Assembly (NCBI GenBank): GCA_019873685.1
Contig: JAIOAT010000002.1
Location: forward strand, 1-64,000
DNA length: 64,000 bases
Source of the DNA: Chloroflexota bacterium
Lineage (GTDB): Bacteria; Chloroflexota; Anaerolineae; Aggregatilineales; Ch27
Direction: 5' to 3'
Shown: positions 1-64,000 of the stretch, piece by piece
How the letters are laid out: each line of letters begins with the position of its first letter
Numbering within the stretch: the stretch's first letter is position 1
Position numbers and translations under genes: made by a program
Notes under the pieces: generated by a model
What the model was told of the DNA's origin: nothing
The model's input: the letters and a program-made list of their open reading frames with translations, nothing else
The model's database searches: none

Positions 1-30
1 TTCTAGGGATTCTTGGGTACAGTTCATGTC

Positions 31-90
31 AGGTCTTTCCTGGGGGTTGTCGAGTTGGCGCTTAACAACTTACCCTAGAAAGACCTTTTT
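31..90 (+). terminator. Terminator-like hairpin at the window start
   Basis: A 9-bp arm at 31-39 (AGGTCTTTC) is complementary to 78-86 (GAAAGACCT). Further pairing is possible inside it (GTTGT at 46-50 with ACAAC at 65-69, and a GGG/CCC pair), and five T follow at 86-90. It probably ends a transcript entering from the left of the window. The long loop makes it weaker than a textbook intrinsic terminator. TTCTAGGG at 1-8 is also complementary to CCCTAGAA at 73-80, so a competing fold exists. Confidence 0.45.
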
Positions 91-130
91 CACGACTTTG
101 CAACAGCCCTGCTGGCGAGCGAAATCAGCC

Positions 131-159
131 TTGCCAAAGTCCCTGATGTAAGGTAGTAT
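131..159 (+). promoter_or_regulatory. Sigma70-type promoter of the rpsF operon
   Basis: TTGCCA at 131-136 and TAGTAT at 154-159 are separated by 17 bases. They lie about 120 bases upstream of rpsF and downstream of the terminator-like hairpin. The match to consensus is moderate (about 4 of 6 in each box), but spacing and position fit the start of the ribosomal-protein operon. Confidence 0.45.
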
Positions 160-178
160 GGCCGACGCGAATCGTGAC

Positions 179-238
179 CCGGTTTGAGCGACGCACTGCA
201 AACCGGCTTTCCGCTCTTGACCCGGCATCCCCGCCGGG
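179..238 (+). ncRNA. Possible ribosomal-protein leader upstream of rpsF
   Basis: The leader holds two stem-loops. CCGGTTTG at 179-186 pairs with CAAACCGG at 199-206, and CCCGGC at 221-226 pairs with GCCGGG at 233-238. The second ends shortly before the Shine-Dalgarno sequence (AAAGGAGG, about 257-264). Many bacteria control rpsF-rpsR with an S6:S18-binding leader that presents a CCG element. These CCG-rich stems sit in the right place, but I cannot align them to the known motif, so the call is tentative. Confidence 0.3.
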
Positions 239-277
239 GAGAGGGCAATCCCGAGGAAAGGAGGCGAAAGCCACCTC

Positions 278-565
278 ATGCGTAAATACGAACTGGTTTT
301 TATCATTCGCCCGGATGTCGCGGAAGAGGCTGTTACCGCTGCAATTGAGCAGGTGAAGCAGTGGGTTACGGCGCAATCGGGCGAAGTCCAGCGCGTGGAA
401 CAGTGGGGGCGACGCCGTCTGGCGTACCCGATCAATGACCAGCGTGAAGGACATTACGTGCTGTTCAACCTGATGCTGGCGCCACAGGCCATCGACGAGG
501 TTGAGCGCAACCTCAAGCTGAGCGATGTGATCCTGCGCCACCTGCTGGTGCGCGTTGAGGAGTAG
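278..565 (+). CDS. rpsF: 30S ribosomal protein S6
   Basis: Ribosomal protein S6 binds the central domain of 16S rRNA as a heterodimer with S18. The 95-residue product has the usual S6 length. It begins with the typical MRKYELVFI strand, carries the W-G-R-R-LAYPI segment near residue 43, and ends with the LSDVILRHLLVRVEE stretch expected of the family. The ATG at 278 follows a strong AAAGGAGG at about 13 bases, and no upstream start fits better. It is the first gene of rpsF-ssb-rpsR, an order conserved in many bacteria. Expression is probably driven from the promoter at 131-159, perhaps with feedback through the structured leader. Confidence 0.96.
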   Translation: MRKYELVFIIRPDVAEEAVTAAIEQVKQWVTAQSGEVQRVEQWGRRRLAYPINDQREGHYVLFNLMLAPQAIDEVERNLKLSDVILRHLLVRVEE

Positions 566-643
566 CTGGTGGCGCGGCGGCTTTGCGCTGATACTCCTGA
601 AGGCAGGTGAAGGTGGATCATACTGGGTAGAGGAGTCGTCGTT

Positions 644-1051
644 ATGGGGCGGGGGCTGAATAAGGTCATGATCATCGGCCACCTGGGACGTGACCCGGAG
701 ATGCGGTACACGCCCAGCGGTCGCCCGGTGACCAGCTTTAGTGTGGCGACGAGCCGGACGTGGACATCCGCTGAAGGTGAGCGCCGCGAAGAGGTGGAGT
801 GGTTTAATGTCGTGGCCTGGGGCGCCCTGGCGGAAATCTGCAAGTCGCACCTGACCAAGGGCCAACAGGTCTACATCGAAGGCCGGCTGCAGACGCGCGG
901 CTGGGAAGATGAAAACGGCAAGAAACATTACCGTACCGAGCTGGTGGCCAACGAGATGATCCTGCTGGGTGACCGCCGCGCCCCTGGGGAAATGAACCAG
1001 TATGATTCGTTCGAAGCGGCGGACGACGACGAAGAAGACTACGCATTCTAG
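644..1051 (+). CDS. ssb: Single-stranded DNA-binding protein
   Basis: SSB coats single-stranded DNA during replication, repair and recombination. The 135-residue protein is one OB-fold domain (about residues 5-108): the start MGRGLNKVMIIGHLGRDPE, then the typical VTSFSVATSRTW and EWFNVVAWG segments, then GQQVYIEGRLQTR. The tail is short and acidic (residues 115-135) and ends DDDEEDYAF. That resembles the acidic C-terminal tip SSB uses to recruit partners, although the usual final DIPF is replaced by DYAF. An AGAGGAG ribosome-binding site precedes the ATG. It lies 78 bases after rpsF and is co-transcribed with it. Confidence 0.95.
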   Translation: MGRGLNKVMIIGHLGRDPEMRYTPSGRPVTSFSVATSRTWTSAEGERREEVEWFNVVAWGALAEICKSHLTKGQQVYIEGRLQTRGWEDENGKKHYRTELVANEMILLGDRRAPGEMNQYDSFEAADDDEEDYAF

Positions 1052-1169
1052 GCTCTATCCGCAGCCTGGCAGAACAGGCGGCTGAGGCCCCCTGAGTGAG
1101 CTTTCGGGTAGTTGCGGATGGTTCTGGGCTGGTGAGCAGCTTTCAGCAGCGAATGAATAGGGAAGACCC

Positions 1170-1472
1170 ATGAGCGATCTGGATACACAATACACAGATG
1201 ACATCGGCGGCGACGAGGAACAGTCAGACCGCCGTTCCGGTCGGCGGGGTGGACGCCGGCGTCGCGTGTGCCCGTTCTGCGGGGATAAGATACGCGAAGT
1301 TGACTACAAGGACGCCGATCTGTTGCGTCGCTATGTCAACGAGGAAGGCAAGATCCGCCCACGCCGCCAGACGAACGTTTGCGCACGCCATCAGCGCAGC
1401 CTGGCCCAGGCGGTGAAGCGGGCGCGTCACCTGGCGCTGCTGCCTTTCACGGGGCAGCATGTGCACGGGTAA
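1170..1472 (+). CDS. rpsR: 30S ribosomal protein S18
   Basis: S18 pairs with S6 in the platform of the small subunit. The 100-residue product has an acidic, then Arg-rich N-terminal extension (to about residue 33) followed by the S18 core. The core shows [15 protein letters not shown], then [16 protein letters not shown], then the basic [23 protein letters not shown] segment that ends most S18 proteins. The two N-terminal cysteines plus the later Cys suggest a zinc-binding form of S18. It is the third gene of the operon, after a 118-base gap, and is followed by a hairpin that may end most transcripts. Confidence 0.95.
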
Positions 1473-1500
1473 GTCAGGCAGGGGTGCTTGTGACCAGACG

Positions 1501-1548
1501 GGCATGGAAGGCTGATGTTCGGTCGGCCTTCCGTGCCATGTCTGTTTG
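1501..1548 (+). terminator. Stem-loop between rpsR and the isomerase gene
   Basis: GGCATGGAAGGC at 1501-1512 pairs with GCCTTCCGTGCC at 1526-1537 (12 pairs, one of them G-T) across a 13-base loop. The T-run after it is poor (ATGTCTGTTTG), so it may act as a partial terminator or mRNA stabiliser between the ribosomal genes and the next CDS. Confidence 0.5.
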
Positions 1549-1584
1549 AGGTCGGCGTCCTACAACGAGGAGAAGATAATCCGT

Positions 1585-2892
1585 ATGGCCAAGAAAGCCA
1601 CCACGGGCGTCCCCACCCGGCGTAAGGCTTCGCCGGAGCAGGAAGGTCCTCGCACGTATCTTTCCCGCGCGGAACGCGAGGCGCGCGCGCAACGCTGGGT
1701 GCTGATCGGTATTGGTGTGGCGCTCGGACTGGCGCTGATCGTGCTGCTGGCCGGGATCATCATCGAAGGGTTTGTGCGCCCCAACCAGCCGGTTGCCGTT
1801 GTCAACGGTGTGGCGGTCACTACGGCGGACTTTGAGAAGCGCGTGCGGCTGGAGCGCTGGCAAACCGGCCAGTTGTTGCTGAACGTCGCCGGTCTGTACG
1901 GCGTGGAAATGCTGACCGACCAGAACAGCCCCTTCTACCAGCAGGTGATCCAGCTCCTGCCGGGGCGGGAGGCGCTGCTGGGCAGCCAGGTGCGCGACAC
2001 GATGGTGGATGAAATCCTGATCCGCCAGGAGGCGGCGGCACGGCAGATCACCGCGGAGGCTGCGGAGATTGACGCCCGGATCCAGGATTTCTTTGGCTAC
2101 AACCCCAACCCGGAAGAGCCAACGGCCACGCCGGTGCCGTCAGCGACACCTACGCCGATCGTATCGCCCACGCCTTCCCCGACGCCGACGGCTACGCCGG
2201 AGCCTTCGGAGACTCCGCTGCCGACAGTCACGCCGCAGCCAACCGCTACGCCACAGCCGACACTGACTGCTGAAGAGCTGGCTACGCGCTACCAGGAGGT
2301 CTCTGAGGGCTACCTGAGCCGGGCGGCGGAAGTCTCTGGCCTGAGCCGGGAAGAAATCCGGGCGATCTTCGAGGTACAGGTGCTGCGGGAAAAACTCCAG
2401 CAGGCGGTGACCGAAGACATCGGGCCGATTGAGGAGCAGGTGAACGCGCGGCACATCCTGGTCAAGACCGAGCAGGAAGCGCAGGATGTCCTGGCGGCCC
2501 TGGCGGAAGGCGAGTCCTTCGCGGAACTGGCCCGCGCCGTCTCGATCGATACTGGCAGCGGTCGTCTGGGCGGTGAACTGGGCTGGGCTGGCCGTGGCAA
2601 GTATGTCGCTGAATTTGAGGATGCCGTCTTCAACGGCGAGATCGGCCCGATTATCGGCCCGGTGCAATCGGAGTACGGCTATCACATCGTGCAGATTCAC
2701 GCCCGTGAGGATCGTGAACTGACGGCGGCGGAGCTTGAGCAGAAGCGCCAGACAGCTTTCACCGAGTGGCTTGCCGAGCGACGTAGCAGCGCCGAGATCA
2801 CCTATCCGTACAGCTACACCGACCGCACGCCGGACGATCCGACGATCTATGATCTCGGTCTGGCTTCGTTGCTTGGCGGTAGCGGATCGTAA
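1585..2892 (+). CDS. Membrane-anchored parvulin-type peptidyl-prolyl isomerase
   Basis: This is a SurA/PrsA-like foldase, expected to help exported proteins fold outside the membrane. The 435-residue product has a basic N-terminal tail, one membrane helix at about residues 38-60 and a SurA_N-like helical region from about 65. A Thr/Pro-rich linker follows (about 175-235), then a parvulin rotamase domain at about 285-380. The rotamase domain starts NARHILV and holds SFAELARAVS, GGELGW and GYHIVQI, all standard parvulin signatures. The ATG at 1585 is preferred because GAGGAG precedes it; an in-frame TTG at 1546 has no such site. It stands alone between the rpsR hairpin and a strong terminator. 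Its partners are unknown. Confidence 0.88.
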   Translation: MAKKATTGVPTRRKASPEQEGPRTYLSRAEREARAQRWVLIGIGVALGLALIVLLAGIIIEGFVRPNQPVAVVNGVAVTTADFEKRVRLERWQTGQLLLNVAGLYGVEMLTDQNSPFYQQVIQLLPGREALLGSQVRDTMVDEILIRQEAAARQITAEAAEIDARIQDFFGYNPNPEEPTATPVPSATPTPIVSPTPSPTPTATPEPSETPLPTVTPQPTATPQPTLTAEELATRYQEVSEGYLSRAAEVSGLSREEIRAIFEVQVLREKLQQAVTEDIGPIEEQVNARHILVKTEQEAQDVLAALAEGESFAELARAVSIDTGSGRLGGELGWAGRGKYVAEFEDAVFNGEIGPIIGPVQSEYGYHIVQIHAREDRELTAAELEQKRQTAFTEWLAERRSSAEITYPYSYTDRTPDDPTIYDLGLASLLGGSGS

Positions 2893-2946
2893 CCGCGCCT
2901 GAGGCCAGGGGTACAGCACTGGCTGGAACCGAATCTGATGCGCACG

Positions 2947-2978
2947 CGCCGGGTGGTTTTGCCGCCCGGCGTTTTTTT
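2947..2978 (+). terminator. Rho-independent terminator
   Basis: CGCCGGG at 2947-2953 pairs with CCCGGCG at 2965-2971, with extra G-C pairs inside, and seven T follow at 2972-2978. It ends the operon that began with rpsF and the isomerase gene. Confidence 0.92.
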
Positions 2979-3052
2979 GTCTGGCAGAAGGGGGGCGTCA
3001 GGAGATCAGCCCTTTCCAACCTGGCGCCCTCGACACTCAGACGATGAAATGC

Positions 3053-3081
3053 TTGATCTGAAGTTGAAGTTGTCCTATGAT
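3053..3081 (+). promoter_or_regulatory. Promoter of the GntR/LacI regulator gene
   Basis: TTGATC at 3053-3058 and TATGAT at 3076-3081 are exactly 17 bases apart, giving 4 of 6 and 5 of 6 matches to sigma70 boxes. The predicted start near 3088 puts the palindrome at 3095-3108 at about +7 to +20, where a bound repressor would block transcription. Confidence 0.7.
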
Positions 3082-3094
3082 GAGCTTGAGCGGA

Positions 3095-3108
3095 CTTGTC
3101 CGGACAAG
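3095..3108. promoter_or_regulatory. AraR-like operator palindrome
   Basis: CTTGTCCGGACAAG is a perfect 14-bp palindrome two bases before the regulator's ATG and just downstream of its promoter. Bacillus AraR, which also joins a GntR DNA-binding domain to a LacI-type sensor, binds sites of the form TTGTNCGNACAA, and this site fits that form. Autoregulation is inferred. I saw no second full copy upstream of the transporter genes. Confidence 0.7.
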
Positions 3109-3110
3109 AC

Positions 3111-4253
3111 ATGACAGGCATGTTTAAGCTTTCCAAGACCAGCTCGCTGCCCCTGCACACGCAACTCCTCAACGAACTCCGTCATGCCATCCTGAGTGGG
3201 CGGCTTAAGCCACATGACCGTCTCCCCGGTGAATTCGAGCTGGTGGAGCAGCTTGGCATCAGCCGGACGACGATTCAGAAAGCCTGGGATGCTGCCGAAG
3301 ATGAAGGGTTGATCTACCGCGTTCCCGCCAAAGGGACGTATGTTGCTGCTCCACAACAGGGGCCGCAGGCCTCGCGGAGCGTCGGCTTTCTGGTTCCGCA
3401 GTTCCTGTACACGTTTGACGGCGATCTGCTTGACGGAGCGGAGAAGGTTTTACGCCAGCACGGCTATCGGCTGCTCTTCGCCCAGACAGAGCGACGAGTC
3501 GAAGAGGAGAATCGCCTGCTGCATACGATGTGCCAGGAGGGGGTGGTGGGGTTTCTCCTCTGGCCGGTCAGTGACCCGGAAGAGAAACGGATTCTGAGCG
3601 GCGAGAATTGCCGCGTGCCGATCGTGCTGCTCGATCGTCCTATCCCCGGTGTGGCGTTGCCATGCGTCACCAGCCGCAACTACGAAGGCGGTATGCAGAT
3701 CATGACGCATTTGCTGGAACTGGGGCACCGGCGGATCGCGTTTCTGGCCTGGCCGCACCTGAACCTGTGGCCGATTGCCGAACGGTTCCGCGCGTATCAG
3801 GATGCGATGCGCGGCGCGGGTTTGGCGCCGATGGCCGAGCCATTGTACATCGGTGTGCCCTCCACTGAGGCGTCCAACTACCGGCGGCTGGCTCAATCTG
3901 CCCAGGAAGATGTTCAAAAGTTAGCTGCTTTGTTGAGCCAGCCCGATCGCCCGACGGCGCTCTTTGCCATGAATGACCTGGTGGCCATGCTGGCGCTACA
4001 GGCGGCCCGCCGGGCTGGCGTGCGCGTTCCAGAAGATCTTTCAATTGCCGGATTTGACAACCTGGAAATGACCGAACATGTGACCCCACCATTGACGACG
4101 GTGGCCCAGGATGTGCGTTTGATGGGCGCGGAGGCAGCAAGACGTTTGCTGGCGTTGATCGCCGGGGAGCCGGTGCAGGAGGTCTTTACGCTGCTGCCGA
4201 CCCGCCTGATTGTCCGTGAGTCGACCGGCCCGGCTCCGAAAGGAGGTGTGTAG
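3111..4253 (+). CDS. GntR/LacI hybrid transcriptional regulator, AraR-like
   Basis: A sugar-responsive repressor is predicted. The 380-residue protein has an N-terminal GntR winged helix (about 5-75) with PLHTQLLNELRHAILSGRL, LPGEFELVEQLGISRTT and the wing GTYVA. A LacI/periplasmic-binding-type sensor follows (about 85-375), with RSVGFLVPQF, HRRIAFL, TALFAMND and SIAGFDN. This architecture is that of Bacillus AraR, and the palindrome just upstream matches the AraR site pattern. The ATG at 3111 is used (ATG 3120 is also possible); an in-frame TTG at 3096 would lie inside the operator. The sugar importer follows 153 bases downstream on the same strand, so that operon is its likely target. The inducer is not known; pentose or pentose oligomers are a guess from the AraR likeness. 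Confidence 0.88.
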   Translation: MTGMFKLSKTSSLPLHTQLLNELRHAILSGRLKPHDRLPGEFELVEQLGISRTTIQKAWDAAEDEGLIYRVPAKGTYVAAPQQGPQASRSVGFLVPQFLYTFDGDLLDGAEKVLRQHGYRLLFAQTERRVEEENRLLHTMCQEGVVGFLLWPVSDPEEKRILSGENCRVPIVLLDRPIPGVALPCVTSRNYEGGMQIMTHLLELGHRRIAFLAWPHLNLWPIAERFRAYQDAMRGAGLAPMAEPLYIGVPSTEASNYRRLAQSAQEDVQKLAALLSQPDRPTALFAMNDLVAMLALQAARRAGVRVPEDLSIAGFDNLEMTEHVTPPLTTVAQDVRLMGAEAARRLLALIAGEPVQEVFTLLPTRLIVRESTGPAPKGGV

Positions 4254-4406
4254 CGCAGGAGTAGACTGAGCCGCAACCGATTGCTGAGCTGCCGGGCCAG
4301 GGAGCGATTCGCACTTGCACCCGGTCAGCGCCACGGGCCACGCTTTTCAGTGGCACTCGCAACGCCGAAATGCTGTGTTTTGAACTTTGGAACGAGGAGA
4401 AGCAAG

Positions 4407-5780
4407 ATGCTCACAAAGAAGTTTGGCAGTCTGCTGCTTGTTCTCGCCCTGATTCTGGTGGCAGCAGCGCCCGTGCTGGCGCAGGGTGAAGAAATCCGTC
4501 TGACCATGACCTGCCGGTGCGTGGCGGGTGGCGTGAACAACAACCTGGTGGTGTGGCTAAACACCTACGTCTTCCCCACCTTCCAGGAGAAGATGGCCGC
4601 GGAAGGCAAGAATGTGGTCGTCGAACTGGTGGAGTTTGGCGGCGGTGATGAACAGCTCAAGGAGCAGTACGCGCTTGACCTGGGCGTCGGCGCCGGCCAT
4701 GACCTCTTCGCCTTCGACGGCTTCTGGGTGCCGGAGTTTGTAGAAGCCGGTCTGCTGAAGCCGCTCGATGAGATCGCGGGCGAAGCGGTCACCAGCTGGG
4801 AAGGCTGGGAGCATATCACGCCGGGCATCCAGAGTATTCTGGGTTACCAGGGCAAGCTGTATGGCATTGCCAGTGGCACCGATGTGCGCCAGATCTTCTA
4901 TCGTACAGACGTTTTTGAACAGGCTGGTATCGAGATGCCCTGGCAGCCAACCAGCTGGGCGGAACTGCTGGACACCGCGCGCGCCCTGAAGGAAGCCGGC
5001 GTGGAGATTCCGCTGCAGGTGAACGCGGGCACGGCGATGGGCGAAGCCACCACTATGCAGGGCTGGTTCATGGTCCTGCTGGGCGCTGGCGAGCACATGT
5101 ATGACTTCGAGGATGGCAAGTGGATCGTCAGCAGCCCGGCCATCCTGAACGCGCTGAACTTCTACAAGACCGTCTACCTGGATGAAGGTCTGGGTGACGC
5201 CCGGATGCAGCTGGTGGCTGACGGTCGTGACCGTTCGTTCCAGGCGTTCGCTGAGGGCCGTGTTGGCATGCTGGTGGAAGGCGACTGGTTCTGGCGTTCG
5301 GCCATCCTGAACTTCCTGGATGTCCCAACCCGTAACCAGGTGGTGGGCTGGGCGAAGATGCCCGCTATGGAACCGGGCAAGGGGTATCGTGGACAGGACT
5401 TCGTCACGATCTCCGGCGGTACGGGCTGGGTGCTGAATCCCAATACCGAGCATCCGCTGGAGGCCTGGGAGCTGCTGGCTCACATGTCCAGCCTGGACGC
5501 CCAGCGCGCCTGGGAGCTGATCCAGCCGCGCATCAACTTCCGCGATGACGTGCCCGTTGGCGGCGACCCGGTCATGTCGGCAATGGCTGATGCGCTGCTG
5601 CCGCTGACCACCGTCCGTCCGATGCTGCCCGCGTACCCGCAGATCTCGTACGAGGCGCAGCTGATGACCGAGCGTGTCGTCTCTGGCGAGATGACGCCGG
5701 AAGAAGCGATGGCGGCCTATGCGGAAGCCGTCACGGAACTGGTGGGCGAGGAGAACGTCAAGAGCATCCCGCTCCAGTAA
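4407..5780 (+). CDS. Sugar ABC transporter, extracellular solute-binding protein
   Basis: A family-1 solute-binding protein that delivers a sugar or related solute to the permeases encoded next. The 457-residue product starts with a Sec signal peptide (basic MLTKKFG, hydrophobic core, cleavage after APVLAQ near residue 23). There is no lipobox cysteine, so it is either free or held by charge. The fold shows the usual two-lobe features: a Gly-rich GGGDEQLKEQYALDL segment, then DLFAFDGFWVPEF and YGIASGTDVRQIFYRTD in the hinge region. The ATG at 4407 follows GAGGAGAAG; the longer in-frame opening at 4281 lacks a signal sequence and is rejected. A stem-loop separates it from the permease genes. 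Substrate is not identifiable from sequence alone. Confidence 0.92.
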   Translation: MLTKKFGSLLLVLALILVAAAPVLAQGEEIRLTMTCRCVAGGVNNNLVVWLNTYVFPTFQEKMAAEGKNVVVELVEFGGGDEQLKEQYALDLGVGAGHDLFAFDGFWVPEFVEAGLLKPLDEIAGEAVTSWEGWEHITPGIQSILGYQGKLYGIASGTDVRQIFYRTDVFEQAGIEMPWQPTSWAELLDTARALKEAGVEIPLQVNAGTAMGEATTMQGWFMVLLGAGEHMYDFEDGKWIVSSPAILNALNFYKTVYLDEGLGDARMQLVADGRDRSFQAFAEGRVGMLVEGDWFWRSAILNFLDVPTRNQVVGWAKMPAMEPGKGYRGQDFVTISGGTGWVLNPNTEHPLEAWELLAHMSSLDAQRAWELIQPRINFRDDVPVGGDPVMSAMADALLPLTTVRPMLPAYPQISYEAQLMTERVVSGEMTPEEAMAAYAEAVTELVGEENVKSIPLQ

Positions 5781-5800
5781 CAGGAATCCGACTCGGCAGT

Positions 5801-5832
5801 GGGGCCGGGCTGGCCTCGTCAGGCCCGGCCCC
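5801..5832 (+). terminator. Stem-loop after the binding-protein gene, partial terminator
   Basis: GGGGCCGGGC at 5801-5810 pairs perfectly with GCCCGGCCCC at 5823-5832. Only CTTTGATT follows, so full termination is unlikely. Such hairpins between a binding-protein gene and its permeases usually stabilise or enrich the upstream message. Equivalent structures follow both other binding-protein genes in this window. Confidence 0.7.
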
Positions 5833-5855
5833 CTTTGATTGTCAAGGGGTGCAGT

Positions 5856-6764
5856 GTGGAGCAACAGCGAGGCGTCTTTTCCAGCAGGGTTGGCCTGGCT
5901 TTTCTGACTCCGGCCCTGTTCTTTGTGGTTGTTTTTTTGCTTTTCCCCTTTGTGTGGATCTTCTACCTGAGCTTTACCAACCAGACGCTGACGGGCGCTT
6001 CCGCTCTCAGCCCGTCTTTTGTCGGCCTGGAAAACTATGCGCGGCTGTTCGACTTCGACCGCTGGGCACGGGCGGGGGAGTTCGGCAGCGCGCTGTGGAT
6101 CACCATCCAGTTTGTGCTGGGTTCGGCGCTGCTGGGGCAGGCGGTGGTTGGCCTGACGATCGCCTGGGCCTTCTACCGGCGTAAGGGATTGCTGAGGGAG
6201 ATCGTCTTTACGCTGGCGGTGCTGGCCTGGATCATCCCGGATGTGGTGGTGGCGTTCGCCTGGAGCGCCTTTCTGGATTACGAGCAGGGCACGTTGAACG
6301 CGATTCTGGGGGCGCTCGGTCTGGGTCGCCCTGACTGGCTGTTCCGCTACCCGCTGATCTCGATCATCCTGTTCAACACCTGGCGCGGCTCGGCCTTTTC
6401 GATCCTGCTGTTTTCGTCCGCGCTGGAGACGATACCGCCTTCTTACGTGGAAACCGCAGATGTAGTCGGCGCCTCGGCCTGGCAGAAGTTCCGGGATATC
6501 CTCTTCCCGCTGTTGCGCGGTCACATTCTGACAGACCTGATCTTGATTACCCTGTGGACCTTCAATGTCTTCACGCCGTACCTGCTGACCGGCGGCGGGC
6601 CGACGTTCAAGACGGAAGTTGTGTCCATTTATATCTACCGTACCGCGTTCAAGTTCTTTGAGTTTGGCAAAGGCGGCGCGATAGCCGTGGTCGTGATGCT
6701 GATCAACCTGACTCTGGCAATGGGCTATCTGGCCATGCTGCGCCGGCAAAAGGCAAGCGCATGA
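5856..6764 (+). CDS. Sugar ABC transporter permease, MalF type
   Basis: One of the two inner-membrane subunits of the importer. The 302-residue protein has six predicted membrane helices, the first at about residues 12-38 (LTPALFFVVVFLLFPF). The cytoplasmic coupling loop matches the EAA motif in the form ETADVVGASAWQKFRDILFPLL at about 205-226. The GTG at 5856 is chosen because AAGGGG precedes it and the hydrophobic segment starts soon after. The longer opening at 5799 would run through the hairpin. It overlaps the next permease gene by four bases (ATGA), which suggests translational coupling. Confidence 0.92.
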   Translation: MEQQRGVFSSRVGLAFLTPALFFVVVFLLFPFVWIFYLSFTNQTLTGASALSPSFVGLENYARLFDFDRWARAGEFGSALWITIQFVLGSALLGQAVVGLTIAWAFYRRKGLLREIVFTLAVLAWIIPDVVVAFAWSAFLDYEQGTLNAILGALGLGRPDWLFRYPLISIILFNTWRGSAFSILLFSSALETIPPSYVETADVVGASAWQKFRDILFPLLRGHILTDLILITLWTFNVFTPYLLTGGGPTFKTEVVSIYIYRTAFKFFEFGKGGAIAVVVMLINLTLAMGYLAMLRRQKASA

Positions 6765-7591
6765 ACCGTTACGAATCTCCACTGGCCCGTGTGGGCATTG
6801 TGTTGTTCACCATGCTGGCGGCGTCTTTCTTCGCTTTGCCGCTGCTGTGGCTGGCAACCGCGCCGTTTGACGCGCGGGTCAACCTGACGGTGCACATCCC
6901 GGCTGAGTTGACGCTTGACAACTTCCGGGCGGTCTTTCAGAACTCGTTTGCCGTGCGCGCCCTGCTGGTCAACAACCTGATCATTGCGGGCGGGGCGATG
7001 CTGACAGTCGCTACGGTGGCGACACTGGCCTCCTATGGCCTCTCTCGCACGCGCATTCCGGGACGCGATATCCTGGTGTACGTGCTGATCCTGTTTTCGT
7101 CGGTGGTGGGAGGGACGGCGGCGATGGTGCCGCTGTTCCTGCTGGCTTACCATCTGGGTCTGGTCGATACGCACATTGGCGTGATCCTGGTGATGAGCGG
7201 CGGTCTGCTGCCTTCGGCGATCTTCATCATGCGCGACTTCGTGGACACGATCCCGCGCTCGTATGAGGAGGCGGCGCTGGTCTTTGGCGCGTCGCCGTTG
7301 CATATCTTCCGCGATATTGCGTTCCCGCTGGTGCGGCCCGGCGTGGCGGTGGTCGCAATCTGGGCGTTTGTGAACGCCTGGGGCGCTTTCCTGATCCCGG
7401 TAGTGTTGCTACGCAGCCCGCACAATATGCCCGCTTCGGTGGCGCTCTATTCGTTCTACAGTGAGGCCGGGACGCCGGTGCATACACTGGTGGCCGCTTA
7501 TGCGTTTCTGTACACCATCCCGGTTCTGGTGCTGTATCTGATTGTCAACTGGCGCTTTGGCTTCCGCTTCTTTGGCGGCATCAAACGATAA
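6761..7591 (+). CDS. Sugar ABC transporter permease, MalG type
   Basis: The second membrane subunit of the importer. The 276-residue protein has a membrane helix at about residues 10-30 and five more. Its EAA coupling loop reads SYEEAALVFGASPLHIFRDIAFPL at about 165-190, followed by RPGVAVVAIWAF. The ATG overlaps the upstream permease stop. The next gene, the ATPase, starts 19 bases after its stop, so binding protein, two permeases and ATPase form one operon. Length and topology are normal for the family. Confidence 0.92.
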   Translation: MNRYESPLARVGIVLFTMLAASFFALPLLWLATAPFDARVNLTVHIPAELTLDNFRAVFQNSFAVRALLVNNLIIAGGAMLTVATVATLASYGLSRTRIPGRDILVYVLILFSSVVGGTAAMVPLFLLAYHLGLVDTHIGVILVMSGGLLPSAIFIMRDFVDTIPRSYEEAALVFGASPLHIFRDIAFPLVRPGVAVVAIWAFVNAWGAFLIPVVLLRSPHNMPASVALYSFYSEAGTPVHTLVAAYAFLYTIPVLVLYLIVNWRFGFRFFGGIKR

Positions 7592-7610
7592 TCGACAGGA
7601 CAGGCACGCA

Positions 7611-8699
7611 ATGGCTCAGATCACGCTTGAGAACGTAACCAAGACCTTTGGCGCGGTGACGGCGGTTGACCGGGTCAGCCTGACCATCGCCGAGGGTGAA
7701 CTGGTCGCGCTGCTGGGGCCGTCCGGCTGTGGCAAGACGACTACGCTGCGCCTGATCGCCGGGCTGGAAATCCCCGACAGCGGGCGCATTTTCATCGGCG
7801 ATCGGGAAGTCACCCGCCTGCCGCCGCGCGAACGCGACGTGGCGATGGTCTTTCAGGATTACGCGCTTTACCCCCACATGAACCTGATGGACAATATTGG
7901 CTATCCGCTGAAGGTGCGCGGTGTGCCCCGGGAAGAGTTGCGCCAGCGCGTTCAGGAGGTGGCCAGGCGGCTGCAGATCGGCGATCTGCTTGACCGGCGG
8001 CCCAGCCAGATTTCCGGCGGCCAGCAGCAACGCGCCTCGGTGGCGCGGGCGGTCGTGCATGAGGCGCAGGCGTTCCTGTTCGATGAGCCGCTCAGCAACC
8101 TGGATGCCAAGCTGCGGCTGGAGGCGCGCGCCTTCCTGAAGCATTTGCAGCATACGGAAGGCGTCACGGCGGCCTACGTGACCCATGATCAGGCGGAGGC
8201 GATGGCCCTGGCTGACCGGATCGTGGTGATGAACCACGGCAAGATCATGCAGATCGGCACCCCGCTGGACGTCTACCGCAACCCGCAGAATACGTTTGTG
8301 GCGGCGTTCATCGGCAACCCGCCGATGAATCTGCTGCCCTGCCATCTGGATATGGCGCAGGGTGTGCTGGTGGTGGCTGCTAACCAGGCTCCACTGGACC
8401 TGGGACTGCTGCGGGAACGCATCCGGGTGGCGCTGAAGGACGGCGATAGCCTGACGCTGGGCGTGCGCCCGGAAAACATTACGCTCGGCGCGGAGCCGGG
8501 GCCGGCGGCCATTCCGGGGAAGATCTATGTCACCCAGCCGCTGGGCGGCGAGACGCTGGTTAATGTCGAAGTGGGCGATCAGCTGGTTTCCGTGCGCATT
8601 TTCACCGAGGAATTGCCACCGCTGCCGGAGCAGGTCTGGCTGACGCTCGACCTGGCGCGCACGTTCCTCTACGGGCCGGATGGCGAGCGAATCGTATGA
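7611..8699 (+). CDS. Sugar ABC transporter ATP-binding protein, UgpC/MsmK/MalK type
   Basis: It drives import by ATP hydrolysis on the cytoplasmic face. The 362-residue protein has a full nucleotide-binding domain: Walker A GPSGCGKTT at about 37-45, Q-loop VFQDYALYPH, signature SGGQQQR, Walker B FLFDEPLSNLD and switch His in YVTHDQAEAM. A C-terminal TOBE/MalK-type regulatory domain follows (about 235-360), with TLGVRPENI. The ATG at 7611 begins MAQITLENVTKTFG as is usual; the longer opening at 7542 reads through the previous gene. Such ATPases often serve several sugar importers, and the second importer in this window has no ATPase gene of its own, so sharing is plausible. Confidence 0.93.
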   Translation: MAQITLENVTKTFGAVTAVDRVSLTIAEGELVALLGPSGCGKTTTLRLIAGLEIPDSGRIFIGDREVTRLPPRERDVAMVFQDYALYPHMNLMDNIGYPLKVRGVPREELRQRVQEVARRLQIGDLLDRRPSQISGGQQQRASVARAVVHEAQAFLFDEPLSNLDAKLRLEARAFLKHLQHTEGVTAAYVTHDQAEAMALADRIVVMNHGKIMQIGTPLDVYRNPQNTFVAAFIGNPPMNLLPCHLDMAQGVLVVAANQAPLDLGLLRERIRVALKDGDSLTLGVRPENITLGAEPGPAAIPGKIYVTQPLGGETLVNVEVGDQLVSVRIFTEELPPLPEQVWLTLDLARTFLYGPDGERIV

Positions 8700-10093
8700 G
8701 CGCCGACGTTGTTGTGGAGAAGGTGTTGGAAGGATATTTCGCCCCGGAGCAGGCGGGCGATTACCATCACGTGCCCTTTGAGATGCCGGAAGGCGTCCGC
8801 CGGTTGGAGGTCGCCTATTGCTACGATCATGCGATCGATTCGGATCCGCATGTGGTTGGCGGCAACACGGTCGACATCGGTCTGTTCGACTCCAGAGGTG
8901 TTGCCTATCCGGGGCGGGGGTTCCGTGGGTGGACGGGCAGCGCGCGTAGTGAGCTTTTCATTACGCCGACGGAGGCCACGCCCGGCTATCTGCCCGGTCC
9001 GCTTTACCCGGGCACCTGGCACATCTCGCTGGGCTTCTACAAGAGCGCGCCGCAGGGCTGCCACTACCGGGTGACGCTGCGCTTTCACTTCGGTGCAGCG
9101 GGCGAAGCAGCGATGGCGGCGCCTTCCCTGCTGACACTCGATACTGCCGGGACGCGCCTGCGGCAGCGTCCCGATGGCTGGTACCGGGGCGAGTTGCACT
9201 GCCACACCCTGCACAGTGATGGCGATTCCCCGCCGGAGGCGCTGATCGCGCAGGCGCGGGCGCTGGGCCTGGACTTTCTGGCGATTACCGATCACAACGC
9301 GATCAGTCACCTGGTGGCGCTGGCGAAGCTTGGCCCGCAGGACATCACGATCATCCCCGGTTGCGAGGTGACAACATACAAAGGTCACTGGAATGTCTGG
9401 GGGCTGGACGAATGGATTGACTTCCGCACGCTGACTCCGGAGATGATGCGGGCTTCCATCCAGCGCGCTAACGATCTGGGTTACCTGACCAGCTGCAACC
9501 ATCCGCGCCCCTACGGCCCGCCGTGGGAGTTCACCGAGGTACTCAACCAGCACTGCATTGAGGTCTGGAACGGGCCATGGGAAATCTTCAACCAGACCGC
9601 CCTGGAACTCTGGGATGCTCAATTACGCGCCGGGCGGCGGGTGGTGGCGGTGGGCGGCAGCGACGCGCATAACCTGCAGAGCAATGCTGTGGCCCGGATC
9701 GGCACGCCGACGACCTGGATCTTTACCCCTGAGGCCCCAACTGCCAGGGCGTTGCTGGAAGGATTACGAGCGGGGCACGCCTTCCTTAGCGATAACCCGG
9801 CTGGCCCGCAGCTTTACCTGCAGGCGGGCAGGGCGCTGATGGGCGACGTGGTCGCGCGTCCTGACAGCGCCCTGCTGGCGGTCGAGGTGCGGGTGGTGAG
9901 TGGGGCGGGGCTGGCGCTGGAGCTGTGCACCGCTGAAGGCTGCGTGGTGCGCCAGGCCATCACAGCGGACGATCAGACTCTTGCGCTGGAAGCGCCAGTG
10001 GCCGGGACGCCGTATGTGCGCGCTCAGCTTGTCGAAGCGGAAAAGCAGCCACTGACCGTGCATGCCCTGACCAACCCTATCTACCTGGTGTAG
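8696..10093 (+). CDS. PHP-domain metallophosphoesterase, CehA/McbA-like
   Basis: A cytoplasmic metal-dependent hydrolase, probably acting on a phosphate ester. In the 465-residue product the C-terminal two thirds is a PHP domain: ELHCHTLHSDG at about 165-175 (HxH ligands), then LAITDHNAISH, PGCEVTTY, SCNHPRPYG and VGGSDAHN. The N-terminal ~140 residues look like a beta-sandwich (YHHVPFEMP, then GTWHISLGFYK) typical of CehA/McbA-like members. No signal peptide is seen. The start overlaps the ATPase stop (ATGA at 8696), so it belongs to the importer operon and is probably the first catabolic enzyme for whatever is imported. The exact substrate cannot be told from sequence; CehA itself acts on carbaryl, but the family is diverse. 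Confidence 0.82.
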   Translation: MSADVVVEKVLEGYFAPEQAGDYHHVPFEMPEGVRRLEVAYCYDHAIDSDPHVVGGNTVDIGLFDSRGVAYPGRGFRGWTGSARSELFITPTEATPGYLPGPLYPGTWHISLGFYKSAPQGCHYRVTLRFHFGAAGEAAMAAPSLLTLDTAGTRLRQRPDGWYRGELHCHTLHSDGDSPPEALIAQARALGLDFLAITDHNAISHLVALAKLGPQDITIIPGCEVTTYKGHWNVWGLDEWIDFRTLTPEMMRASIQRANDLGYLTSCNHPRPYGPPWEFTEVLNQHCIEVWNGPWEIFNQTALELWDAQLRAGRRVVAVGGSDAHNLQSNAVARIGTPTTWIFTPEAPTARALLEGLRAGHAFLSDNPAGPQLYLQAGRALMGDVVARPDSALLAVEVRVVSGAGLALELCTAEGCVVRQAITADDQTLALEAPVAGTPYVRAQLVEAEKQPLTVHALTNPIYLV

Positions 10094-10102
10094 CTGGCCT
10101 GC

Positions 10103-11056
10103 TCAGGTGTAGTTGCCTTCCCGCCGCCAGACATCCAGGATCAGCTCATAGCGCCGCAACGGCATGCCGGTGTAGATGCAGTTGCTGGTGGAGAAGATGT
10201 AGCCACCACCCGGCATGCCGTGGCGCAGGGCGTAGCGGGCCGATTCAATCACCTCGTCGTCGGTGCCGGTGTCCATCAGGCCGCAGTTGACGTTGCCGAT
10301 CAGGCAGACGCGATCTCCGTAGCGTCGCTTGACTTCGGCGATATTCACGCCACCCTGCGGGTCGAGCGAATGCAGGGCATGCGGCCCGGCGTCAACAAGC
10401 TGGTCGATGATCGGCATGATGTTGCCGTCGGTATGCTTGATGGTGTAGAAGCCCAGTTCGCGGTAGCCCTGGATCAGTTGTTTGAGATAGGGAGCAATGA
10501 ACTCAGCGAATAGCGCCGGGCTGAGGAACGGGCCGGTGTTGAAGCAGTAGTCGGCGCACAGGGCAAAGCCATCAAGCCCGCCGTGCTGGCGCAACCGGGC
10601 GGCTTGTTCCAGCGCCTGGTCAACCCGCGCCTGCGCCTCGGCTTTGACGGCCTGTGGCTCATCGGCCAGCCGGTAGCAGAACGCAGCGATGTGATCGCCG
10701 TCCGGAATGCTGAAAGTCGCGTCACCGTGACGCAGGAGAAAGTAGCGATCGCCGGTTTGCTCCCGGATCAGGTCGACCAGGCGCCTCGTCTCTTCGGGGG
10801 TATCGGGGTTGGGATGGAGGAAGATCGCGCTGTGCTCGTAGCGTTCGGCGGTGGCGATGTACAGGCGGGCCATATCGCGGCGGTGCAACTCGCGTTCGGA
10901 TTCCTGCATCTGGAACCACTGGGCGTAGTTGCGGTGGCTGGGATGCACACCGCCGAATGCCTCCATCGTCAGAAAGAAAACCAGCTCAAAATGCGGGACG
11001 CGTCCGGTTAGCGGGCGGCGCTCCAGCGCGGCGATGAAACGCTCACGCGGCTGCAT
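10103..11056 (-). CDS. Uroporphyrinogen decarboxylase-like (URO-D superfamily) protein
   Basis: The 317-residue protein has the URO-D barrel pattern: RERFIAALERR at the start, then GLDGFALCADY, FAEFIAPYLKQLIQGYRELGF, then IKHTDGNIMPIIDQLVDAG and IGNVNCGLMDTGT. It is probably not a heme enzyme. Members of this superfamily near sugar genes include MtaA/CmuA-type methyltransferases and uncharacterised catabolic proteins, and the His in HTDGN and Cys in NVNCG could bind metal as in the methyltransferases. The ATG at 11056 follows GGAGGATCC; a longer in-frame opening at 11230 runs through the tRNA and is rejected. It is convergent with the PHP gene, only 9 bases apart, with no visible terminator between them. 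Confidence 0.8.
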   Translation of the reverse strand: MQPRERFIAALERRPLTGRVPHFELVFFLTMEAFGGVHPSHRNYAQWFQMQESERELHRRDMARLYIATAERYEHSAIFLHPNPDTPEETRRLVDLIREQTGDRYFLLRHGDATFSIPDGDHIAAFCYRLADEPQAVKAEAQARVDQALEQAARLRQHGGLDGFALCADYCFNTGPFLSPALFAEFIAPYLKQLIQGYRELGFYTIKHTDGNIMPIIDQLVDAGPHALHSLDPQGGVNIAEVKRRYGDRVCLIGNVNCGLMDTGTDDEVIESARYALRHGMPGGGYIFSTSNCIYTGMPLRRYELILDVWRREGNYT

Positions 11057-11095
11057 GAAGGGGATCCTCCATTTGCGAAGCGGGGAAAATAGCCA

Positions 11096-11149
11096 TAAAA
11101 ACGCGATGAGACACCGGCTGCAGGAAACTCTCCCTGCCGCCGGTGTCTC
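11096..11149 (-). terminator. Terminator downstream of tRNA-Pro
   Basis: An 11-bp perfect arm pair, GAGACACCGGC at 11108-11118 with GCCGGTGTCTC at 11139-11149, is extended by GCAGG/CCTGC inside. On the minus strand it is followed by ATCGCG and five T (11096-11100). It lies just after the tRNA gene and before the URO-D-like gene. Confidence 0.85.
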
Positions 11150-11159
11150 GTCTACGGTG

Positions 11160-11234
11160 TCGGGGTGCCCGGATTTGAACCGGGGACCTCTTGCACCCCA
11201 TGCAAGCACGCTAGCCAAACTGCGCCACACCCCG
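11160..11234 (-). tRNA. tRNA-Pro (anticodon GGG)
   Basis: Read on the minus strand, the 75-base gene has a CGGGGTG/CACCCCG acceptor stem, an A discriminator base and a T-arm with GGTTCAAATCC. The anticodon arm is CTTGC/GCAAG enclosing the seven-base loop ATGGGGT, so the anticodon is GGG and it reads CCC/CCU proline codons. The C1-G72 pair is typical of bacterial tRNA-Pro. The 3' CCA is not encoded. Position 32 is A, which is less common than C or U. Confidence 0.93.
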
Positions 11235-11293
11235 AACTGAGGGTGATTATAGCCCTGGCAGCGGATGGGGTCAAGGGCGATCTGCAGGCGCGA

Positions 11294-12580
11294 TCATGCC
11301 GGCGGAATCACCAGCAGGGTCGCTGACCAGCCCGGCACGGTGATCAGCTCACCGTCAGCCACAGGGATGCTTTCCACCTGCTCGGCAGGGTGTTCCGTGT
11401 CCAGCCGCCAGACCTCGGCGGGGCCGCCGGGCGTGAAGCCGTTCAGGTGCAGCGTTTCCGTTCGGGTCTCTTCCCCCAGGTTGATGATCATCAGCGTGAG
11501 CGCCCCGTCCTCCCGCAGCGCTGCGTAGAGGGTCAGCCGCGCGTCCGGTGAGGTGGCCTCAACCAGCTCGCTGCCAAAGCGCTGGTAAAGTGGATAGACG
11601 TAGTAGGACGGGCGGATGACATCAAGCTGGCCGAGTAGGCCCCACCCGCCATAGGCGCTGGGACTCTCCAGGGCAAACTGGGCGACAATCTCCACTTTCT
11701 GGCGGGTCAGGCGTCCCAGCACATCCGCCAGCCACAGCGCGTTGTAGAACGAATCCGGGGATGCCGGGTTGCCAAAGGCCGGACTCCAGTGCGAGTTGAC
11801 TTCGGTCACGGCGATAGGCAGGTCCCGATCGAGAACCTCCCGGATCAGCGCCCGCAGATTGGGGATGATGACATCCCATTCCGGCGGATTTGCCAGCAGT
11901 TCTTCGATGGTCGTGGCGCGACCCATCTGGCGGGGGAAAGGGTAGCGATGGATCGAAACGATGTCCACCAGATCGCCGTTGGCGCGCAGGAATTCGGTCA
12001 TCCAGTCCCTGCCAGCGGCGTCTTTGGGCGTCTGGGCAAAGAGGGGCGGGTACTGGCTCAATTCCGGTCCCACCAGCAGGATATCCGGATCGACGGCCAG
12101 CATCGCCTCAGCGATGGCTCGCCAGTCGCGGTTGAACTGTGCGGTATCGTAATCGTCGTAGAGATTGGGTTCGTTGCCGATGGCCCAGTAACGCACGCCG
12201 TAGCCTTTTTCGATGTTGGCATAGCGCACCAGCTCGGCTGCTTTCTCTGGCGTGCCGCCCCGCAGCCGGACATGAATGCTCGGCTCGGCATTCATGAGAT
12301 CGCAGAGGTTCATGAAGAAGTCCAGCTGCCATTCGGTGATGTCGTACCGGTCACCCCAGTTGCCGCCGGGGAAGCGCAGAAACGTGATTCCGGCGGCCTG
12401 TGCAGCCGGTAGCAGGTCCACCGGGACAATCGCCCATGGCCCGAAGTTTGACCCGTAGATATACGGGCTGATCGCGCTCAGGCTCTGGCTGGCGTTGACG
12501 GTCAGCCCACCTTCCTGGGCGGAAGCCAGCGGTGGACTGAACAGCGTCAGCGCCGCCAGGAGCAAAATCAGCCGCTTCAT
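11294..12580 (-). CDS. Secreted glycoside hydrolase, clan GH-A type
   Basis: A predicted extracytoplasmic polysaccharide-degrading enzyme. The 428-residue product has a signal peptide (MKRLILLLAALTLFSPPLASAQ, cleavage near residue 22). A TIM-barrel follows, with FLRFPGGNWGDRYD near 75 and WAIGNEPNLY, where Glu is the probable acid/base. VSIHRYPF and AVTEVNSHW come next, where Glu is the probable nucleophile. The last ~90 residues form a beta-sandwich (LTLMIINLGEE). The pattern recalls GH51, GH39 and GH44 enzymes (arabinofuranosidases, xylosidases, glucanases); I cannot choose a family. The ATG at 12580 precedes the signal peptide and follows GGGGGCGAG. It is the last gene of the second importer operon, so its products are probably imported by that system. 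Confidence 0.82.
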   Translation of the reverse strand: MKRLILLLAALTLFSPPLASAQEGGLTVNASQSLSAISPYIYGSNFGPWAIVPVDLLPAAQAAGITFLRFPGGNWGDRYDITEWQLDFFMNLCDLMNAEPSIHVRLRGGTPEKAAELVRYANIEKGYGVRYWAIGNEPNLYDDYDTAQFNRDWRAIAEAMLAVDPDILLVGPELSQYPPLFAQTPKDAAGRDWMTEFLRANGDLVDIVSIHRYPFPRQMGRATTIEELLANPPEWDVIIPNLRALIREVLDRDLPIAVTEVNSHWSPAFGNPASPDSFYNALWLADVLGRLTRQKVEIVAQFALESPSAYGGWGLLGQLDVIRPSYYVYPLYQRFGSELVEATSPDARLTLYAALREDGALTLMIINLGEETRTETLHLNGFTPGGPAEVWRLDTEHPAEQVESIPVADGELITVPGWSATLLVIPPA

Positions 12581-12629
12581 TGCTCGCCCCCTCATCCCGG
12601 CATGGTCATGCCGGTGAAGCGCAGCCCGC

Positions 12630-13700
12630 TTACTTCTCGACGCCGGTGATCACCACCCCGCGCATGAAGAAGCGCTGCGCCAGGAAGAAGATGATCAGTG
12701 GCAGGACCATCGCCATCAGCGAGGTGGCCTGTACCAGCTCCGGGCGCGGGCCATACTGGAAGTTGAAGACCTGCACGCCGATCGAGACCGGTTGCAGCTC
12801 CGGCTTGCTGAGCAAATAGATCAGCGGCATGAAGAAGTCATTCCAGGCGAAGACGAAGTGGAAGATAGCCACCGCGACAATCGCCGGCCAGGACTGCGGG
12901 ATGATCACCTCGGTCAGGATGCGGAAGGGGCCAGCCCCGTCGATCATCGCTGCCTCGTCCAGTTCCTTCGGCAGCGTCAGGAAGTACTGCCGCAGCAGGA
13001 AGACGTTGTAGGCGTTGGCGAAGAAGTGCGGCACGATCAGCGGCGCCCAGGTGCCCACCCAGCCGAGATAGGAGAAGAACAGGTAGGTCGGGATCAGGGT
13101 GACCTGCTGAGGCAGGATGATCGTGCCGATCAGGATGACGAACAGGATATTCTTGCCGGGGATGGGGAAGCGGGCAAAGGCATAGGCCACGCTGATGCAG
13201 GAGAGCAGCGTGCCGATCACGCCACCGATGGCGATGGCGAAGGTGTTGCGGAACAGCCGCGGGAAGTCAATCTTCTGCCAGGCTTCGGAGAAGTTCTCCC
13301 AGCGCGGGCTGAGCACCTCAACTTCCTTGAGCTGTCGCCAGTTGCCTTCCCATTCGATGATCCCGGCTTCAGGTTTGGCCGGGTCAACGAACTGGCTGCT
13401 GCGGCGGCCTGGCTTGACCAGGGCCAGCTGGCGCACGCCCTCGTCCGTGGGTACTTCGTAGAGCGGGTAATCCTTGCCCTCATAGTTGTACGTGGCGGGC
13501 ATGACAGGCAGCATGGTCGAATCCGGTGTCTGGGCGAGCGCTGCCTGATCGCGCAGGGAGACGGTGACCATGTTGGGGAAGGGCAACAGGTAGACGATAA
13601 GAAGGATCAGCCCGAACAGCGTCACCAGGGCGGTCAACCCGAACCGGCGTAGCTGGCGGCTGAACTGTGGGGCGTTGATCACCGAGGATTGGGTGGCCAT
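12630..13700 (-). CDS. Sugar ABC transporter permease, MalG type
   Basis: Second membrane subunit of the CelR-site-linked importer. The 356-residue protein is longer than the usual ~280 because about 100 residues (roughly 50-140) lie between the first and second membrane helices. This periplasmic insert is hydrophilic, with PATYNYEGKDYPLYEVP and KPGRRSSQFVDPAKPE. The EAA loop ELDEAAMIDGAGPFRILTEV is normal. The ATG at 13700 lies just after the upstream permease stop and has a GGAGAG site inside that gene's end. A similar insert occurs in a subset of family-1 sugar permeases, where it may contact the binding protein. Confidence 0.9.
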   Translation of the reverse strand: MATQSSVINAPQFSRQLRRFGLTALVTLFGLILLIVYLLPFPNMVTVSLRDQAALAQTPDSTMLPVMPATYNYEGKDYPLYEVPTDEGVRQLALVKPGRRSSQFVDPAKPEAGIIEWEGNWRQLKEVEVLSPRWENFSEAWQKIDFPRLFRNTFAIAIGGVIGTLLSCISVAYAFARFPIPGKNILFVILIGTIILPQQVTLIPTYLFFSYLGWVGTWAPLIVPHFFANAYNVFLLRQYFLTLPKELDEAAMIDGAGPFRILTEVIIPQSWPAIVAVAIFHFVFAWNDFFMPLIYLLSKPELQPVSIGVQVFNFQYGPRPELVQATSLMAMVLPLIIFFLAQRFFMRGVVITGVEK

Positions 13701-13704
13701 GGCA

Positions 13705-14655
13705 TCACTCTCCACTGCTGTAGTAGACCCAGCGACGCGACGAGTACAGGACGATCAGGGTGAGGATCAACCCGATGATGAAGAGGAACCAGGCCAATGC
13801 TGAGGCGTAGCCCATGTGGAAGAACTGGAAGCCCTCCCGGTAGAGATGCAGGTTGATGAAGTTTGTTTCCGGGTTGGAGCGTGTCGTGTTGGAAAGCACC
13901 CAGGGCACAACGAAATACTGCATCAGGCCGATGACCGTCAGCACCAGGTTGTAGAGGATGACAGGGGAGATCATCGGCAGGGTGATGTGGCGGAAGCGCA
14001 TCAGCGGCCCTGCGCCATCTACAGTAGCGGCCTCGTAGTATTCCGTGGGGACGCCCTGCATCCCGGCCAGCATGGTCAGCATGGCGTTACCCACGCCCCA
14101 CAGCCCGATGAGAACCATGGCAGGGTGGATCCAGGTGGGACTGAAGAGCCAATCCGGTGGGTCAGCAATCCCGGCCAGGCGCAGCAGACGGTTGAGCAGG
14201 CCGGTCTGCCCGTTGAGGAAGGACTGCCAGATGAAGATGCCGGAGATGGCCGGGATGATGTAGGGCATGTAGAAGAGGGCGCGGAACACCCGTTTGCCAG
14301 CAAGGTACTTGGAATTCAACAGGGAAGCCAATCCCAGTGGTACCAGGATGGCGACCGGCAGCATGATGATGGCAAACCGGAAGGTGACGCGCAGCGAGTT
14401 GTAGGTTACCGGATCCTTGAAGAGATTCTCCCAGTTCTTCAGGCCGACCCAGTTCGGCGGCTGGCCGATGGTGAAATCGGTGAAACTGAGGTAAAGCGAA
14501 GCGGCCATGGGAAAGAGGGTGAAGACCAGGAACCCGATCAGCCACGGGGAGAGGAAGATCCAGCCCCACAGGCGCTGCTGTTGTTCCAGCGTGCGGGTCC
14601 TGCGGGTTCTCTTCACGGATGCGGATTCGCCCAGGGTCGCGACTTGTTCGGTCAT
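13705..14655 (-). CDS. Sugar ABC transporter permease, MalF type
   Basis: First membrane subunit of the second importer. The 316-residue protein starts with a basic cytoplasmic tail (SVKRTRRTRTLEQQQR) and has six predicted helices, the first at about residues 30-55. The coupling loop is EYYEAATVDGAGPLMRFRHITLPM near residue 205. The ATG at 14655 is supported by its place after the stem-loop that follows the binding-protein gene. The importer operon runs binding protein, this gene, MalG-type permease, glycosidase, and has no ATPase gene, so it must borrow one, perhaps the MalK-type protein at 7611. Confidence 0.92.
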   Translation of the reverse strand: MTEQVATLGESASVKRTRRTRTLEQQQRLWGWIFLSPWLIGFLVFTLFPMAASLYLSFTDFTIGQPPNWVGLKNWENLFKDPVTYNSLRVTFRFAIIMLPVAILVPLGLASLLNSKYLAGKRVFRALFYMPYIIPAISGIFIWQSFLNGQTGLLNRLLRLAGIADPPDWLFSPTWIHPAMVLIGLWGVGNAMLTMLAGMQGVPTEYYEAATVDGAGPLMRFRHITLPMISPVILYNLVLTVIGLMQYFVVPWVLSNTTRSNPETNFINLHLYREGFQFFHMGYASALAWFLFIIGLILTLIVLYSSRRWVYYSSGE

Positions 14656-14751
14656 GGCGCTGTTCCTTGTCCGCTAATTGCCTGTGCGCAAAGGCCAGGC
14701 GGGCCGGTGGATGCGATTAACTCAACAATAATTATCGGGGAAAAGGGACAA

Positions 14752-14796
14752 AAAAACTATCAAGCCTGGGCAGCCACCCGGCAGGATGGCTGCCCA
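14752..14796 (-). terminator. Stem-loop with T-run after the binding-protein gene
   Basis: GGGCAGCCA at 14768-14776 pairs with TGGCTGCCC at 14787-14795, with one more T-A pair outside. On the minus strand, AGGCTTGATAG and then seven T (14752-14758) follow. It lies between the binding-protein stop and the first permease start and should reduce permease expression relative to the binding protein. Confidence 0.72.
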
Positions 14797-14832
14797 ATGC
14801 TTATTCAGAGTGACGACTGGCAGACGATCTGG

Positions 14833-16203
14833 TTACTGCACCTCGTCAACGATAGCCTGCAGGTCAGCCTCCAGCCGATCCAGTTCGGCTTCCAGGTCAA
14901 TCTCGCCGCCGCCGTCGCTGCGGAGCAGGGTCAGGAAGTCCTGGAAGCGCGTCTGGCCCTTATTGAAGTTGGGGTACCACTCCTCGTGATGTGGCACGGG
15001 GGCGTACTCGATGCTGCGGGCCACCACATCCCAGTTCTGAACGCTGGGATAGGCTTCAGCCTTGGCCTGGATGGCTGCATCCTGCAGCTCCGGACGGGCC
15101 GGATAGCCGCCGTAGACGGTCAGCAGTTCGAGTGCAGCATCGCCCAGCAGGTAGGTCAGGACGGTGAAGGCTTCCTCAGGATGCTTGGTGTCCTTGTGGA
15201 TACGGAAGGTATCCATGTCGATCGGCGCATAGATCGTGCCATTGTAGGCAGGCTGAACGGCCAGGTCCCAGGCCGGAGCATCGCTCAGGCAGCAGGTGTA
15301 CCACAGCATCGAACGGGCCATCGCCACGTTGCCGGAGTTGAAGGCATTCCCCAGCAACAGGTCGCTGGAGATCCAGCTGTCGGACGGATGGATGTGATGG
15401 ACCCAGACGGCATCCCACAGCCAGCGGGCCTCTTCGCGCCAGTTGTCCCAGATGTGGACCTTGCCTTCTGCATCCACAACGTAGTTCGCGCCGAAGGTAT
15501 GGAAGTCAGAACGGAGGGTATCCCACTGATGGATGAACCCGAACTGGATTGTCTTGGTCGGGTCGAACTCTGGCATGGTGGCGTCGTAGCCGTTGCTATC
15601 GACAGTGAGGATCTTGCCAATCTCGACCACGGTGTTGTAGTCCCAGGGGACTTCGGTGCCGTCGGGCATCACATAAGGTACACCGGCTTCGGTCGGTGGA
15701 TAGTTCAGACCCGCTTCATCAAACAGGCCCACATTGTAGTACAGCACACCGGGGAAGACGGCGAACGGCAGCCCAAGTAGCTGCTCACCGTCCAGGCTGC
15801 GATACGATTCGACCAGATTCTCAGGGAACTGACCGAGGTCGTAGCCTGTGGCCTCAATTAGCGGAGCCAGGTCCAGCCACTGCCCGGCAAACGCATTGGA
15901 GCCGCTGAAGCCGACCGGGCCGACGATATCGGGGGCGTCTCCGGAGGCGATCAACGTGCTCAGGATGTCAGGCGCTGTCTGGTTGCTGGCGGCAATGTTG
16001 ATCACCAGTTCGATCTTATCCTGGCTGGCGTTGAACTCCTCAACGATCCGGTTCTGGACTTCAATCTGCTGCTCGTTGGTGCCGGTTCCCAGGCCGACGA
16101 ACCAGGTGATCTTGACACGCTCCTGGGCGGCGCCGGGCAGAGCGCCGAGCAACATCGCAGCGACCACGCCCAACGTAAGGATCAGACTCAATTTGCGTGA
16201 CAT
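14833..16203 (-). CDS. Sugar ABC transporter, extracellular solute-binding protein
   Basis: Family-1 solute-binding protein that captures the sugar for the permeases encoded downstream. The 456-residue product has a signal peptide (MSRKLSLILTLGVVAAMLLGALPGAAQ, no lipobox cysteine). The mature protein begins VKITWFVGLGTGTNEQQIEVQ and contains IVEEFNASQDKIELVI and APDIVGPVGFSGSNAFAGQWLDL in lobe 1. The ATG at 16203 follows AAAAGGA at a good distance. It is the first gene of the operon and sits behind a ~430-base leader from the promoter at 16642-16670. The operator type and the linked glycosidase suggest a cello- or related oligosaccharide, but the ligand is inferred. Confidence 0.92.
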   Translation of the reverse strand: MSRKLSLILTLGVVAAMLLGALPGAAQERVKITWFVGLGTGTNEQQIEVQNRIVEEFNASQDKIELVINIAASNQTAPDILSTLIASGDAPDIVGPVGFSGSNAFAGQWLDLAPLIEATGYDLGQFPENLVESYRSLDGEQLLGLPFAVFPGVLYYNVGLFDEAGLNYPPTEAGVPYVMPDGTEVPWDYNTVVEIGKILTVDSNGYDATMPEFDPTKTIQFGFIHQWDTLRSDFHTFGANYVVDAEGKVHIWDNWREEARWLWDAVWVHHIHPSDSWISSDLLLGNAFNSGNVAMARSMLWYTCCLSDAPAWDLAVQPAYNGTIYAPIDMDTFRIHKDTKHPEEAFTVLTYLLGDAALELLTVYGGYPARPELQDAAIQAKAEAYPSVQNWDVVARSIEYAPVPHHEEWYPNFNKGQTRFQDFLTLLRSDGGGEIDLEAELDRLEADLQAIVDEVQ

Positions 16204-16617
16204 GGTATGTATCCTTTTCTAAATTCCCTCGCGGCGAACATCGGCGTATTGTTCGAGGAACGATGTATTTCCGGCGGTTGTAGCCCTCTGAAAATCACTC
16301 GATAGTTCCCCTCCTTGTTCCTGTGGCTGTTTGACGCGAGCGGGGCGGTAGCCCCTCACGCAGCGCTCTGGCAGACCTGCCGCTAAACGACAAGACGGGC
16401 GCAGACCCGGCCAGTAATCAGGGCTGGCAGAGTCCCGCCCACGTGGCAGCCAACTGCAATGACACGGTTATCGGGTGTGCTGCTGCAAGACTCGGTGGCG
16501 ATGGCGCGGGATAACGTAGTGCGGTGCGCGGGAGGAGCATTCTGGGAGGTGTCAGCCAATTTCATCTGCGCACCTGTCGATCCAGATACGTTCGGAAAGT
16601 TGCTGCTGGCGTCCCGT
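16204..16617 (-). other. Long 5' leader of the binding-protein operon
   Basis: No convincing gene is present. From the predicted start near 16635 the transcript would carry about 430 untranslated bases. One imperfect hairpin (TTCCCTCG at 16224-16231 against CGAGGAA at 16254-16260) lies about 20 bases before the start codon, just upstream of the AAAAGGA site. Another promoter closer to the gene cannot be excluded, but I found no good pair of boxes. Confidence 0.4.
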
Positions 16618-16633
16618 CTGGGAGCGCTCCCAG
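16618..16633. promoter_or_regulatory. CelR/CebR-type LacI-family operator, perfect palindrome
   Basis: CTGGGAGCGCTCCCAG is a perfect 16-bp palindrome. Its central 14 bases equal the site known for CelR of Thermobifida and CebR of Streptomyces, LacI-family repressors of cellulose and cello-oligosaccharide use. It lies eight bases after the -10 box, so it covers the predicted start site. No matching LacI regulator is encoded in the window. Confidence 0.85.
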
Positions 16634-16641
16634 CTAGTTTC

Positions 16642-16670
16642 AACATACAATGAAATAAAACGCCTGTCAA
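16642..16670 (-). promoter_or_regulatory. Promoter of the second sugar-importer operon
   Basis: On the minus strand, TTGACA (16670 to 16665, full consensus) and TATGTT (16647 to 16642) are exactly 17 bases apart. The predicted start, near 16635, touches the palindromic operator. This is the clearest promoter-operator arrangement in the window. Confidence 0.8.
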
Positions 16671-16781
16671 GCAGGTGTGTGAAGAATTCCCGCAGGACTT
16701 TGTTTTTGCCAGTTTGTCAGAAGTCCTTTGGGCAGGGTGCCAGAATCTACGGGCGATCTTCGTGCCTGCAGCCGTGGATTG

Positions 16782-16796
16782 GTGGAGCGCTCCCAG
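16782..16796. promoter_or_regulatory. Second, near-perfect CelR/CebR-type operator
   Basis: GTGGAGCGCTCCCAG holds the same palindrome with one mismatch (T for G at 16783). Its centre is 163 bp from that of the perfect site. It lies upstream of the promoter, just after the exporter gene ends, and could support looping by a tetrameric repressor. The stretch between the two sites holds no gene I can support. Confidence 0.65.
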
Positions 16797-16843
16797 AAGC
16801 AGCCTGTGCTGGTTCGCCTGATGGTGAAGCTGGGGCGGAGCCG

Positions 16844-18658
16844 TCAGGCGGCCTGCGAACCGACTTCTTCGATGTACTCCAGGCTCTGGTGGCGGAAGTA
16901 AGTGTTGTATAGCTCGGCGTAGTGCCCGCCCTGGCGCAGCAGCGCCTCGTGGTTACCTTCCTCGATGATCTTCCCCTCGCGGAGGACGATGATCCGGTCG
17001 GCATGGCGGACGGTGGAAAGCCGATGGGCGATTACAATCGCCGTGCGGTCAGCCAGGACAGTGTCCAGCCCTTCCTGAATCAGGGTCTCGGTCAACGGAT
17101 CCACACTGGCTGTGGCCTCGTCCAGGATGACGATCCGGGGGTCCTGTAACAGGACGCGGGCCAGGGCAACCAGCTGGCGCTGGCCCATTGAGAGGTTGCT
17201 GCCGCGTTCGCCGACCTGGGTATCCAGCCCTTCCGGCAGGGAGGCCAGCCAGTCACCGCTGCCTACCAGCCGGGCCATCTGCTCCACTTCGGCGTCGGTG
17301 GCGTCAGGCCGGCCATAGCGGATGTTCTCCCGCACGGTGCCATCAAACAGAAACGGTGTCTGGGTGACGATGCCCAGGAAGGAGCGGTAGTTTTGCAGGT
17401 CAAGCGTGCGGATGTCGTGCCCGTCGATCAGCAGGCGCCCGCCCTGAAACTCGTAGAAGCGGGCGATCAGCTTGCCGATACTGGACTTGCCGGAGCCGGT
17501 GTGGCCGACCAGCGCCAGCGTTTCGCCAGCATGAATGGTCAGCGAGAAGTCGGTTAGCACTGGCTCATCCTCGTTGTAGTGGAAGTCCACATGCTCGAAG
17601 CGGATCTCACCCCGGACGCTCTCCAGCGTCTTGCTGTCGATCTGGCGAACCCGTGGTTCGGCGTCGATCAGGGCGAAGACACGCTCGCCGGCGGCCAGGC
17701 CGAGCTGGAACTGGCTCCAGAAGGACGCAATGCTGGTCAGCGGGAACCAGAACAGAGCCAGACCCTGAATAAACAGGTACCATTCCCCGGCGGTGATCTG
17801 CCCGGCCTGGGCGGTCAGGCCGCCGAAGTAGACCAGCGCGGCAGTGCCAATACCGGACAGGATGTTCAGGATCGGGAAGATGCTGCTGAAGGTGTAACCG
17901 GTGCGCAGGTTGATCCGGTAGGATTGCCGGTTGACTTCCAGAAATTCCTCGTAGATGTTCTGCTCCTGGCGGAAGGTCTTGGCGATGCGGATGCCGCTGA
18001 CGGTTTCCTGGATGTGGGCGCTGACGATGGCGTTGACGCGGCGGGACTGGGTGACGGTGTCGCGCGCGATCTTGCGGAAGGCCAGCGCCGTCGCCACGAT
18101 GAACGGGGAGAGGATCAGCAGGATCATCGTCAGGCGGACGCTGACGCTGAGCAGGTAGGCCAGCAGCAGGCCGATGAGCAGAATCTGGCTCATCAGGTCC
18201 ATGGTTAGCTTGACCACCTGGGAAAGCGCCTGGGTATCCGAAGTGACGCGGCTGACAATCTTGCCCGACGGGAACTGGTCGTAGAAGGAAAGATCGCGCC
18301 TGACGACGGCGTCAAAGGCGTCTTCCCGCAGGCGAAGGGTGACGTTGCCGACCGCAATGGCGGAATACCACTGCCGTACCGCATTAAAGGCCCAGCCCAG
18401 GATGCCCAGCAGGGTAATCACGCCGGTGATAACCAGCATAGTCTGGTCGGACGAGTCGACCTGCAGGCGATCCAGGCTGGCGGAGACGAACGCCGGCAGG
18501 CCGGTATTGACCAGCGAGGTCAGGAAGATCACCAGGGCGACGATGGCCATGCGCCTGGCTTCCGGGCGGAAGTATTCGATGATCCGTCTGACCAGTTCAC
18601 GGTCGTTGTACTGGCGGTCGTAGGCCTCGGCGTCCAGGCCGTCCATAATGAAGCCCAT
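16844..18658 (-). CDS. Heterodimeric ABC exporter, catalytically competent half
   Basis: A 604-residue half-transporter: six membrane helices (about 35-330) then an ATPase domain. The ATPase has Walker A GHTGSGKSS, Walker B IVILDEATASVD with the catalytic Glu present, and switch His in IAHRLSTVRHAD. Its signature motif reads LSMGQ rather than LSGGQ. The partner gene, five bases upstream, carries the opposite defects, as in BmrCD/TM287-288-type heterodimers where one ATP site is degenerate. The ATG at 18658 has a GGAGG site overlapping the partner's end. Multidrug or lipid export is the family's usual role; the substrate is unknown. Confidence 0.9.
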   Translation of the reverse strand: MGFIMDGLDAEAYDRQYNDRELVRRIIEYFRPEARRMAIVALVIFLTSLVNTGLPAFVSASLDRLQVDSSDQTMLVITGVITLLGILGWAFNAVRQWYSAIAVGNVTLRLREDAFDAVVRRDLSFYDQFPSGKIVSRVTSDTQALSQVVKLTMDLMSQILLIGLLLAYLLSVSVRLTMILLILSPFIVATALAFRKIARDTVTQSRRVNAIVSAHIQETVSGIRIAKTFRQEQNIYEEFLEVNRQSYRINLRTGYTFSSIFPILNILSGIGTAALVYFGGLTAQAGQITAGEWYLFIQGLALFWFPLTSIASFWSQFQLGLAAGERVFALIDAEPRVRQIDSKTLESVRGEIRFEHVDFHYNEDEPVLTDFSLTIHAGETLALVGHTGSGKSSIGKLIARFYEFQGGRLLIDGHDIRTLDLQNYRSFLGIVTQTPFLFDGTVRENIRYGRPDATDAEVEQMARLVGSGDWLASLPEGLDTQVGERGSNLSMGQRQLVALARVLLQDPRIVILDEATASVDPLTETLIQEGLDTVLADRTAIVIAHRLSTVRHADRIIVLREGKIIEEGNHEALLRQGGHYAELYNTYFRHQSLEYIEEVGSQAA

Positions 18659-18663
18659 CGGTG

Positions 18664-20475
<1,812 letters not shown>

Positions 20476-20490
20476 GCGTTCCCCCTCTAC

Positions 20491-20539
20491 TGCGACAAAC
20501 AGATGTCACATTATACGCGAACGCGCGTTCTAAGGGCAA
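20491..20539 (-). promoter_or_regulatory. Exporter promoter with two palindromic elements
   Basis: On the minus strand a consensus TATAAT lies at 20515 to 20510, with a weak TTGCCC 18 bases upstream (20539 to 20534). The perfect palindrome GAACGCGCGTTC (20519-20530) fills the spacer. The inverted repeat TGCGACA-N6-TGTCACA (20491-20510, one mismatch) follows the -10 box. Both are placed as repressor sites would be. Confidence 0.6.
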
Positions 20540-20639
20540 GTCACAGCAATCGTCAGCAGCTCCCCCTCCGGGCCGCCCTAACTTTAGCAGGTTTATCCGG
20601 ATTTGGAAGGGGCGATCCGACATAGTGAAAATCTACCGG

Positions 20640-21551
20640 TCAGCGGCTCCAGGGTGGTTGGTCCGGCAGGCGATGCTCAAATTCCGCGATCAGGCTGGCC
20701 GCATAACCGCCGGCGTACGTCCCGGCAAAGAATCGTGGCAACGCCTCAGCGGTCAGGCGTTCCCAGGATCGCTCTTCATCGCCAGGCGTGATCGGGTAGA
20801 ACAGTGCGCCGACCGCCTCCGCGGCCTGGCGATCGCCGGGCGCGTCGCCGATCATCAGGATGTGGTCGGTGGGGTACTTGCCCGCAGCGGCCAGTCCCAG
20901 AATCTCGCCTTTGGTGCCGATCTCCTGGCCGCAGATAAAGCGCACGAAACGCGCCAGATCATGTTCCTGCCATTCGCGTTCCAGGGCAGGCGTAGGGGTA
21001 GCCGAGGCCACGATCAGGTCAGCGTGGCCATGGAGCGCCGCCAGGCAGTCGCGGGCAGCCATGAAGGGGGGCACGCCTTTGACCGTTGCCGCTATCGTGT
21101 CATCCACGCTGGTGGTCCAGGCCAGGGCTGTCTCCAGTTCGCCGTTGCCGGGGTGCTCCAGCGCAAAGGCGCGGAGACCGGCATTGCTGAGGGGATGGCG
21201 CGACTGCTGGATGAAGATCCGTAGCATGTTCACCGGCGGGATGTGCGCGTTGCGGCGCTGGACTTCCGGACGCTCTCGCAGCAGGTCGAGCACCTTGACC
21301 AGCGCAGGCCAGCGGTTGATCCCCCGCCAGCGCGAATACAGGTTGACAAATTCGGCGGCTTCCCGCGCGTACCGGGCGACCGGCTGCAGGCCCCAGTGCC
21401 GGATCGTGTTGGGGATGAAACACTCCCGGTGCTTGATCTCCATCGTATCGAACACGCAGCCGTCCGAATCGATGCCGATCAGGAACCGGTGCTCCGGTTG
21501 CCAGTTGCGCAATCGCTGCGCCTGCTCACTCATGGCAGCCTGCCTATCCAT
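20640..21551 (-). CDS. HAD-superfamily hydrolase
   Basis: A 303-residue haloacid-dehalogenase-type phosphatase. Motif I is IGIDSDGCVFDTM near residue 26, with both aspartates; motif IV is MIGDAPGDRQAAE near residue 235. The region between includes a helical cap. No signal peptide is seen. The ATG at 21551 has a GGAG site and starts 25 bases after the gnd stop, so the two are co-transcribed. The longer in-frame opening to 21650 would overlap gnd by 74 bases and is disfavoured. Given the gnd partner, a sugar-phosphate substrate is a reasonable guess, but the specific reaction is not shown by sequence. Confidence 0.82.
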   Translation of the reverse strand: MDRQAAMSEQAQRLRNWQPEHRFLIGIDSDGCVFDTMEIKHRECFIPNTIRHWGLQPVARYAREAAEFVNLYSRWRGINRWPALVKVLDLLRERPEVQRRNAHIPPVNMLRIFIQQSRHPLSNAGLRAFALEHPGNGELETALAWTTSVDDTIAATVKGVPPFMAARDCLAALHGHADLIVASATPTPALEREWQEHDLARFVRFICGQEIGTKGEILGLAAAGKYPTDHILMIGDAPGDRQAAEAVGALFYPITPGDEERSWERLTAEALPRFFAGTYAGGYAASLIAEFEHRLPDQPPWSR

Positions 21552-21576
21552 GATTGACTCCGCAGCAACGATCGAA

Positions 21577-22980
21577 TCAGGCTTCCCAATCGGTGTGGAA
21601 GACGCCATCGCGGTCAATCCGGCGGTAGGTGTGGGAGCCGAAGTAGTCACGCTGGGCCTGGATCAGGTTGGCGGGGAGCCGTCCGCTGCGGTAAGCGTCG
21701 AAGTAGGCCAGCGAATGCGCCAGGGTTGGAACCGGGATGCCGTTTGCCACTGCACTCTGGATCGCCGCCCGCCAGCCCCCCTGACGTTCCAGAATACGGG
21801 TGCGGAATGGCTCAGCCAGCAGCAGGTTGGGCAGAGCGCTGTCGGCGGCATAGACCCGGCGAATGTCTTCCAGCAGAGCGGCGCGGATGATGCAGCCGCC
21901 TCGCCAGATGCGGGCGATCTCGGCCAGGTTCAGATTATAGCCGTATTCGCGGCTGCCGGCCTGTAGCTGGGCCAGACCCTGCGCATAGGCGCACAGCATG
22001 GCTGCGTAGAGCGCCTGCCGTACCTGTTCGATGAAGGCGGTGCGATCCAGCGGCGGTTGGGGCTGCGGGCCAGGCAACAGAACTTCCGCGGCCAGACGCT
22101 GGCTCTTAAGGGCGGAGATGATGCGCGAATCGACTGCGGCGTTGATGGTGTGGGCGGGGACGCCCAGATCGAGGGCATTCTGGCTGGTCCACTTGCCGGT
22201 GCCTTTCTGCTGCGCCTCGTCCAGGATCAGCTCGACCAGGTGCTGGCCAGTTTCGGGGTCGCGGCGGGCGAAGATGGCCGCGGTGATTTCGATCAGGTAG
22301 GCATTCAGTTCAGCGGCATTCCAGGCAGTGAACAGCGTATGTAGCTCTTCCGGCGTAGCGCCGGCCACGCGCTTGAGCAGGTCGTAAGCCTCGGCGATCG
22401 CCTGCATGATCCCGTACTCGATCCCGTTGTGGATCATCTTGACATAGTGCCCTGCGCCGCGCGGCCCCAGATGAGCCACGCATGGCTCACCGTTGACGCG
22501 GGCGGCGATGGCCTCAAAGGCGGGGGCGATCAGGGCGTAAGCCTCCGGCGTCCCGCCCGGCATGATCGACGGTCCGTGCAGCGCGCCCTTCTCCCCGCCG
22601 GAAATGCCGCTGCCCATGAACAGCAGCCCCTGCGCCGCCAGTTCGGCAGAGCGGCGTTCGGTATCGCCGAAGAAGCTGTTGCCCAGGTCGATGAGCAGAT
22701 CGCCCCGGTCAAGCCCCGGCCTGAGCGAGGCGATGGCCGAATCCACCGCACCGGAAGGCACCAGCAGGATGATCCGGCGCGGACGCGCCAGCGCCTTCAG
22801 TAGCGTTTCTGTATCGGTAAAGCTGGCGATCTGGCCTTCGGAACGATGTGCGTCGAAAGCCTCGCGCCGGGCGGGATCGAGATCGTAACCGGCTACGCTG
22901 AACCCGTGCCGGGCCAGGTTACGGGCCAGGTTGGCCCCCATGACGCCCAACCCGATCATGCCAATGGCGTATTCGGTCAT
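21577..22980 (-). CDS. gnd: 6-phosphogluconate dehydrogenase (decarboxylating)
   Basis: It oxidises 6-phosphogluconate to ribulose-5-phosphate and CO2 in the oxidative pentose phosphate pathway, usually making NADPH. The 467-residue product has the normal length. It shows the dinucleotide motif GLGVMGANLARNLA near residue 10, SGISGGEKGALHGPSIMPGG near 125, VKMIHNGIEYGIMQ near 182 (catalytic Lys and Glu kept) and the signature ILDEAQQKGTGKWTS near 252. The usual Asp in the EYGDMQ segment is Ile here, a conservative oddity of unknown effect. No zwf gene is nearby. Confidence 0.95.
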   Translation of the reverse strand: MTEYAIGMIGLGVMGANLARNLARHGFSVAGYDLDPARREAFDAHRSEGQIASFTDTETLLKALARPRRIILLVPSGAVDSAIASLRPGLDRGDLLIDLGNSFFGDTERRSAELAAQGLLFMGSGISGGEKGALHGPSIMPGGTPEAYALIAPAFEAIAARVNGEPCVAHLGPRGAGHYVKMIHNGIEYGIMQAIAEAYDLLKRVAGATPEELHTLFTAWNAAELNAYLIEITAAIFARRDPETGQHLVELILDEAQQKGTGKWTSQNALDLGVPAHTINAAVDSRIISALKSQRLAAEVLLPGPQPQPPLDRTAFIEQVRQALYAAMLCAYAQGLAQLQAGSREYGYNLNLAEIARIWRGGCIIRAALLEDIRRVYAADSALPNLLLAEPFRTRILERQGGWRAAIQSAVANGIPVPTLAHSLAYFDAYRSGRLPANLIQAQRDYFGSHTYRRIDRDGVFHTDWEA

Positions 22981-23313
22981 CTGGATCGCTCTCCCTGCTG
23001 GTAGCTGGCTGCAGGCCTGGTTTGTATCGCCCGCCGGGACTCCCTAGCGAAATCTACGCCGGAAATTCTACACGGGTCATGGCGGTCTGTCATGCAATGC
23101 GCGCCCGGCGTACTGACCTGCGCCCCCAGAACTGGCGGTTGTAGGCGTGACCATGTCCCAGGAGTGGGGGATTTTGTGTTAAATGCAGGTGAAGACTCTG
23201 GCGCACAGATTTAAAGTGCGCTTTGTTGGCCCTTTACCTTGACAGGTTATAAGTACGCTCGAAGGTCGACCTTTATGCGTGATGACCATCTAATTTGTTG
23301 AGGACAAGAACCC
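22981..23313. promoter_or_regulatory. Divergent region between gnd and pstS with Pho-box-like element
   Basis: No gene is seen. Toward pstS, a CTTT motif recurs with an 11-base period at 23221 and 23232, followed by TATAAG at 23248-23253. This recalls PhoB/PhoP direct repeats that replace a -35 box. Further elements are the inverted repeat GCGCAC-N9-GTGCGC (23201-23221) and the perfect palindrome AAGGTCGACCTT (23262-23273), the latter probably near the transcript start. A TTGACA at 23239-23244 lacks a -10 box at proper distance. Confidence 0.4.
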
Positions 23314-25155
23314 ATGCGGATGTTGATTGGCACTATCACGATTGTGGTCCTCCTGGCTTTTCTGGCACCCATGACCAGTGTCTTCGCCCAGGGTGGCGAG
23401 GGTGAGGTAGTTTTGCCCGAGGTGGATCCTCTGGCGGTAGTGGGGGACATTTTGACGGCGGGGAGTTCGACGGTAGGGCCGTTGAGCGAGCGGATGGCGG
23501 AGCGTTTTCGCGACGAGGGGTACAGCGGGAACATCACGATCGACATTATTGGGAGCGGGGCCGGGATTGAGCGGTTCTGTGTGAATGTCGAGACGGACAT
23601 TGCCAATGCGTCGCGGCGGATCAAGGACAGTGAGGTTGAGGCGTGCCGGGCGAACGGGCGTGAGCCGGTGGAGTTCCGGGTGGGGACGGATGCGCTGGCG
23701 GTGGTGGTGAGTGCGGCGAACGACTTTGTTGAGGATGTGACGCTGGAAGAGCTGGCGTTGATCTTCGGGACGGCGGAGAAGTGGTCGGACGTGCGTGCGG
23801 AGTGGCCGGCGGAGCCTATTCTGCGGTTCATTCCGGGGACGGATAGCGGGACGTTCGACTACTTTGTGGAAGTGGTATTTGGGAAGGATGAGGGACCGAT
23901 TCTGTCGGCGAGCAACCTGCAGTTGAGCGAGGACGACAACGTGCTGGTGCAGGGGGTGCTGGGCAGCCCGTATGCGGTAGGGTTCTTCGGGTATGCGTAC
24001 TACCAGGAGAATGCTGATGCGCTACGGGTGCTGAGCGTTGAGGGTGTAGAACCGACGGCGGAGGCGGTGGACAACTTCACGTATCCGCTGGCGCGGCCAC
24101 TGTTCCTGTACAGCACAGCGGCGATCATGCAGGAGAAGCCCCAGGTAGCAGCCTTCATCGCCTACTACCTGACCCATGTGAACGAGGAGATTCGCGAAGT
24201 CGGGTACTTCCCGGCTAACGCGGAGGCACTCAACGCCGCCAAACGCGCCTGGTTGCAGGCAATGGGAATGGGCGAGGTAGTTTTGCCGGAGGTGGATCCT
24301 CTGGCGGTAGTGGGGGACATTTTGACGGCGGGGAGTTCGACGGTAGGGCCGTTGAGTGAGCGGATGGCGGAGCGTTTTCGTGACGAGGGGTACAGCGGGA
24401 ACATCACGATCGACATTATTGGGAGCGGGGCCGGGATTGAGCGGTTCTGCGTGAATGTCGAGACGGACATTGCCAATGCGTCGCGGCGGATCAAGGACAG
24501 TGAGGTTGAGGCGTGCCGGGCGAACGGGCGTGAGCCGGTGGAGTTCCGGGTGGGGACGGATGCGCTGGCGGTGGTGGTGAGTGCGGCGAACGACTTTGTT
24601 GAGGATGTGACGCTGGAAGAGCTGGCGTTGATCTTCGGGACGGCGGAGAAGTGGTCGGACGTGCGTGCGGAGTGGCCGGCGGAGCCTATTCTGCGGTTCA
24701 TTCCGGGGACGGATAGCGGGACGTTCGACTACTTTGTGGAAGTGGTATTTGGGAAGGATGAGGGACCGATTCTGTCGGCGAGCAACCTGCAGTTGAGCGA
24801 GGACGACAACGTGCTGGTGCAGGGGGTGCTGGGCAGCCCGTATGCGGTAGGGTTCTTCGGGTATGCGTACTACCAGGAGAATGCTGATGCGCTACGGGTG
24901 CTGAGCGTTGAGGGTGTAGAACCGACGGCGGAGGCGGTGGACAACTTCACGTATCCGCTGGCGCGGCCACTGTTCCTGTACAGCACAGCGGCGATCATGC
25001 AGGAGAAGCCCCAGGTAGCAGCCTTCATCGCCTACTACCTGACCCATGTGAACGAGGAGATTCGCGAAGTCGGGTACTTCCCGGCTAACGCGGAGGCACT
25101 CAACGCCGCCAAACGCGCCTGGTTGCAGGCAATGGAGTTGGTGGTGGAGTCGTAG
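23314..25155 (+). CDS. pstS: Double-headed phosphate-binding protein PstS
   Basis: Extracytoplasmic phosphate receptor of the Pst importer. The 613-residue product has a signal peptide (about 1-26, ending SVFAQ) and then two tandem PstS domains at residues 30-319 and 320-609. By eye the two are identical in protein sequence except at the last few residues. Each copy has the family's ligand loops: ILTAGSSTVGPL, IGSGAGIERF, ANASRRIKD and PGTDSGTFDYF. Normal PstS has one such domain (~290-350 residues). The protein may bind two phosphates or present two heads to the permeases. The ATG at 23314 follows TTGAGGAC. No lipobox is present. A stem-loop separates it from pstC. No phoU or phoBR is in the window. 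Confidence 0.9.
   Translation: MRMLIGTITIVVLLAFLAPMTSVFAQGGEGEVVLPEVDPLAVVGDILTAGSSTVGPLSERMAERFRDEGYSGNITIDIIGSGAGIERFCVNVETDIANASRRIKDSEVEACRANGREPVEFRVGTDALAVVVSAANDFVEDVTLEELALIFGTAEKWSDVRAEWPAEPILRFIPGTDSGTFDYFVEVVFGKDEGPILSASNLQLSEDDNVLVQGVLGSPYAVGFFGYAYYQENADALRVLSVEGVEPTAEAVDNFTYPLARPLFLYSTAAIMQEKPQVAAFIAYYLTHVNEEIREVGYFPANAEALNAAKRAWLQAMGMGEVVLPEVDPLAVVGDILTAGSSTVGPLSERMAERFRDEGYSGNITIDIIGSGAGIERFCVNVETDIANASRRIKDSEVEACRANGREPVEFRVGTDALAVVVSAANDFVEDVTLEELALIFGTAEKWSDVRAEWPAEPILRFIPGTDSGTFDYFVEVVFGKDEGPILSASNLQLSEDDNVLVQGVLGSPYAVGFFGYAYYQENADALRVLSVEGVEPTAEAVDNFTYPLARPLFLYSTAAIMQEKPQVAAFIAYYLTHVNEEIREVGYFPANAEALNAAKRAWLQAMELVVES
23401..25140 (+). repeat. Two 870-bp tandem in-frame repeats inside pstS
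   Basis: Copy 1 is 23401-24270 and copy 2 is 24271-25140. Aligned by eye at an offset of 870 bases, I count five single-base differences before the final few bases. All five are third-codon-position changes that keep the amino acid, and all lie in the first ~175 bases. The remaining ~690 bases look identical. Each unit covers the mature binding domain but not the signal peptide or the C-terminal tail. Confidence 0.95.
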
Positions 25156-25177
25156 GCCTAGCAACTGCTGGATGATG

Positions 25178-25208
25178 ACGGGAAGGGGCATCGCATGTCC
25201 CTTCCCGT
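25178..25208 (+). terminator. Stem-loop between pstS and pstC, partial terminator
   Basis: ACGGGAAGGG at 25178-25187 pairs perfectly with CCCTTCCCGT at 25199-25208. Only GTGGTGTGTCTTTATT follows. It fits the pattern of a post-binding-protein hairpin that favours upstream message. Confidence 0.7.
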
Positions 25209-25263
25209 GTGGTGTGTCTTTATTCGATGGATTGATTAGCCGCAGACTTTCGAGGGTAGCTCG

Positions 25264-26475
25264 ATGCAAAACCAGGCAACGCTGCAAAAGCGTGAGATCA
25301 TCGCAACCGCATTGAACCGGCAGGCAGCTCGCGGGGAGCGTTCTGCTCTTCATCAGCGGACGCGCCTGTGGGAACGCGTGATCAGGTATCTGTTGCTGAT
25401 GTGCGGCGTTGTCTCCATCTTCACCACGATCGGGATTGTGGTGGTGCTGGGGAGCGAGGCGCTGCTGTTCTTTACGCCGCCAACCTGGATCGACTCGTTC
25501 AAGACGCTGCAGGAGCCGATCACGGCAACCGCGACAGAGCTGGCTATTTCCGGCGCGGGGACGCCGCTGGAAGCGGGCGAGATCATCCGCATGGTGAACG
25601 AGGAGATGCGCGTTGTCTCCGTTGATGCTGCTGCGGGGACAATCACCGTGGAACGGGCGATCAATGGCACGGTTGCGGCGCCGTTGACGGCGGGGGTGGA
25701 CATTCTGCGGGCGGATAGCGTCACGCTGGGTGAATTCCTGACCTCCACACAGTGGATGCCACAACTGGGCAGCTTCGGCGTCCTGCCGCTGCTTAATGCC
25801 ACGCTGATGATCAGCGCCGTGGCCATGCTGGTGGCTATCCCGCTGGGTCTCAGCGCAGCGATCTACCTGTCGGAGTACGCCAGTCCGAAGGCACGGGCGG
25901 TGCTTAAGCCGGTTCTGGAGTTACTGGCTGGCGTCCCTACGGTGGTCTTTGGCTACTTTGCCCTGACCTTTGTGACCCCGCTGCTGCGTAGCCTGTTCGG
26001 AATTGACGTTGTGGAGATCTACAACACGGCTTCCGCCGGGATTGTCGTGGGGATCATGATCATCCCGACGGTGGCTTCGATCAGCGAAGACGCGCTACGG
26101 GCGGTGCCGCAGTCGTTGCGCGAAGCCTCATATGGTCTGGGGGCTACCCGCCTGGAGACAGTGACGCGGGTGGTGGTTCCAGCGGCACTCTCGGGTATTG
26201 TGGCCTCCTTCATTCTGGGCGTTTCCCGCGCCATCGGTGAGACCATGATTGTCTCTATCGCTGCCGGGGCAGGTCCGAAGTTCACCTTCAACCTGTTCGC
26301 AGGCGCGGAGACGATGACCGGCCATATTGTGCGTATCAGCAGCGGCGACATCAGCTACAACTCGATCGACTACAACAGCCTGTTTGCGATCGGCCTGTTG
26401 CTGTTTGTGATTACCCTGGCGCTGAACATCTTGAGCCGGGCGGTGACGGCGCGCTTCCGGGAGGTTTATCAGTAG
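25264..26475 (+). CDS. pstC: Phosphate ABC transporter permease PstC
   Basis: One membrane channel subunit of the Pst importer. The 403-residue protein is longer than the usual ~300. After the first membrane helix (about 40-68) there is an extracytoplasmic insert of about 90 residues (roughly 70-160), with [18 protein letters not shown] and [13 protein letters not shown]. The remaining helices follow. The EAA loop is [20 protein letters not shown] near 280, and [15 protein letters not shown] is typical of PstC. The ATG at 25264 is used, and pstA starts one base after the stop. Confidence 0.92.
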
Positions 26476-26476
26476 G

Positions 26477-27910
26477 ATGGGCGAACAGGTTCAGGATCGG
26501 CAGTCGTTTGTGCCGGGGGATCAGGCGTTTCAGGATGATCTGCGCCGGCGTCATCGGCGGGCCAAGCGCTGGCAGGTCTTCTTCTTTGCGTCGCTGGTAG
26601 TGGGGTTGCTGGCCTTGCTGGCGCTCTTCGCCAATGTCGCGGACGAAGCTTTTGGCACCATTGCTATCGCCAGCAAATACTCCGAGGCGGAAGTCCTGGC
26701 GGCGCTGAGCGAGGCCAGGGGAGTCACCGTTGAGGGGCCGCTGGAGGCGCTGGAGAATGACGATCTGGCCCAGGTGCTTGCGCTGTATATCCCGCGCCGC
26801 GTGCCGGTGATCGTGCGCGACGAATTGAGCCGGGTCAAACCGGAAGACTTCACTCGGGTGCCGCTGCGCGAAGCCCTGGCCGGGGCAACTTTGCCTCCTG
26901 ACATCGCTGACCTGACCATCTCGCAACTGAGCCTTGAGCAACAGACGGCTATCCTGAGCGCCAATCTCACACATGATGTCCTGTATGCCCGTGTGCTCAA
27001 CGACGTGATCGGCCTGGACATCCTCAAGAGCTGGACACTCTCCCGGACGTTGTTCGACTATGCCGGGATCGAAGCGGAGTTCCAGGCGCTGGTGGCGGCG
27101 CAAGACCCGCCGAATCCGCAGCTCAAGCCGCACTCGTGGCTCAACTCGACCTTTGTCACCGGCACGCAGTCCTCTTACCCAGAACTGGCCGGCATCCGAA
27201 CGGCTATTCTGGGGACGCTGTGGATCATGGCGCTGACCATGCTCATCGCCTTCCCGCTGGGTGTGGGTGCGGCGATCTACCTAGAGGAATATGCCCACAG
27301 CGGTAACTGGCTGGAGCGGCTGATCGAGACGAATATCCGCAATCTGGCCGGGGTGCCCTCGATCATCTACGGGCTGCTGGGGCTGGCGATCTTCGTGCGG
27401 GCGCTGGCGCCCATCTCCAGCGGGGCGCTGTTCGGCTTCAACGAGGCTAACGGGCGCACGATCTTCTCTGCGGCGATGACGATGGCGTTGCTTATCCTGC
27501 CGGTGATCATCATTGCTGCGCAGGAGGCAATCCGGGCCGTGCCCCAATCCATCCGCGACGCCAGCTACGGGCTGGGCGCAACCCAGTGGCAGACGATCTG
27601 GTATCAGGTGTTGCCGGCGGCGTTGCCCGGCATCCTGACCGGGACGATCCTGTCGATGTCGCGGGCGATTGGGGAAACTGCACCGCTGATCGTCATCGGC
27701 GCGTCGGCGGTGATCTTCGTCGATCCCTCCGGGCCATTTTCCAAGTTCACTGCTCTGCCGATCCAGATCTGGCAGTGGACGGCGCGCCCGCAGGAAGAAT
27801 TTCGAAATCTGGCGGCGGCAGCAATCATTGTGCTGCTGGCGCTCCTGCTGGTGCTGAATTCAGCAGCCATCATCCTGCGCCAGCGGGTCAGTAACCGGTT
27901 GCGTGGTTAG
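26477..27910 (+). CDS. pstA: Phosphate ABC transporter permease PstA
   Basis: Second channel subunit. The 477-residue protein is well above the usual ~290. After membrane helix 1 (about 36-60) an extracytoplasmic region of roughly 170 residues follows, with [19 protein letters not shown] and [15 protein letters not shown], before the next helix near 240. The core then reads [15 protein letters not shown] and [19 protein letters not shown], the EAA coupling loop. Its start is one base past the pstC stop. The insert is larger than that of PstC, and the two may together form a docking platform for the double-headed PstS; that link is inference. Confidence 0.92.
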
Positions 27911-27951
27911 GTGGTGGCGCCTTTGCATTGTAAGTTCTGGAGTAGTGGTTG

Positions 27952-28743
27952 ATGATGTCATCGAATGGCGACGGCCGCTATGCCGTCCAGATCCGGCATC
28001 TGAACGTTTTCTACGGCCCCAGGCTGGCCGTGCGTGAGATCACCATGCCGATTGCTCGCAACAAAATCACGGCCTTCATTGGGCCGTCCGGGTGTGGCAA
28101 GAGCACCGTCCTGCGGGCGATCAACCGGATGAACGACCTGATTCCGGAAGCGCGTGTTGAAGGCGAAGTGATTTACCGGGGGGAGAACATCTACCGCCCG
28201 GAGATCGACCCGGTGGAAATCCGGCGGAGGATCGGGATGGTCTTTCAGAAGCCGAATCCGTTCCCCAAGAGCATCTATGACAACGTGGCCTATGGGCCGC
28301 GCGTGCTGGGGATCAAAGATCGGCGGACGCTCGACCAGATTGTGGAGCAGAGCCTGCGTCAGGCGGCGCTGTGGGATGAAGTCAAGGACGATCTCAAGAA
28401 GTCAGGGCTGGCGCTCTCCGGCGGGCAACAGCAGCGCCTGTGCATCGCGCGCGCCTTGGCTGTCGAACCGGACGTGATCCTGATGGATGAGCCTTGTTCT
28501 GCCTTGGACCCCATCGCTACCGAGCGCATCGAGGACCTGATGAAGGAACTGGTGGTGGACTACTCCATCGTGATCGTGACGCACAATATGCAGCAGGCCC
28601 GGCGCGTTTCTGAATACACCGCGTTTTTCACCACGGACGAGTCGCGCACGGGAGAGCTGGTGGAATTCGACCGAACGGACAAGGTCTTTTCGATGCCATC
28701 CGATCCGCGCACAGCTGACTATATTGCCGGGCGCTTTGGCTAG
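27952..28743 (+). CDS. pstB: Phosphate ABC transporter ATP-binding protein PstB
   Basis: The ATPase that drives phosphate import. The 263-residue protein shows Walker [10 protein letters not shown], then the PstB-typical [19 protein letters not shown]-loop [19 protein letters not shown], signature LSGGQQQR, Walker [16 protein letters not shown] and [14 protein letters not shown] 27952 (with a second ATG at 27955) follows GGAG; the TTG at 27949 is also in frame. The operon ends here with a terminator. No phoU follows, although phoU is common at this place. Confidence 0.95.
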
Positions 28744-28777
28744 GTTTGCCTGGGATTCCGGCGTTGTGTTATCCTGA

Positions 28778-28814
28778 TGAGGCTGTCCCCGCGGGGCACG
28801 GCCTCATTTCTTTT
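28778..28814 (+). terminator. Rho-independent terminator of the pst operon
   Basis: TGAGGC at 28778-28783 pairs with GCCTCA at 28801-28806, and a CCCC/GGGG pair lies inside. TTTCTTTT follows at 28807-28814. It overlaps the end of the convergent dinB gene by a few bases. Confidence 0.8.
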
Positions 28815-30009
28815 GACGCGGGTGGCGGCGGATGAGATCGCTGCCGCGCTGGACGGCGTGCTCGCCAAAGCGGTCGCGGAGGGCGTCCAGAGCGGCCTGC
28901 AGGCGCTGCTTTTCCAGAGTCTCAGTTGTGTCTTCCCACAGGCCCAGTTGATGGGCAGGTGTGGTGAACCCACTCAGTCCGACCCCGATCAACCGTACCG
29001 GTCGACCATCCGGCCAGTGGCGGCTGAACAACTCCAGCGCAGCAGCGGCAATCTCATCGTCCTGATCGGTGGGCGCCGGGCGCGTCACCTGGCGGGTCAG
29101 CGTGGTAAAGTCGCTCCAGCGCAGCTTGATCTTGATGGTTGCACCGGCCAGCCCTTCCCTGCGGGCCTGACGGCCCACCTCATCGCAGAGGTGGCGCAGT
29201 GTGCGGCGGAGCAACGCCCCATCGGCCACATCGCGGTCAAACGTCGTTTCCCGACTGATCGAGCGAATTTCATGCTCGGTTTCGACCTCACGGTCATCAA
29301 GGCCACGGGCGTGGGCTGCCAGGGCGCGGCCATGCGCCCCAAAGCGGTGGATAAGATCATCTTCCGGCCAGGCAGCAAGGTCGCCAATGGTGTGAATGCC
29401 CAGTTCAGTCAGGCGGGCCGCCGTCCTGGGGCCAACGCCCCACAGTTCCGTGATCGGCAGCGGGGCCAGGAAGGCAGCTTCCTGACCGGGCGGAACCACC
29501 CGGATGGCATTGGGCGGGCCAGCGGACCTGCGGCTGGCCTCAGCCTTGCCAACATTATTGGCAATCTTGGCGACCAGCTTGTTGGAAGCCACTCCCAGCG
29601 ACACCGGCAGCTCAAGATCGGTGTTGATCACCGCCTGCAGGCGACGGGCGATTGTCTCAGCCGGTTCGGCCAGCAGCGATACATCCAGAAAGGCTTCGTC
29701 AATGGAGAGTTGCTCTACCACCGGGGTGGTGTTGCGCAGGATGGTCATGACCTGCTCGGATGCCTGATGGTACAGCTGTCGGTCAGCGGGCAGGATCAAG
29801 AGGTCCGGGCATAGCCGGACGGCACGAGCCATCGGCATAGCCGAGTGCACGCCGAAACGGCGCGCCTCGTAGGAGCAAGAAGCCACGACGCCGCGTTGCT
29901 CCGGGCGCCCACCGATGGCGAACGGGCGGCCACGCAGGGCGGGGTCGCGTCGGGCTTCGGCGGCGCAGAAGAAGGCATCCAGATCGAGGTGCAGGATTTT
30001 GCGCGCCAT
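28804..30009 (-). CDS. dinB: DNA polymerase IV (Y-family translesion polymerase)
   Basis: An error-prone polymerase that copies past DNA lesions. The 401-residue product begins MARKILHLDLDAFFCAAE (first catalytic Asp) and has SYEARRFGVHSAMPMARA. The second catalytic motif is LSIDEAFLDVS near residue 103, and LGVASNKLVAKIAN comes next. The helix-hairpin-helix ELWGVGPRTAARL and a little-finger domain follow. The start is set by this conserved N-terminus: an in-frame opening to 30792 adds a low-complexity Arg/Gln-rich stretch antisense to the next gene. It is divergent from the kinase gene with only 48 bases between starts. No LexA-type box was recognised. Confidence 0.94.
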   Translation of the reverse strand: MARKILHLDLDAFFCAAEARRDPALRGRPFAIGGRPEQRGVVASCSYEARRFGVHSAMPMARAVRLCPDLLILPADRQLYHQASEQVMTILRNTTPVVEQLSIDEAFLDVSLLAEPAETIARRLQAVINTDLELPVSLGVASNKLVAKIANNVGKAEASRRSAGPPNAIRVVPPGQEAAFLAPLPITELWGVGPRTAARLTELGIHTIGDLAAWPEDDLIHRFGAHGRALAAHARGLDDREVETEHEIRSISRETTFDRDVADGALLRRTLRHLCDEVGRQARREGLAGATIKIKLRWSDFTTLTRQVTRPAPTDQDDEIAAAALELFSRHWPDGRPVRLIGVGLSGFTTPAHQLGLWEDTTETLEKQRLQAALDALRDRFGEHAVQRGSDLIRRHPRQKK

Positions 30010-30057
30010 ATGCTTCCCATTGTACCATTCCCGGCGATTGGACAGGGGAGGTCGGCG

Positions 30058-30993
30058 ATGATTTTCACGGTGACGCTGAACCCGGCGCTGGACTGGGAGT
30101 TGACCGTCCCGGCGTTTGCGTTTGATACTGTGCTGCGGGCTACTAGCAGCACCATCGACGCCGGGGGAAAGGGTTTCAATGTCTCGCGGGCGCTGGCGGC
30201 ACTGGGGATGCCAAGTTGTGCGCTGGGATTCGTTGGCGGGGCAACCGGGCAACGTCTGGCTGCGACGCTGGCAGCGATGGGTGTTGCTACTGATCTGGTC
30301 TGGATCGCCGGGGAGACACGCACGAACGTCAGTATTGTGGCTGCCGAAGAGAGACACTACCTGAAGGTGAATGAGCCGGGACCGGCGATCTCCGCTGAAG
30401 AACAGGTGACGCTGCTGGCGCGGGTGCGGCAACTGGCCCGACCCGGCGACTGGTGGGTGTTGGCCGGGAGTCTGCCGCCGGGCGTGGCCGGTGGGTTTTA
30501 TGGCGAACTGATTGCGGTGATCCAGCAGGCCGGGGCGCGGGCGATCCTGGATAGCAGCGGGGAACCGTTGCGGTTGGGGTGCGCTGCGGGCGTGTGGCTG
30601 GTGAAGCCGAACCTGGAGGAAGCCGCGCAGATCACAGGACTGAAGCTGCCGCCCGAACGGGCAGCGGAAGCGCTCCAGCCCATTCATGCACTGGGGGCGG
30701 AGCATGTGCTGATCTCGCTGGGTAGAGCAGGAGCAGTGCTTTCCGATGGCCGTCAGGCCTGGCGCCTGCGCCCGCCGCAGGTGGAGGAGCATAATCCCAT
30801 TGGTGCGGGCGACGCGCTGGTGGCCGGGCTGGTGGCCGGGCTGAGCCAGGGGGAATCCCTGCCGGATGCGGCGGCACTGGGCGTGGCCTGTGGCGCGGCG
30901 GCGGCAAGCCTGCCGGGCACTGCTTTCGGCACACGGACGCAGGTTGAAGCGCTTCGAAAGGGAGTCGTGGTGACGCCGCTGTTGCCGGTATAA
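30058..30993 (+). CDS. PfkB-family sugar kinase, 1-phosphofructokinase/tagatose-6-phosphate kinase type
   Basis: It phosphorylates a hexose phosphate with ATP. The 311-residue product begins MIFTVTLNPALDWELTV, the start typical of FruK/LacC kinases. It has the GGKGFNVSRALAALG loop near residue 38 and the PfkB signature GAGDALVAGLVAG near 250, where Asp is the catalytic base. The ATG at 30058 follows GGGGAGG; a longer opening to 29845 is antisense to dinB. No fructose phosphotransferase genes are nearby, so the substrate is not settled. nagA follows on the opposite strand behind a terminator. Confidence 0.88.
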   Translation: MIFTVTLNPALDWELTVPAFAFDTVLRATSSTIDAGGKGFNVSRALAALGMPSCALGFVGGATGQRLAATLAAMGVATDLVWIAGETRTNVSIVAAEERHYLKVNEPGPAISAEEQVTLLARVRQLARPGDWWVLAGSLPPGVAGGFYGELIAVIQQAGARAILDSSGEPLRLGCAAGVWLVKPNLEEAAQITGLKLPPERAAEALQPIHALGAEHVLISLGRAGAVLSDGRQAWRLRPPQVEEHNPIGAGDALVAGLVAGLSQGESLPDAAALGVACGAAAASLPGTAFGTRTQVEALRKGVVVTPLLPV

Positions 30994-31013
30994 CCTGAGG
31001 TATCCACCTGACG

Positions 31014-31042
31014 AATCAGCCCGGCATTGCGCCGGGCTGATT
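31014..31042. terminator. Bidirectional terminator between kinase gene and nagA
   Basis: AATCAGCCCGGC at 31014-31025 and GCCGGGCTGATT at 31031-31042 form a perfect 12-bp stem with a five-base loop between two convergent genes. The T-run after it is short (GTTCTGG). The A/T-rich outer arms serve both directions. Confidence 0.75.
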
Positions 31043-31073
31043 GTTCTGGCAATTCGAAAGGGTGCAGGATGGC

Positions 31074-32225
31074 TCAGTTGCGGCGGTAGACGACCTTTCC
31101 GCCGACCATCGTCATGACCACCTGCGCTGCGCCGTCAAGCAGGATGACATCGGCGTCAGCGCCGGGGGCCAGGACGCCCTTGCGGCCAGCCAGGCCCAGG
31201 GCTTCCGCCGGGACAGCGGTGGCCATCTGCAGCGCCTGTGGCAGGGTTAGCCCGGCGAAGGCCATCACATTGCGCACCGCGGCATCCAACGTCAGGGTGC
31301 TGCCGGCCAGACTGCCCGTTGCCAGGCGGGCGATGCCACCGGCAACGATGACCTCGCTATCGCCCAGCATATACGTGCCGTCAGTAAGCCCTGTGGCACG
31401 CATGGCGTCTGTAACCAGGATGGTGCGGTTCAGACCCTTGGCCCGGATCAGCAGCTTGACCATGGCCGGATGGACATGCACGCCATCGGCGATGATCTGG
31501 GCGTAGATGCGATCGTCTACCAGCACCGCGCCCAGCGTACCGGGATCGCGGTGGTGCAGGCCCTGCATGCCGTTGAAGGCATGCGTTGCCTGACGCAGGC
31601 CGCGATCGGCGGCGGCGGTGACGCAATCGATATCCGCGCCGCTGTGACCCAGGGAAAACTCGATCCCCTGCCGGACGCCCGTCTCGATCAGTTCCATTGC
31701 GCCGTCAAGCTCCGGAGCCAGGGTCATCAGTCGGGCGACGCCGGAGGCGAACCAGGCGTTGTACTCGGCTGGATCGGGAGGGCGCAGGTGATCGGGCGGC
31801 TGTGCACCCTTGTGTTTGATGCTCAGATACGGGCCTTCCAGGTGGACGCCCAGATGTGCGGCGCCGTCTGCTGGCTGCGGGCAAACGCGGACGTTTTCCA
31901 CGGCGGCGGTGGTGTCTGCGCTGGAGGCGGCCATCGTGGTCGGCAGGTAAGCGGTAACGCCATGCGCAGCAAAGTAGCGGGCCATGGCGTGGATCGCTTC
32001 TGGCGTGGCGTCCATAGTGTCATAGCCATCGGCGCCGTGAACATGGACGTCGATCAACCCTGGCGCAACCGACAGGCCATCAGCCGGGATGATCGTGTCG
32101 CCGGGTTGGGCGTCGCCGGGGCCGGGGACGATAGCGGTGATCCGACCCGCTTCGATGATCAGCGCGTGGTGTTCCAGTGTCTGGTGCGGGGTGATGATGG
32201 TGCCACCCCGAATGATGGTGCGCAT
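31074..32225 (-). CDS. nagA: N-acetylglucosamine-6-phosphate deacetylase
   Basis: It removes acetate from GlcNAc-6-phosphate, in the cytoplasm, during amino-sugar use or cell-wall recycling. The 383-residue amidohydrolase has LIDVHVHGADGYDTMDA near residue 58 (metal-binding HxH), HLEGPYLS near 130 (metal Glu), SLGHSGADID near 190, THAFNGMQGLHHRDPG near 213 and LVTDAMRATGL near 274 (catalytic Asp). Length and motif order are standard. No nagB is seen nearby. The start at 32225 is the only ATG before the conserved N-terminal strand. Confidence 0.93.
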   Translation of the reverse strand: MRTIIRGGTIITPHQTLEHHALIIEAGRITAIVPGPGDAQPGDTIIPADGLSVAPGLIDVHVHGADGYDTMDATPEAIHAMARYFAAHGVTAYLPTTMAASSADTTAAVENVRVCPQPADGAAHLGVHLEGPYLSIKHKGAQPPDHLRPPDPAEYNAWFASGVARLMTLAPELDGAMELIETGVRQGIEFSLGHSGADIDCVTAAADRGLRQATHAFNGMQGLHHRDPGTLGAVLVDDRIYAQIIADGVHVHPAMVKLLIRAKGLNRTILVTDAMRATGLTDGTYMLGDSEVIVAGGIARLATGSLAGSTLTLDAAVRNVMAFAGLTLPQALQMATAVPAEALGLAGRKGVLAPGADADVILLDGAAQVVMTMVGGKVVYRRN

Positions 32226-32356
32226 TCTCAGACTCCTCTGACGGATAGCCTGACCGGTGCCAGCCTGTGACTCAGCTGTTCTGACGTGGCGGAAATGCTG
32301 GTGCTACGCACACTGCAAGCAGACTGGCTGGGATGGCGCAGGTCGGCTGATGCTTG

Positions 32357-32692
32357 CTAGGCCTGGAAGTTGAACATGGTCTGCATCTTCAGGGCCAGGG
32401 ACATATCCCCCTGAACCTTGATCTTGCCCTGCATGAAGGCTGAAATGGCGTTGACCTCGCCGATGAGAACGGCGTAGAGGTCTTCGGCGGCGGAGATCAG
32501 GGTCATCTGCGGTGATGGGGTCTCGCCCTCGTGGACTTCGCACTGGCCATCCGCGATCTTGATCCACCACTTGCCGCCATTGTCGCCGGTCAGGTTGAGT
32601 TGCAGCGTGGTGTTCAGGCCAGCGGCCTTGGCCGGCAGGAACATCTCCGGCATGCGGGCGATAAAGGCACTGATTTCTTCTTTCGTCGGCAT
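32357..32692 (-). CDS. SCP2 sterol-carrier-domain protein
   Basis: The 111-residue product is a single SCP2-like domain: TTLQLNLTGDNGGKWWIKIADGQCEV, then PQMTLISAAEDLYAVLIGE and AFMQGKIKVQGDMSLALKMQ. Such small proteins bind lipids or other hydrophobic molecules, and the bacterial ones mostly have no assigned role. The ATG at 32692 follows CAGGAG at a good distance; an in-frame extension to 32719 has no better site. It lies downstream of no clear partner and is divergent from the esterase gene. Confidence 0.85.
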   Translation of the reverse strand: MPTKEEISAFIARMPEMFLPAKAAGLNTTLQLNLTGDNGGKWWIKIADGQCEVHEGETPSPQMTLISAAEDLYAVLIGEVNAISAFMQGKIKVQGDMSLALKMQTMFNFQA

Positions 32693-32882
32693 GTCAATAA
32701 TCTCCTGAAATTGCCGCAAAAACAGGAAGCGCAGGGCATACCCTGAGCACAGTGTTGTTGTCGCGGGTTAGTATACTCAATCACGCGGATTCGCACATCC
32801 TGAGCAGGCGGGATTGTTCTGGCGAGGGGGTGCAGGGCAGGTTAGAATCGCACCGTGCCTGCCGCCTCAAAAGGAGCAATGG

Positions 32883-33893
32883 GTGGTCAGTCGAAGCCGC
32901 GTTGAACAGCCGTTACTGGAAAGCGATGTCCTGCGGGGTAATCCGCTGGGTGACGCCAGTGTGCGCCCGTTGCCGGTCTACCTGCCGCCGGGATACGACG
33001 ACGATCCTGCCCGACGCTACCCCGTGATCGTGATGCTAACCGGGTATGGCGGTACGGGGCCGTTCTTGCTGAATCTGCGCCCCTGGGATGAAAGCCTGCC
33101 CCAGCAACTGGATCGCCTGATCCTGAGCGGCGCTATGCCTCCGGCAATTGTGGTGATGCCGGATTGCTGGACACGGTACGGCGGTTCCCAGTATCTGAAT
33201 TCCTCCGCGCTGGGGCGGTACGAGGATTATCTGATCCTCGAGGTTATCCCATTTGTGGATGCTCGTTACCGTACCCTGGCCGACCGCGCTCACCGTGGCG
33301 TGATCGGCAAGAGCAGCGGCGGCTATGGGGCGCTGGTGCAGGGGATGCACCACCCGGAGGTCTTCGGTGCGGTCGCCTGTCACAGCGGGGACATGTACTT
33401 TGAGTATTGCTATCTTGGCGATATCGCCAGGTTGCACGCTAACCTGGCCAGCTATGGCGGCTGGGCGGAACTGAAGCAGAAGCTGGTCAGCATCCGGCCC
33501 AAAAACAGCCGCTTCTTCCAGACCGTTGGCACACTGTGCTATGGCATGGCTTACGCGCCCAATCCAGCGGCGCCGGACGGCTTCGACATGCCGATTGACC
33601 TGGAGACCGGAGCGCTGCGGGAAGAGGTATGGGCGCGCTGGCTGGCTCACGATCCGCTGCGCAAACTGGATCAACCGGCCTGGGCGGACGCCCTGCGCAG
33701 CATGCGGTTGCTGTATCTCGATTGCGGCGACCAGGACGAGTTCAACCTGCAGGTGGGAGCGCGCCTGTTCGCCCGCAAGCTGGCAACGCTGGGCATCAAC
33801 TGTCATTTTGAGACCTTTGCGGGCGGTCACTTTGATATCCACTATCGGTATGACACGTACCTGCCGCTATTGAGCGCGGCCCTGCAGCCATAA
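32883..33893 (+). CDS. Esterase, alpha/beta hydrolase (esterase D/enterochelin-esterase-like)
   Basis: The 336-residue product carries the catalytic pattern of the putative-esterase family: [16 protein letters not shown] near 50, [16 protein letters not shown], then the nucleophile elbow [13 protein letters not shown] near 140 (Ser in GKSSGG). [12 protein letters not shown] near 282 holds a likely acid, and [12 protein letters not shown] near 318 a likely His. No signal peptide is seen. The GTG at 32883 has AAAAGGAG seven bases upstream; the longer opening to 32814 lacks one. A lipoprotein gene starts five bases after its stop, so the two are co-expressed. Carbohydrate esters are a typical substrate class, not proven here. 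Confidence 0.85.
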
Positions 33894-33898
33894 TCGCC

Positions 33899-35443
33899 AT
33901 GCGTTTGCGGCTCTTGTTCTCTCTGCTTGCCCTCTTGCTGGCGGCACTGGCCTGTATGCGTCAGCAACCCGGCCCGGTGATCGTGATCACAGCGACGCCT
34001 CCGGAGCCGCTGGGTATTGAAACCCGCGCTGCCGATGCGCCGGAGGCTCCGCCGACAGCACCCTCCGCCGGGCTGATCGTGCCGACGCTGGATCCGCCGC
34101 GCACGGTTACGGCGGAACCGCTGCCTGAGTCGTACACCGTGCAGCCGGGCGACACACTCTCCGGGATCGCCGAGCGTTTCGGTACGACGGTCGAGCAACT
34201 GATGACATTGAATGCTATCGATAACCCCTCACTGATTGCCGTGGGCCAGGTTGTGCGCTTGCCGGAGACGCGGGGCGTTTTCAGCCCGGCTTTCAAGATC
34301 ATCCCGGATAGCGAGCTGGTGCGCAGCCCGGCGACTGCTGGCTTCGACATCGCCGGGTTTGTGGCGTCGCTGCCGGGCTATCTCCGTACGTATCAGGATC
34401 GGGTGGACGGCGAGGCGGTCAGCGGGGCGGAGGTCATCCGCCGGGTGGCGGATGACTACAGCGTCAACCCGCGCCTGTTGCTGGCGCTGCTCGAATACCG
34501 GGCTGGCTGGCTCTTCAATCCCGAGCCATCAGCGGCGACGGTGGTGTATCCGCTGGGGTACATACAGCTGGGCTACGAAGGGTTGTACCGGCAACTCTCC
34601 TGGGCGGCTAACCGTCTGAACGAGGCCTACTATGGCTGGCGGGGGCGTGGCGTGCTCTGGTTTGCGTTGCGTGACGGTATCCGGGTGACCTATGCTGCCG
34701 GGTTGAATGCTGGCACGGTGGCAGTGCAGTATTTCCTCAGCCTGAACCAGAGCTATGACGCCTGGCTGGCGGATGTCAACCCGACTGGCTTCTACAGCCT
34801 GTATGTCACCCTGTTTGGCGATCCGTTCGCCCGCGCGGTGGAACCGCTGTTGCCGCCGGATCTGCGCCAGCCGCCGCTGCAATTGCCCTGGGCGCCGGAA
34901 GAACTGTGGTACTATACGGGCGGTCCGCACGGGGCATATGCCTCCGGCAGCGCCTGGGCCGCGATCGACTTCGCCCCACCCGGCGATAAGGACACCGCTG
35001 GATGCTTTGTCGCCCCGCAGTGGGCGCTGGCGGTCGCTGATGGGGTGGTTGCCCGCAGCGAGCGCGGCTTTGTCATCCTCGATTTGGATGGCGACGGCGA
35101 CGAGACGACCGGCTGGACGATCGTTTATCTGCATCTGGCCACGGAGGGTCGCATGCCTGCCGGGATCAGGGTCAAAGCGGGCGATCCGCTGGGGCATCCC
35201 TCCTGTGAGGGCGGCGTTTCGACGGCTACGCATCTGCATATCGCCCGGCGCTACAACGGTGAATGGATCCCGGTCACCTGTCACCAGTGCGCGCCGGGTG
35301 TTCGCAGCGTGCCATTTGTACTGGGCGGCTGGACGGTCGAAGGTTGGGAAGGGCAGGAGTATCAGGGCAGCATGGTCAAAGGGGAGATATACCGGCAGGC
35401 GGAACAGGGGCGCGATACGCCGATTAACGAGATTCGCTGGTAG
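33899..35443 (+). CDS. LysM and M23-peptidase-domain lipoprotein
   Basis: A cell-envelope protein probably working on peptidoglycan. The 514-residue product starts with a lipoprotein signal (LLAALAC, Cys19). A Pro-rich linker and a LysM domain follow (about 79-122; [17 protein letters not shown], ending VGQVVRLPE). A central region of about 200 residues is unassigned. The C-terminal M23 (LytM-like) domain (about 340-470) has plausible zinc ligands in [17 protein letters not shown] and [10 protein letters not shown]. It sits between the esterase and an SH3 membrane protein, and its stop overlaps the region of the next gene's start. Confidence 0.85.
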
Positions 35444-35454
35444 TGGAGGGTGAT

Positions 35455-36234
35455 GTGCGTAGAGCGAAACAATATGGCTGGTTATCCGGTCTTGGGTTAG
35501 CGTTGCTGCTGGGCATTGCGCTGGTATTGCCGCCAGCGGTACAGGCGCTGCCGCCGCTGCAATTCAGTGCCACACCGGCCCCGGTTATCCTGCCGTCGAT
35601 CAGTCCAACCGCGATCATGCAGTTCACGGCAACACCTACCCGCACGCCCACACCCATTGGGCCGGCGTTGGTTGAAGCGCTGGAAGGCCCAACGAATGTT
35701 CGGGCAGCGCCAGACATCGAGTCTGAACGGCTGGGCCAGATTTTCCCCGGCGAGTTCTATCCCGTGCTGGGACGCGCTGCCGGTACGCTGTGGTACAAGA
35801 TCCAGTACCCTGATTCACCGACTGGCACAGCCTGGGTGTTCGAGCAGGTAGTCCGGATCACGGGCAATATTGACGCCATCGAGGAAATCCAGGTGTTTAC
35901 CCAGCCGACGGTTGATGTGAATGCGGCGATTTCCACGCAGACGCTTGAGGCGCTGGCGCAGATGCCCGGCGGGCTGGAGACGGCTACGGCGCTGGCCGTC
36001 GCCGCCAATGCGATGGTGATGCAGGGTACGCTGCCGCCCACCGAGACTCCGGCGCCCAAGCCCACCTTCACCTATCCACCGGAGCCAATCAGCCAGGCGA
36101 CGCTGGTGATTCCGCCAGCAGCGACGACTCAGGCCGCCAGTACAGGATTGCCGCCGATCATTCCGATCCTGGCGCTGGGGGCAGTAGGTGGACTGGGGAT
36201 GTTGATCGGTATTCTGCGGCGGCTTGGTCGATAG
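35455..36234 (+). CDS. SH3-domain membrane protein
   Basis: The 259-residue protein has an N-terminal hydrophobic segment (about 8-28; signal or anchor) and a Pro/Thr-rich stretch. A bacterial SH3 domain follows (about 70-140; GPTNVRAAPDIESERLG, then GTAWVFEQVVRI), and a Pro/Thr-rich linker leads to a C-terminal membrane helix (about 228-252; PILALGAVGGLGMLIGIL) with a basic end. The SH3 domain should thus face outward. GTG 35455 is preferred because GGAGGGTGAT precedes it; GTG 35443 overlaps the previous stop. Probably co-transcribed with the LysM/M23 gene as a cell-wall pair. Confidence 0.75.
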   Translation: MRRAKQYGWLSGLGLALLLGIALVLPPAVQALPPLQFSATPAPVILPSISPTAIMQFTATPTRTPTPIGPALVEALEGPTNVRAAPDIESERLGQIFPGEFYPVLGRAAGTLWYKIQYPDSPTGTAWVFEQVVRITGNIDAIEEIQVFTQPTVDVNAAISTQTLEALAQMPGGLETATALAVAANAMVMQGTLPPTETPAPKPTFTYPPEPISQATLVIPPAATTQAASTGLPPIIPILALGAVGGLGMLIGILRRLGR

Positions 36235-36260
36235 CTTCGTGTAGTCAAGCAGCACAAGAA

Positions 36261-36524
36261 TCAGAAGTGTTCGCCATCGTAGTTCTGCACTATTGCACGA
36301 CCACGATCGGTAAGCATGTAGGTTGCCGCTGGGAACTTCTGATTGCTGATCACCAGTCCATGGCGCACCAGCGCGTCAACGGTAGCGCGGCTGACCGGTC
36401 TGGACTGGCCGCTGAGATTATGCAGGCGATAGACTTTGGAGCCATCCAGGTAGCGGTGGGATTTGAGGAAAGAGCCGCCTGCCAGCGCCTGGAGCACCTG
36501 CCTGGCTTCGGCGGAAAGACGCAT
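36261..36524 (-). CDS. Small winged-helix-like protein
   Basis: An 87-residue protein without a recognised family. The pattern of two helices, PVSRATVDALVRHGLV and YMLTDRGRAIVQ, resembles a winged-helix DNA-binding domain in which the second helix reads DNA. It is the third gene of a minus-strand operon after the radical SAM gene and another small gene (40-base gap). A GGAA site precedes the ATG. Its role is unknown; a local regulator is possible. Confidence 0.6.
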   Translation of the reverse strand: MRLSAEARQVLQALAGGSFLKSHRYLDGSKVYRLHNLSGQSRPVSRATVDALVRHGLVISNQKFPAATYMLTDRGRAIVQNYDGEHF

Positions 36525-36564
36525 GGTTGGGTTCCTTTTGAAGCAGACTCATGCCCTGAAGCGC

Positions 36565-36771
36565 TCAGCCCAGGTTGCCGATGTACTTCATCATCTCACG
36601 CTGGGGGATGCGCTGGAAGCGATCGCGGATGATCAGCGCCATCTCTTCTTCTGTCAGGCGCATGCTCAAAATCTCCAGTGCATCTTCAGGACTGGCGCCG
36701 TAGGCCAGTTTCTGCTTGCCGTTGGTCATCTCAAACAGGTACATGTGGTGCGGCGTGGTAAAACTGCTCAC
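36565..36771 (-). CDS. Small conserved-looking protein of unknown function
   Basis: A 68-residue protein with no membrane segment, starting at GTG 36771 behind a strong GGAGG site 11 bases after the radical SAM stop. Predicted secondary structure is strand-helix-helix: MYLFEMTNGKQKLAYG, then SPEDALEILSMRL, then EEMALIIRDRF. The good ribosome-binding site and tight spacing argue that it is real. It has no RiPP-precursor signature such as a Cys-rich or Gly-rich core. It could be a partner of the radical SAM protein, but the function is unknown. Confidence 0.65.
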   Translation of the reverse strand: MSSFTTPHHMYLFEMTNGKQKLAYGASPEDALEILSMRLTEEEMALIIRDRFQRIPQREMMKYIGNLG

Positions 36772-36782
36772 GGCGGCGCCTC

Positions 36783-38195
36783 CTAAGCCTTAATCAGCGC
36801 GGCGGAGAATACACCGGGGCGCTGCTGCAGGATGGGGTCCAGGCCGCGGTTGACTTCGTCGTCGTACTTCCCGGCCAGCAATTCCCGGTAGAACTGGTAG
36901 TCGACACCTTTGACTTTCTCGTCGTCGGGGTAGCGGTGGTAATTCTCCTTGGACATCAGGCTCTTGCCTTCAGCGATGAGCTGGTAGCCCAGCGCCGAGC
37001 CGGGGTAGGGCGCATAGAAGGAGATCGAGGGCATCACCCGCCGCATGTACTTGACCATGCGCATGGTCTTGAAGGCGTCTTCGTGAGTTTCGCCGGGGAT
37101 GCCCAGCATAATATTCGCCCAGATGACCGGCGCCTTACGACCCTGGGCTTCGAGTTCGTCGCCGATCCGGTTGATCAGATCGATGGCGAAGTAGTTGTCC
37201 TCCTCGGTGCATTCCTTGTTGAGCATGCGAAGGATGCGATCGCTGCCGGATTCGAACCCGATGGAGATCGTGTCCCAGTTGGTTTCCTTGACCAGGGCCT
37301 CAAAGAGATCGGGCCACTGGCGGACCGTGTCAGCGCGACCGGCTGCCCAGTACGGCCAGGGCCTGTGAGCCTTACGCGGGTATTTCTCGATCCACTCCTG
37401 CAGCCAGCTGGGATTCTGGAAGAACATCGAGTCGTGGATCACCACAGAACCGATGGGGCCATAGTGGTCGTCCAGGTAGTTCAGCTCCTCGATGACCATC
37501 TCTACAGGGCGGCGGCCCATATTCGGCACGTAGGAGCTTTCGTTACAGAAGACACACTTCCACGGGCATACGCGGCTGGTTAGCAGGGTGACGACCGGCG
37601 GCGGCCCCCAGCCGCACTCCGGTTCCAGCGGCCAGTGGAAAGTCTTTTCGAGGTGTTTGCTGGCCGGTCGGGGCCACAGGGTACGGTCGATCATCGGCCA
37701 TTCGGCCATCGAAGCGGCGCCAACGCCCAGAACCACGCGCGGGAAGGCGCCGGGATCGCGGGCGAGTTCGACGATGATCTTCTCCCCCGGTCCCTGAACG
37801 ATGTGGTCGATCTCCGGGATGGCTTCCAGTTCATCGAGGGCGACCGTGGCGTGCATCCCGCCGACCATGATGACGCTGTCTGGATTGACTTCCTTGAAAA
37901 TCTGGGCGGCGCGGCGGGCAACCGGGAAGGTGTAGCTGCGGATGTTCATGAAGAGCTGGTCATAGCCCTTGATCTGTTTGCGCAGCTCACGCCAGGAGGT
38001 CACAGCACGGGTAGAGGCGATGTCGGTCAGCAGACCTTCACGGTGCATGATCGTGCGCAACAGGCCCAGCCCGTGATCCTGCCACTGCTCATGCGGGCCA
38101 GCTGGGTTGACCAGATCGCCCAGATCACCCAGGTCAAGCCACAGCCGGCGCGGACCCTGCGATGCTGTCTTGTTACCGGTTGACCAGAATTTCAC
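36783..38195 (-). CDS. Radical SAM protein with N-terminal B12-binding-like domain
   Basis: The 470-residue product has a Rossmann-like N-terminal region (about 40-145; AAQIFKEVNPDSVIMVGGMHA, then IVQGPGEKIIVEL) like the cobalamin-binding domain of B12-dependent radical SAM enzymes. The DxHxxG motif for base-off B12 is absent. The radical SAM core has its cluster cysteines in CPWKCVFC (C210, C214, C217). IGSVVIHDSMFF and SIGFESGSDRILRMLNKE follow. Substrate unknown; the family includes methyltransferases, ring-forming and C-C-bond-forming enzymes. Starts at GTG 38195 behind a GGAG site. It heads an operon with two small genes. Confidence 0.85.
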   Translation of the reverse strand: MKFWSTGNKTASQGPRRLWLDLGDLGDLVNPAGPHEQWQDHGLGLLRTIMHREGLLTDIASTRAVTSWRELRKQIKGYDQLFMNIRSYTFPVARRAAQIFKEVNPDSVIMVGGMHATVALDELEAIPEIDHIVQGPGEKIIVELARDPGAFPRVVLGVGAASMAEWPMIDRTLWPRPASKHLEKTFHWPLEPECGWGPPPVVTLLTSRVCPWKCVFCNESSYVPNMGRRPVEMVIEELNYLDDHYGPIGSVVIHDSMFFQNPSWLQEWIEKYPRKAHRPWPYWAAGRADTVRQWPDLFEALVKETNWDTISIGFESGSDRILRMLNKECTEEDNYFAIDLINRIGDELEAQGRKAPVIWANIMLGIPGETHEDAFKTMRMVKYMRRVMPSISFYAPYPGSALGYQLIAEGKSLMSKENYHRYPDDEKVKGVDYQFYRELLAGKYDDEVNRGLDPILQQRPGVFSAALIKA

Positions 38196-38369
38196 GATTG
38201 CTGTGCTCCTGCAGAACCTGAATTCGCCATCCGGCCTGTTGCTGGTGGGCTCAGGCGGGGCATGTCAACGTCCAAGCGTAGTAACCTGCCCAACGTCCTC
38301 AACCATGGGACCTAAGCTGCTTTGTCCCCTGTTCGGGTGCCTGGCCTTTTGTCCCTGTGAGATGCTTGC

Positions 38370-38798
38370 CTAATGGCCGCAACTGCCGCCGCAGCCACAG
38401 CCGCCAGCCGCCGAATCCGCCTCATCCTCAGCGGTGCGAAACGAATGGCCGCAGCCGCACGACGCAATCGCATTGGGATTGTCGATGCGAAAGCCGCCGC
38501 CCATCAGATCGTCGACAAAGTCGATGCTGGCTCCCCACAGGTAACGCAGGCTGGTGGGGTCCACCAGCAGCCGGATGCCATCCACGCTGACCACGGTGTC
38601 GAACTCTTCGGCGTCTTTTTCAATGGCCATGCCATACTGCAGGCCAGAACAACCGCCGCCGCTGACGAAAACGCGCAGGGCATACCCTTCAAGCTGGCGG
38701 GCAGCGAGGATTTCCTTGATCTTGCTGACTGCACCGGGGGTAACGCTCAGGGCCGGTGAAGCCTCGGTGACATCCTGATTCTGGGGCTGGGTGATCAT
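38370..38798 (-). CDS. A-type iron-sulfur carrier (HesB/IscA/ErpA family) with Cys-rich tail
   Basis: It carries or transfers Fe-S clusters to target proteins. The 142-residue product has the family core with three conserved cysteines: C50 in GGGCSGLQYG and C114, C116 in ASCGCGHSF. After this it is extended by ~22 residues with three more cysteines (C134, C136, C140) in GGCGCGGSCGH. Such a tail is unusual and could hold a metal or cluster itself. The ATG at 38798 follows AAGGAG; the opening further upstream overlaps the regulator gene. The SufR-like regulator gene lies 89 bases upstream on the same strand, supporting a Fe-S homeostasis pair. Confidence 0.9.
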   Translation of the reverse strand: MITQPQNQDVTEASPALSVTPGAVSKIKEILAARQLEGYALRVFVSGGGCSGLQYGMAIEKDAEEFDTVVSVDGIRLLVDPTSLRYLWGASIDFVDDLMGGGFRIDNPNAIASCGCGHSFRTAEDEADSAAGGCGCGGSCGH

Positions 38799-38887
38799 AC
38801 CGTGCAGTCTCCTTAAGCTAGCCACGATTGGCGGGCCATTGTACCATGCGCTATGGCGGGCGTCAATAAAAACAAAATCTTTCTTCT

Positions 38888-39538
38888 TTATTCTGGCACG
38901 GGGTAGGAAATCCGGGCGGGTATCAGGTAGGTGCAACTCAGGCCGCCGGAGGCCAGATGCTCGACTCGGCGGGGCACGACACCACCCAGCAAGGTGCTGA
39001 TCAGGCGCATATCCATCGCGCACAACTCCTCATGATCGGCTGCCAGATGATGGTAGGGGCAGTTGTTGGTGCGCAGAATGTAGCCCTGATCCGCTGCCTC
39101 CCAGGTGGCCTGGTAGCCCTGGCTGGTCAGGTACTCCACCACGCGCTCCAGGCGGGAAGGCATCGGCACATCAGGCGGGATCACGTCACTGGCCATGCGC
39201 TCCGCCACATTCTCCAGGATGACGTTCACCTCGTGCCGGGGCAACTGGCTCTTGATCTGCGACAGGAGTTGCTGGGCGAACTGGCGGTAGTTGTTGGGGA
39301 ACAGCTCCAGTGCCCGATCAGTCAGTGAGTAGACATGTTGCGGTCGGCCCGGCGTGGTGCGCCGGCGGACGATGGGCGCAGCAACCAGGCCATCGCCGCG
39401 CAGGATTTCCAGGTGGTGGCGGACGGTCACTGCGGTGATTTCGCCGATGCGCTCAGAAAGGTCCTGCACGATTTCGTCCACGGTAGCCTGTTCGCGTTCT
39501 TTGAGAATCTCCAGAATGTGTTGTCGCGTCTGTTGCAT
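38888..39538 (-). CDS. SufR-like iron-sulfur-sensing transcriptional regulator
   Basis: The 216-residue protein has an N-terminal winged helix (about 5-75; TVRHHLEILRGDGLV, then the wing GRPQHVYSLT) and a C-terminal sensor region. Cysteines lie at 160, 173 and 202. In known SufR proteins four cysteines follow the pattern CX12CX13CX14C; here the first, second and fourth match in spacing, and Val occupies the third place. It is therefore a three-Cys form, which could still bind a cluster. It would repress the Fe-S gene downstream when clusters are plentiful. ATG 39538 is well placed. Confidence 0.82.
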   Translation of the reverse strand: MQQTRQHILEILKEREQATVDEIVQDLSERIGEITAVTVRHHLEILRGDGLVAAPIVRRRTTPGRPQHVYSLTDRALELFPNNYRQFAQQLLSQIKSQLPRHEVNVILENVAERMASDVIPPDVPMPSRLERVVEYLTSQGYQATWEAADQGYILRTNNCPYHHLAADHEELCAMDMRLISTLLGGVVPRRVEHLASGGLSCTYLIPARISYPVPE

Positions 39539-39583
39539 ACCGCGTATCCCTGCCTGACGGTCTCTATGATTCCACCTGGGCGA

Positions 39584-39629
39584 ATCTTAGCATGGCAGCG
39601 GATTCTTTGTCAAATTGAATAGATGCTAA
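39584..39629 (-). promoter_or_regulatory. Promoter of the SufR-like gene with flanking inverted repeats
   Basis: On the minus strand, TTGACA (39613 to 39608) and TAAGAT (39589 to 39584) are 18 bases apart. The 7-bp inverted repeats TTAGCAT (39587-39593) and ATGCTAA (39623-39629) lie at the -10 box and just upstream of the -35 box. Their placement suggests a site for an autoregulator. SufR sites described elsewhere have the form CAAC-N6-GTTG, which this is not. Confidence 0.5.
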
Positions 39630-39659
39630 ACATAAAAATTCACCCGCCATCCTGAATCG

Positions 39660-41735
39660 CTAACCATCCAGTGGCGAAGATAGCAGGATTACGTCAAGTA
39701 CATCGGCGCTGGGGCCAGGCAGCAGGAGCAGATCGTAGGCGATGCGGCTCTGCAGCGTCAGGCGGGGGACGATGGCGACAACCTGATTATCTGTGACCCG
39801 GCGGATGTAGATGTCGTAGGTGCTGGCAGGCAAGCCGATGAATTCGGTGGTCTGACCGGGGCCGAATGCCCCCGAGTCATACTGCTCCAGCGGGCCGGGC
39901 GTGAGGGTAGGACGGGCAACAGTTGCTGCCGGGGCGGCGAGGGTAGGGCTGCCCGGCGGTGCAAGGCCGGGGATATCGAAGCTGACCAGCAGGTCGCCCG
40001 CATCGGCGGCGGCGTGAACAACGCGGAGGACAGCCTGTCCGGGTTGCGCTGATCCCTGATAATCCGGCAACAGGGCAGTAGCTGCTGTGTCGGGATTGCC
40101 GTAGACGAGCAGGGTGACCGGCAGTACGTCGACCAGCGATAGTTCGCCAACGTAATACGCTGGCGCATTGTCGTCACTGGCAGGGCCGACGCGGAGCGTA
40201 TAGACCGCCGGAGGGATGCGCCGCTGGGCGCTACTCCGGCGCGGGGCCAGACGTTCCGCAATCGTGATGTCGTCAAGGCGGACGCGGATATCCAGCGGCT
40301 CGGTCAGGGCATTGAAGACACGAACAGGCACGCCCTCAGTTTCGCTGGCGGCGGGCGTCTCCTCAACAAAGGGGGCCGGTTGAGCGCGATCTACGCCGGT
40401 TTCGGTGGCGATGATGAACGGATCGTGCTCTGCGCCGGTCACGACGTAGGTGTAGGCGTAGCCTTCCAGAAAGGTCACTTCGCCAGCGCGCTCGACAATG
40501 CGGGCATCAGCCGCCTGGCTGTTCAGCCAAAACAGTTCAAAACGACTGGCCGGGATATTCAGCGCCTGTGTGGCTGCGCCAGCCGGGATCATCGGAATCT
40601 CCGGCAGGCGGTCACCGCGGTTGTAGGCATAGACTGCCGGCGCGTCCGGAGCAGCATTGACCACTACCAGACGTGCGGTCTGCGGCGGCGTGGGCGCGGT
40701 CGAATGGGCGTAGACGCGCAGGGCTGGAGTGCCCCGATCCTCCAGAAGCAGCACCTCGATCGCCTGATTGGCGCCAAGATTGAAGCGCGTCTCAATGGGC
40801 AGCCCGCCTTCCGCACCGGCGATCTCCACGCGCACGGTGTAAGCGCGGGGGGCGAAGTCCTGCCAGTCGGTGGCAGCACGGAAGGATACCGCTTCCTCGA
40901 GCAGCTTGTCATCCAGGTAGATCATTGCGGCTGGTGTGTTCGGGGCGGCGTGGATGAAGCGCACCTGTCCTACCATCCGGGTGGGGGTGTTGAAGAGCAG
41001 GATCTGCTCGTTTCCGCCGCCCACCTGACCGATCAGGACGGCAGTGTACATGTGCTGGGGCGCGAGCGTAGCGTCCAGCGTAGCGATGGTGGAGTCGCCG
41101 GAAGTGACGGACAACTGCCGGCGACCGGCTTCAACCGGGTAACCTGCGCTGGCCTGCCCGAAATCCAGCACCTCAGGATAGGGTTGATTGTCAATATATG
41201 GCTGGATGGGGACCCCGCGGGGGACAGCATGCAGGAAGGCCAGACGCGCCTGGTTGGGTGGAATAGGGCTGAGGTCTTCCTGAAAGACGGCGAAGTTGAG
41301 TGTTTCGGCGGTCCCGGAGACCAGAATCAGGTAGCTACCCTCAGGCTCCAGCGTGGCGGTCGTATCCGCCAGCACCTGCGTGCTGGGCCGCGCGCCAGCC
41401 GGTACTGCCTGCAGGTAATAGACACCCGCGGCGACGCTGGTCGGATTGGTATAAGCGCCGTGGCCCAGGCGGCTGGCCACCAGCGCCTGCTCCAGGTAAA
41501 TGTCCAGGGCGCCGCTCTGAGGGGCGGCCTGGACGATACGGATGCGCGCGCTCGCGGTTGGCCCACCGAGGCTCTGGGGAACAGCGCCCACCGTGGGCGT
41601 GGGACTGGGAGCCGGGGCAAGGGTTGGCGTAGGCGTTACAGTGGGCACAGGCGTCGCTGTTGGCGCAGGGCCGCATGCAACCAGCAGGATCAGGCCGACC
41701 AGAAATATCGCTATCGGGCGCCGGGAAGTTGGCAT
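39660..41735 (-). CDS. Surface lipoprotein with DUF4397 repeats
   Basis: A 691-residue secreted lipoprotein. It has a signal with lipobox LLVAC (Cys21) and a Thr/Pro linker (about 22-50). About six repeats of a DUF4397-like unit follow, each starting with a strand like RIRIVQAAP, ARLAFLHAVP, VRFIHAAPNTP, RLVVVNAAPDAP, VRVFNALTEP or LRVVHAAADAG. DUF4397 domains form beta-sandwiches on bacterial surfaces; their ligands are not established. A second Pro/Thr-rich segment precedes the last ~60 residues. The ATG at 41735 follows GGAGAG. It is downstream of another DUF4397 gene but behind a terminator. Confidence 0.82.
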   Translation of the reverse strand: MPTSRRPIAIFLVGLILLVACGPAPTATPVPTVTPTPTLAPAPSPTPTVGAVPQSLGGPTASARIRIVQAAPQSGALDIYLEQALVASRLGHGAYTNPTSVAAGVYYLQAVPAGARPSTQVLADTTATLEPEGSYLILVSGTAETLNFAVFQEDLSPIPPNQARLAFLHAVPRGVPIQPYIDNQPYPEVLDFGQASAGYPVEAGRRQLSVTSGDSTIATLDATLAPQHMYTAVLIGQVGGGNEQILLFNTPTRMVGQVRFIHAAPNTPAAMIYLDDKLLEEAVSFRAATDWQDFAPRAYTVRVEIAGAEGGLPIETRFNLGANQAIEVLLLEDRGTPALRVYAHSTAPTPPQTARLVVVNAAPDAPAVYAYNRGDRLPEIPMIPAGAATQALNIPASRFELFWLNSQAADARIVERAGEVTFLEGYAYTYVVTGAEHDPFIIATETGVDRAQPAPFVEETPAASETEGVPVRVFNALTEPLDIRVRLDDITIAERLAPRRSSAQRRIPPAVYTLRVGPASDDNAPAYYVGELSLVDVLPVTLLVYGNPDTAATALLPDYQGSAQPGQAVLRVVHAAADAGDLLVSFDIPGLAPPGSPTLAAPAATVARPTLTPGPLEQYDSGAFGPGQTTEFIGLPASTYDIYIRRVTDNQVVAIVPRLTLQSRIAYDLLLLPGPSADVLDVILLSSPLDG

Positions 41736-41808
41736 CGCTCATCTCTCCTGCGTATCCGTCCTGCGCTGTCTATTGTAGTGTTACCGCCAAACTTGACCAG
41801 CGGGCGGC

Positions 41809-41842
41809 AAAACGGCAACGGCCCTGACGCCAGGGCCGTTGC
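41809..41842 (-). terminator. Terminator between two DUF4397 genes
   Basis: GCAACGGCCCTG at 41815-41826 and CAGGGCCGTTGC at 41831-41842 form a perfect 12-bp stem with a four-base loop. On the minus strand TTTT follows the stem at once, before GCCGCCCGC. It ends the 41869 gene and limits read-through to the next. Confidence 0.85.
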
Positions 41843-41868
41843 ACTGAACCAGCCGCCTGGACTGGCGG

Positions 41869-44688
41869 TCACTGGATTTGAGGCAGGTCTTCCAGACGCA
41901 CCCGGCGACCATTCAGCGTCAGTGAGACGTAGGCGCTGGCGACCCAGCCAGTCGTGGCGTCGTATTCCACCTGCAGCCATTGCGCGTCGGTGGTGCGGCC
42001 AAAGACGATCATGGTCGCCCCGCTGGGGATGAGCGCCAGCGATTCGCTCGCGGCGTCGGGTGTGCGGCGCAGGTGCAGATTGGCCCCCGGATCAAGTACA
42101 GCAGTGCCAACGTACCGGTTGCGGAATTGCGAGAGGTCAGAGCCGGATGCGCCAGCAGCGCTGGCGCCCGCGCTGATCTCGCCCTGCAGGGTTGGATCGG
42201 CGAAGCGCAGCAGGTTGCGCTGGATCAGTTCTGTGATGCGCTCTGCCGTCGGCAGGTACAGCCGCCCGCGGAAGAAGAACTGCACGAATTCCGTGGAGAC
42301 CCAGCCGGTGATTTCGCCGCCGCCTTCTGGCCGGAAGATGACATACGTCCAGGAGAAATCTTCCAGGATGGCGACCGGCTCGATCACCGTGCCGGCTGGC
42401 AGCCGCGCCAGCACTTCGGCCAGCGTATCAGGCGTGCGGCGCAGGTTCAGGTTGGCGTTCGGGTTGAGGTTGTAGACCAGGCCGAAGAACGTCAGGTCGG
42501 AGGGCGCCGGTGTGGCGGTCGGCAGGACATCGGCGCTGACTTCACCGCGCAGGGTCGGCTCAACGAAGGTCAGCAGGTTGCGCTGGATTAGCTCGGCCAC
42601 CCGCTCGGCGGTAGGCAGGTAAGTCCGGCCCCGGAACATGAACTGCACATATTCCGCCGAAGCCCAGCCGGTGATCTCACCGCCGCCTTCTGGCCGGTAG
42701 GTTACAAACACCCAGGAGAGATCTTCCAGGATGCCGGTTGGCTCAAGCACCGTACCAGCCGGGACCGCCGCCAGCACCTCGGCCACCACATCCGGCGTGC
42801 GGCGGATGTTCAGGCGGGCGTCGGGGTTGAGATTGTAGACCACGGCGAAGAACTCGGCGTTCACCGGCGCGGTGGTTGGGGCTGCAGCGGCTGCGCCGCT
42901 GACCGTGCCGGGTACGTCCGAAGACTGCGGGTCGAGATCAGCCAGGCGAACCGGCTTGCCGCCTTCCGTCACCTGCACGAATTGTGCAGAAGCCCAGGCC
43001 GTAACCGTACCGCCGTCAACCGTGGTGAATTCCACCAGCAGCCACGTTTCCTGCGGGTTCAGGTCCTGGCCGGGAGCGAGTTCAGGCACGGCAGGAAAGT
43101 CCGGTTCTCCGGCGCGTCCCAGCACGCTGAGAACGGTGCCGCCGGTGACCAGGCCCAGTGAACGGGCGTCAGCGCGCGGATATTCCCGCAGTTGCAGGTT
43201 AGCGCCGGGGTTCAGGTTGTAGACCAGGCCGATCGTCCCTTCGGTCGGAGCGGTGGCGACAGGCAGCGGCGCGGCAGCGGGCGCTGGCGGCTCAGTGGGC
43301 GCTGGCAAAGGCGTTGCTGTCGGCACAGCGGCTGCCTCGGCGACTTCTTCGGTTGGCTCCACAACCTCCTCAGCGGCCGGTTCAGCTGGCTCCGGCTGCT
43401 CGGCAACCGCTTCAGCTGGCAGACCGATGGCGCTGCCCGGCTGGAAGTTCAGCGGCGCTGACGCAAATAGCACGAAAGGCGCTTGAGCCGTGCCGGTGAC
43501 CAGCACGCTGTACAGCGTGCCGCCGTTGTACAGGGCGTCAACCGACAGAGCGCTGCCACCGTCCGCCGCAAGGATCAGCGAGTAAGCCCCGGCGGGAACT
43601 TCCGTAGTGAAGACGGTATTCTCCGGCACGGTGAACTCGGTTTCTGTCAGCGAACCGTTCAGCGTGGCGCCAGGAACAGCGTTGATCACGCTCACCCGAC
43701 TGGTCGCCGGGTCAAGAGTTTCGACAGGATCGGGGTAAGCCTCGAGGCTAAGCGTGTCGCCCTTATCCAGCACCACGATTGTACGGCCCTGCCCGGCCAG
43801 ATCGAGGCTGCTAAGGTCCAGGCTGAGGGAGGCAATAGCAGCGACATTCTGCTCGCCAGCCGTGCGCACTGTGACCGTATACGGCCCCAGCGGCAGGGCG
43901 ACATGGCGGGTGATCTCGCCAGCCTTCAGGGCGGGGATGAGCAGTACATCGTTGAACAGCACGTCAACCGCCGGTGCCCCTTCGATGGCATGGGCCACAC
44001 GCACGGCCACACTATCACCGCCGGGCAGGACAGGCGATTCCAGCAGGATGAGGGTTGGCCCGCCGACAACCATGAAGCGGTACAGATTCCCGGCCCGCAG
44101 GGGGTAATCCGCCGGAGGGATCAGCGCTTGCTCCACAGTCTGGCCGGTGGGCACAATCGCCAGCGGGTAGCTGTTGGCCGGGATGTCGATGCCGCCCGAG
44201 CTGCTGCCGTAGGTCAACGCCTGAAGCACCGGGCTGCCATCTGGCAGGACGACATCGATATCGCCGACGCCGGGCGCGGCGTGAACCGCGTTAACCCGAA
44301 CGTTACCGGTGACCAGCGGGCTGAGATCGTCTTCAAAGACCTGAATCTCCGGCGCGGCAGCCGTCCCGACGATGGCCACAGTCATCGCCTGCCCCGGCGT
44401 GACGGTCAGCGTAGTCTCAACGAGGGTTGCGCCAGCTGCCCGCACAGTGACCGCGTGATCGCCGGGGGCGAGACGCAGGTGATCGGTGGCCTGCGTGAAG
44501 CCCAGCTGGACAGCTGCCGGCTGGCCATCGATCAGGACATCGACGGCAGGAGCTTCAGGGATGCCATGAACCAGACGCGTCAGAGCGCCCTGGGCTTCCT
44601 GGGTGAGCGGGGCGGCGGCTACGGGCGCAAGCCCGGCCAGGATCACGGTGATAAGCAGCGCAACTGTGAACAGCACACGGTGACTCAT
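41869..44688 (-). CDS. Large secreted protein with DUF4397 and SH3 repeats
   Basis: A 939-residue secreted protein. It has a signal peptide (about 1-26, ending PVAAA), then about four DUF4397-like units (starting TRLVHGIPEAPAVD, VRVNAVHAAPG, VAVRVAHAIEGAP and SRVSVINAVPG; to about 400). An acidic Pro/Glu linker follows. Four bacterial SH3 repeats fill the rest (about 480-939), each opening with a form of YNLNPNANLNLRR and ending TGWVSTEFVQ-like. The middle two SH3 repeats are near-copies, including YLPTAERVAELIQRNLL after each. No sorting signal or C-terminal anchor is seen. ATG 44688 follows GAGGAG; GTG 44694 is possible. Confidence 0.8.
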   Translation of the reverse strand: MSHRVLFTVALLITVILAGLAPVAAAPLTQEAQGALTRLVHGIPEAPAVDVLIDGQPAAVQLGFTQATDHLRLAPGDHAVTVRAAGATLVETTLTVTPGQAMTVAIVGTAAAPEIQVFEDDLSPLVTGNVRVNAVHAAPGVGDIDVVLPDGSPVLQALTYGSSSGGIDIPANSYPLAIVPTGQTVEQALIPPADYPLRAGNLYRFMVVGGPTLILLESPVLPGGDSVAVRVAHAIEGAPAVDVLFNDVLLIPALKAGEITRHVALPLGPYTVTVRTAGEQNVAAIASLSLDLSSLDLAGQGRTIVVLDKGDTLSLEAYPDPVETLDPATSRVSVINAVPGATLNGSLTETEFTVPENTVFTTEVPAGAYSLILAADGGSALSVDALYNGGTLYSVLVTGTAQAPFVLFASAPLNFQPGSAIGLPAEAVAEQPEPAEPAAEEVVEPTEEVAEAAAVPTATPLPAPTEPPAPAAAPLPVATAPTEGTIGLVYNLNPGANLQLREYPRADARSLGLVTGGTVLSVLGRAGEPDFPAVPELAPGQDLNPQETWLLVEFTTVDGGTVTAWASAQFVQVTEGGKPVRLADLDPQSSDVPGTVSGAAAAAPTTAPVNAEFFAVVYNLNPDARLNIRRTPDVVAEVLAAVPAGTVLEPTGILEDLSWVFVTYRPEGGGEITGWASAEYVQFMFRGRTYLPTAERVAELIQRNLLTFVEPTLRGEVSADVLPTATPAPSDLTFFGLVYNLNPNANLNLRRTPDTLAEVLARLPAGTVIEPVAILEDFSWTYVIFRPEGGGEITGWVSTEFVQFFFRGRLYLPTAERITELIQRNLLRFADPTLQGEISAGASAAGASGSDLSQFRNRYVGTAVLDPGANLHLRRTPDAASESLALIPSGATMIVFGRTTDAQWLQVEYDATTGWVASAYVSLTLNGRRVRLEDLPQIQ

Positions 44689-44797
44689 GAGCACTATCTC
44701 CTCTTGATTTGCGCTTCATTGAGGAAGGCCACTAGCGCAGAACGCGGGCGATCCTCTGATCGGTGGCCCGGTGCGGACCACATGACGCTGGCGAGGA

Positions 44798-46072
<1,275 letters not shown>

Positions 46073-46177
46073 TTACGTGTTCCATGCGGGTTAGCGCAAG
46101 AATCCAAGGATGCATTGTAGCACAGCTTGGGCTGCTTGTCGCCCGCGGTTTTGTGGGCACAGAGCACAGGCTGGCGC

Positions 46178-47143
46178 TCAGTCTAACAGGCAGTCCAGCT
46201 GGCCTTCGTCGTCGAAGCGCGTGCGGAAGCGGGCGACAAACTCCTGCGGTGTGAAGTGGTGGCTCTGGGTGCCCACCCGTTCCAGGACGTATGCCGCGCA
46301 GAGTGCGCCCACGCGACCGCACAACTCCCAGTTCCAACCGGCGCTCAGGCCCCGCAACAGACCGGCGCGGAAGGCGTCTCCGACGCCGGTAGGGTCGGCG
46401 ATACGCTCCGGCGGGAAGATCGGCACGTCGATCGCCCGGCCTTCTGCGTAGATGCGTGAGCCTTTTTCGCCAAGCGTCACCACTACAACCGGCACCCGAT
46501 CGATGATCGCCTGGCGGGTCAGGCCGGTCTTCTGGATGATCAGTTCAAATTCGTACTCATTGCAGATCAGGATGTGTGCGCGGTCGATGCCGTGCCGCAG
46601 CGGTTCGCCGTCGAAGCGAGCGATCTGCTGGCTGGGGTCGTACATAAAGGCGATACCCCGTTCGTGACATTCGTCCACGTACTGCTGCATGGCTTGGGGG
46701 TCGTTTGGCGAGATGACCACCAGATCGGGAGGCGTGGAGAGCAGATCGGCCAGCGTATACTGGCGGGCATAGGCCATTGCCCCGGCGTAGAACGACGCGA
46801 TCTGGTTGTTGTCCATGTCCGTGTTGACGAAGAACGAAGCGGTGAAGACATCATCGATCTGGCGCACCGGGCTGGTATCCACACCGGCGGCTTCCAGCCA
46901 GGCGCGGTAGTCCCCGAAGTCACGCCCGACGGTGCCGACCAGACGGGGACGCGGCTTCTGGCGCAGCAACGCCAGCGTATAGGCGATGTTAGCCGCGACG
47001 CCGCCCCAGTGCTTGGTCATCTCGTCAACCAGGAAGCTCAGGCTGATACGGTCAATCTTGTCCGGCACAATCTGGTCAGCGAATCTCCCCGGAAAGCGCA
47101 TGATGTAGTCATACGCGATCGAACCGGTGACGGCAATATCCAT
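46178..47143 (-). CDS. Ribokinase-family carbohydrate/nucleoside kinase, adenosine-kinase-like
   Basis: It phosphorylates a sugar or nucleoside with ATP. The 321-residue product starts MDIAVTGSIAYDYIMRFPG. The substrate-side motif GGVAANIAYTLALL is near residue 45, VTLGEKGSRIYAEG near 225 and the PfkB signature DPTGVGDAFRAGLLRG near 248, with the catalytic Asp. The next gene, ahcY, releases adenosine, so adenosine kinase would remove that product and make AMP; this is inference from context. An in-frame opening to 47494 covers the divergent pncB start and is rejected; ATG 47143 follows AAAGGC. Confidence 0.85.
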   Translation of the reverse strand: MDIAVTGSIAYDYIMRFPGRFADQIVPDKIDRISLSFLVDEMTKHWGGVAANIAYTLALLRQKPRPRLVGTVGRDFGDYRAWLEAAGVDTSPVRQIDDVFTASFFVNTDMDNNQIASFYAGAMAYARQYTLADLLSTPPDLVVISPNDPQAMQQYVDECHERGIAFMYDPSQQIARFDGEPLRHGIDRAHILICNEYEFELIIQKTGLTRQAIIDRVPVVVVTLGEKGSRIYAEGRAIDVPIFPPERIADPTGVGDAFRAGLLRGLSAGWNWELCGRVGALCAAYVLERVGTQSHHFTPQEFVARFRTRFDDEGQLDCLLD

Positions 47144-47341
47144 GGTCAGGCAGCCTTTCTGGCAGCAGGTCTTCAAAACGGCGGAAGTATACCACATTAT
47201 TGGGCGGGGCATGCCCGGAATATGCGACGCTGATCGCCTGCACCCATGTCGGTTGACAGCCTTTGCCGGTGACGTATACTCGACTCGCCTGGCTGGAGAA
47301 GCGCGACTGTGACCGGGCGCGCTGACAGAGAGGGATGGGCG

Positions 47342-48901
47342 ATGAGCCGCAATAACCGGCGACTGGCTGAAGGCATTCTGTTCACAGATATGTACCAGCT
47401 CACCATGGCCCAGGTGTACTATCGGATGGGGCTGCATGAGAAGCTGGCGCAGTTTGACCATTACTTCCGCAGCTACCCGGATTACGGGCTGCACCCGGCG
47501 GGTTATTGCGTCAACGCCGGGCTGGAGTGGTTACTGGACTGGATGCACCAGGCCCGCTTTGGTGCGGAGGAGATCGCCTTTCTGCGCGGGCAGACCGGCG
47601 TGGCTAAGCGGCCGCTATTTGGCGCTGATTTCCTGAATTGGCTGGAACGTCACGGGACGTTTGAGAGCATCTCATTGCAGGCCATTCCCGAAGGACGGGT
47701 GATCCATCCGCAGGTGCCCATTACCGTGGTGCGCGGCCCGCTGGCGATCGCTCAGATTCTGGAGACCGGTCTACTGAACCACCTCAATTACCAGATTCTC
47801 ATTGCCACCAAAGCGGCGCAGATCCGCGAAAGCGCTCATGGGCAGCTGGTGCTGGAATTCGGCCTGCGGCGCGGCCCGGCTCAGGGCGCTAATGCCGGGG
47901 CGCGGGCGGCGCTGATCGGCGGGGCGGACTATACCTCCAACGTGGGGGTTTCGGCGGTGCTGGGCTACCCGCCCAAAGGGACGCATGCCCACAGCATGGT
48001 TCAGGCGTTTCTGGCGCTTGGCGGGGGTGAGCTGGACGCTTTCCGCGCTTACGCCGAGGTGTATCCCGACGACTGCCTGCTACTGGTTGACACGATCAAT
48101 ACGCTGGAAAGCGGCGTCCCGAATGCGATCCGGGTCTTTGAAGAGTTGCGCCGCAAGGGGCACCGGCCGCTGGGTATCCGGCTGGATTCGGGTGACCTGG
48201 CCTACCTGGCTGTTCAGGCGGCGCGAATGCTGGACGCAGCAGGCTTTGAGGACACATCCATTGTGCTATCCAATCAGCTTGACGAAGTAACAATCTGGCA
48301 GATCGTGACCCAGATTCAGGAGGAAGCGCCGCGTTACAACCTGGATGCTGAGCGGATCCTCCGGCGGCTGGTGTATGGCGTCGGGACGCGGCTGATCACG
48401 TCTGAAGGGAATTCGGCGCTGGATGGTGTGTACAAGCTGGTGGCCGTTTGCGACAACGGCCAGTGGCAGCCGGCGATCAAGATTTCCGACACGCCGGAGA
48501 AAATCCCTAACCCGGGGCATAAGCAGGTCTGGCGGGTCTACGACAGTCAGGGTCAGGCAACAGCCGACCTCCTGAGTCTTGCGGACGAGGACCCCCGGAC
48601 GGAAGATGAGCTGGTGTTGCGCCATCCGTCCATGTATCAGAAGTGCCGGACACTCAGGCGGGACGAGATCAGCCTGATTGAACCGTTGCTGGTAGATGTC
48701 CTTGACGAGGGACGGCTGGTTTACGATCTGCCGGATATTGAGTCTATGCGCGCTCAACGGCGCAGCGATGTCGAACGTCTGCATACGGGTGTGCGCCGGC
48801 TGATGCGCCCGCACATCTACCACGTCTCGCTCACCCAGCGGTTGTGGGACTACAAGCAGAGCCTGATCGCGGCCACGCTGAGCCAGGGGCCGTTGCGCTG
48901 A
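47342..48901 (+). CDS. pncB: Nicotinate phosphoribosyltransferase
   Basis: It joins nicotinate to PRPP to start NAD salvage. The 519-residue product begins ALFTDMY-like with [16 protein letters not shown] near 13. It has [41 protein letters not shown] near 180, [11 protein letters not shown] near 218, [20 protein letters not shown] and [11 protein letters not shown] near 280, all typical of the family. ATG 47342 follows GAGAGGGATGG. The orphan CpaF-like gene starts 12 bases after its stop. nadD, the next NAD step, is also in this window, but far away. Confidence 0.93.
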
Positions 48902-48913
48902 CGAGGTAAGCCG

Positions 48914-50257
48914 ATGCCTGTGTTGCGCCGCTTGCACGATGAACCGCCTGAAGGCACTGATGGCCGGGGCGAAGCTTCCCAGCCAGGCCAGAGCGAGCCG
49001 CAGATTGTGCCGGGTCGACATGGTGCGGCGAGTTTTTCGCTGGCAGCCCTGCGGGAACGGATTGCCGCTGAGGTGATCGCGGAGATCGGCGATCAGCCAG
49101 ATGTGCTGGAAAAGCTGGACGAGGCAAGGCGGCGCGCTCTGGTGCGGGAAGCCGGGGAATACGTACTGGCGGTGGAGGCGGTGCGGCTGGACCGGGCTGA
49201 GAAGACTGCGTTGTTCACTGCTGTAGTCAGGGAAGTATTCGGTCTCGGCCCGCTGGACCCGCTGCTGACCGACGATAGCATCACCGAGGTGGTAATGGAA
49301 GCGGCAGGGCGCTGCCTGGTGCGGCGGCGCATGGGGCCGCTTGAGGACGCTCCAGATGGCTTTGATGATGAGGCCCATCTGCGGCGGATCGTGGAGCGCA
49401 TGGTTCGGCGGGCCGGCGGCGCGTTGCAGGCGGAAGAGCCTTTTCTCGAAGTGGGGCTAACCCTGGCAGGACGACCGGTGCGCCTGACGACGATCGCGCC
49501 GCCGCTCAGCCCGGCACTGCACGCAAACCTGCGGCTGCACCCGCGCAAGCAGATCACGCTGGTGACGCTGGCTGCGGAAGGCGCTCTCAACGAACGCGAG
49601 CAAACGCTCCTCTATGCCGTGGCACGCAGTCCGCATGGCCTGGTTGTGGCTGGCGACGCCGGGAGCGGCAAGACCACGCTGCTGCAGGCGTTGCTCGCCG
49701 AGTGCTCTGTGCCCGGCGAAGTATGGCTGGCTCAGCGAGCGGCGGAGATCAGGCTTCCGGAGGGTGCTCACATCCTGGCGGCAATTCCCCCTACGCAGGA
49801 GCAGACGGGGCGTTCCTATGCGGAGACGATCGCCGCGGCGCTGGCGGAGAGTCCAGCAGTTCTGGCACTGGACGAGGTGCGTGGGGACGAAGCGGCGATC
49901 CTCTGGGAAGCGCTGACGGGGCCGCGCTGCCCGCGCCTGTTGATCACGTTCCGGGCCAGTGAGCAGCCTGTGCGCCTGCGGAGCAGTCTGCGCTGGTTGT
50001 TGCTACAGGGGCAAGCCGGGCTGGCTGAAAGCGATGTTGACGCGGCCATCCTGGAGCGGTTGCCGCTGGTCATCACGACGGGTATGGCCGCGGGCCGCCT
50101 GCGCATTCGGGCGATCAGTCAGTGGGAAAAGGCGGATGCCGGAGGCATTACGCTGATCCCTCTGCTTGACCGTGGCATGCCGACCGGCGCACGTCCGCGG
50201 GTGGCGCTGGAGGTGCCAGAAGACTTCTGGGAAGATCGGAGTCAGGCAGGTCGCTAG
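48914..50257 (+). CDS. Orphan CpaF-like secretion ATPase
   Basis: The 447-residue protein resembles ATPases of tight-adherence pili and type II/IV secretion. It has an N-terminal domain with VFGLGPLDPLLTDDSITEV near 110, as in CpaF, then Walker A GDAGSGKTTLLQ near 245 and Walker B AVLALDEVRGDEA near 318. The region where CpaF usually has an STxHAN-type His box reads LITFRASEQPVRLR here, so the box is degenerate. No pilus, pilin or secretion genes are nearby. It starts 12 bases after pncB and may be co-transcribed with it. Function unknown; it could be a divergent or inactive member. Confidence 0.78.
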   Translation: MPVLRRLHDEPPEGTDGRGEASQPGQSEPQIVPGRHGAASFSLAALRERIAAEVIAEIGDQPDVLEKLDEARRRALVREAGEYVLAVEAVRLDRAEKTALFTAVVREVFGLGPLDPLLTDDSITEVVMEAAGRCLVRRRMGPLEDAPDGFDDEAHLRRIVERMVRRAGGALQAEEPFLEVGLTLAGRPVRLTTIAPPLSPALHANLRLHPRKQITLVTLAAEGALNEREQTLLYAVARSPHGLVVAGDAGSGKTTLLQALLAECSVPGEVWLAQRAAEIRLPEGAHILAAIPPTQEQTGRSYAETIAAALAESPAVLALDEVRGDEAAILWEALTGPRCPRLLITFRASEQPVRLRSSLRWLLLQGQAGLAESDVDAAILERLPLVITTGMAAGRLRIRAISQWEKADAGGITLIPLLDRGMPTGARPRVALEVPEDFWEDRSQAGR

Positions 50258-50272
50258 AGCTACCGGGCCGCT

Positions 50273-50983
50273 TCACGGTGCAGGTGTGACCTGGATCACG
50301 CTGCTCAGAATGTCAAGGGACACGCCACCAGTCAAACGCTGGTTGTTCCGCTCGAACCAGGCAGGATAGCTACTTCCACGACGGTACAGTACAGCTGGCA
50401 GAGTCTTGACGCCCAGGCTATTAGCAAGGTCAACGTTGCTTTGCAGGGCGTCGCGGAAGCTGTTGGGATTGGAGAGGCAACGCAGCAGTTCCTCGCTATT
50501 CAGGCCGAGTTTTTCCGCCGCTGCCCTGATGCGGTCGCTGGTGAAGATATCGGTGCTGCGGATGGCCTGCATCTGAAGCAACTCGGTGTGCATCTCCCAG
50601 AAGGCATTCTGCGCCCCGGCGCAAAGCGCCGCCCGCGCTGCTACCGGCGAGCCGGTAGGGTCCAGTCCTGCTAGCAGCCGGATTTCCAGCCGCGCCTGGC
50701 CGGGACGGACAGCCTGTTCGATGAAGGCGTCAAGAACGCTCTGGTAAAGCGCACAGTGGGGGCAGGCGTAGTCGACGAAGACCACAATGGTTGTGGCGGC
50801 TTCCGGCGCCCCGAGGATCGGAGCGCCGTCATTGGTGAAGCGGCGGGTCAGGCCCGCGTAGGGGATCGCTGTCGCTGAGGCTGCTGCTTCCATGCGGGCA
50901 TTGACCACCAGAATCACCGCGTAAAGGCCCAGCAGGGTCACCAGAATGCCGGTTGCCAGCATAAGTTGTTGTCGATGGGTCAT
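50273..50983 (-). CDS. Membrane-anchored DsbA/thioredoxin-like oxidoreductase
   Basis: The 236-residue protein has an N-terminal membrane helix (about 7-28) and an extracytoplasmic thioredoxin-fold domain (about 55-230). The active site is VFVDYACPHCALY (C74, C77) and the cis-Pro motif is VKTLPAVLYRR near 200. It probably forms or rearranges disulfides in exported proteins. The CPHC pair is the same as in DsbA. It is convergent with the CpaF-like gene, 15 bases apart. No DsbB partner is seen in the window; VKOR-type partners are common in such organisms, but none is shown here. Confidence 0.85.
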   Translation of the reverse strand: MTHRQQLMLATGILVTLLGLYAVILVVNARMEAAASATAIPYAGLTRRFTNDGAPILGAPEAATTIVVFVDYACPHCALYQSVLDAFIEQAVRPGQARLEIRLLAGLDPTGSPVAARAALCAGAQNAFWEMHTELLQMQAIRSTDIFTSDRIRAAAEKLGLNSEELLRCLSNPNSFRDALQSNVDLANSLGVKTLPAVLYRRGSSYPAWFERNNQRLTGGVSLDILSSVIQVTPAP

Positions 50984-51030
50984 ACGCTCTTGTCCATCAT
51001 GTGCTCGCGCCGGCGCTCATGGCAACAGGG

Positions 51031-51642
51031 TTAACTGCGCGGGCGCGGCCACGGAAGCAGCCAGGGCACCCGGCGACGATAGGCGGTGTACGCCGCCCCG
51101 AACTCAGCTGCCAGACGACGTTCTTCCAGCCGGGAGCCAACCAGCAGGTATAGCGTTACGCCGACAGCCACGCCCAGAAGCGTGTCCGTCATGATCGGGC
51201 CTGGCCATAACACCAGCAGACTGAACAGGTACAGCGGATGGCGCACCAGGCCATAGAAGCCCCGCACCTGCAGCGGTTCTGGTGGCAGCGGCAGCGGCTC
51301 ATGCCGCAGGTAAGCCAGCGCCTGACTGATTCCAGCAAAGCGCAGCGGGTCTGCCTGGAGTATCGCAGCAATCAGGGCGATCAGGCTGCCTGTCTGGATT
51401 AGCAGGCACACTGCTGCCCAGGGCATCGGGATACGCCATACCTCCTGCGAAGGGGTCACCAGCAGGACAAAGATGATCGGCGCCAGCAGGATGGCGCTCA
51501 GTACGTTGTAGGCCAGACGGTAGAAGCCTTCATAGGCGCGTTCACCAATAGCTACCCGAATACGGCGCTTGACCGAACGCGAAGCCAGCAGGCTGTGCAA
51601 CAGACCGTAGGCGATGATGGTCAGCAATGGCACCCAGAACAT
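51031..51642 (-). CDS. Integral membrane protein, isoprenylcysteine methyltransferase (ICMT/PEMT)-like
   Basis: The 203-residue protein has five or so membrane helices. Its C-terminal methyltransferase-like motif reads YGLVRHPLYLFSLLVLW near 130 and then LEERRLAAEFGAAYTAYRRRVPWL near 175. This R-H-P and E-E pair is shared by ICMT, PEMT, NnrU-like and methanethiol S-methyltransferase proteins that use S-adenosylmethionine. Substrate is not evident. ATG 51642 follows GGAG; an in-frame opening to 51777 adds a non-membrane stretch antisense to the promoter of the next gene. Confidence 0.8.
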   Translation of the reverse strand: MFWVPLLTIIAYGLLHSLLASRSVKRRIRVAIGERAYEGFYRLAYNVLSAILLAPIIFVLLVTPSQEVWRIPMPWAAVCLLIQTGSLIALIAAILQADPLRFAGISQALAYLRHEPLPLPPEPLQVRGFYGLVRHPLYLFSLLVLWPGPIMTDTLLGVAVGVTLYLLVGSRLEERRLAAEFGAAYTAYRRRVPWLLPWPRPRS

Positions 51643-51749
51643 GACGGTTCGCTTGCTCCAGTGGTTGGCGGGATGATGGGTTGTTGTCAGGGGGAGCCGG
51701 TTCCACAGGGTGGCGACCCGAATCTCCCTCACCTGGCGTCGGTCGTCTA

Positions 51750-51758
51750 TGCTATACT
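51750..51758 (+). promoter_or_regulatory. Extended -10 promoter of the phosphorylase gene
   Basis: TGCTATACT at 51750-51758 is a TGn-extended -10 box about 49 bases before the phosphorylase ATG. No good -35 box is found, as is usual for extended -10 promoters. Confidence 0.45.
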
Positions 51759-51806
51759 GGAAACCCACCCTTGCCAAATCCTGTGGAGCAGAAGAGAGAG
51801 CATGGT

Positions 51807-53123
51807 ATGCGTGCTGTGGATGTGATAGCCAGCAAACGCGATGGTCACGAACTGACGCCGGAGGAAATCCGCTGGTTTGTGGAAGCCTACACCAGCGGCG
51901 AATTGCCGGATTATCAGGCGGCTGCCTGGTTGATGGCCGTCTACCTGAAGGGTATGACCCGCCGGGAGACCGTTGACCTCACGCTGGCCATGGCCTATTC
52001 CGGTGATGTGCTGGATCTGTCGCAGGTGGTTGACTACGCTGTGGACAAACATTCCTCCGGCGGGGTGGGCGACAAGACCACACTGGTTGTCCTGCCGCTG
52101 GTGGCGGCGGCTGGTGTAACCGTTGCCAAGATGAGCGGGCGCGGCCTGGGCTTCAGCGGCGGGACGCTTGACAAGCTGGAATCGATCGCCGGGTATAACG
52201 TCAACCTGACCACGGCGCAGTTCTATGAACAGGCGCGCCGGTACGGGATTGTGCTATGCGGGCAATCGGCTAATCTGGCCCCGGCGGACGGCAAGATCTA
52301 TGCATTGCGCGATGTGACGGCCACGGTTTCCAGCCTGCCCCTGATCGCCAGCAGCATCATGAGCAAGAAAATCGCTGCCGGAGCCAAAGGCATTGTGCTC
52401 GATGTCAAGACTGGAGCCGGCGCGTTCATGCCAACAGTGGAAGAAGCGCGGGCGCTGGCCCGACTGATGGTCGACATTGGCCGCGACGCCGGACGCGACA
52501 TGGTCGCCCTGATCTCCGATATGAACCAGCCGCTGGGTTGCGCGGTTGGTAATGCGCTGGAGGTGCGGGAGGCAATCGAGACCTTGCGCGGCGGCGGCCC
52601 GCACGACCTGCGCGAGCACTGCCTGACGGTGGCGGCGCATATGGTGCGGTTGGCAAGACGGATCGATGATGAGGAGGCCCTGCCTGCGCTCAAGGCGGAG
52701 CTGGCCGGACGGTTGGCCGACGGCGCAGCGCTGCAGAAATTCCGCACGCTGGTGATGGCTCAGGGTGGCGATGTGCGCATGGTTGACGATCCGGATCGAC
52801 TGCCCAGGGCGCGACTGATCGAGACGGTGCCTGTCGCTGCTGACGGGTATGTGGCCCATGTGAATGCGCTGGACGTGGCCTATGCGGCGCTGGAGCTTGG
52901 CGCAGGGCGGGAGAAGAAGGGCGATCCGGTTGATCACGCTGTGGGTGTGATCGCCTATCTCAAGGTGGGCGACGCGGTCACACGAGGGCAGGCGGCATTC
53001 ACGATCCACGCCAACGACGAAGCGCGGCTGGCCGCGGCGCGGCGACGCCTGGAGCACGCCATCGCGTTTAGCACCGAGCCACAATCACCTTTGCCGCTCT
53101 TCTATGACACCCTGTACGGGTAG
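51807..53123 (+). CDS. Pyrimidine-nucleoside (thymidine) phosphorylase
   Basis: It splits thymidine or uridine with phosphate to the base and (deoxy)ribose-1-phosphate. The 438-residue product shows IASKRDGHELTPEEIRWFV at the start, DKHSSGGVGDKTTLVVLPL near 82 and the family signature MSGRGLGFSGGTLDKLESIAGY near 110 (with Ser where many have Thr in FTGGTLDK). LPLIASSIMSKKIAAGA comes near 183 and a C-terminal domain with a GAGREKKGDPVDHAVG loop. The ATG at 51807 is preferred; the in-frame opening to 51681 includes untranslated upstream sequence. The gene symbol could be deoA or pdp; the two cannot be separated by eye. Confidence 0.93.
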   Translation: MRAVDVIASKRDGHELTPEEIRWFVEAYTSGELPDYQAAAWLMAVYLKGMTRRETVDLTLAMAYSGDVLDLSQVVDYAVDKHSSGGVGDKTTLVVLPLVAAAGVTVAKMSGRGLGFSGGTLDKLESIAGYNVNLTTAQFYEQARRYGIVLCGQSANLAPADGKIYALRDVTATVSSLPLIASSIMSKKIAAGAKGIVLDVKTGAGAFMPTVEEARALARLMVDIGRDAGRDMVALISDMNQPLGCAVGNALEVREAIETLRGGGPHDLREHCLTVAAHMVRLARRIDDEEALPALKAELAGRLADGAALQKFRTLVMAQGGDVRMVDDPDRLPRARLIETVPVAADGYVAHVNALDVAYAALELGAGREKKGDPVDHAVGVIAYLKVGDAVTRGQAAFTIHANDEARLAAARRRLEHAIAFSTEPQSPLPLFYDTLYG

Positions 53124-53137
53124 GCGAACCGGACGGC

Positions 53138-54256
53138 CTAACCCCCACAACGCCCGTTGGCAAGGTGTTCCTCATAGGTTCGGGCGAAGACGTGGTAGCC
53201 GCTCCCGGCGCAGTCAGCGCGGAAGTAGTAGTAGTCTGACCGGGCGGGGAAGATCGCTGCTTCGATGGCGGAGCGCGGCGGGTTGGCGATCGGGCCAGGC
53301 GGCAGGCCGGTGTTCAGATAGGTGTTGTAGGGGGATGCCGTCGTCCGGTAATCCTCCTGAGTGATCGATGGCCACCATGCGCCGTCGCGGTAGCCGATGG
53401 CGTACTGCACGGTGGGATCAGCGTCCAGGGTCATGCCAGCGGCCAGCCGGTTGCGGTAAACACTGGCGATCAGCGGTTGCTCATCCGCGTGGACGGCTTC
53501 GCGCTGGATGATCGAGGCCAGCGTGACGGCCTGATACAGGCTGAGGCCAGATGCCTCCGCAGCGGTGCTCAGGTCGGCTCCGGCGCGGGTCACGAAGGTT
53601 TCCAGCAACGTGGCGCGAAAGTCGTTCGCGGTCGCTTCCGGCGGCACGAAATAGGTTTCCGGGTAGAGAAAGCCTTCCAGTGACGCCCCCGCAGGCAAAC
53701 CAACCAGAGCGATGAACTCCGCCGGTACTTCCGCGCCAGGGCCGGTGACGTTGAGAAAGTCCGCGCCGCTGAAGCGCAGGTATGGGTTGGCGTCGATCGC
53801 GTCAGCGATCTCTTCGCGCCGCCAGCCTTCCAGGATGCGGACTGTTACCGAGGCCTTGCTGGAGTCGGTCAGGGTCAGGGCGATGGTCGGGATGGTGTCC
53901 GTCTGCCGCAGGAAGTACGTCCCGGCTTCCAGGCGGGCGTCCAGGCCGTGGTAGCGGGCGTAGTTGCGGAACGCCTCCGGATCGGTGATCAGTCCAGCTT
54001 CCGCCAGCTTGCGGCCAATCAGCGCGGCGCTATCGCCGGGTTCGACGACAAACAGCCGGGGGGTAGCATCAGTTCCTGCCGGGGTAGCGAGCGTTGACTC
54101 ACGGCTGCTCAGCCACAGGCGCAGGTACAGCGACTCGAGCAGGGAAAGTCCCGGGTGGGCCGGGATCAGGGCCAGCAGGCCGGCGGAGGCGATCGCCATC
54201 AGTGCGATCAGGCCAAGCGAGCCGATCAGGATCAGGCGGGTGCGCTTTCCGGCCAT
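53138..54256 (-). CDS. mltG: Endolytic murein transglycosylase MltG
   Basis: It cuts nascent glycan strands in the cell wall. The 372-residue product has one N-terminal membrane helix (about 8-30), a LysM-like subdomain (FVVEPGDSAALIGRKLAEAG near 68) and the MltG domain. That domain has LEGFLYPETYFVPPEAT near 205 and the catalytic Glu in TLASIIQREAVHADEQ near 245. YNTYLNTGLPPGPIANPPRSAIEAA near 310 is highly typical. It is the last gene of alaS - baseplate-J-like - ruvX - mltG. That cluster is close to the alaS - yrzL - yrrK - yrrL order of Bacillus. Confidence 0.94.
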   Translation of the reverse strand: MAGKRTRLILIGSLGLIALMAIASAGLLALIPAHPGLSLLESLYLRLWLSSRESTLATPAGTDATPRLFVVEPGDSAALIGRKLAEAGLITDPEAFRNYARYHGLDARLEAGTYFLRQTDTIPTIALTLTDSSKASVTVRILEGWRREEIADAIDANPYLRFSGADFLNVTGPGAEVPAEFIALVGLPAGASLEGFLYPETYFVPPEATANDFRATLLETFVTRAGADLSTAAEASGLSLYQAVTLASIIQREAVHADEQPLIASVYRNRLAAGMTLDADPTVQYAIGYRDGAWWPSITQEDYRTTASPYNTYLNTGLPPGPIANPPRSAIEAAIFPARSDYYYFRADCAGSGYHVFARTYEEHLANGRCGG

Positions 54257-54292
54257 AGTGTGCTTCTTTCGTGCAAACCGCCCCGCCGGGGC

Positions 54293-54754
54293 TTACTCCT
54301 CGGCAGGGAGGACGGCAGGCGGGACGGCAAAGCCTTCTCGCAGAGCATCGAGATAGCTCTGAAGCATGACTGCGGCGGCGGCGTCATCGATTCGCGTCCG
54401 GCGCCGGCGGACGCCCTCAGCAAGCAGGTCAGCAGCTTCTTCCGAACTCAGGGTTTCATCCCACAGGCGTACCGGCACGGGCACGGCGGCTGCCAGCCGT
54501 CCGGCCCAGCGGCGCACCGTGTCAGCCTGGGAAAGGCCAGTGTAGCCGGGCGGCGGTAGCGGGACGCCACAGATGATCTCCACCGCGCCGGTTTCGTGTA
54601 CGGCTGCGGCAATCCGGGCGAAATCTTCCTGGCGTGAGCGCCGCTGGATCACCCTCAGTGGTGTGGCGATCATCCCCAGCGCGTCGCTGGTCGCCAAGCC
54701 GATGAACTTGCGCCCGTAGTCAACGGCCAGCAAACGGCCCGGCGGCGCGGTCAT
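54293..54754 (-). CDS. ruvX: Putative Holliday junction resolvase RuvX (YqgF)
   Basis: A small RNase H-fold nuclease implicated in recombination and 16S rRNA processing. The 153-residue product begins LLAVDYGRKFIGLATSD (first catalytic Asp), has GVPLPPPGYTG in place of the usual G-P loop, VRLWDETLSSEEAADLL (Glu) and RIDDAAAAVMLQSYLD (last acidic site). Its start overlaps the upstream stop by four bases (ATGA), so translation is coupled. The gene order with mltG and alaS is widely conserved. Confidence 0.93.
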   Translation of the reverse strand: MTAPPGRLLAVDYGRKFIGLATSDALGMIATPLRVIQRRSRQEDFARIAAAVHETGAVEIICGVPLPPPGYTGLSQADTVRRWAGRLAAAVPVPVRLWDETLSSEEAADLLAEGVRRRRTRIDDAAAAVMLQSYLDALREGFAVPPAVLPAEE

Positions 54755-56304
54755 GCTCCCCCCTGAATGGTGACTGTGATGCGGGAGGGCAACACCGGCA
54801 TACGATCATAGAAGGGCGGCCAGACGGCAACCGTGGGTGGCGAGGTTGGGTCAAGCGCGATCGTGCGGGCCAGATACTCACGCACGGCGGCCAGACTCAG
54901 GCCAGCGGTCTCCCGGCGGATACGCTCGCTATCCAGAGCAATGGTGGTATCGCCAGAGACCATGGTCAGGAAGATGACGCGGTTTTGCCCGTCAATCTGT
55001 TCGATCTCCCCCCGGCTGAAGCTCATCGATTCCGGGATGACGATCTGGCCGGGCAGGATGCGACCTGCCAGGCCAGCAAAGGCTACCTGGTTGACCAGCC
55101 GCTCATCCAGGACGATAGCCTCTACCGCCGCACGCATGGTCAGCGACACTGTGTCCGCAGTGTCCCCAACTGCGGCGCTGAAGATTGTCCATTCCGGGCG
55201 GGTCTCGGCGATGCGGATGGACTCAGGGATGATCTGCTGACGTTCGCCCAGCAGATCAGTCAGGCTGGCCAGCGCCCGCTGCTGGATGGCGCCGCGTACA
55301 GCAGCCAGCAGGCGGTCGTGATCTGCCTGGGCAACCGTGCGATCGACCGGGTTGGCCCCGCCGCCGGTGGCATCGGGGTTCTGAACAGTCAGAATGTCGT
55401 TCAGCGGGCCGTCAATGTGGTTGATGGCGTAGGCTGGCACGTTGCCGAGCGGCCCGGCGTACTCCGGCACGGCTTCGATGGCTACAGCAGCGATCGCGCC
55501 GACCTCTCCGGCAATGTTGACCGGTTCAAGCGTGCGGAAGCGGACAAGCGCCCCGGCGCTGGTGCTGACGGTAGTGCCTGCCGGGATGGTGACCGCCTGC
55601 TGGGTCTGGTTGGTGAAGACGGCGATTCCGGTCGCCAGGGTCGGCTCCAGCGATTGCGTGCCGGTCGTCTCGACGGTGGCGCTGTCTTCCAGTTCGACCC
55701 GCAGGATAGTCGCCGGGACGACACCACGCTCCAGGTCAATGCGTTCAGCGGCAGGGTCAGCAACCACACGGATGGCGACATCGAGGTGCTGGCGGGCCGG
55801 CACGATGACGATCGTGGCCGAAGGAACCAGCAGAAAGACTGCCGCGAAAAGCGCCGCCAGCAGGCCAAGCAATGCCGCCGCCCGCCCGATCTGCCCCAGC
55901 CGGACCTGCGAGGCTGTAGGGGCGACCCGGCGGCGCACGGCGATATCCTGCAACTCATAGGGAATCGCGCTATCCGGTCGGTCGGCGCGGGTGACGAAGA
56001 CCCTGGCGCGTCCCCGTTTCCAGCGCTGACGGCGGCTGTCCGCGATGGTTGGAAAGGCGCTGATGTTCAGGTCGCGAGCATTGTCGATGACCTGCCGGTC
56101 CTGTGTGACCAGGGCCATGCGCGCGCCGCGCCGGTAGGCTTCCCGCTGCAGCAAGACCAGGTCGAGTTTGCGGCGCAGCACCGGCTCCCCGTCCGGCGGC
56201 CAGACCAGCAGGATGCGGCGCGATCCCACGAAGGAAAGCCGATCGCGCACGGACACGACGTCATCGTGAGGCTCCAGCTGGATGACATCTACCGGCACGG
56301 GCAC
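54751..56304 (-). CDS. Baseplate J/gp47-like membrane protein
   Basis: The 517-residue product has a cytoplasmic N-terminal part (about 1-140) with a strand-rich nucleotide-like fold (ILLVWPPDGEPVLRRKLDLV, MALVTQDRQVIDNARDLNI). One membrane helix follows (about 143-168; LLGLLAALFAAVFLLVPSA). An extracytoplasmic region is rich in beta strands (FTNQTQQAVTIPAGTTVST, YAINHIDGPLNDILTVQNPDATGGGANPVDR). The GGGANPVD-like segment is what links it to baseplate J/gp47 proteins of phage tails and contractile systems. No other tail or injection genes are nearby. The start is GTG 56304, 14 bases after alaS. Function unknown. Confidence 0.78.
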   Translation of the reverse strand: MPVPVDVIQLEPHDDVVSVRDRLSFVGSRRILLVWPPDGEPVLRRKLDLVLLQREAYRRGARMALVTQDRQVIDNARDLNISAFPTIADSRRQRWKRGRARVFVTRADRPDSAIPYELQDIAVRRRVAPTASQVRLGQIGRAAALLGLLAALFAAVFLLVPSATIVIVPARQHLDVAIRVVADPAAERIDLERGVVPATILRVELEDSATVETTGTQSLEPTLATGIAVFTNQTQQAVTIPAGTTVSTSAGALVRFRTLEPVNIAGEVGAIAAVAIEAVPEYAGPLGNVPAYAINHIDGPLNDILTVQNPDATGGGANPVDRTVAQADHDRLLAAVRGAIQQRALASLTDLLGERQQIIPESIRIAETRPEWTIFSAAVGDTADTVSLTMRAAVEAIVLDERLVNQVAFAGLAGRILPGQIVIPESMSFSRGEIEQIDGQNRVIFLTMVSGDTTIALDSERIRRETAGLSLAAVREYLARTIALDPTSPPTVAVWPPFYDRMPVLPSRITVTIQGGA

Positions 56305-56318
56305 GGGCGGCGACCCCC

Positions 56319-59030
56319 TTACCGTAACGCCTGTTCAACCAGGTCGGACAGACGGGCGAGCGCCTGATCCAGCTTGGCGGCTTCTTTGCCGCCCGCCTGG
56401 GCCAGAGTCGGACGTCCACCGCCGCTACCGCCAACGACAGCGGCGATCTCTTTGATCAGGTTCCCGGCGTGGAGACCGCGGGCTACCAGGTCTTCGGTCA
56501 CGGCAACGATCAACTGCGGGCGGCCGTCAACGACTGTGCCCAGGGCGACAACGCCCGAACGATTGCGATCCCGGAACTGGTCGGCCAGCTCGCGCAGGTT
56601 TTCCAGCGTGGCGCCCTTGATCGCTGCAGCCAGCATGGTGGTTTCGCCGATTCGGCGGGCCTTGGCCAGTAGTTCGGAGAATTCGTAGCGTACCATTTCC
56701 CGGCGGAGCTGGCTGGCTTCCCGGCGGGCACTGTGCAGTTCTTCCTGCAGAGCCTGGATGCGCTCCGGAAGCTCGTGCACCGGCGCATTGATGACGGCGG
56801 CGGCATCGCGTAGCAGGCGCAGGCGGTCGGCCATCAACGCTGCTGCGCCCAGCCCGGTGACGGCGTCGATGCGGCGGATGCCTGCGGCGGCGCTCCCCTC
56901 GCTGGTGATCAGGAATGAGCCGATCTCGGATGTCCGGCTGACATGTGTGCCGCCGCAGAGTTCGTAGCTGTACCGCTGCCGGGGATCGCCGACGGTGATG
57001 GTGCGCACATCGTCGCTGTACTTCTCGCCAAAGAGCGCCATGGCGCCCTCTTTGCGGGCGATCTCCAGCGGCTTGACCACCGGCGTGACCGGCAGGTTGG
57101 CCATGATCGCCTCATTTACGTCTCTGGTGATCGCTTCCAGGTCTTCAGGCGTCAGGGCCTGGGGATGGCTGAAATCGAAGCGCAGGCGATCCGGCGCAAC
57201 GAGTGAGCCGCGCTGCTGAACATGCAGGCCAAGACGACGGCGCAGGGCCGCATGGAGCAGGTGGGTGGCGGTATGCGCCCGGCGGATGGCATCCCGGCGG
57301 AGGCCGTCGACGCGCGCGGTGGCAAGGTCGCCAACATGGGGCGTACCTTCGACCACTTCGCCCCGGTGGATGATCAGGCCGCCAAGGGGGCGAGCCGCCT
57401 CCTCAACCTCAATGCGCCAGCGGTCATCCGGGCCAGTGATCACGCCGGTATCGGTGATCTGGCCGCCGGATTCCACGTAAAAGGGTGTGGCAGGGAGAAC
57501 CACCTCAACCCGCTCGCCAGTGATTGCCGTCTCGACCTGGCGCCCATTCTGGATCAGCGCCAGCACCTTGCCCTCAACCTCCAGCGGCCCATACGGGTCA
57601 TGGGCTACACCGGCTGACGGCAGCAACCCATCGGCAACCAGCCGATCGAGGACCTGCTGGTACACTTCAGCGGTGTCGATCTGACCCATTGCTTGCCCGC
57701 CGCCACTGGCCAGGATGTGCTTTTCCTCTTCTGCGCGGAAACCTGCATCATCGACCTGGAAGCCGCGCTCCTGGCAGATGTCGCGGATGACTTCGACGGG
57801 CAACCCCAGCGTAGCCTTGAGGTAAAAGGCAATCTGGCCGGGCAGGACGCGCTGCCCTTCGCTTTCCAGCCGGTCAAGCGCCGCCTCAAGTTCGTCCATG
57901 CCACGGTCGAGGGTGCGGCGGAAACGTTCCTCCTCCAGGGTGATGGCCTGGCGGATGGCTTCGCGCTTCTCGACCAGTTCGGTATAGTGCCCGCCCATGG
58001 TCTCGATCACCGCTTCGGCGACATCGGCCAGGAAGGGCCGGTCAAAGCCCAGCCGTGCGCCGAAACGGGCGGCGCGCCGGATGACCATACGGCAGATGTA
58101 GTCACGCCCTATGGCGCCGGGCAGCACGCCATCCGCGATCAGGAAGGCAGCAGCACGCATGTGATCGGCGATCACCCGGAAGGGAATGATGTTGGCCTCG
58201 CGCTCGGCATCGCTCATCCCGGCCAGCGCCTGAGTCCGGGCAATAATCGGCAGGAACAGGTCGGTGTCGTAGTTGGCTTCCGCGCCCTGCAGAACGGACA
58301 CGATACGCTCCAGCCCCATCCCGGTGTCTACGCCGGGCTTGGGCAATGGAACGTCGTACCGTCCGGTGTGGTCGGGGTCGGGCTGGGTGCGGTTGAACTG
58401 CATGAAGACGAGATTCCACAGTTCCAGGAAGCGATCCTCTTCGGCGACCAGGTCAGGGATGATTCTGTCGATCCCTTTTTCCGGGCAGCGATCCCAGTGG
58501 ATCTCGCTGGTGGGGCCGCAGGGACCGGTTTCCGCCATTTGCCAGAAGTTGGTCTTTGGCCCCATCCGGGCCACACGGCGCGGATCGACGCCGATTTCCT
58601 TGACCCAGATGTCATAGGCTTCGTCGTCGCTTTCGTAGACGGTGAAAGCCAGGCGCTCCGGGGGCAACCCGTAGACCCTGGTCAGGAGGTCATAGGCATA
58701 ACGGATGGCCTCCCGCTTGAAGTAGGCGCCAAAGCTGAAGTTGCCAAGCATCTCGAAGAATGTGTGGTGGCGCGGAGAGGGGCCGACGTTCTCCAGATCG
58801 TTGTGCTTGCCGCTGACCCGCATGCACTTCTGGGCGGTGGCCGCCCGATCGTAGTTGCGTTTGTCCAGCCCCAGGAAGACATCCTTAAACTGCACCATGC
58901 CCGCGTTGGTGAAGAGCAGGGTAGGGTCGTTAGCGGGGACCAGCGACGATGAGGCGACGATCTTGTGCCGCATCTCGCTGAAGAAATCCAGGAATGCTTG
59001 GCGCACTTCTGCGCTGGTCATGGGCTGCAT
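56319..59030 (-). CDS. alaS: Alanine-tRNA ligase
   Basis: It charges tRNA-Ala and edits mischarged Ser or Gly. The 903-residue product shows RQAFLDFFSEMRHKIVASSSLVP near 9, FTNAGMVQFKDVFLG near 35, the class II active site and the HTATHLLHAALRRRLG editing site near 585. CGGTHVSRTSEIGSF near 690 holds zinc-binding Cys/His, and a C-Ala domain ends AGGKEAAKLDQALARLSDLV. Length is normal. It heads alaS - baseplate-J-like - ruvX - mltG, all on one strand. Upstream there is a hairpin but no T-box pattern I can recognise. Confidence 0.96.
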   Translation of the reverse strand: MQPMTSAEVRQAFLDFFSEMRHKIVASSSLVPANDPTLLFTNAGMVQFKDVFLGLDKRNYDRAATAQKCMRVSGKHNDLENVGPSPRHHTFFEMLGNFSFGAYFKREAIRYAYDLLTRVYGLPPERLAFTVYESDDEAYDIWVKEIGVDPRRVARMGPKTNFWQMAETGPCGPTSEIHWDRCPEKGIDRIIPDLVAEEDRFLELWNLVFMQFNRTQPDPDHTGRYDVPLPKPGVDTGMGLERIVSVLQGAEANYDTDLFLPIIARTQALAGMSDAEREANIIPFRVIADHMRAAAFLIADGVLPGAIGRDYICRMVIRRAARFGARLGFDRPFLADVAEAVIETMGGHYTELVEKREAIRQAITLEEERFRRTLDRGMDELEAALDRLESEGQRVLPGQIAFYLKATLGLPVEVIRDICQERGFQVDDAGFRAEEEKHILASGGGQAMGQIDTAEVYQQVLDRLVADGLLPSAGVAHDPYGPLEVEGKVLALIQNGRQVETAITGERVEVVLPATPFYVESGGQITDTGVITGPDDRWRIEVEEAARPLGGLIIHRGEVVEGTPHVGDLATARVDGLRRDAIRRAHTATHLLHAALRRRLGLHVQQRGSLVAPDRLRFDFSHPQALTPEDLEAITRDVNEAIMANLPVTPVVKPLEIARKEGAMALFGEKYSDDVRTITVGDPRQRYSYELCGGTHVSRTSEIGSFLITSEGSAAAGIRRIDAVTGLGAAALMADRLRLLRDAAAVINAPVHELPERIQALQEELHSARREASQLRREMVRYEFSELLAKARRIGETTMLAAAIKGATLENLRELADQFRDRNRSGVVALGTVVDGRPQLIVAVTEDLVARGLHAGNLIKEIAAVVGGSGGGRPTLAQAGGKEAAKLDQALARLSDLVEQALR

Positions 59031-59202
59031 AGCGCTGTACCGTTCCTTGATGGTTGAGATTGTGGGGAGCCGTAGTAGAACCTGTTCTGAGTGCAGGTAT
59101 GATGATAGTCTGTGCCGTCACGCTTGACAATGGTATTCGCCTGCTGAGACAGGCAGGCGATGTCGTCACTCCGATAATAGCTTCAGCAAATGCCGCCGGG
59201 CG
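59031..59202 (-). other. alaS upstream region with one hairpin
   Basis: This 172-base stretch holds the inverted repeat TCGCCTGC (59137-59144) with GCAGGCGA (59153-59160), an eight-base stem and loop. TATTAT on the minus strand near 59175 is a possible -10 box. No T-run follows the hairpin, so it is not a clear terminator of the gene at 59203, and no T-box core is seen. Confidence 0.3.
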
Positions 59203-59877
59203 TTAGCTGACTGGCCCGTTGTTGAGCAACGCCTGGGTGACCTGCTGGCGCACATGATCGTGGTGGGCAGGGTCATACGGGATGACCAGAACCGCTGTAT
59301 CCCGTGCTGGCGGCGCGGCATGGTCGATCTGGGTATCGTTCTCGCCGGGCTGCTTGCTGGCGACAGCGATCACCACCCGATTGCCGCTAAAGTAGAGCCA
59401 CGCGCCGAACAGCCTGGCAATACGATTCTCAACGGCAGGGGCCTCTCCGGCGGGTTCCAGGCGCCCGGCGTAATTGAGAACAATGCCCAGGCTGGGGCGT
59501 TCCTTATCGCTGATGATATCCGGCCCCCAGCAGGTCTGGCAGGTAGTCCGGTTCAGATGCTGCAGGGTCTGCTTGATTCCCAGGGCTTCCGCCAACCGCT
59601 TGAGATCATTGTAGAGCCGTTTGCGATCTTTCTCGCTAGCGCGCCGGTCGGTGTAGGCCCGTTCGGTCAACTCCTCTTCGCGTTCCAGGCGCACCAGCTT
59701 CTGGGCAGCGCGCTGGCGCTTCACTGTCTCGCGTATCTCGCCTTGCTGGCGGCGGATGAATTCATTCCCGTCTTCGCCGTCGTCGTGGGTTTCCTCCCAG
59801 CGTGGTGGTACTCCCTTGTTGCGACGTTCAAATGGGCCAAAGCTATGACTGTCCGGAAAAGGCTTGTTCCTGGGCAT
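59203..59877 (-). CDS. Hypothetical coiled-coil protein
   Basis: No family recognised in the 224-residue product. The N-terminus is polar (PRNKPFPDSHSFGPFERRNKG), followed by a long charged helix of about 60 residues (IRETVKRQRAAQKLVRLEREEELTERAYTDRRASEKDRKRLYNDLKRLAEALG split here as a heptad-rich stretch, about 50-105). A TCQTCWGPDI motif (Cys pair) is near 113, and a C-terminal strand-rich segment follows with AWLYFSGNRVVIAVAS. The Cys pair could bind metal with other residues, but only two are visible. It has a good promoter (59945-59972) and GAGGAAAA site. It sits alone between the glycosidase and alaS. Confidence 0.7.
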   Translation of the reverse strand: MPRNKPFPDSHSFGPFERRNKGVPPRWEETHDDGEDGNEFIRRQQGEIRETVKRQRAAQKLVRLEREEELTERAYTDRRASEKDRKRLYNDLKRLAEALGIKQTLQHLNRTTCQTCWGPDIISDKERPSLGIVLNYAGRLEPAGEAPAVENRIARLFGAWLYFSGNRVVIAVASKQPGENDTQIDHAAPPARDTAVLVIPYDPAHHDHVRQQVTQALLNNGPVS

Positions 59878-59944
59878 AGGATACTGTTTTCCTCATCCGT
59901 CTCCTGCACCAAGCACGGGGAACTGGCGTGCTGATTTGCGGCGC

Positions 59945-59972
59945 AGTATACACCGGTTTTCGATTCTGTAAA
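59945..59972 (-). promoter_or_regulatory. Promoter of the hypothetical coiled-coil gene
   Basis: On the minus strand TTTACA (59972 to 59967) and TATACT (59950 to 59945) are 16 bases apart, five-of-six matches to each box. They lie about 70 bases upstream of ATG 59877 and just beyond the glycosidase stop at 59977. Confidence 0.6.
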
Positions 59973-59976
59973 GCGA

Positions 59977-61503
59977 TTACGCTTGCTGGAGTTTGTCCGC
60001 CCATTCGCGGTAGACCTGCTTCAGGTTCTGATAGTGGTCTTTGTTGCCTCCGGCGTAGGGATCCATGCCAAATTCTGCGTCGCCCACGCCAACATCAAAG
60101 GGCGTGGCGGAAAACCCCCACTGCAGAAAACCACTGGCACCGTGCCCTGTCCAGTGAGCAATGGTGCTGGCAGTCAGTGCCGCCCGGTTGCCGCCCCTGG
60201 CCCCCCATTCCTCCACGATCAACGGTTTGTTGAGTTCCCGCGCAACGGTCAGATCCGGGCGGGAGTTTTCCTCTTCGCCGTTGCCCTCATAAAAGTGGAC
60301 GGTCAGGAAGTCGATCGCCGGAAGGCCGTACAATCGCCGCGCAAATGCCAGGCGATCCAGACCCGGCTGGTCATTCGGTGCGACATGGCCGCTGTTCACC
60401 AGACCGATAGCGATCAGATGGTTGGGGTCAAGACCTCTGATTTCTCCCGACACGTGCTCCACGAAGCGTAAGAAAGCCTCACCATCGGCGACGCTGGCCG
60501 GTTGGGGATGAATTGCGTACTCGTTGCCCAGCTCCCAGGCGAGGATCGCCGGATGATCCCGGTAAGCGGCGACCATACGGCGCGCATAGGGCAGGTAGTT
60601 TTCCCTGTAGCCGCCTGCATGAAAGTAGTCGATCTTGTCCAGGTGGCCCAGAACGTGGCGGTGGAACCGCTCATCGCCGGGCACCCAGAAGCTCCCCAAC
60701 GAGTCATTGAGCACCACAATCGCCAGCAGACCGTGCTGCTGTACCCGATCCAGTGCCGCGCCAACCAGCGGAATGGCGTCCCCCAGGCTGACGCTGCGGT
60801 GGCAGGCGTGCATGCGCACCACGCGCATCCCCATCTCCTGCATCGCCCGGAGTTGATCGTCCTGGATGTTTGCGCTGGCGAATGGCAGCACATCGCTGCG
60901 CCCGTAGAACGGAAACTCGCGCAGGTTAGCGCCAACGAACCGCAATGGCTGACCATCCACCACGAAATGCATGCCTTCTGTTCGTACGCGTCCGGCCAGC
61001 GGCTTGCCCGGCGATTTGCGGCCAAGCAACCGCTGGCCGGTACGGGTGTGGTATTCGGCCACCCAGGCATCCTGCTTGTCGGCCAGCGGACGCCACTGCC
61101 AGCCATCCGCACCGACAACCTTCTGCGCGCCCAGCACAACTGCGTCGCCATGCTGCAACCGGGCCAGGATGTTATCGGCGGTGGATCGTGGCGTGCGCCG
61201 GATGTTAACCGCATTGGCCAACACGTAGAGGGTCTCCGCCGGGGCGGGTTCGGCAGCCACTGGTGGTTGCGTGTCAAGTAACCGCATGCCGGTCTGACGG
61301 TTGACCTCCGCTAGCCAGTGCTCCTCTGATTCGGCCAGACGCCGCCAATGCCAGCCATCCGCCGATTCTTCAGTAACAGCCGCCAGGACTTCCACTGCGT
61401 CGCCCAGTACAAGGGTATCGAGGATATTGTCGCGGGCGACTCGTGGGGCGTGCCGTATGTTGACTTGCTTGACCTGTACAAAAAGATCCTCTGTGTCAGC
61501 CAC
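59977..61503 (-). CDS. SH3-domain glycoside hydrolase, GH5-like, no signal peptide seen
   Basis: The 508-residue product has two N-terminal SH3-like repeats (about 8-75 and 90-165; VKQVNIRHAPRVARDNIL and ANAVNIRRTPRSTADNIL). A TIM-barrel glycosidase follows (about 175-505). The barrel has LRFVGANLREFPFYGRSD, VVRMHACH, ILAWELGNEYAIHP (acid/base Glu) and PLIVEEWGARGGN (nucleophile Glu), as in mannanase-like GH5. The ORF opens at GTG 61503; reading further upstream in frame reaches a stop at 61561-61563 with no other start and no signal peptide. The protein would therefore stay in the cytoplasm, or leave by a non-Sec route. The start could be misplaced by a frameshift. Confidence 0.78.
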   Translation of the reverse strand: MADTEDLFVQVKQVNIRHAPRVARDNILDTLVLGDAVEVLAAVTEESADGWHWRRLAESEEHWLAEVNRQTGMRLLDTQPPVAAEPAPAETLYVLANAVNIRRTPRSTADNILARLQHGDAVVLGAQKVVGADGWQWRPLADKQDAWVAEYHTRTGQRLLGRKSPGKPLAGRVRTEGMHFVVDGQPLRFVGANLREFPFYGRSDVLPFASANIQDDQLRAMQEMGMRVVRMHACHRSVSLGDAIPLVGAALDRVQQHGLLAIVVLNDSLGSFWVPGDERFHRHVLGHLDKIDYFHAGGYRENYLPYARRMVAAYRDHPAILAWELGNEYAIHPQPASVADGEAFLRFVEHVSGEIRGLDPNHLIAIGLVNSGHVAPNDQPGLDRLAFARRLYGLPAIDFLTVHFYEGNGEEENSRPDLTVARELNKPLIVEEWGARGGNRAALTASTIAHWTGHGASGFLQWGFSATPFDVGVGDAEFGMDPYAGGNKDHYQNLKQVYREWADKLQQA

Positions 61504-61560
61504 AACTGGCTCTTTCTGCGGGTTTCCCCAGCGCCAATGGACAAGAAAACTCTTATATAT

Positions 61561-61571
61561 CTACAGTGTAG
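61561..61571. promoter_or_regulatory. Palindrome upstream of the SH3-glycosidase gene
   Basis: CTACAGTGTAG is an 11-base palindrome (five-base arms about a central G) beside an AT-rich TATATAAGAG stretch (minus strand, about 61560 to 61551) that may hold a -10 box. No matching -35 box was found. Confidence 0.3.
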
Positions 61572-61620
61572 TGCGGCTCCCGTCTGCTGGCAATGTGTTA
61601 CCAAGCCGCCCAGCCTGCTG

Positions 61621-62223
61621 TCATGTCCGAGCGTAGAGGTGATGGGTGTCGATGTACGTCCGTACGGTCTCCGGCACCAGGTAGCGGATGGAATGTCCGG
61701 ACTGCAGGCGTTCGCGGATGGCCGACGCTGAGAGGTTGACCCCCGGTCCGTCGATCCAGATCACATGCCCGGTTAGCCCTGGCAGACGCGCTTCCAGCGC
61801 CATCATATCGACGGGCGCACTCGGACGCCGGTAAACGGCCAGCTGGCAGCGGGCCAGCAGCAAGTCGGGGCGGTGCCAGGTTGGCAGGTCAGCCAACGAA
61901 TCGCTGCCCAGCAGGAAGAAGATGGTCGCCTGTGGCGCTTGCTGCTGGGCCAGGGCGACCATGTCTGCCGAATAATGGGGGCCGGGTCGATCCACATCGA
62001 TCCGTGACAGGGCAAAGCGGGGATTACCAGCAATGCCCAGCGCCACCATGGCCACCCGGTGACTGGCCGGGGTGACCGGACGCCCCTGTTTGTGCGGCGG
62101 GTCAGCCGCCGGGACGAACCACACCGCATCCAGTGCCAGCGCTTCCGCGGCTACAGAGGCCAGAATCAGGTGCCCGATGTGGAGCGGATCAAAGGTGCCG
62201 CCCAGCAGCCCTAATCGCTCCAT
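61621..62223 (-). CDS. nadD: Nicotinate-nucleotide adenylyltransferase
   Basis: It makes deamido-NAD from nicotinate mononucleotide and ATP. The 200-residue product shows [19 protein letters not shown] near 5 (nucleotide-binding GGTFDPxHxGH), [11 protein letters not shown] near 37, [18 protein letters not shown] near 103 and [22 protein letters not shown] near 163 (the SxxxxR-like loop). Its start overlaps the end of obgE by 13 bases, so the two are coupled. obgE-nadD is a widely conserved pair. Confidence 0.93.
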
Positions 62224-63473
62224 TCCAGCTCATACTCGCCGATGAACACTGTATCACCCTTCTGGACCCCTGCTTCGATCAGGGCGTCGACCACACCCAG
62301 TCGTTCCAGCAGGCGATGAAACCGCAGGATCGCCTCGTCATAGTCCCAGTAGGTCATCGCCGCCGCCCGTTCGATCCGCTCGCCATGCACATGGAACGTC
62401 CCGTCTTCATCGCGCGTGATAGTGAAGGGCACTTCTTCTTCCAGGCGGTAGACCGGCATTTCGGCGACTTCCTGGTATGTCTCCACCGGCAGGGTATCCA
62501 GCAAAGCAAACAAACGGTTGACCAGGTCTTCCGTGCCCTGCTGGGTGGCCGCTGAGATCGCCAGGGGGGTATAGCCGCGCCTGTTCAGCGCCGCCTGGAC
62601 TTCTGGCCAGCGGGCCTGGGCTTCCGGGAGATCCATCTTGTTGAAGACGACGATCTGTGGGCGGTCGCGCAGGCGCTCGTCGAACAGCGCAAGTTCTGCG
62701 TTGATCTGGTTGAAATCTGCGAGTGGATCGGCGCTGAGACCGTCCAGCACATGCACCAGCACGCGCGTCCGCTGGACATGGCGCAGGAACGCATGGCCCA
62801 GACCAACGCCCAGATGCGCTCCCTCCACCAGGCCAGGGATGTCCGCCGCTACGAAGGTGCGGTGATCGCGCTCAACCACGCCCAGGTTCGGTTCCAGTGT
62901 CGTGAAGGGGTAATCAGCGATCTTGGGGCGGGCGTTGCTGATGACTGAGAGCAGGGTGGACTTCCCGGCGTTGGGCACGCCGACAATGCCAACATCGGCG
63001 ATCAGCTTCAGTTCCAGGAGCAGCCAGCGTTCCTCGCCGGGTTCACCGCGTTCAGCGATACGTGGAGCCTGGTTGCGGCTGGTGGCGAAGCGGGCATTGC
63101 CGCGCCCGCCTCTGCCGCCACGGGCTACGACCACGCGCTGCCCCGGACGCACCAGGTCGGCCAGCACCGCGCCTGTCTCAGCGTCGCGCACTACCGTCCC
63201 CGGCGGGACCTTGACCACCAGATCGGCGCCATCCTTGCCGGTCTTGCGGCTGCTGCCGCCCCGCGCGCCATGCTCAGCCTTGAAGTGCGCCTGCCGCTTG
63301 AATTGCGCCAGCGTATTCAGGGTTGGCTCGACCTCCAGGATGACATCACCGCCGCGCCCGCCATCACCGCCCGCCGGGCCGCCGAAGGGGACGAATTTCT
63401 CCCGGCGGAAGGAGACCAGCCCATCGCCGCCGTCGCCGCTACGAACATAGATCTTGGCTTCATCGAAGAACAT
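62211..63473 (-). CDS. obgE: GTPase Obg (CgtA)
   Basis: A large GTPase for 50S ribosome maturation and stress responses. The 420-residue product has the Gly-rich Obg domain at the start ([20 protein letters not shown], then [17 protein letters not shown]), about 1-158. The G domain has [18 protein letters not shown] near 165 (G1), [13 protein letters not shown] near 210 (G3) and [11 protein letters not shown] near 285 (G4). The C-terminal OCT domain is about 345-420. Its start is set by the [14 protein letters not shown]-terminus, and an in-frame opening to 63548 is antisense to the regulator gene. Confidence 0.95.
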
Positions 63474-63492
63474 GGGTTTACCACCAGGAGGG

Positions 63493-64000
63493 TTATTCCA
63501 GCGTGACTTTGGTGACCTTGCGCACGTCAAAGGTGCCCGCCGCCGCACGCTGCAGGATCGAGGTCAGGATCAACTGGGCGAAACGGAAAAAATCCCCCAG
63601 CCGATCAATGCGCGATACATATAGCTGGGCAAGCTGACGATCGGCTTCATTCATCTCCGGCATCGCTGACCGCAGCGCCTGGGTGTTTTGCTGGAGGATT
63701 TGCAGGGCGTGTTCCAGTTCGCGTAACTCGCGGCTGCTGAGCACGTTGATGGCGATCTTCCAGAAATCGGTCTCTGCCTCATAGAACTTGCGGCGTTCGC
63801 CCCGCACCCAGACTTCACGCACGACTCCCATATGTTCCAGGGTGCGCATGGAGACGCTGACATTGGCCTTGGACTTCTGCAGCGCGTTGGCCAGATCGTC
63901 CAGCGAGAGCGGTTCCGGGCTGAGCAGCAAAGCCCCGTATAGTTGTCCCATTACCTTGTTGAAGCCAAAGTACTCAGCGAGTTTGCCCAGCCCTTCCAGC
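63493..64000 (-). CDS. GbsR/MarR-like transcriptional regulator, truncated by window edge
   Basis: The reading frame is open to the window edge, and residues upstream of ATG 63951 ([20 protein letters not shown]) continue a GbsR-like N-terminus, so the true start lies beyond 64000. The visible part has a winged helix with [21 protein letters not shown], then a wing ([16 protein letters not shown]), and a helical C-terminus ([14 protein letters not shown]). GbsR proteins usually respond to choline-like or other small molecules; no target is evident. The gene lies just upstream of obgE (19-base gap) and may be co-transcribed with it. Confidence 0.8.

Follow-up and report, generated by a model that had tools for sequence, protein, structure and literature searches.

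A double-headed PstS phosphate-binding protein recurring in the Chloroflexota, and permuted PstS-like domains in PstA and PstC

A free binding protein is usually pictured as a shuttle with a single head. The PstS family described by TIGR02136 and PF12849 carries one head per chain, and its member 4jwo, from Planctomyces limnophilus, is the best solved match, by sequence and by structure, to the protein reported here, a PstS encoded in a 64,000-nucleotide stretch of DNA from a Chloroflexota bacterium, hereafter called the window. This protein shares the fold, the motifs and the operon partners of the single-headed family. It departs from the usual rule of one binding domain per chain by having two heads, a variant common to no fewer than 28 further genomes. 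GlnPQ likewise strings two binding domains together in a single chain, and its structure (PDB 6h30) was the one tandem importer entry that ranked high in a structure search with the window model. However, in GlnPQ the two domains have different specificities and form part of the permease polypeptide, whereas the window heads are identical and belong to a separate secreted protein, which is therefore not a member of the GlnPQ type. Placing the GlnPQ domains in tandem hardly alters their affinities or conformations, and the domains work independently (PMC8025302). Circular permutation of a binding protein is documented as well, in TpMglB-2 of Treponema pallidum (PMC4990184). PstS2 of Streptococcus pneumoniae (PDB 4h1x) appears to be circularly permuted too, judging from the order of its alignment: residues 14-129 of the window head align to residues 155-262 of the chain, and the N-terminal half of the family falls on its C-terminal half. 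The window PstS is not permuted. A re-ordering of the same kind is found in the PstS-like domains inside Chloroflexota PstA and PstC described below, but TpMglB-2 and 4h1x are free proteins whereas the Chloroflexota domain sits in a periplasmic loop of a permease. Tandem binding domains and a permuted binding protein are thus already known, and the novelty here would be the free tandem PstS; none was found in the open-licence literature searched, which is weak evidence of absence.

The window belongs to a 4.1-Mb draft genome (109 contigs, 96.75% complete). Its pstS gene lies directly before pstC, pstA and pstB on the same strand, all three scoring above their curated cut-offs (Table 1), and is distinct from pstC (pstS ends at 25155 and pstC starts at 25264). 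On sequence grounds, its product is the predicted substrate-binding component of the phosphate importer pstSCAB, phosphate binding being expected from the conserved motifs. A scan for promoters and terminators around pstS was uninformative.

Table 1. Features of the window pst operon, and loci with a permuted PstS-like domain inside a permease subunit
Feature	Position	Strand	Evidence or remark
pstS, tandem (double-headed) phosphate-binding protein, 613 aa	23314..25155	+	ORF and family profile matches
Signal peptide, about residues 1-25, without lipobox cysteine	23314..23388	+	sequence; cleavage site by eye; low-confidence separate N-terminal helix in model
Head 1, 290 aa	23401..24270	+	family match and model
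Identical stretch of 685 nt, candidate gene-conversion tract	23581..24265 (= 24451-25135 in copy 2)	+	copy comparison
Head junction A-M-G-M-G-E	24262..24276	+	sequence resembles neither outer end of the repeat
Head 2, same protein as head 1 for 289 residues	24271..25140	+	family match, comparison and model
pstC, permease subunit, without PstS-like insert	25264..26475	+	TIGR02138, 265.8 bits (cut-off 196.45)
pstA, permease subunit, without PstS-like insert	26477..27910	+	TIGR00974, 248.4 bits (cut-off 193.45)
pstB, ATPase subunit	27949..28743	+	TIGR00972, 395.7 bits (cut-off 343.2)
PstA with permuted insert	L043:8004-10271, L083:8164-10392, L037:7925-10147, L047:8174-10471, L064:7753-10101
PstA with permuted insert, further loci	L027, L039, L045, L057; also L148 (G305:C8)
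PstC with permuted insert	L067, L068, L069:6937-9078, L075:7100-9178; also L142, L143, L145, L147

An earlier note, made from the letters of this DNA, had described positions 23401-25140 as two phosphate-binding domains of about 290 residues arising from an in-frame tandem duplication. This description is borne out by the open reading frame, by a direct repeat with a spacing of 870 nt (23400-24265 and 24270-25135) and by the profiles, TIGR02136 matching two stretches of the protein (445.9 bits for a curated cut-off of 206.6) and Pfam PF12849 matching twice. One signal peptide does precede both heads, and the heads are, as had been noticed, the same in protein sequence apart from the last few residues, with 288 of the 288 compared residues identical. 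The ligand loops, said to be all present twice, are so for the conserved motifs of the family (GSSTV, GSGAG, ASR, PGTDSGTFDYF and SEDDN), which is the level at which they were compared; these motifs show little or no variation in either head across an alignment of 23 tandem proteins. In the AlphaFold2 model, both heads are predicted with high confidence and their mutual orientation is uncertain (mean pLDDT 89.7, pTM 0.58), the latter value being compatible with loosely coupled heads. Each adopts the two-lobed type of the PstS fold, with a TM-score to 4jwo of 0.87 by target length, and the model thus suggests two complete, separately folded heads.

At the DNA level, the two copies differ at five positions (23403, 23418, 23487, 23511 and 23580 in copy 1), all synonymous, a pattern with a simple chance of about 0.003 which argues for selection on the protein sequence of both copies. 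All five differences are confined to the first 181 of 866 nt, for which the simple chance is 4e-4, and the following 685 nt are identical. The 3' part of the copies has probably been homogenised by recombination, although this identical run could also stem from the assembler's consensus in a draft genome. In the only other genome of the genus examined (G001), PstS is 92% identical and single-headed, so that the doubling in the window is probably recent. Two further members of the family are single-headed as well, and one more yielded only a distant paralogue. The dS is 0.024 between the window copies against about 0.30 to G001, which as an outgroup polarises four of the five differences into three changes in copy 1 and one in copy 2. 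The simplest reading is that the doubling was probably gained recently in this species. The same genome also encodes (G000:C62, L093:4701-6590) a second tandem PstS-like protein, about 630 aa long and ancient, whose heads are 29% identical and whose ligand motifs are altered; no pst genes are among its neighbours. A protein of this type is kept in all five genomes of the family (also G001, G002, G003 and G004; L008, L096-L098).

The tandem architecture is not unique to the window, as the earlier note had implied. The search of relatives that it proposed covered genome contigs together with samples at class and phylum level. It revealed a tandem PstS in no fewer than 29 genomes of the Chloroflexota, the window included; this count comes from genome samples. 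Further candidates were cut by contig ends, and one additional genome was confirmed (G207). The outcome named as refuting, a fusion confined to this genome, was not observed. These genomes comprise four in a single contig (G318, G380, G214 and G547) and two isolates, Ornatilinea apprima and Candidatus Chloroploca asiatica. Within one tandem protein of the Chloroflexota, the heads are 78-100% alike. The tandem genomes are scattered among single-headed relatives, and in a tree of the domains the two heads of one protein are mostly sisters. On this tree the tandem or single state requires 14 changes, each being a gain or a loss, and well-supported branches make 7 of these unavoidable. Since the linkers between the heads vary in length and sequence, several independent gains are favoured, and the design has apparently been acquired several times in the phylum. 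Among 198 genomes of Spirochaetota, 26 matches exceeded 180 bits and all lacked the tandem architecture, a contrast with the Chloroflexota that is suggestive only; the ten best matches listed among plasmid records were all of single-head length.

Some variants of these loci deserve mention. A lipobox and a long tether are present in most other tandem PstS. The window protein has neither, and may consequently be released as a free chain or stay attached through a signal sequence that is not cleaved. At another locus (L144, G347:C39), pstC is preceded by two pstS-like ORFs, of 341 and 479 aa, that are neighbours but not joined, a gene duplication without fusion. Frames of about 1,070 aa had hinted at a fusion of PstS with PstC; this was rejected because the two are separate ORFs in the loci inspected.

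Older tandems indicate what becomes of such a duplication. At three loci (L075, L103 and L105), the first heads form one group on the tree, so that the duplication predates these species. There, dS is 0.16-0.42 within a protein and 0.72-1.13 between species, and dN is 0.040-0.057 for the same heads across species versus 0.072-0.093 for different heads. This combination points to concerted evolution, with synonymous sites homogenised while head-specific residues persist; the pattern is weaker in family f81. In many tandem proteins the leftover differences between heads lie close to the repeat boundaries, a distribution that conversion of the core would be expected to produce. The dN/dS between heads is 0.08-0.27 in the inherited tandems (the same three loci and all six tandem genomes sampled from f81). 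Recombination between the copies would thus keep the heads alike, with purifying selection acting on both.

The explanation judged best as a whole, and rather probable, is that the two-headed PstS arose by in-frame, head-to-tail duplication of the whole domain and that the tandem raises docking and the effective concentration of heads. Each head would bind one phosphate independently, closing as a single-headed PstS does, and a chain would deliver two loaded heads to PstCAB, either of which could dock. The effective concentration of heads and the number of docking attempts per secreted chain would rise, as is thought for the tandem domains of GlnPQ. Since affinities are unchanged in GlnPQ, the expected gain lies in effective concentration, not in affinity. 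The suggestion of the earlier note, that two heads could raise local phosphate capture or let one dock while the other loads, is plausible by the same analogy.

The most serious alternative, unlikely as it stands, is a neutral and transient duplication, in which copies often arise and collapse by recombination and are tolerated since the fold permits its termini to be linked, with no advantage for transport. The scatter of tandems, with singles interleaved, fits such a turnover, and the window copies are young and surrounded by single-headed relatives, so that in the window itself the doubling may be neutral. A useless copy should nevertheless be lost or decay, and the inherited tandems (L075, L103, L105 and f81) keep both heads under purifying selection, with head-specific residues persisting. 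A division of labour, in which the heads are retained for different jobs, one docking and the other storing, scavenging or signalling, seems improbable: old tandems do retain head-specific residues, and diverged pairs do occur, as in the ancient protein of G000:C62 kept throughout the family, but the window heads are identical in protein, and the differences in old tandems are often at the repeat ends, where conversion is weakest. Finally, the doubling of a single-copy gene by the assembler is very improbable for the window in spite of its fragmented draft genome and of 685 identical bases exceeding the usual short-read length, because the junction, unlike either outer end of the repeat, must derive from reads and the copies differ at synonymous sites only, with changes in both by comparison with G001; and the same architecture in single-contig genomes and isolates rules out such an artefact as a general explanation of tandem PstS.

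PstS-like domains are found in a second setting, within the permease subunits of other Chloroflexota importers. In PstA of nine loci, such a domain occupies the first periplasmic loop with its second half first (about q158-290, then q5-160). In PstC of four loci and of further genomes of family f2, the domain is cut elsewhere (about q39-289, then q1-47). The permease parts of these proteins are confirmed by curated profiles, and the PstA insert is reduced to shortened remnants at L059 and L079. The order of the inserts is that of a slice across the junction of a tandem PstS; a tandem PstS query matches insert-bearing PstA contiguously (188-480, 202-490 and 195-483). In a model of PstA from L043, the permuted domain has a pLDDT above 85 throughout, the membrane part being much lower. 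On the tree, the PstC inserts form one clade (100%), and the PstA inserts, for which a single origin is not claimed, have long rows and all share one side of a poorly supported branch (64%). The inserts branch deep and long, and their origin may therefore be old. PstA and PstC of the window contain no PstS-like insert. The window PstC does have an extra periplasmic segment (25470-25720) between membrane helices 1 and 2, and the matching place is interrupted by the permuted PstS domain in L075 and its relatives. Tentatively, tandem PstS may represent a living intermediate of circular permutation, from which slices spanning the junction were captured at two different break points, in the PstA loop (about head residue 165) and in the PstC loop (about residue 42). 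This possibility would account for importers with built-in permuted heads, some of them besides a tandem PstS, and would make the window the tandem step with empty sites.

A double head that recurs, with copies homogenised and both under purifying selection, would offer natural pairs of single and tandem proteins for testing tethered multivalency in the speed of ABC importers. The permuted heads in PstA and PstC would in turn make a sequence-level case for circular permutations arising from tandem duplications.
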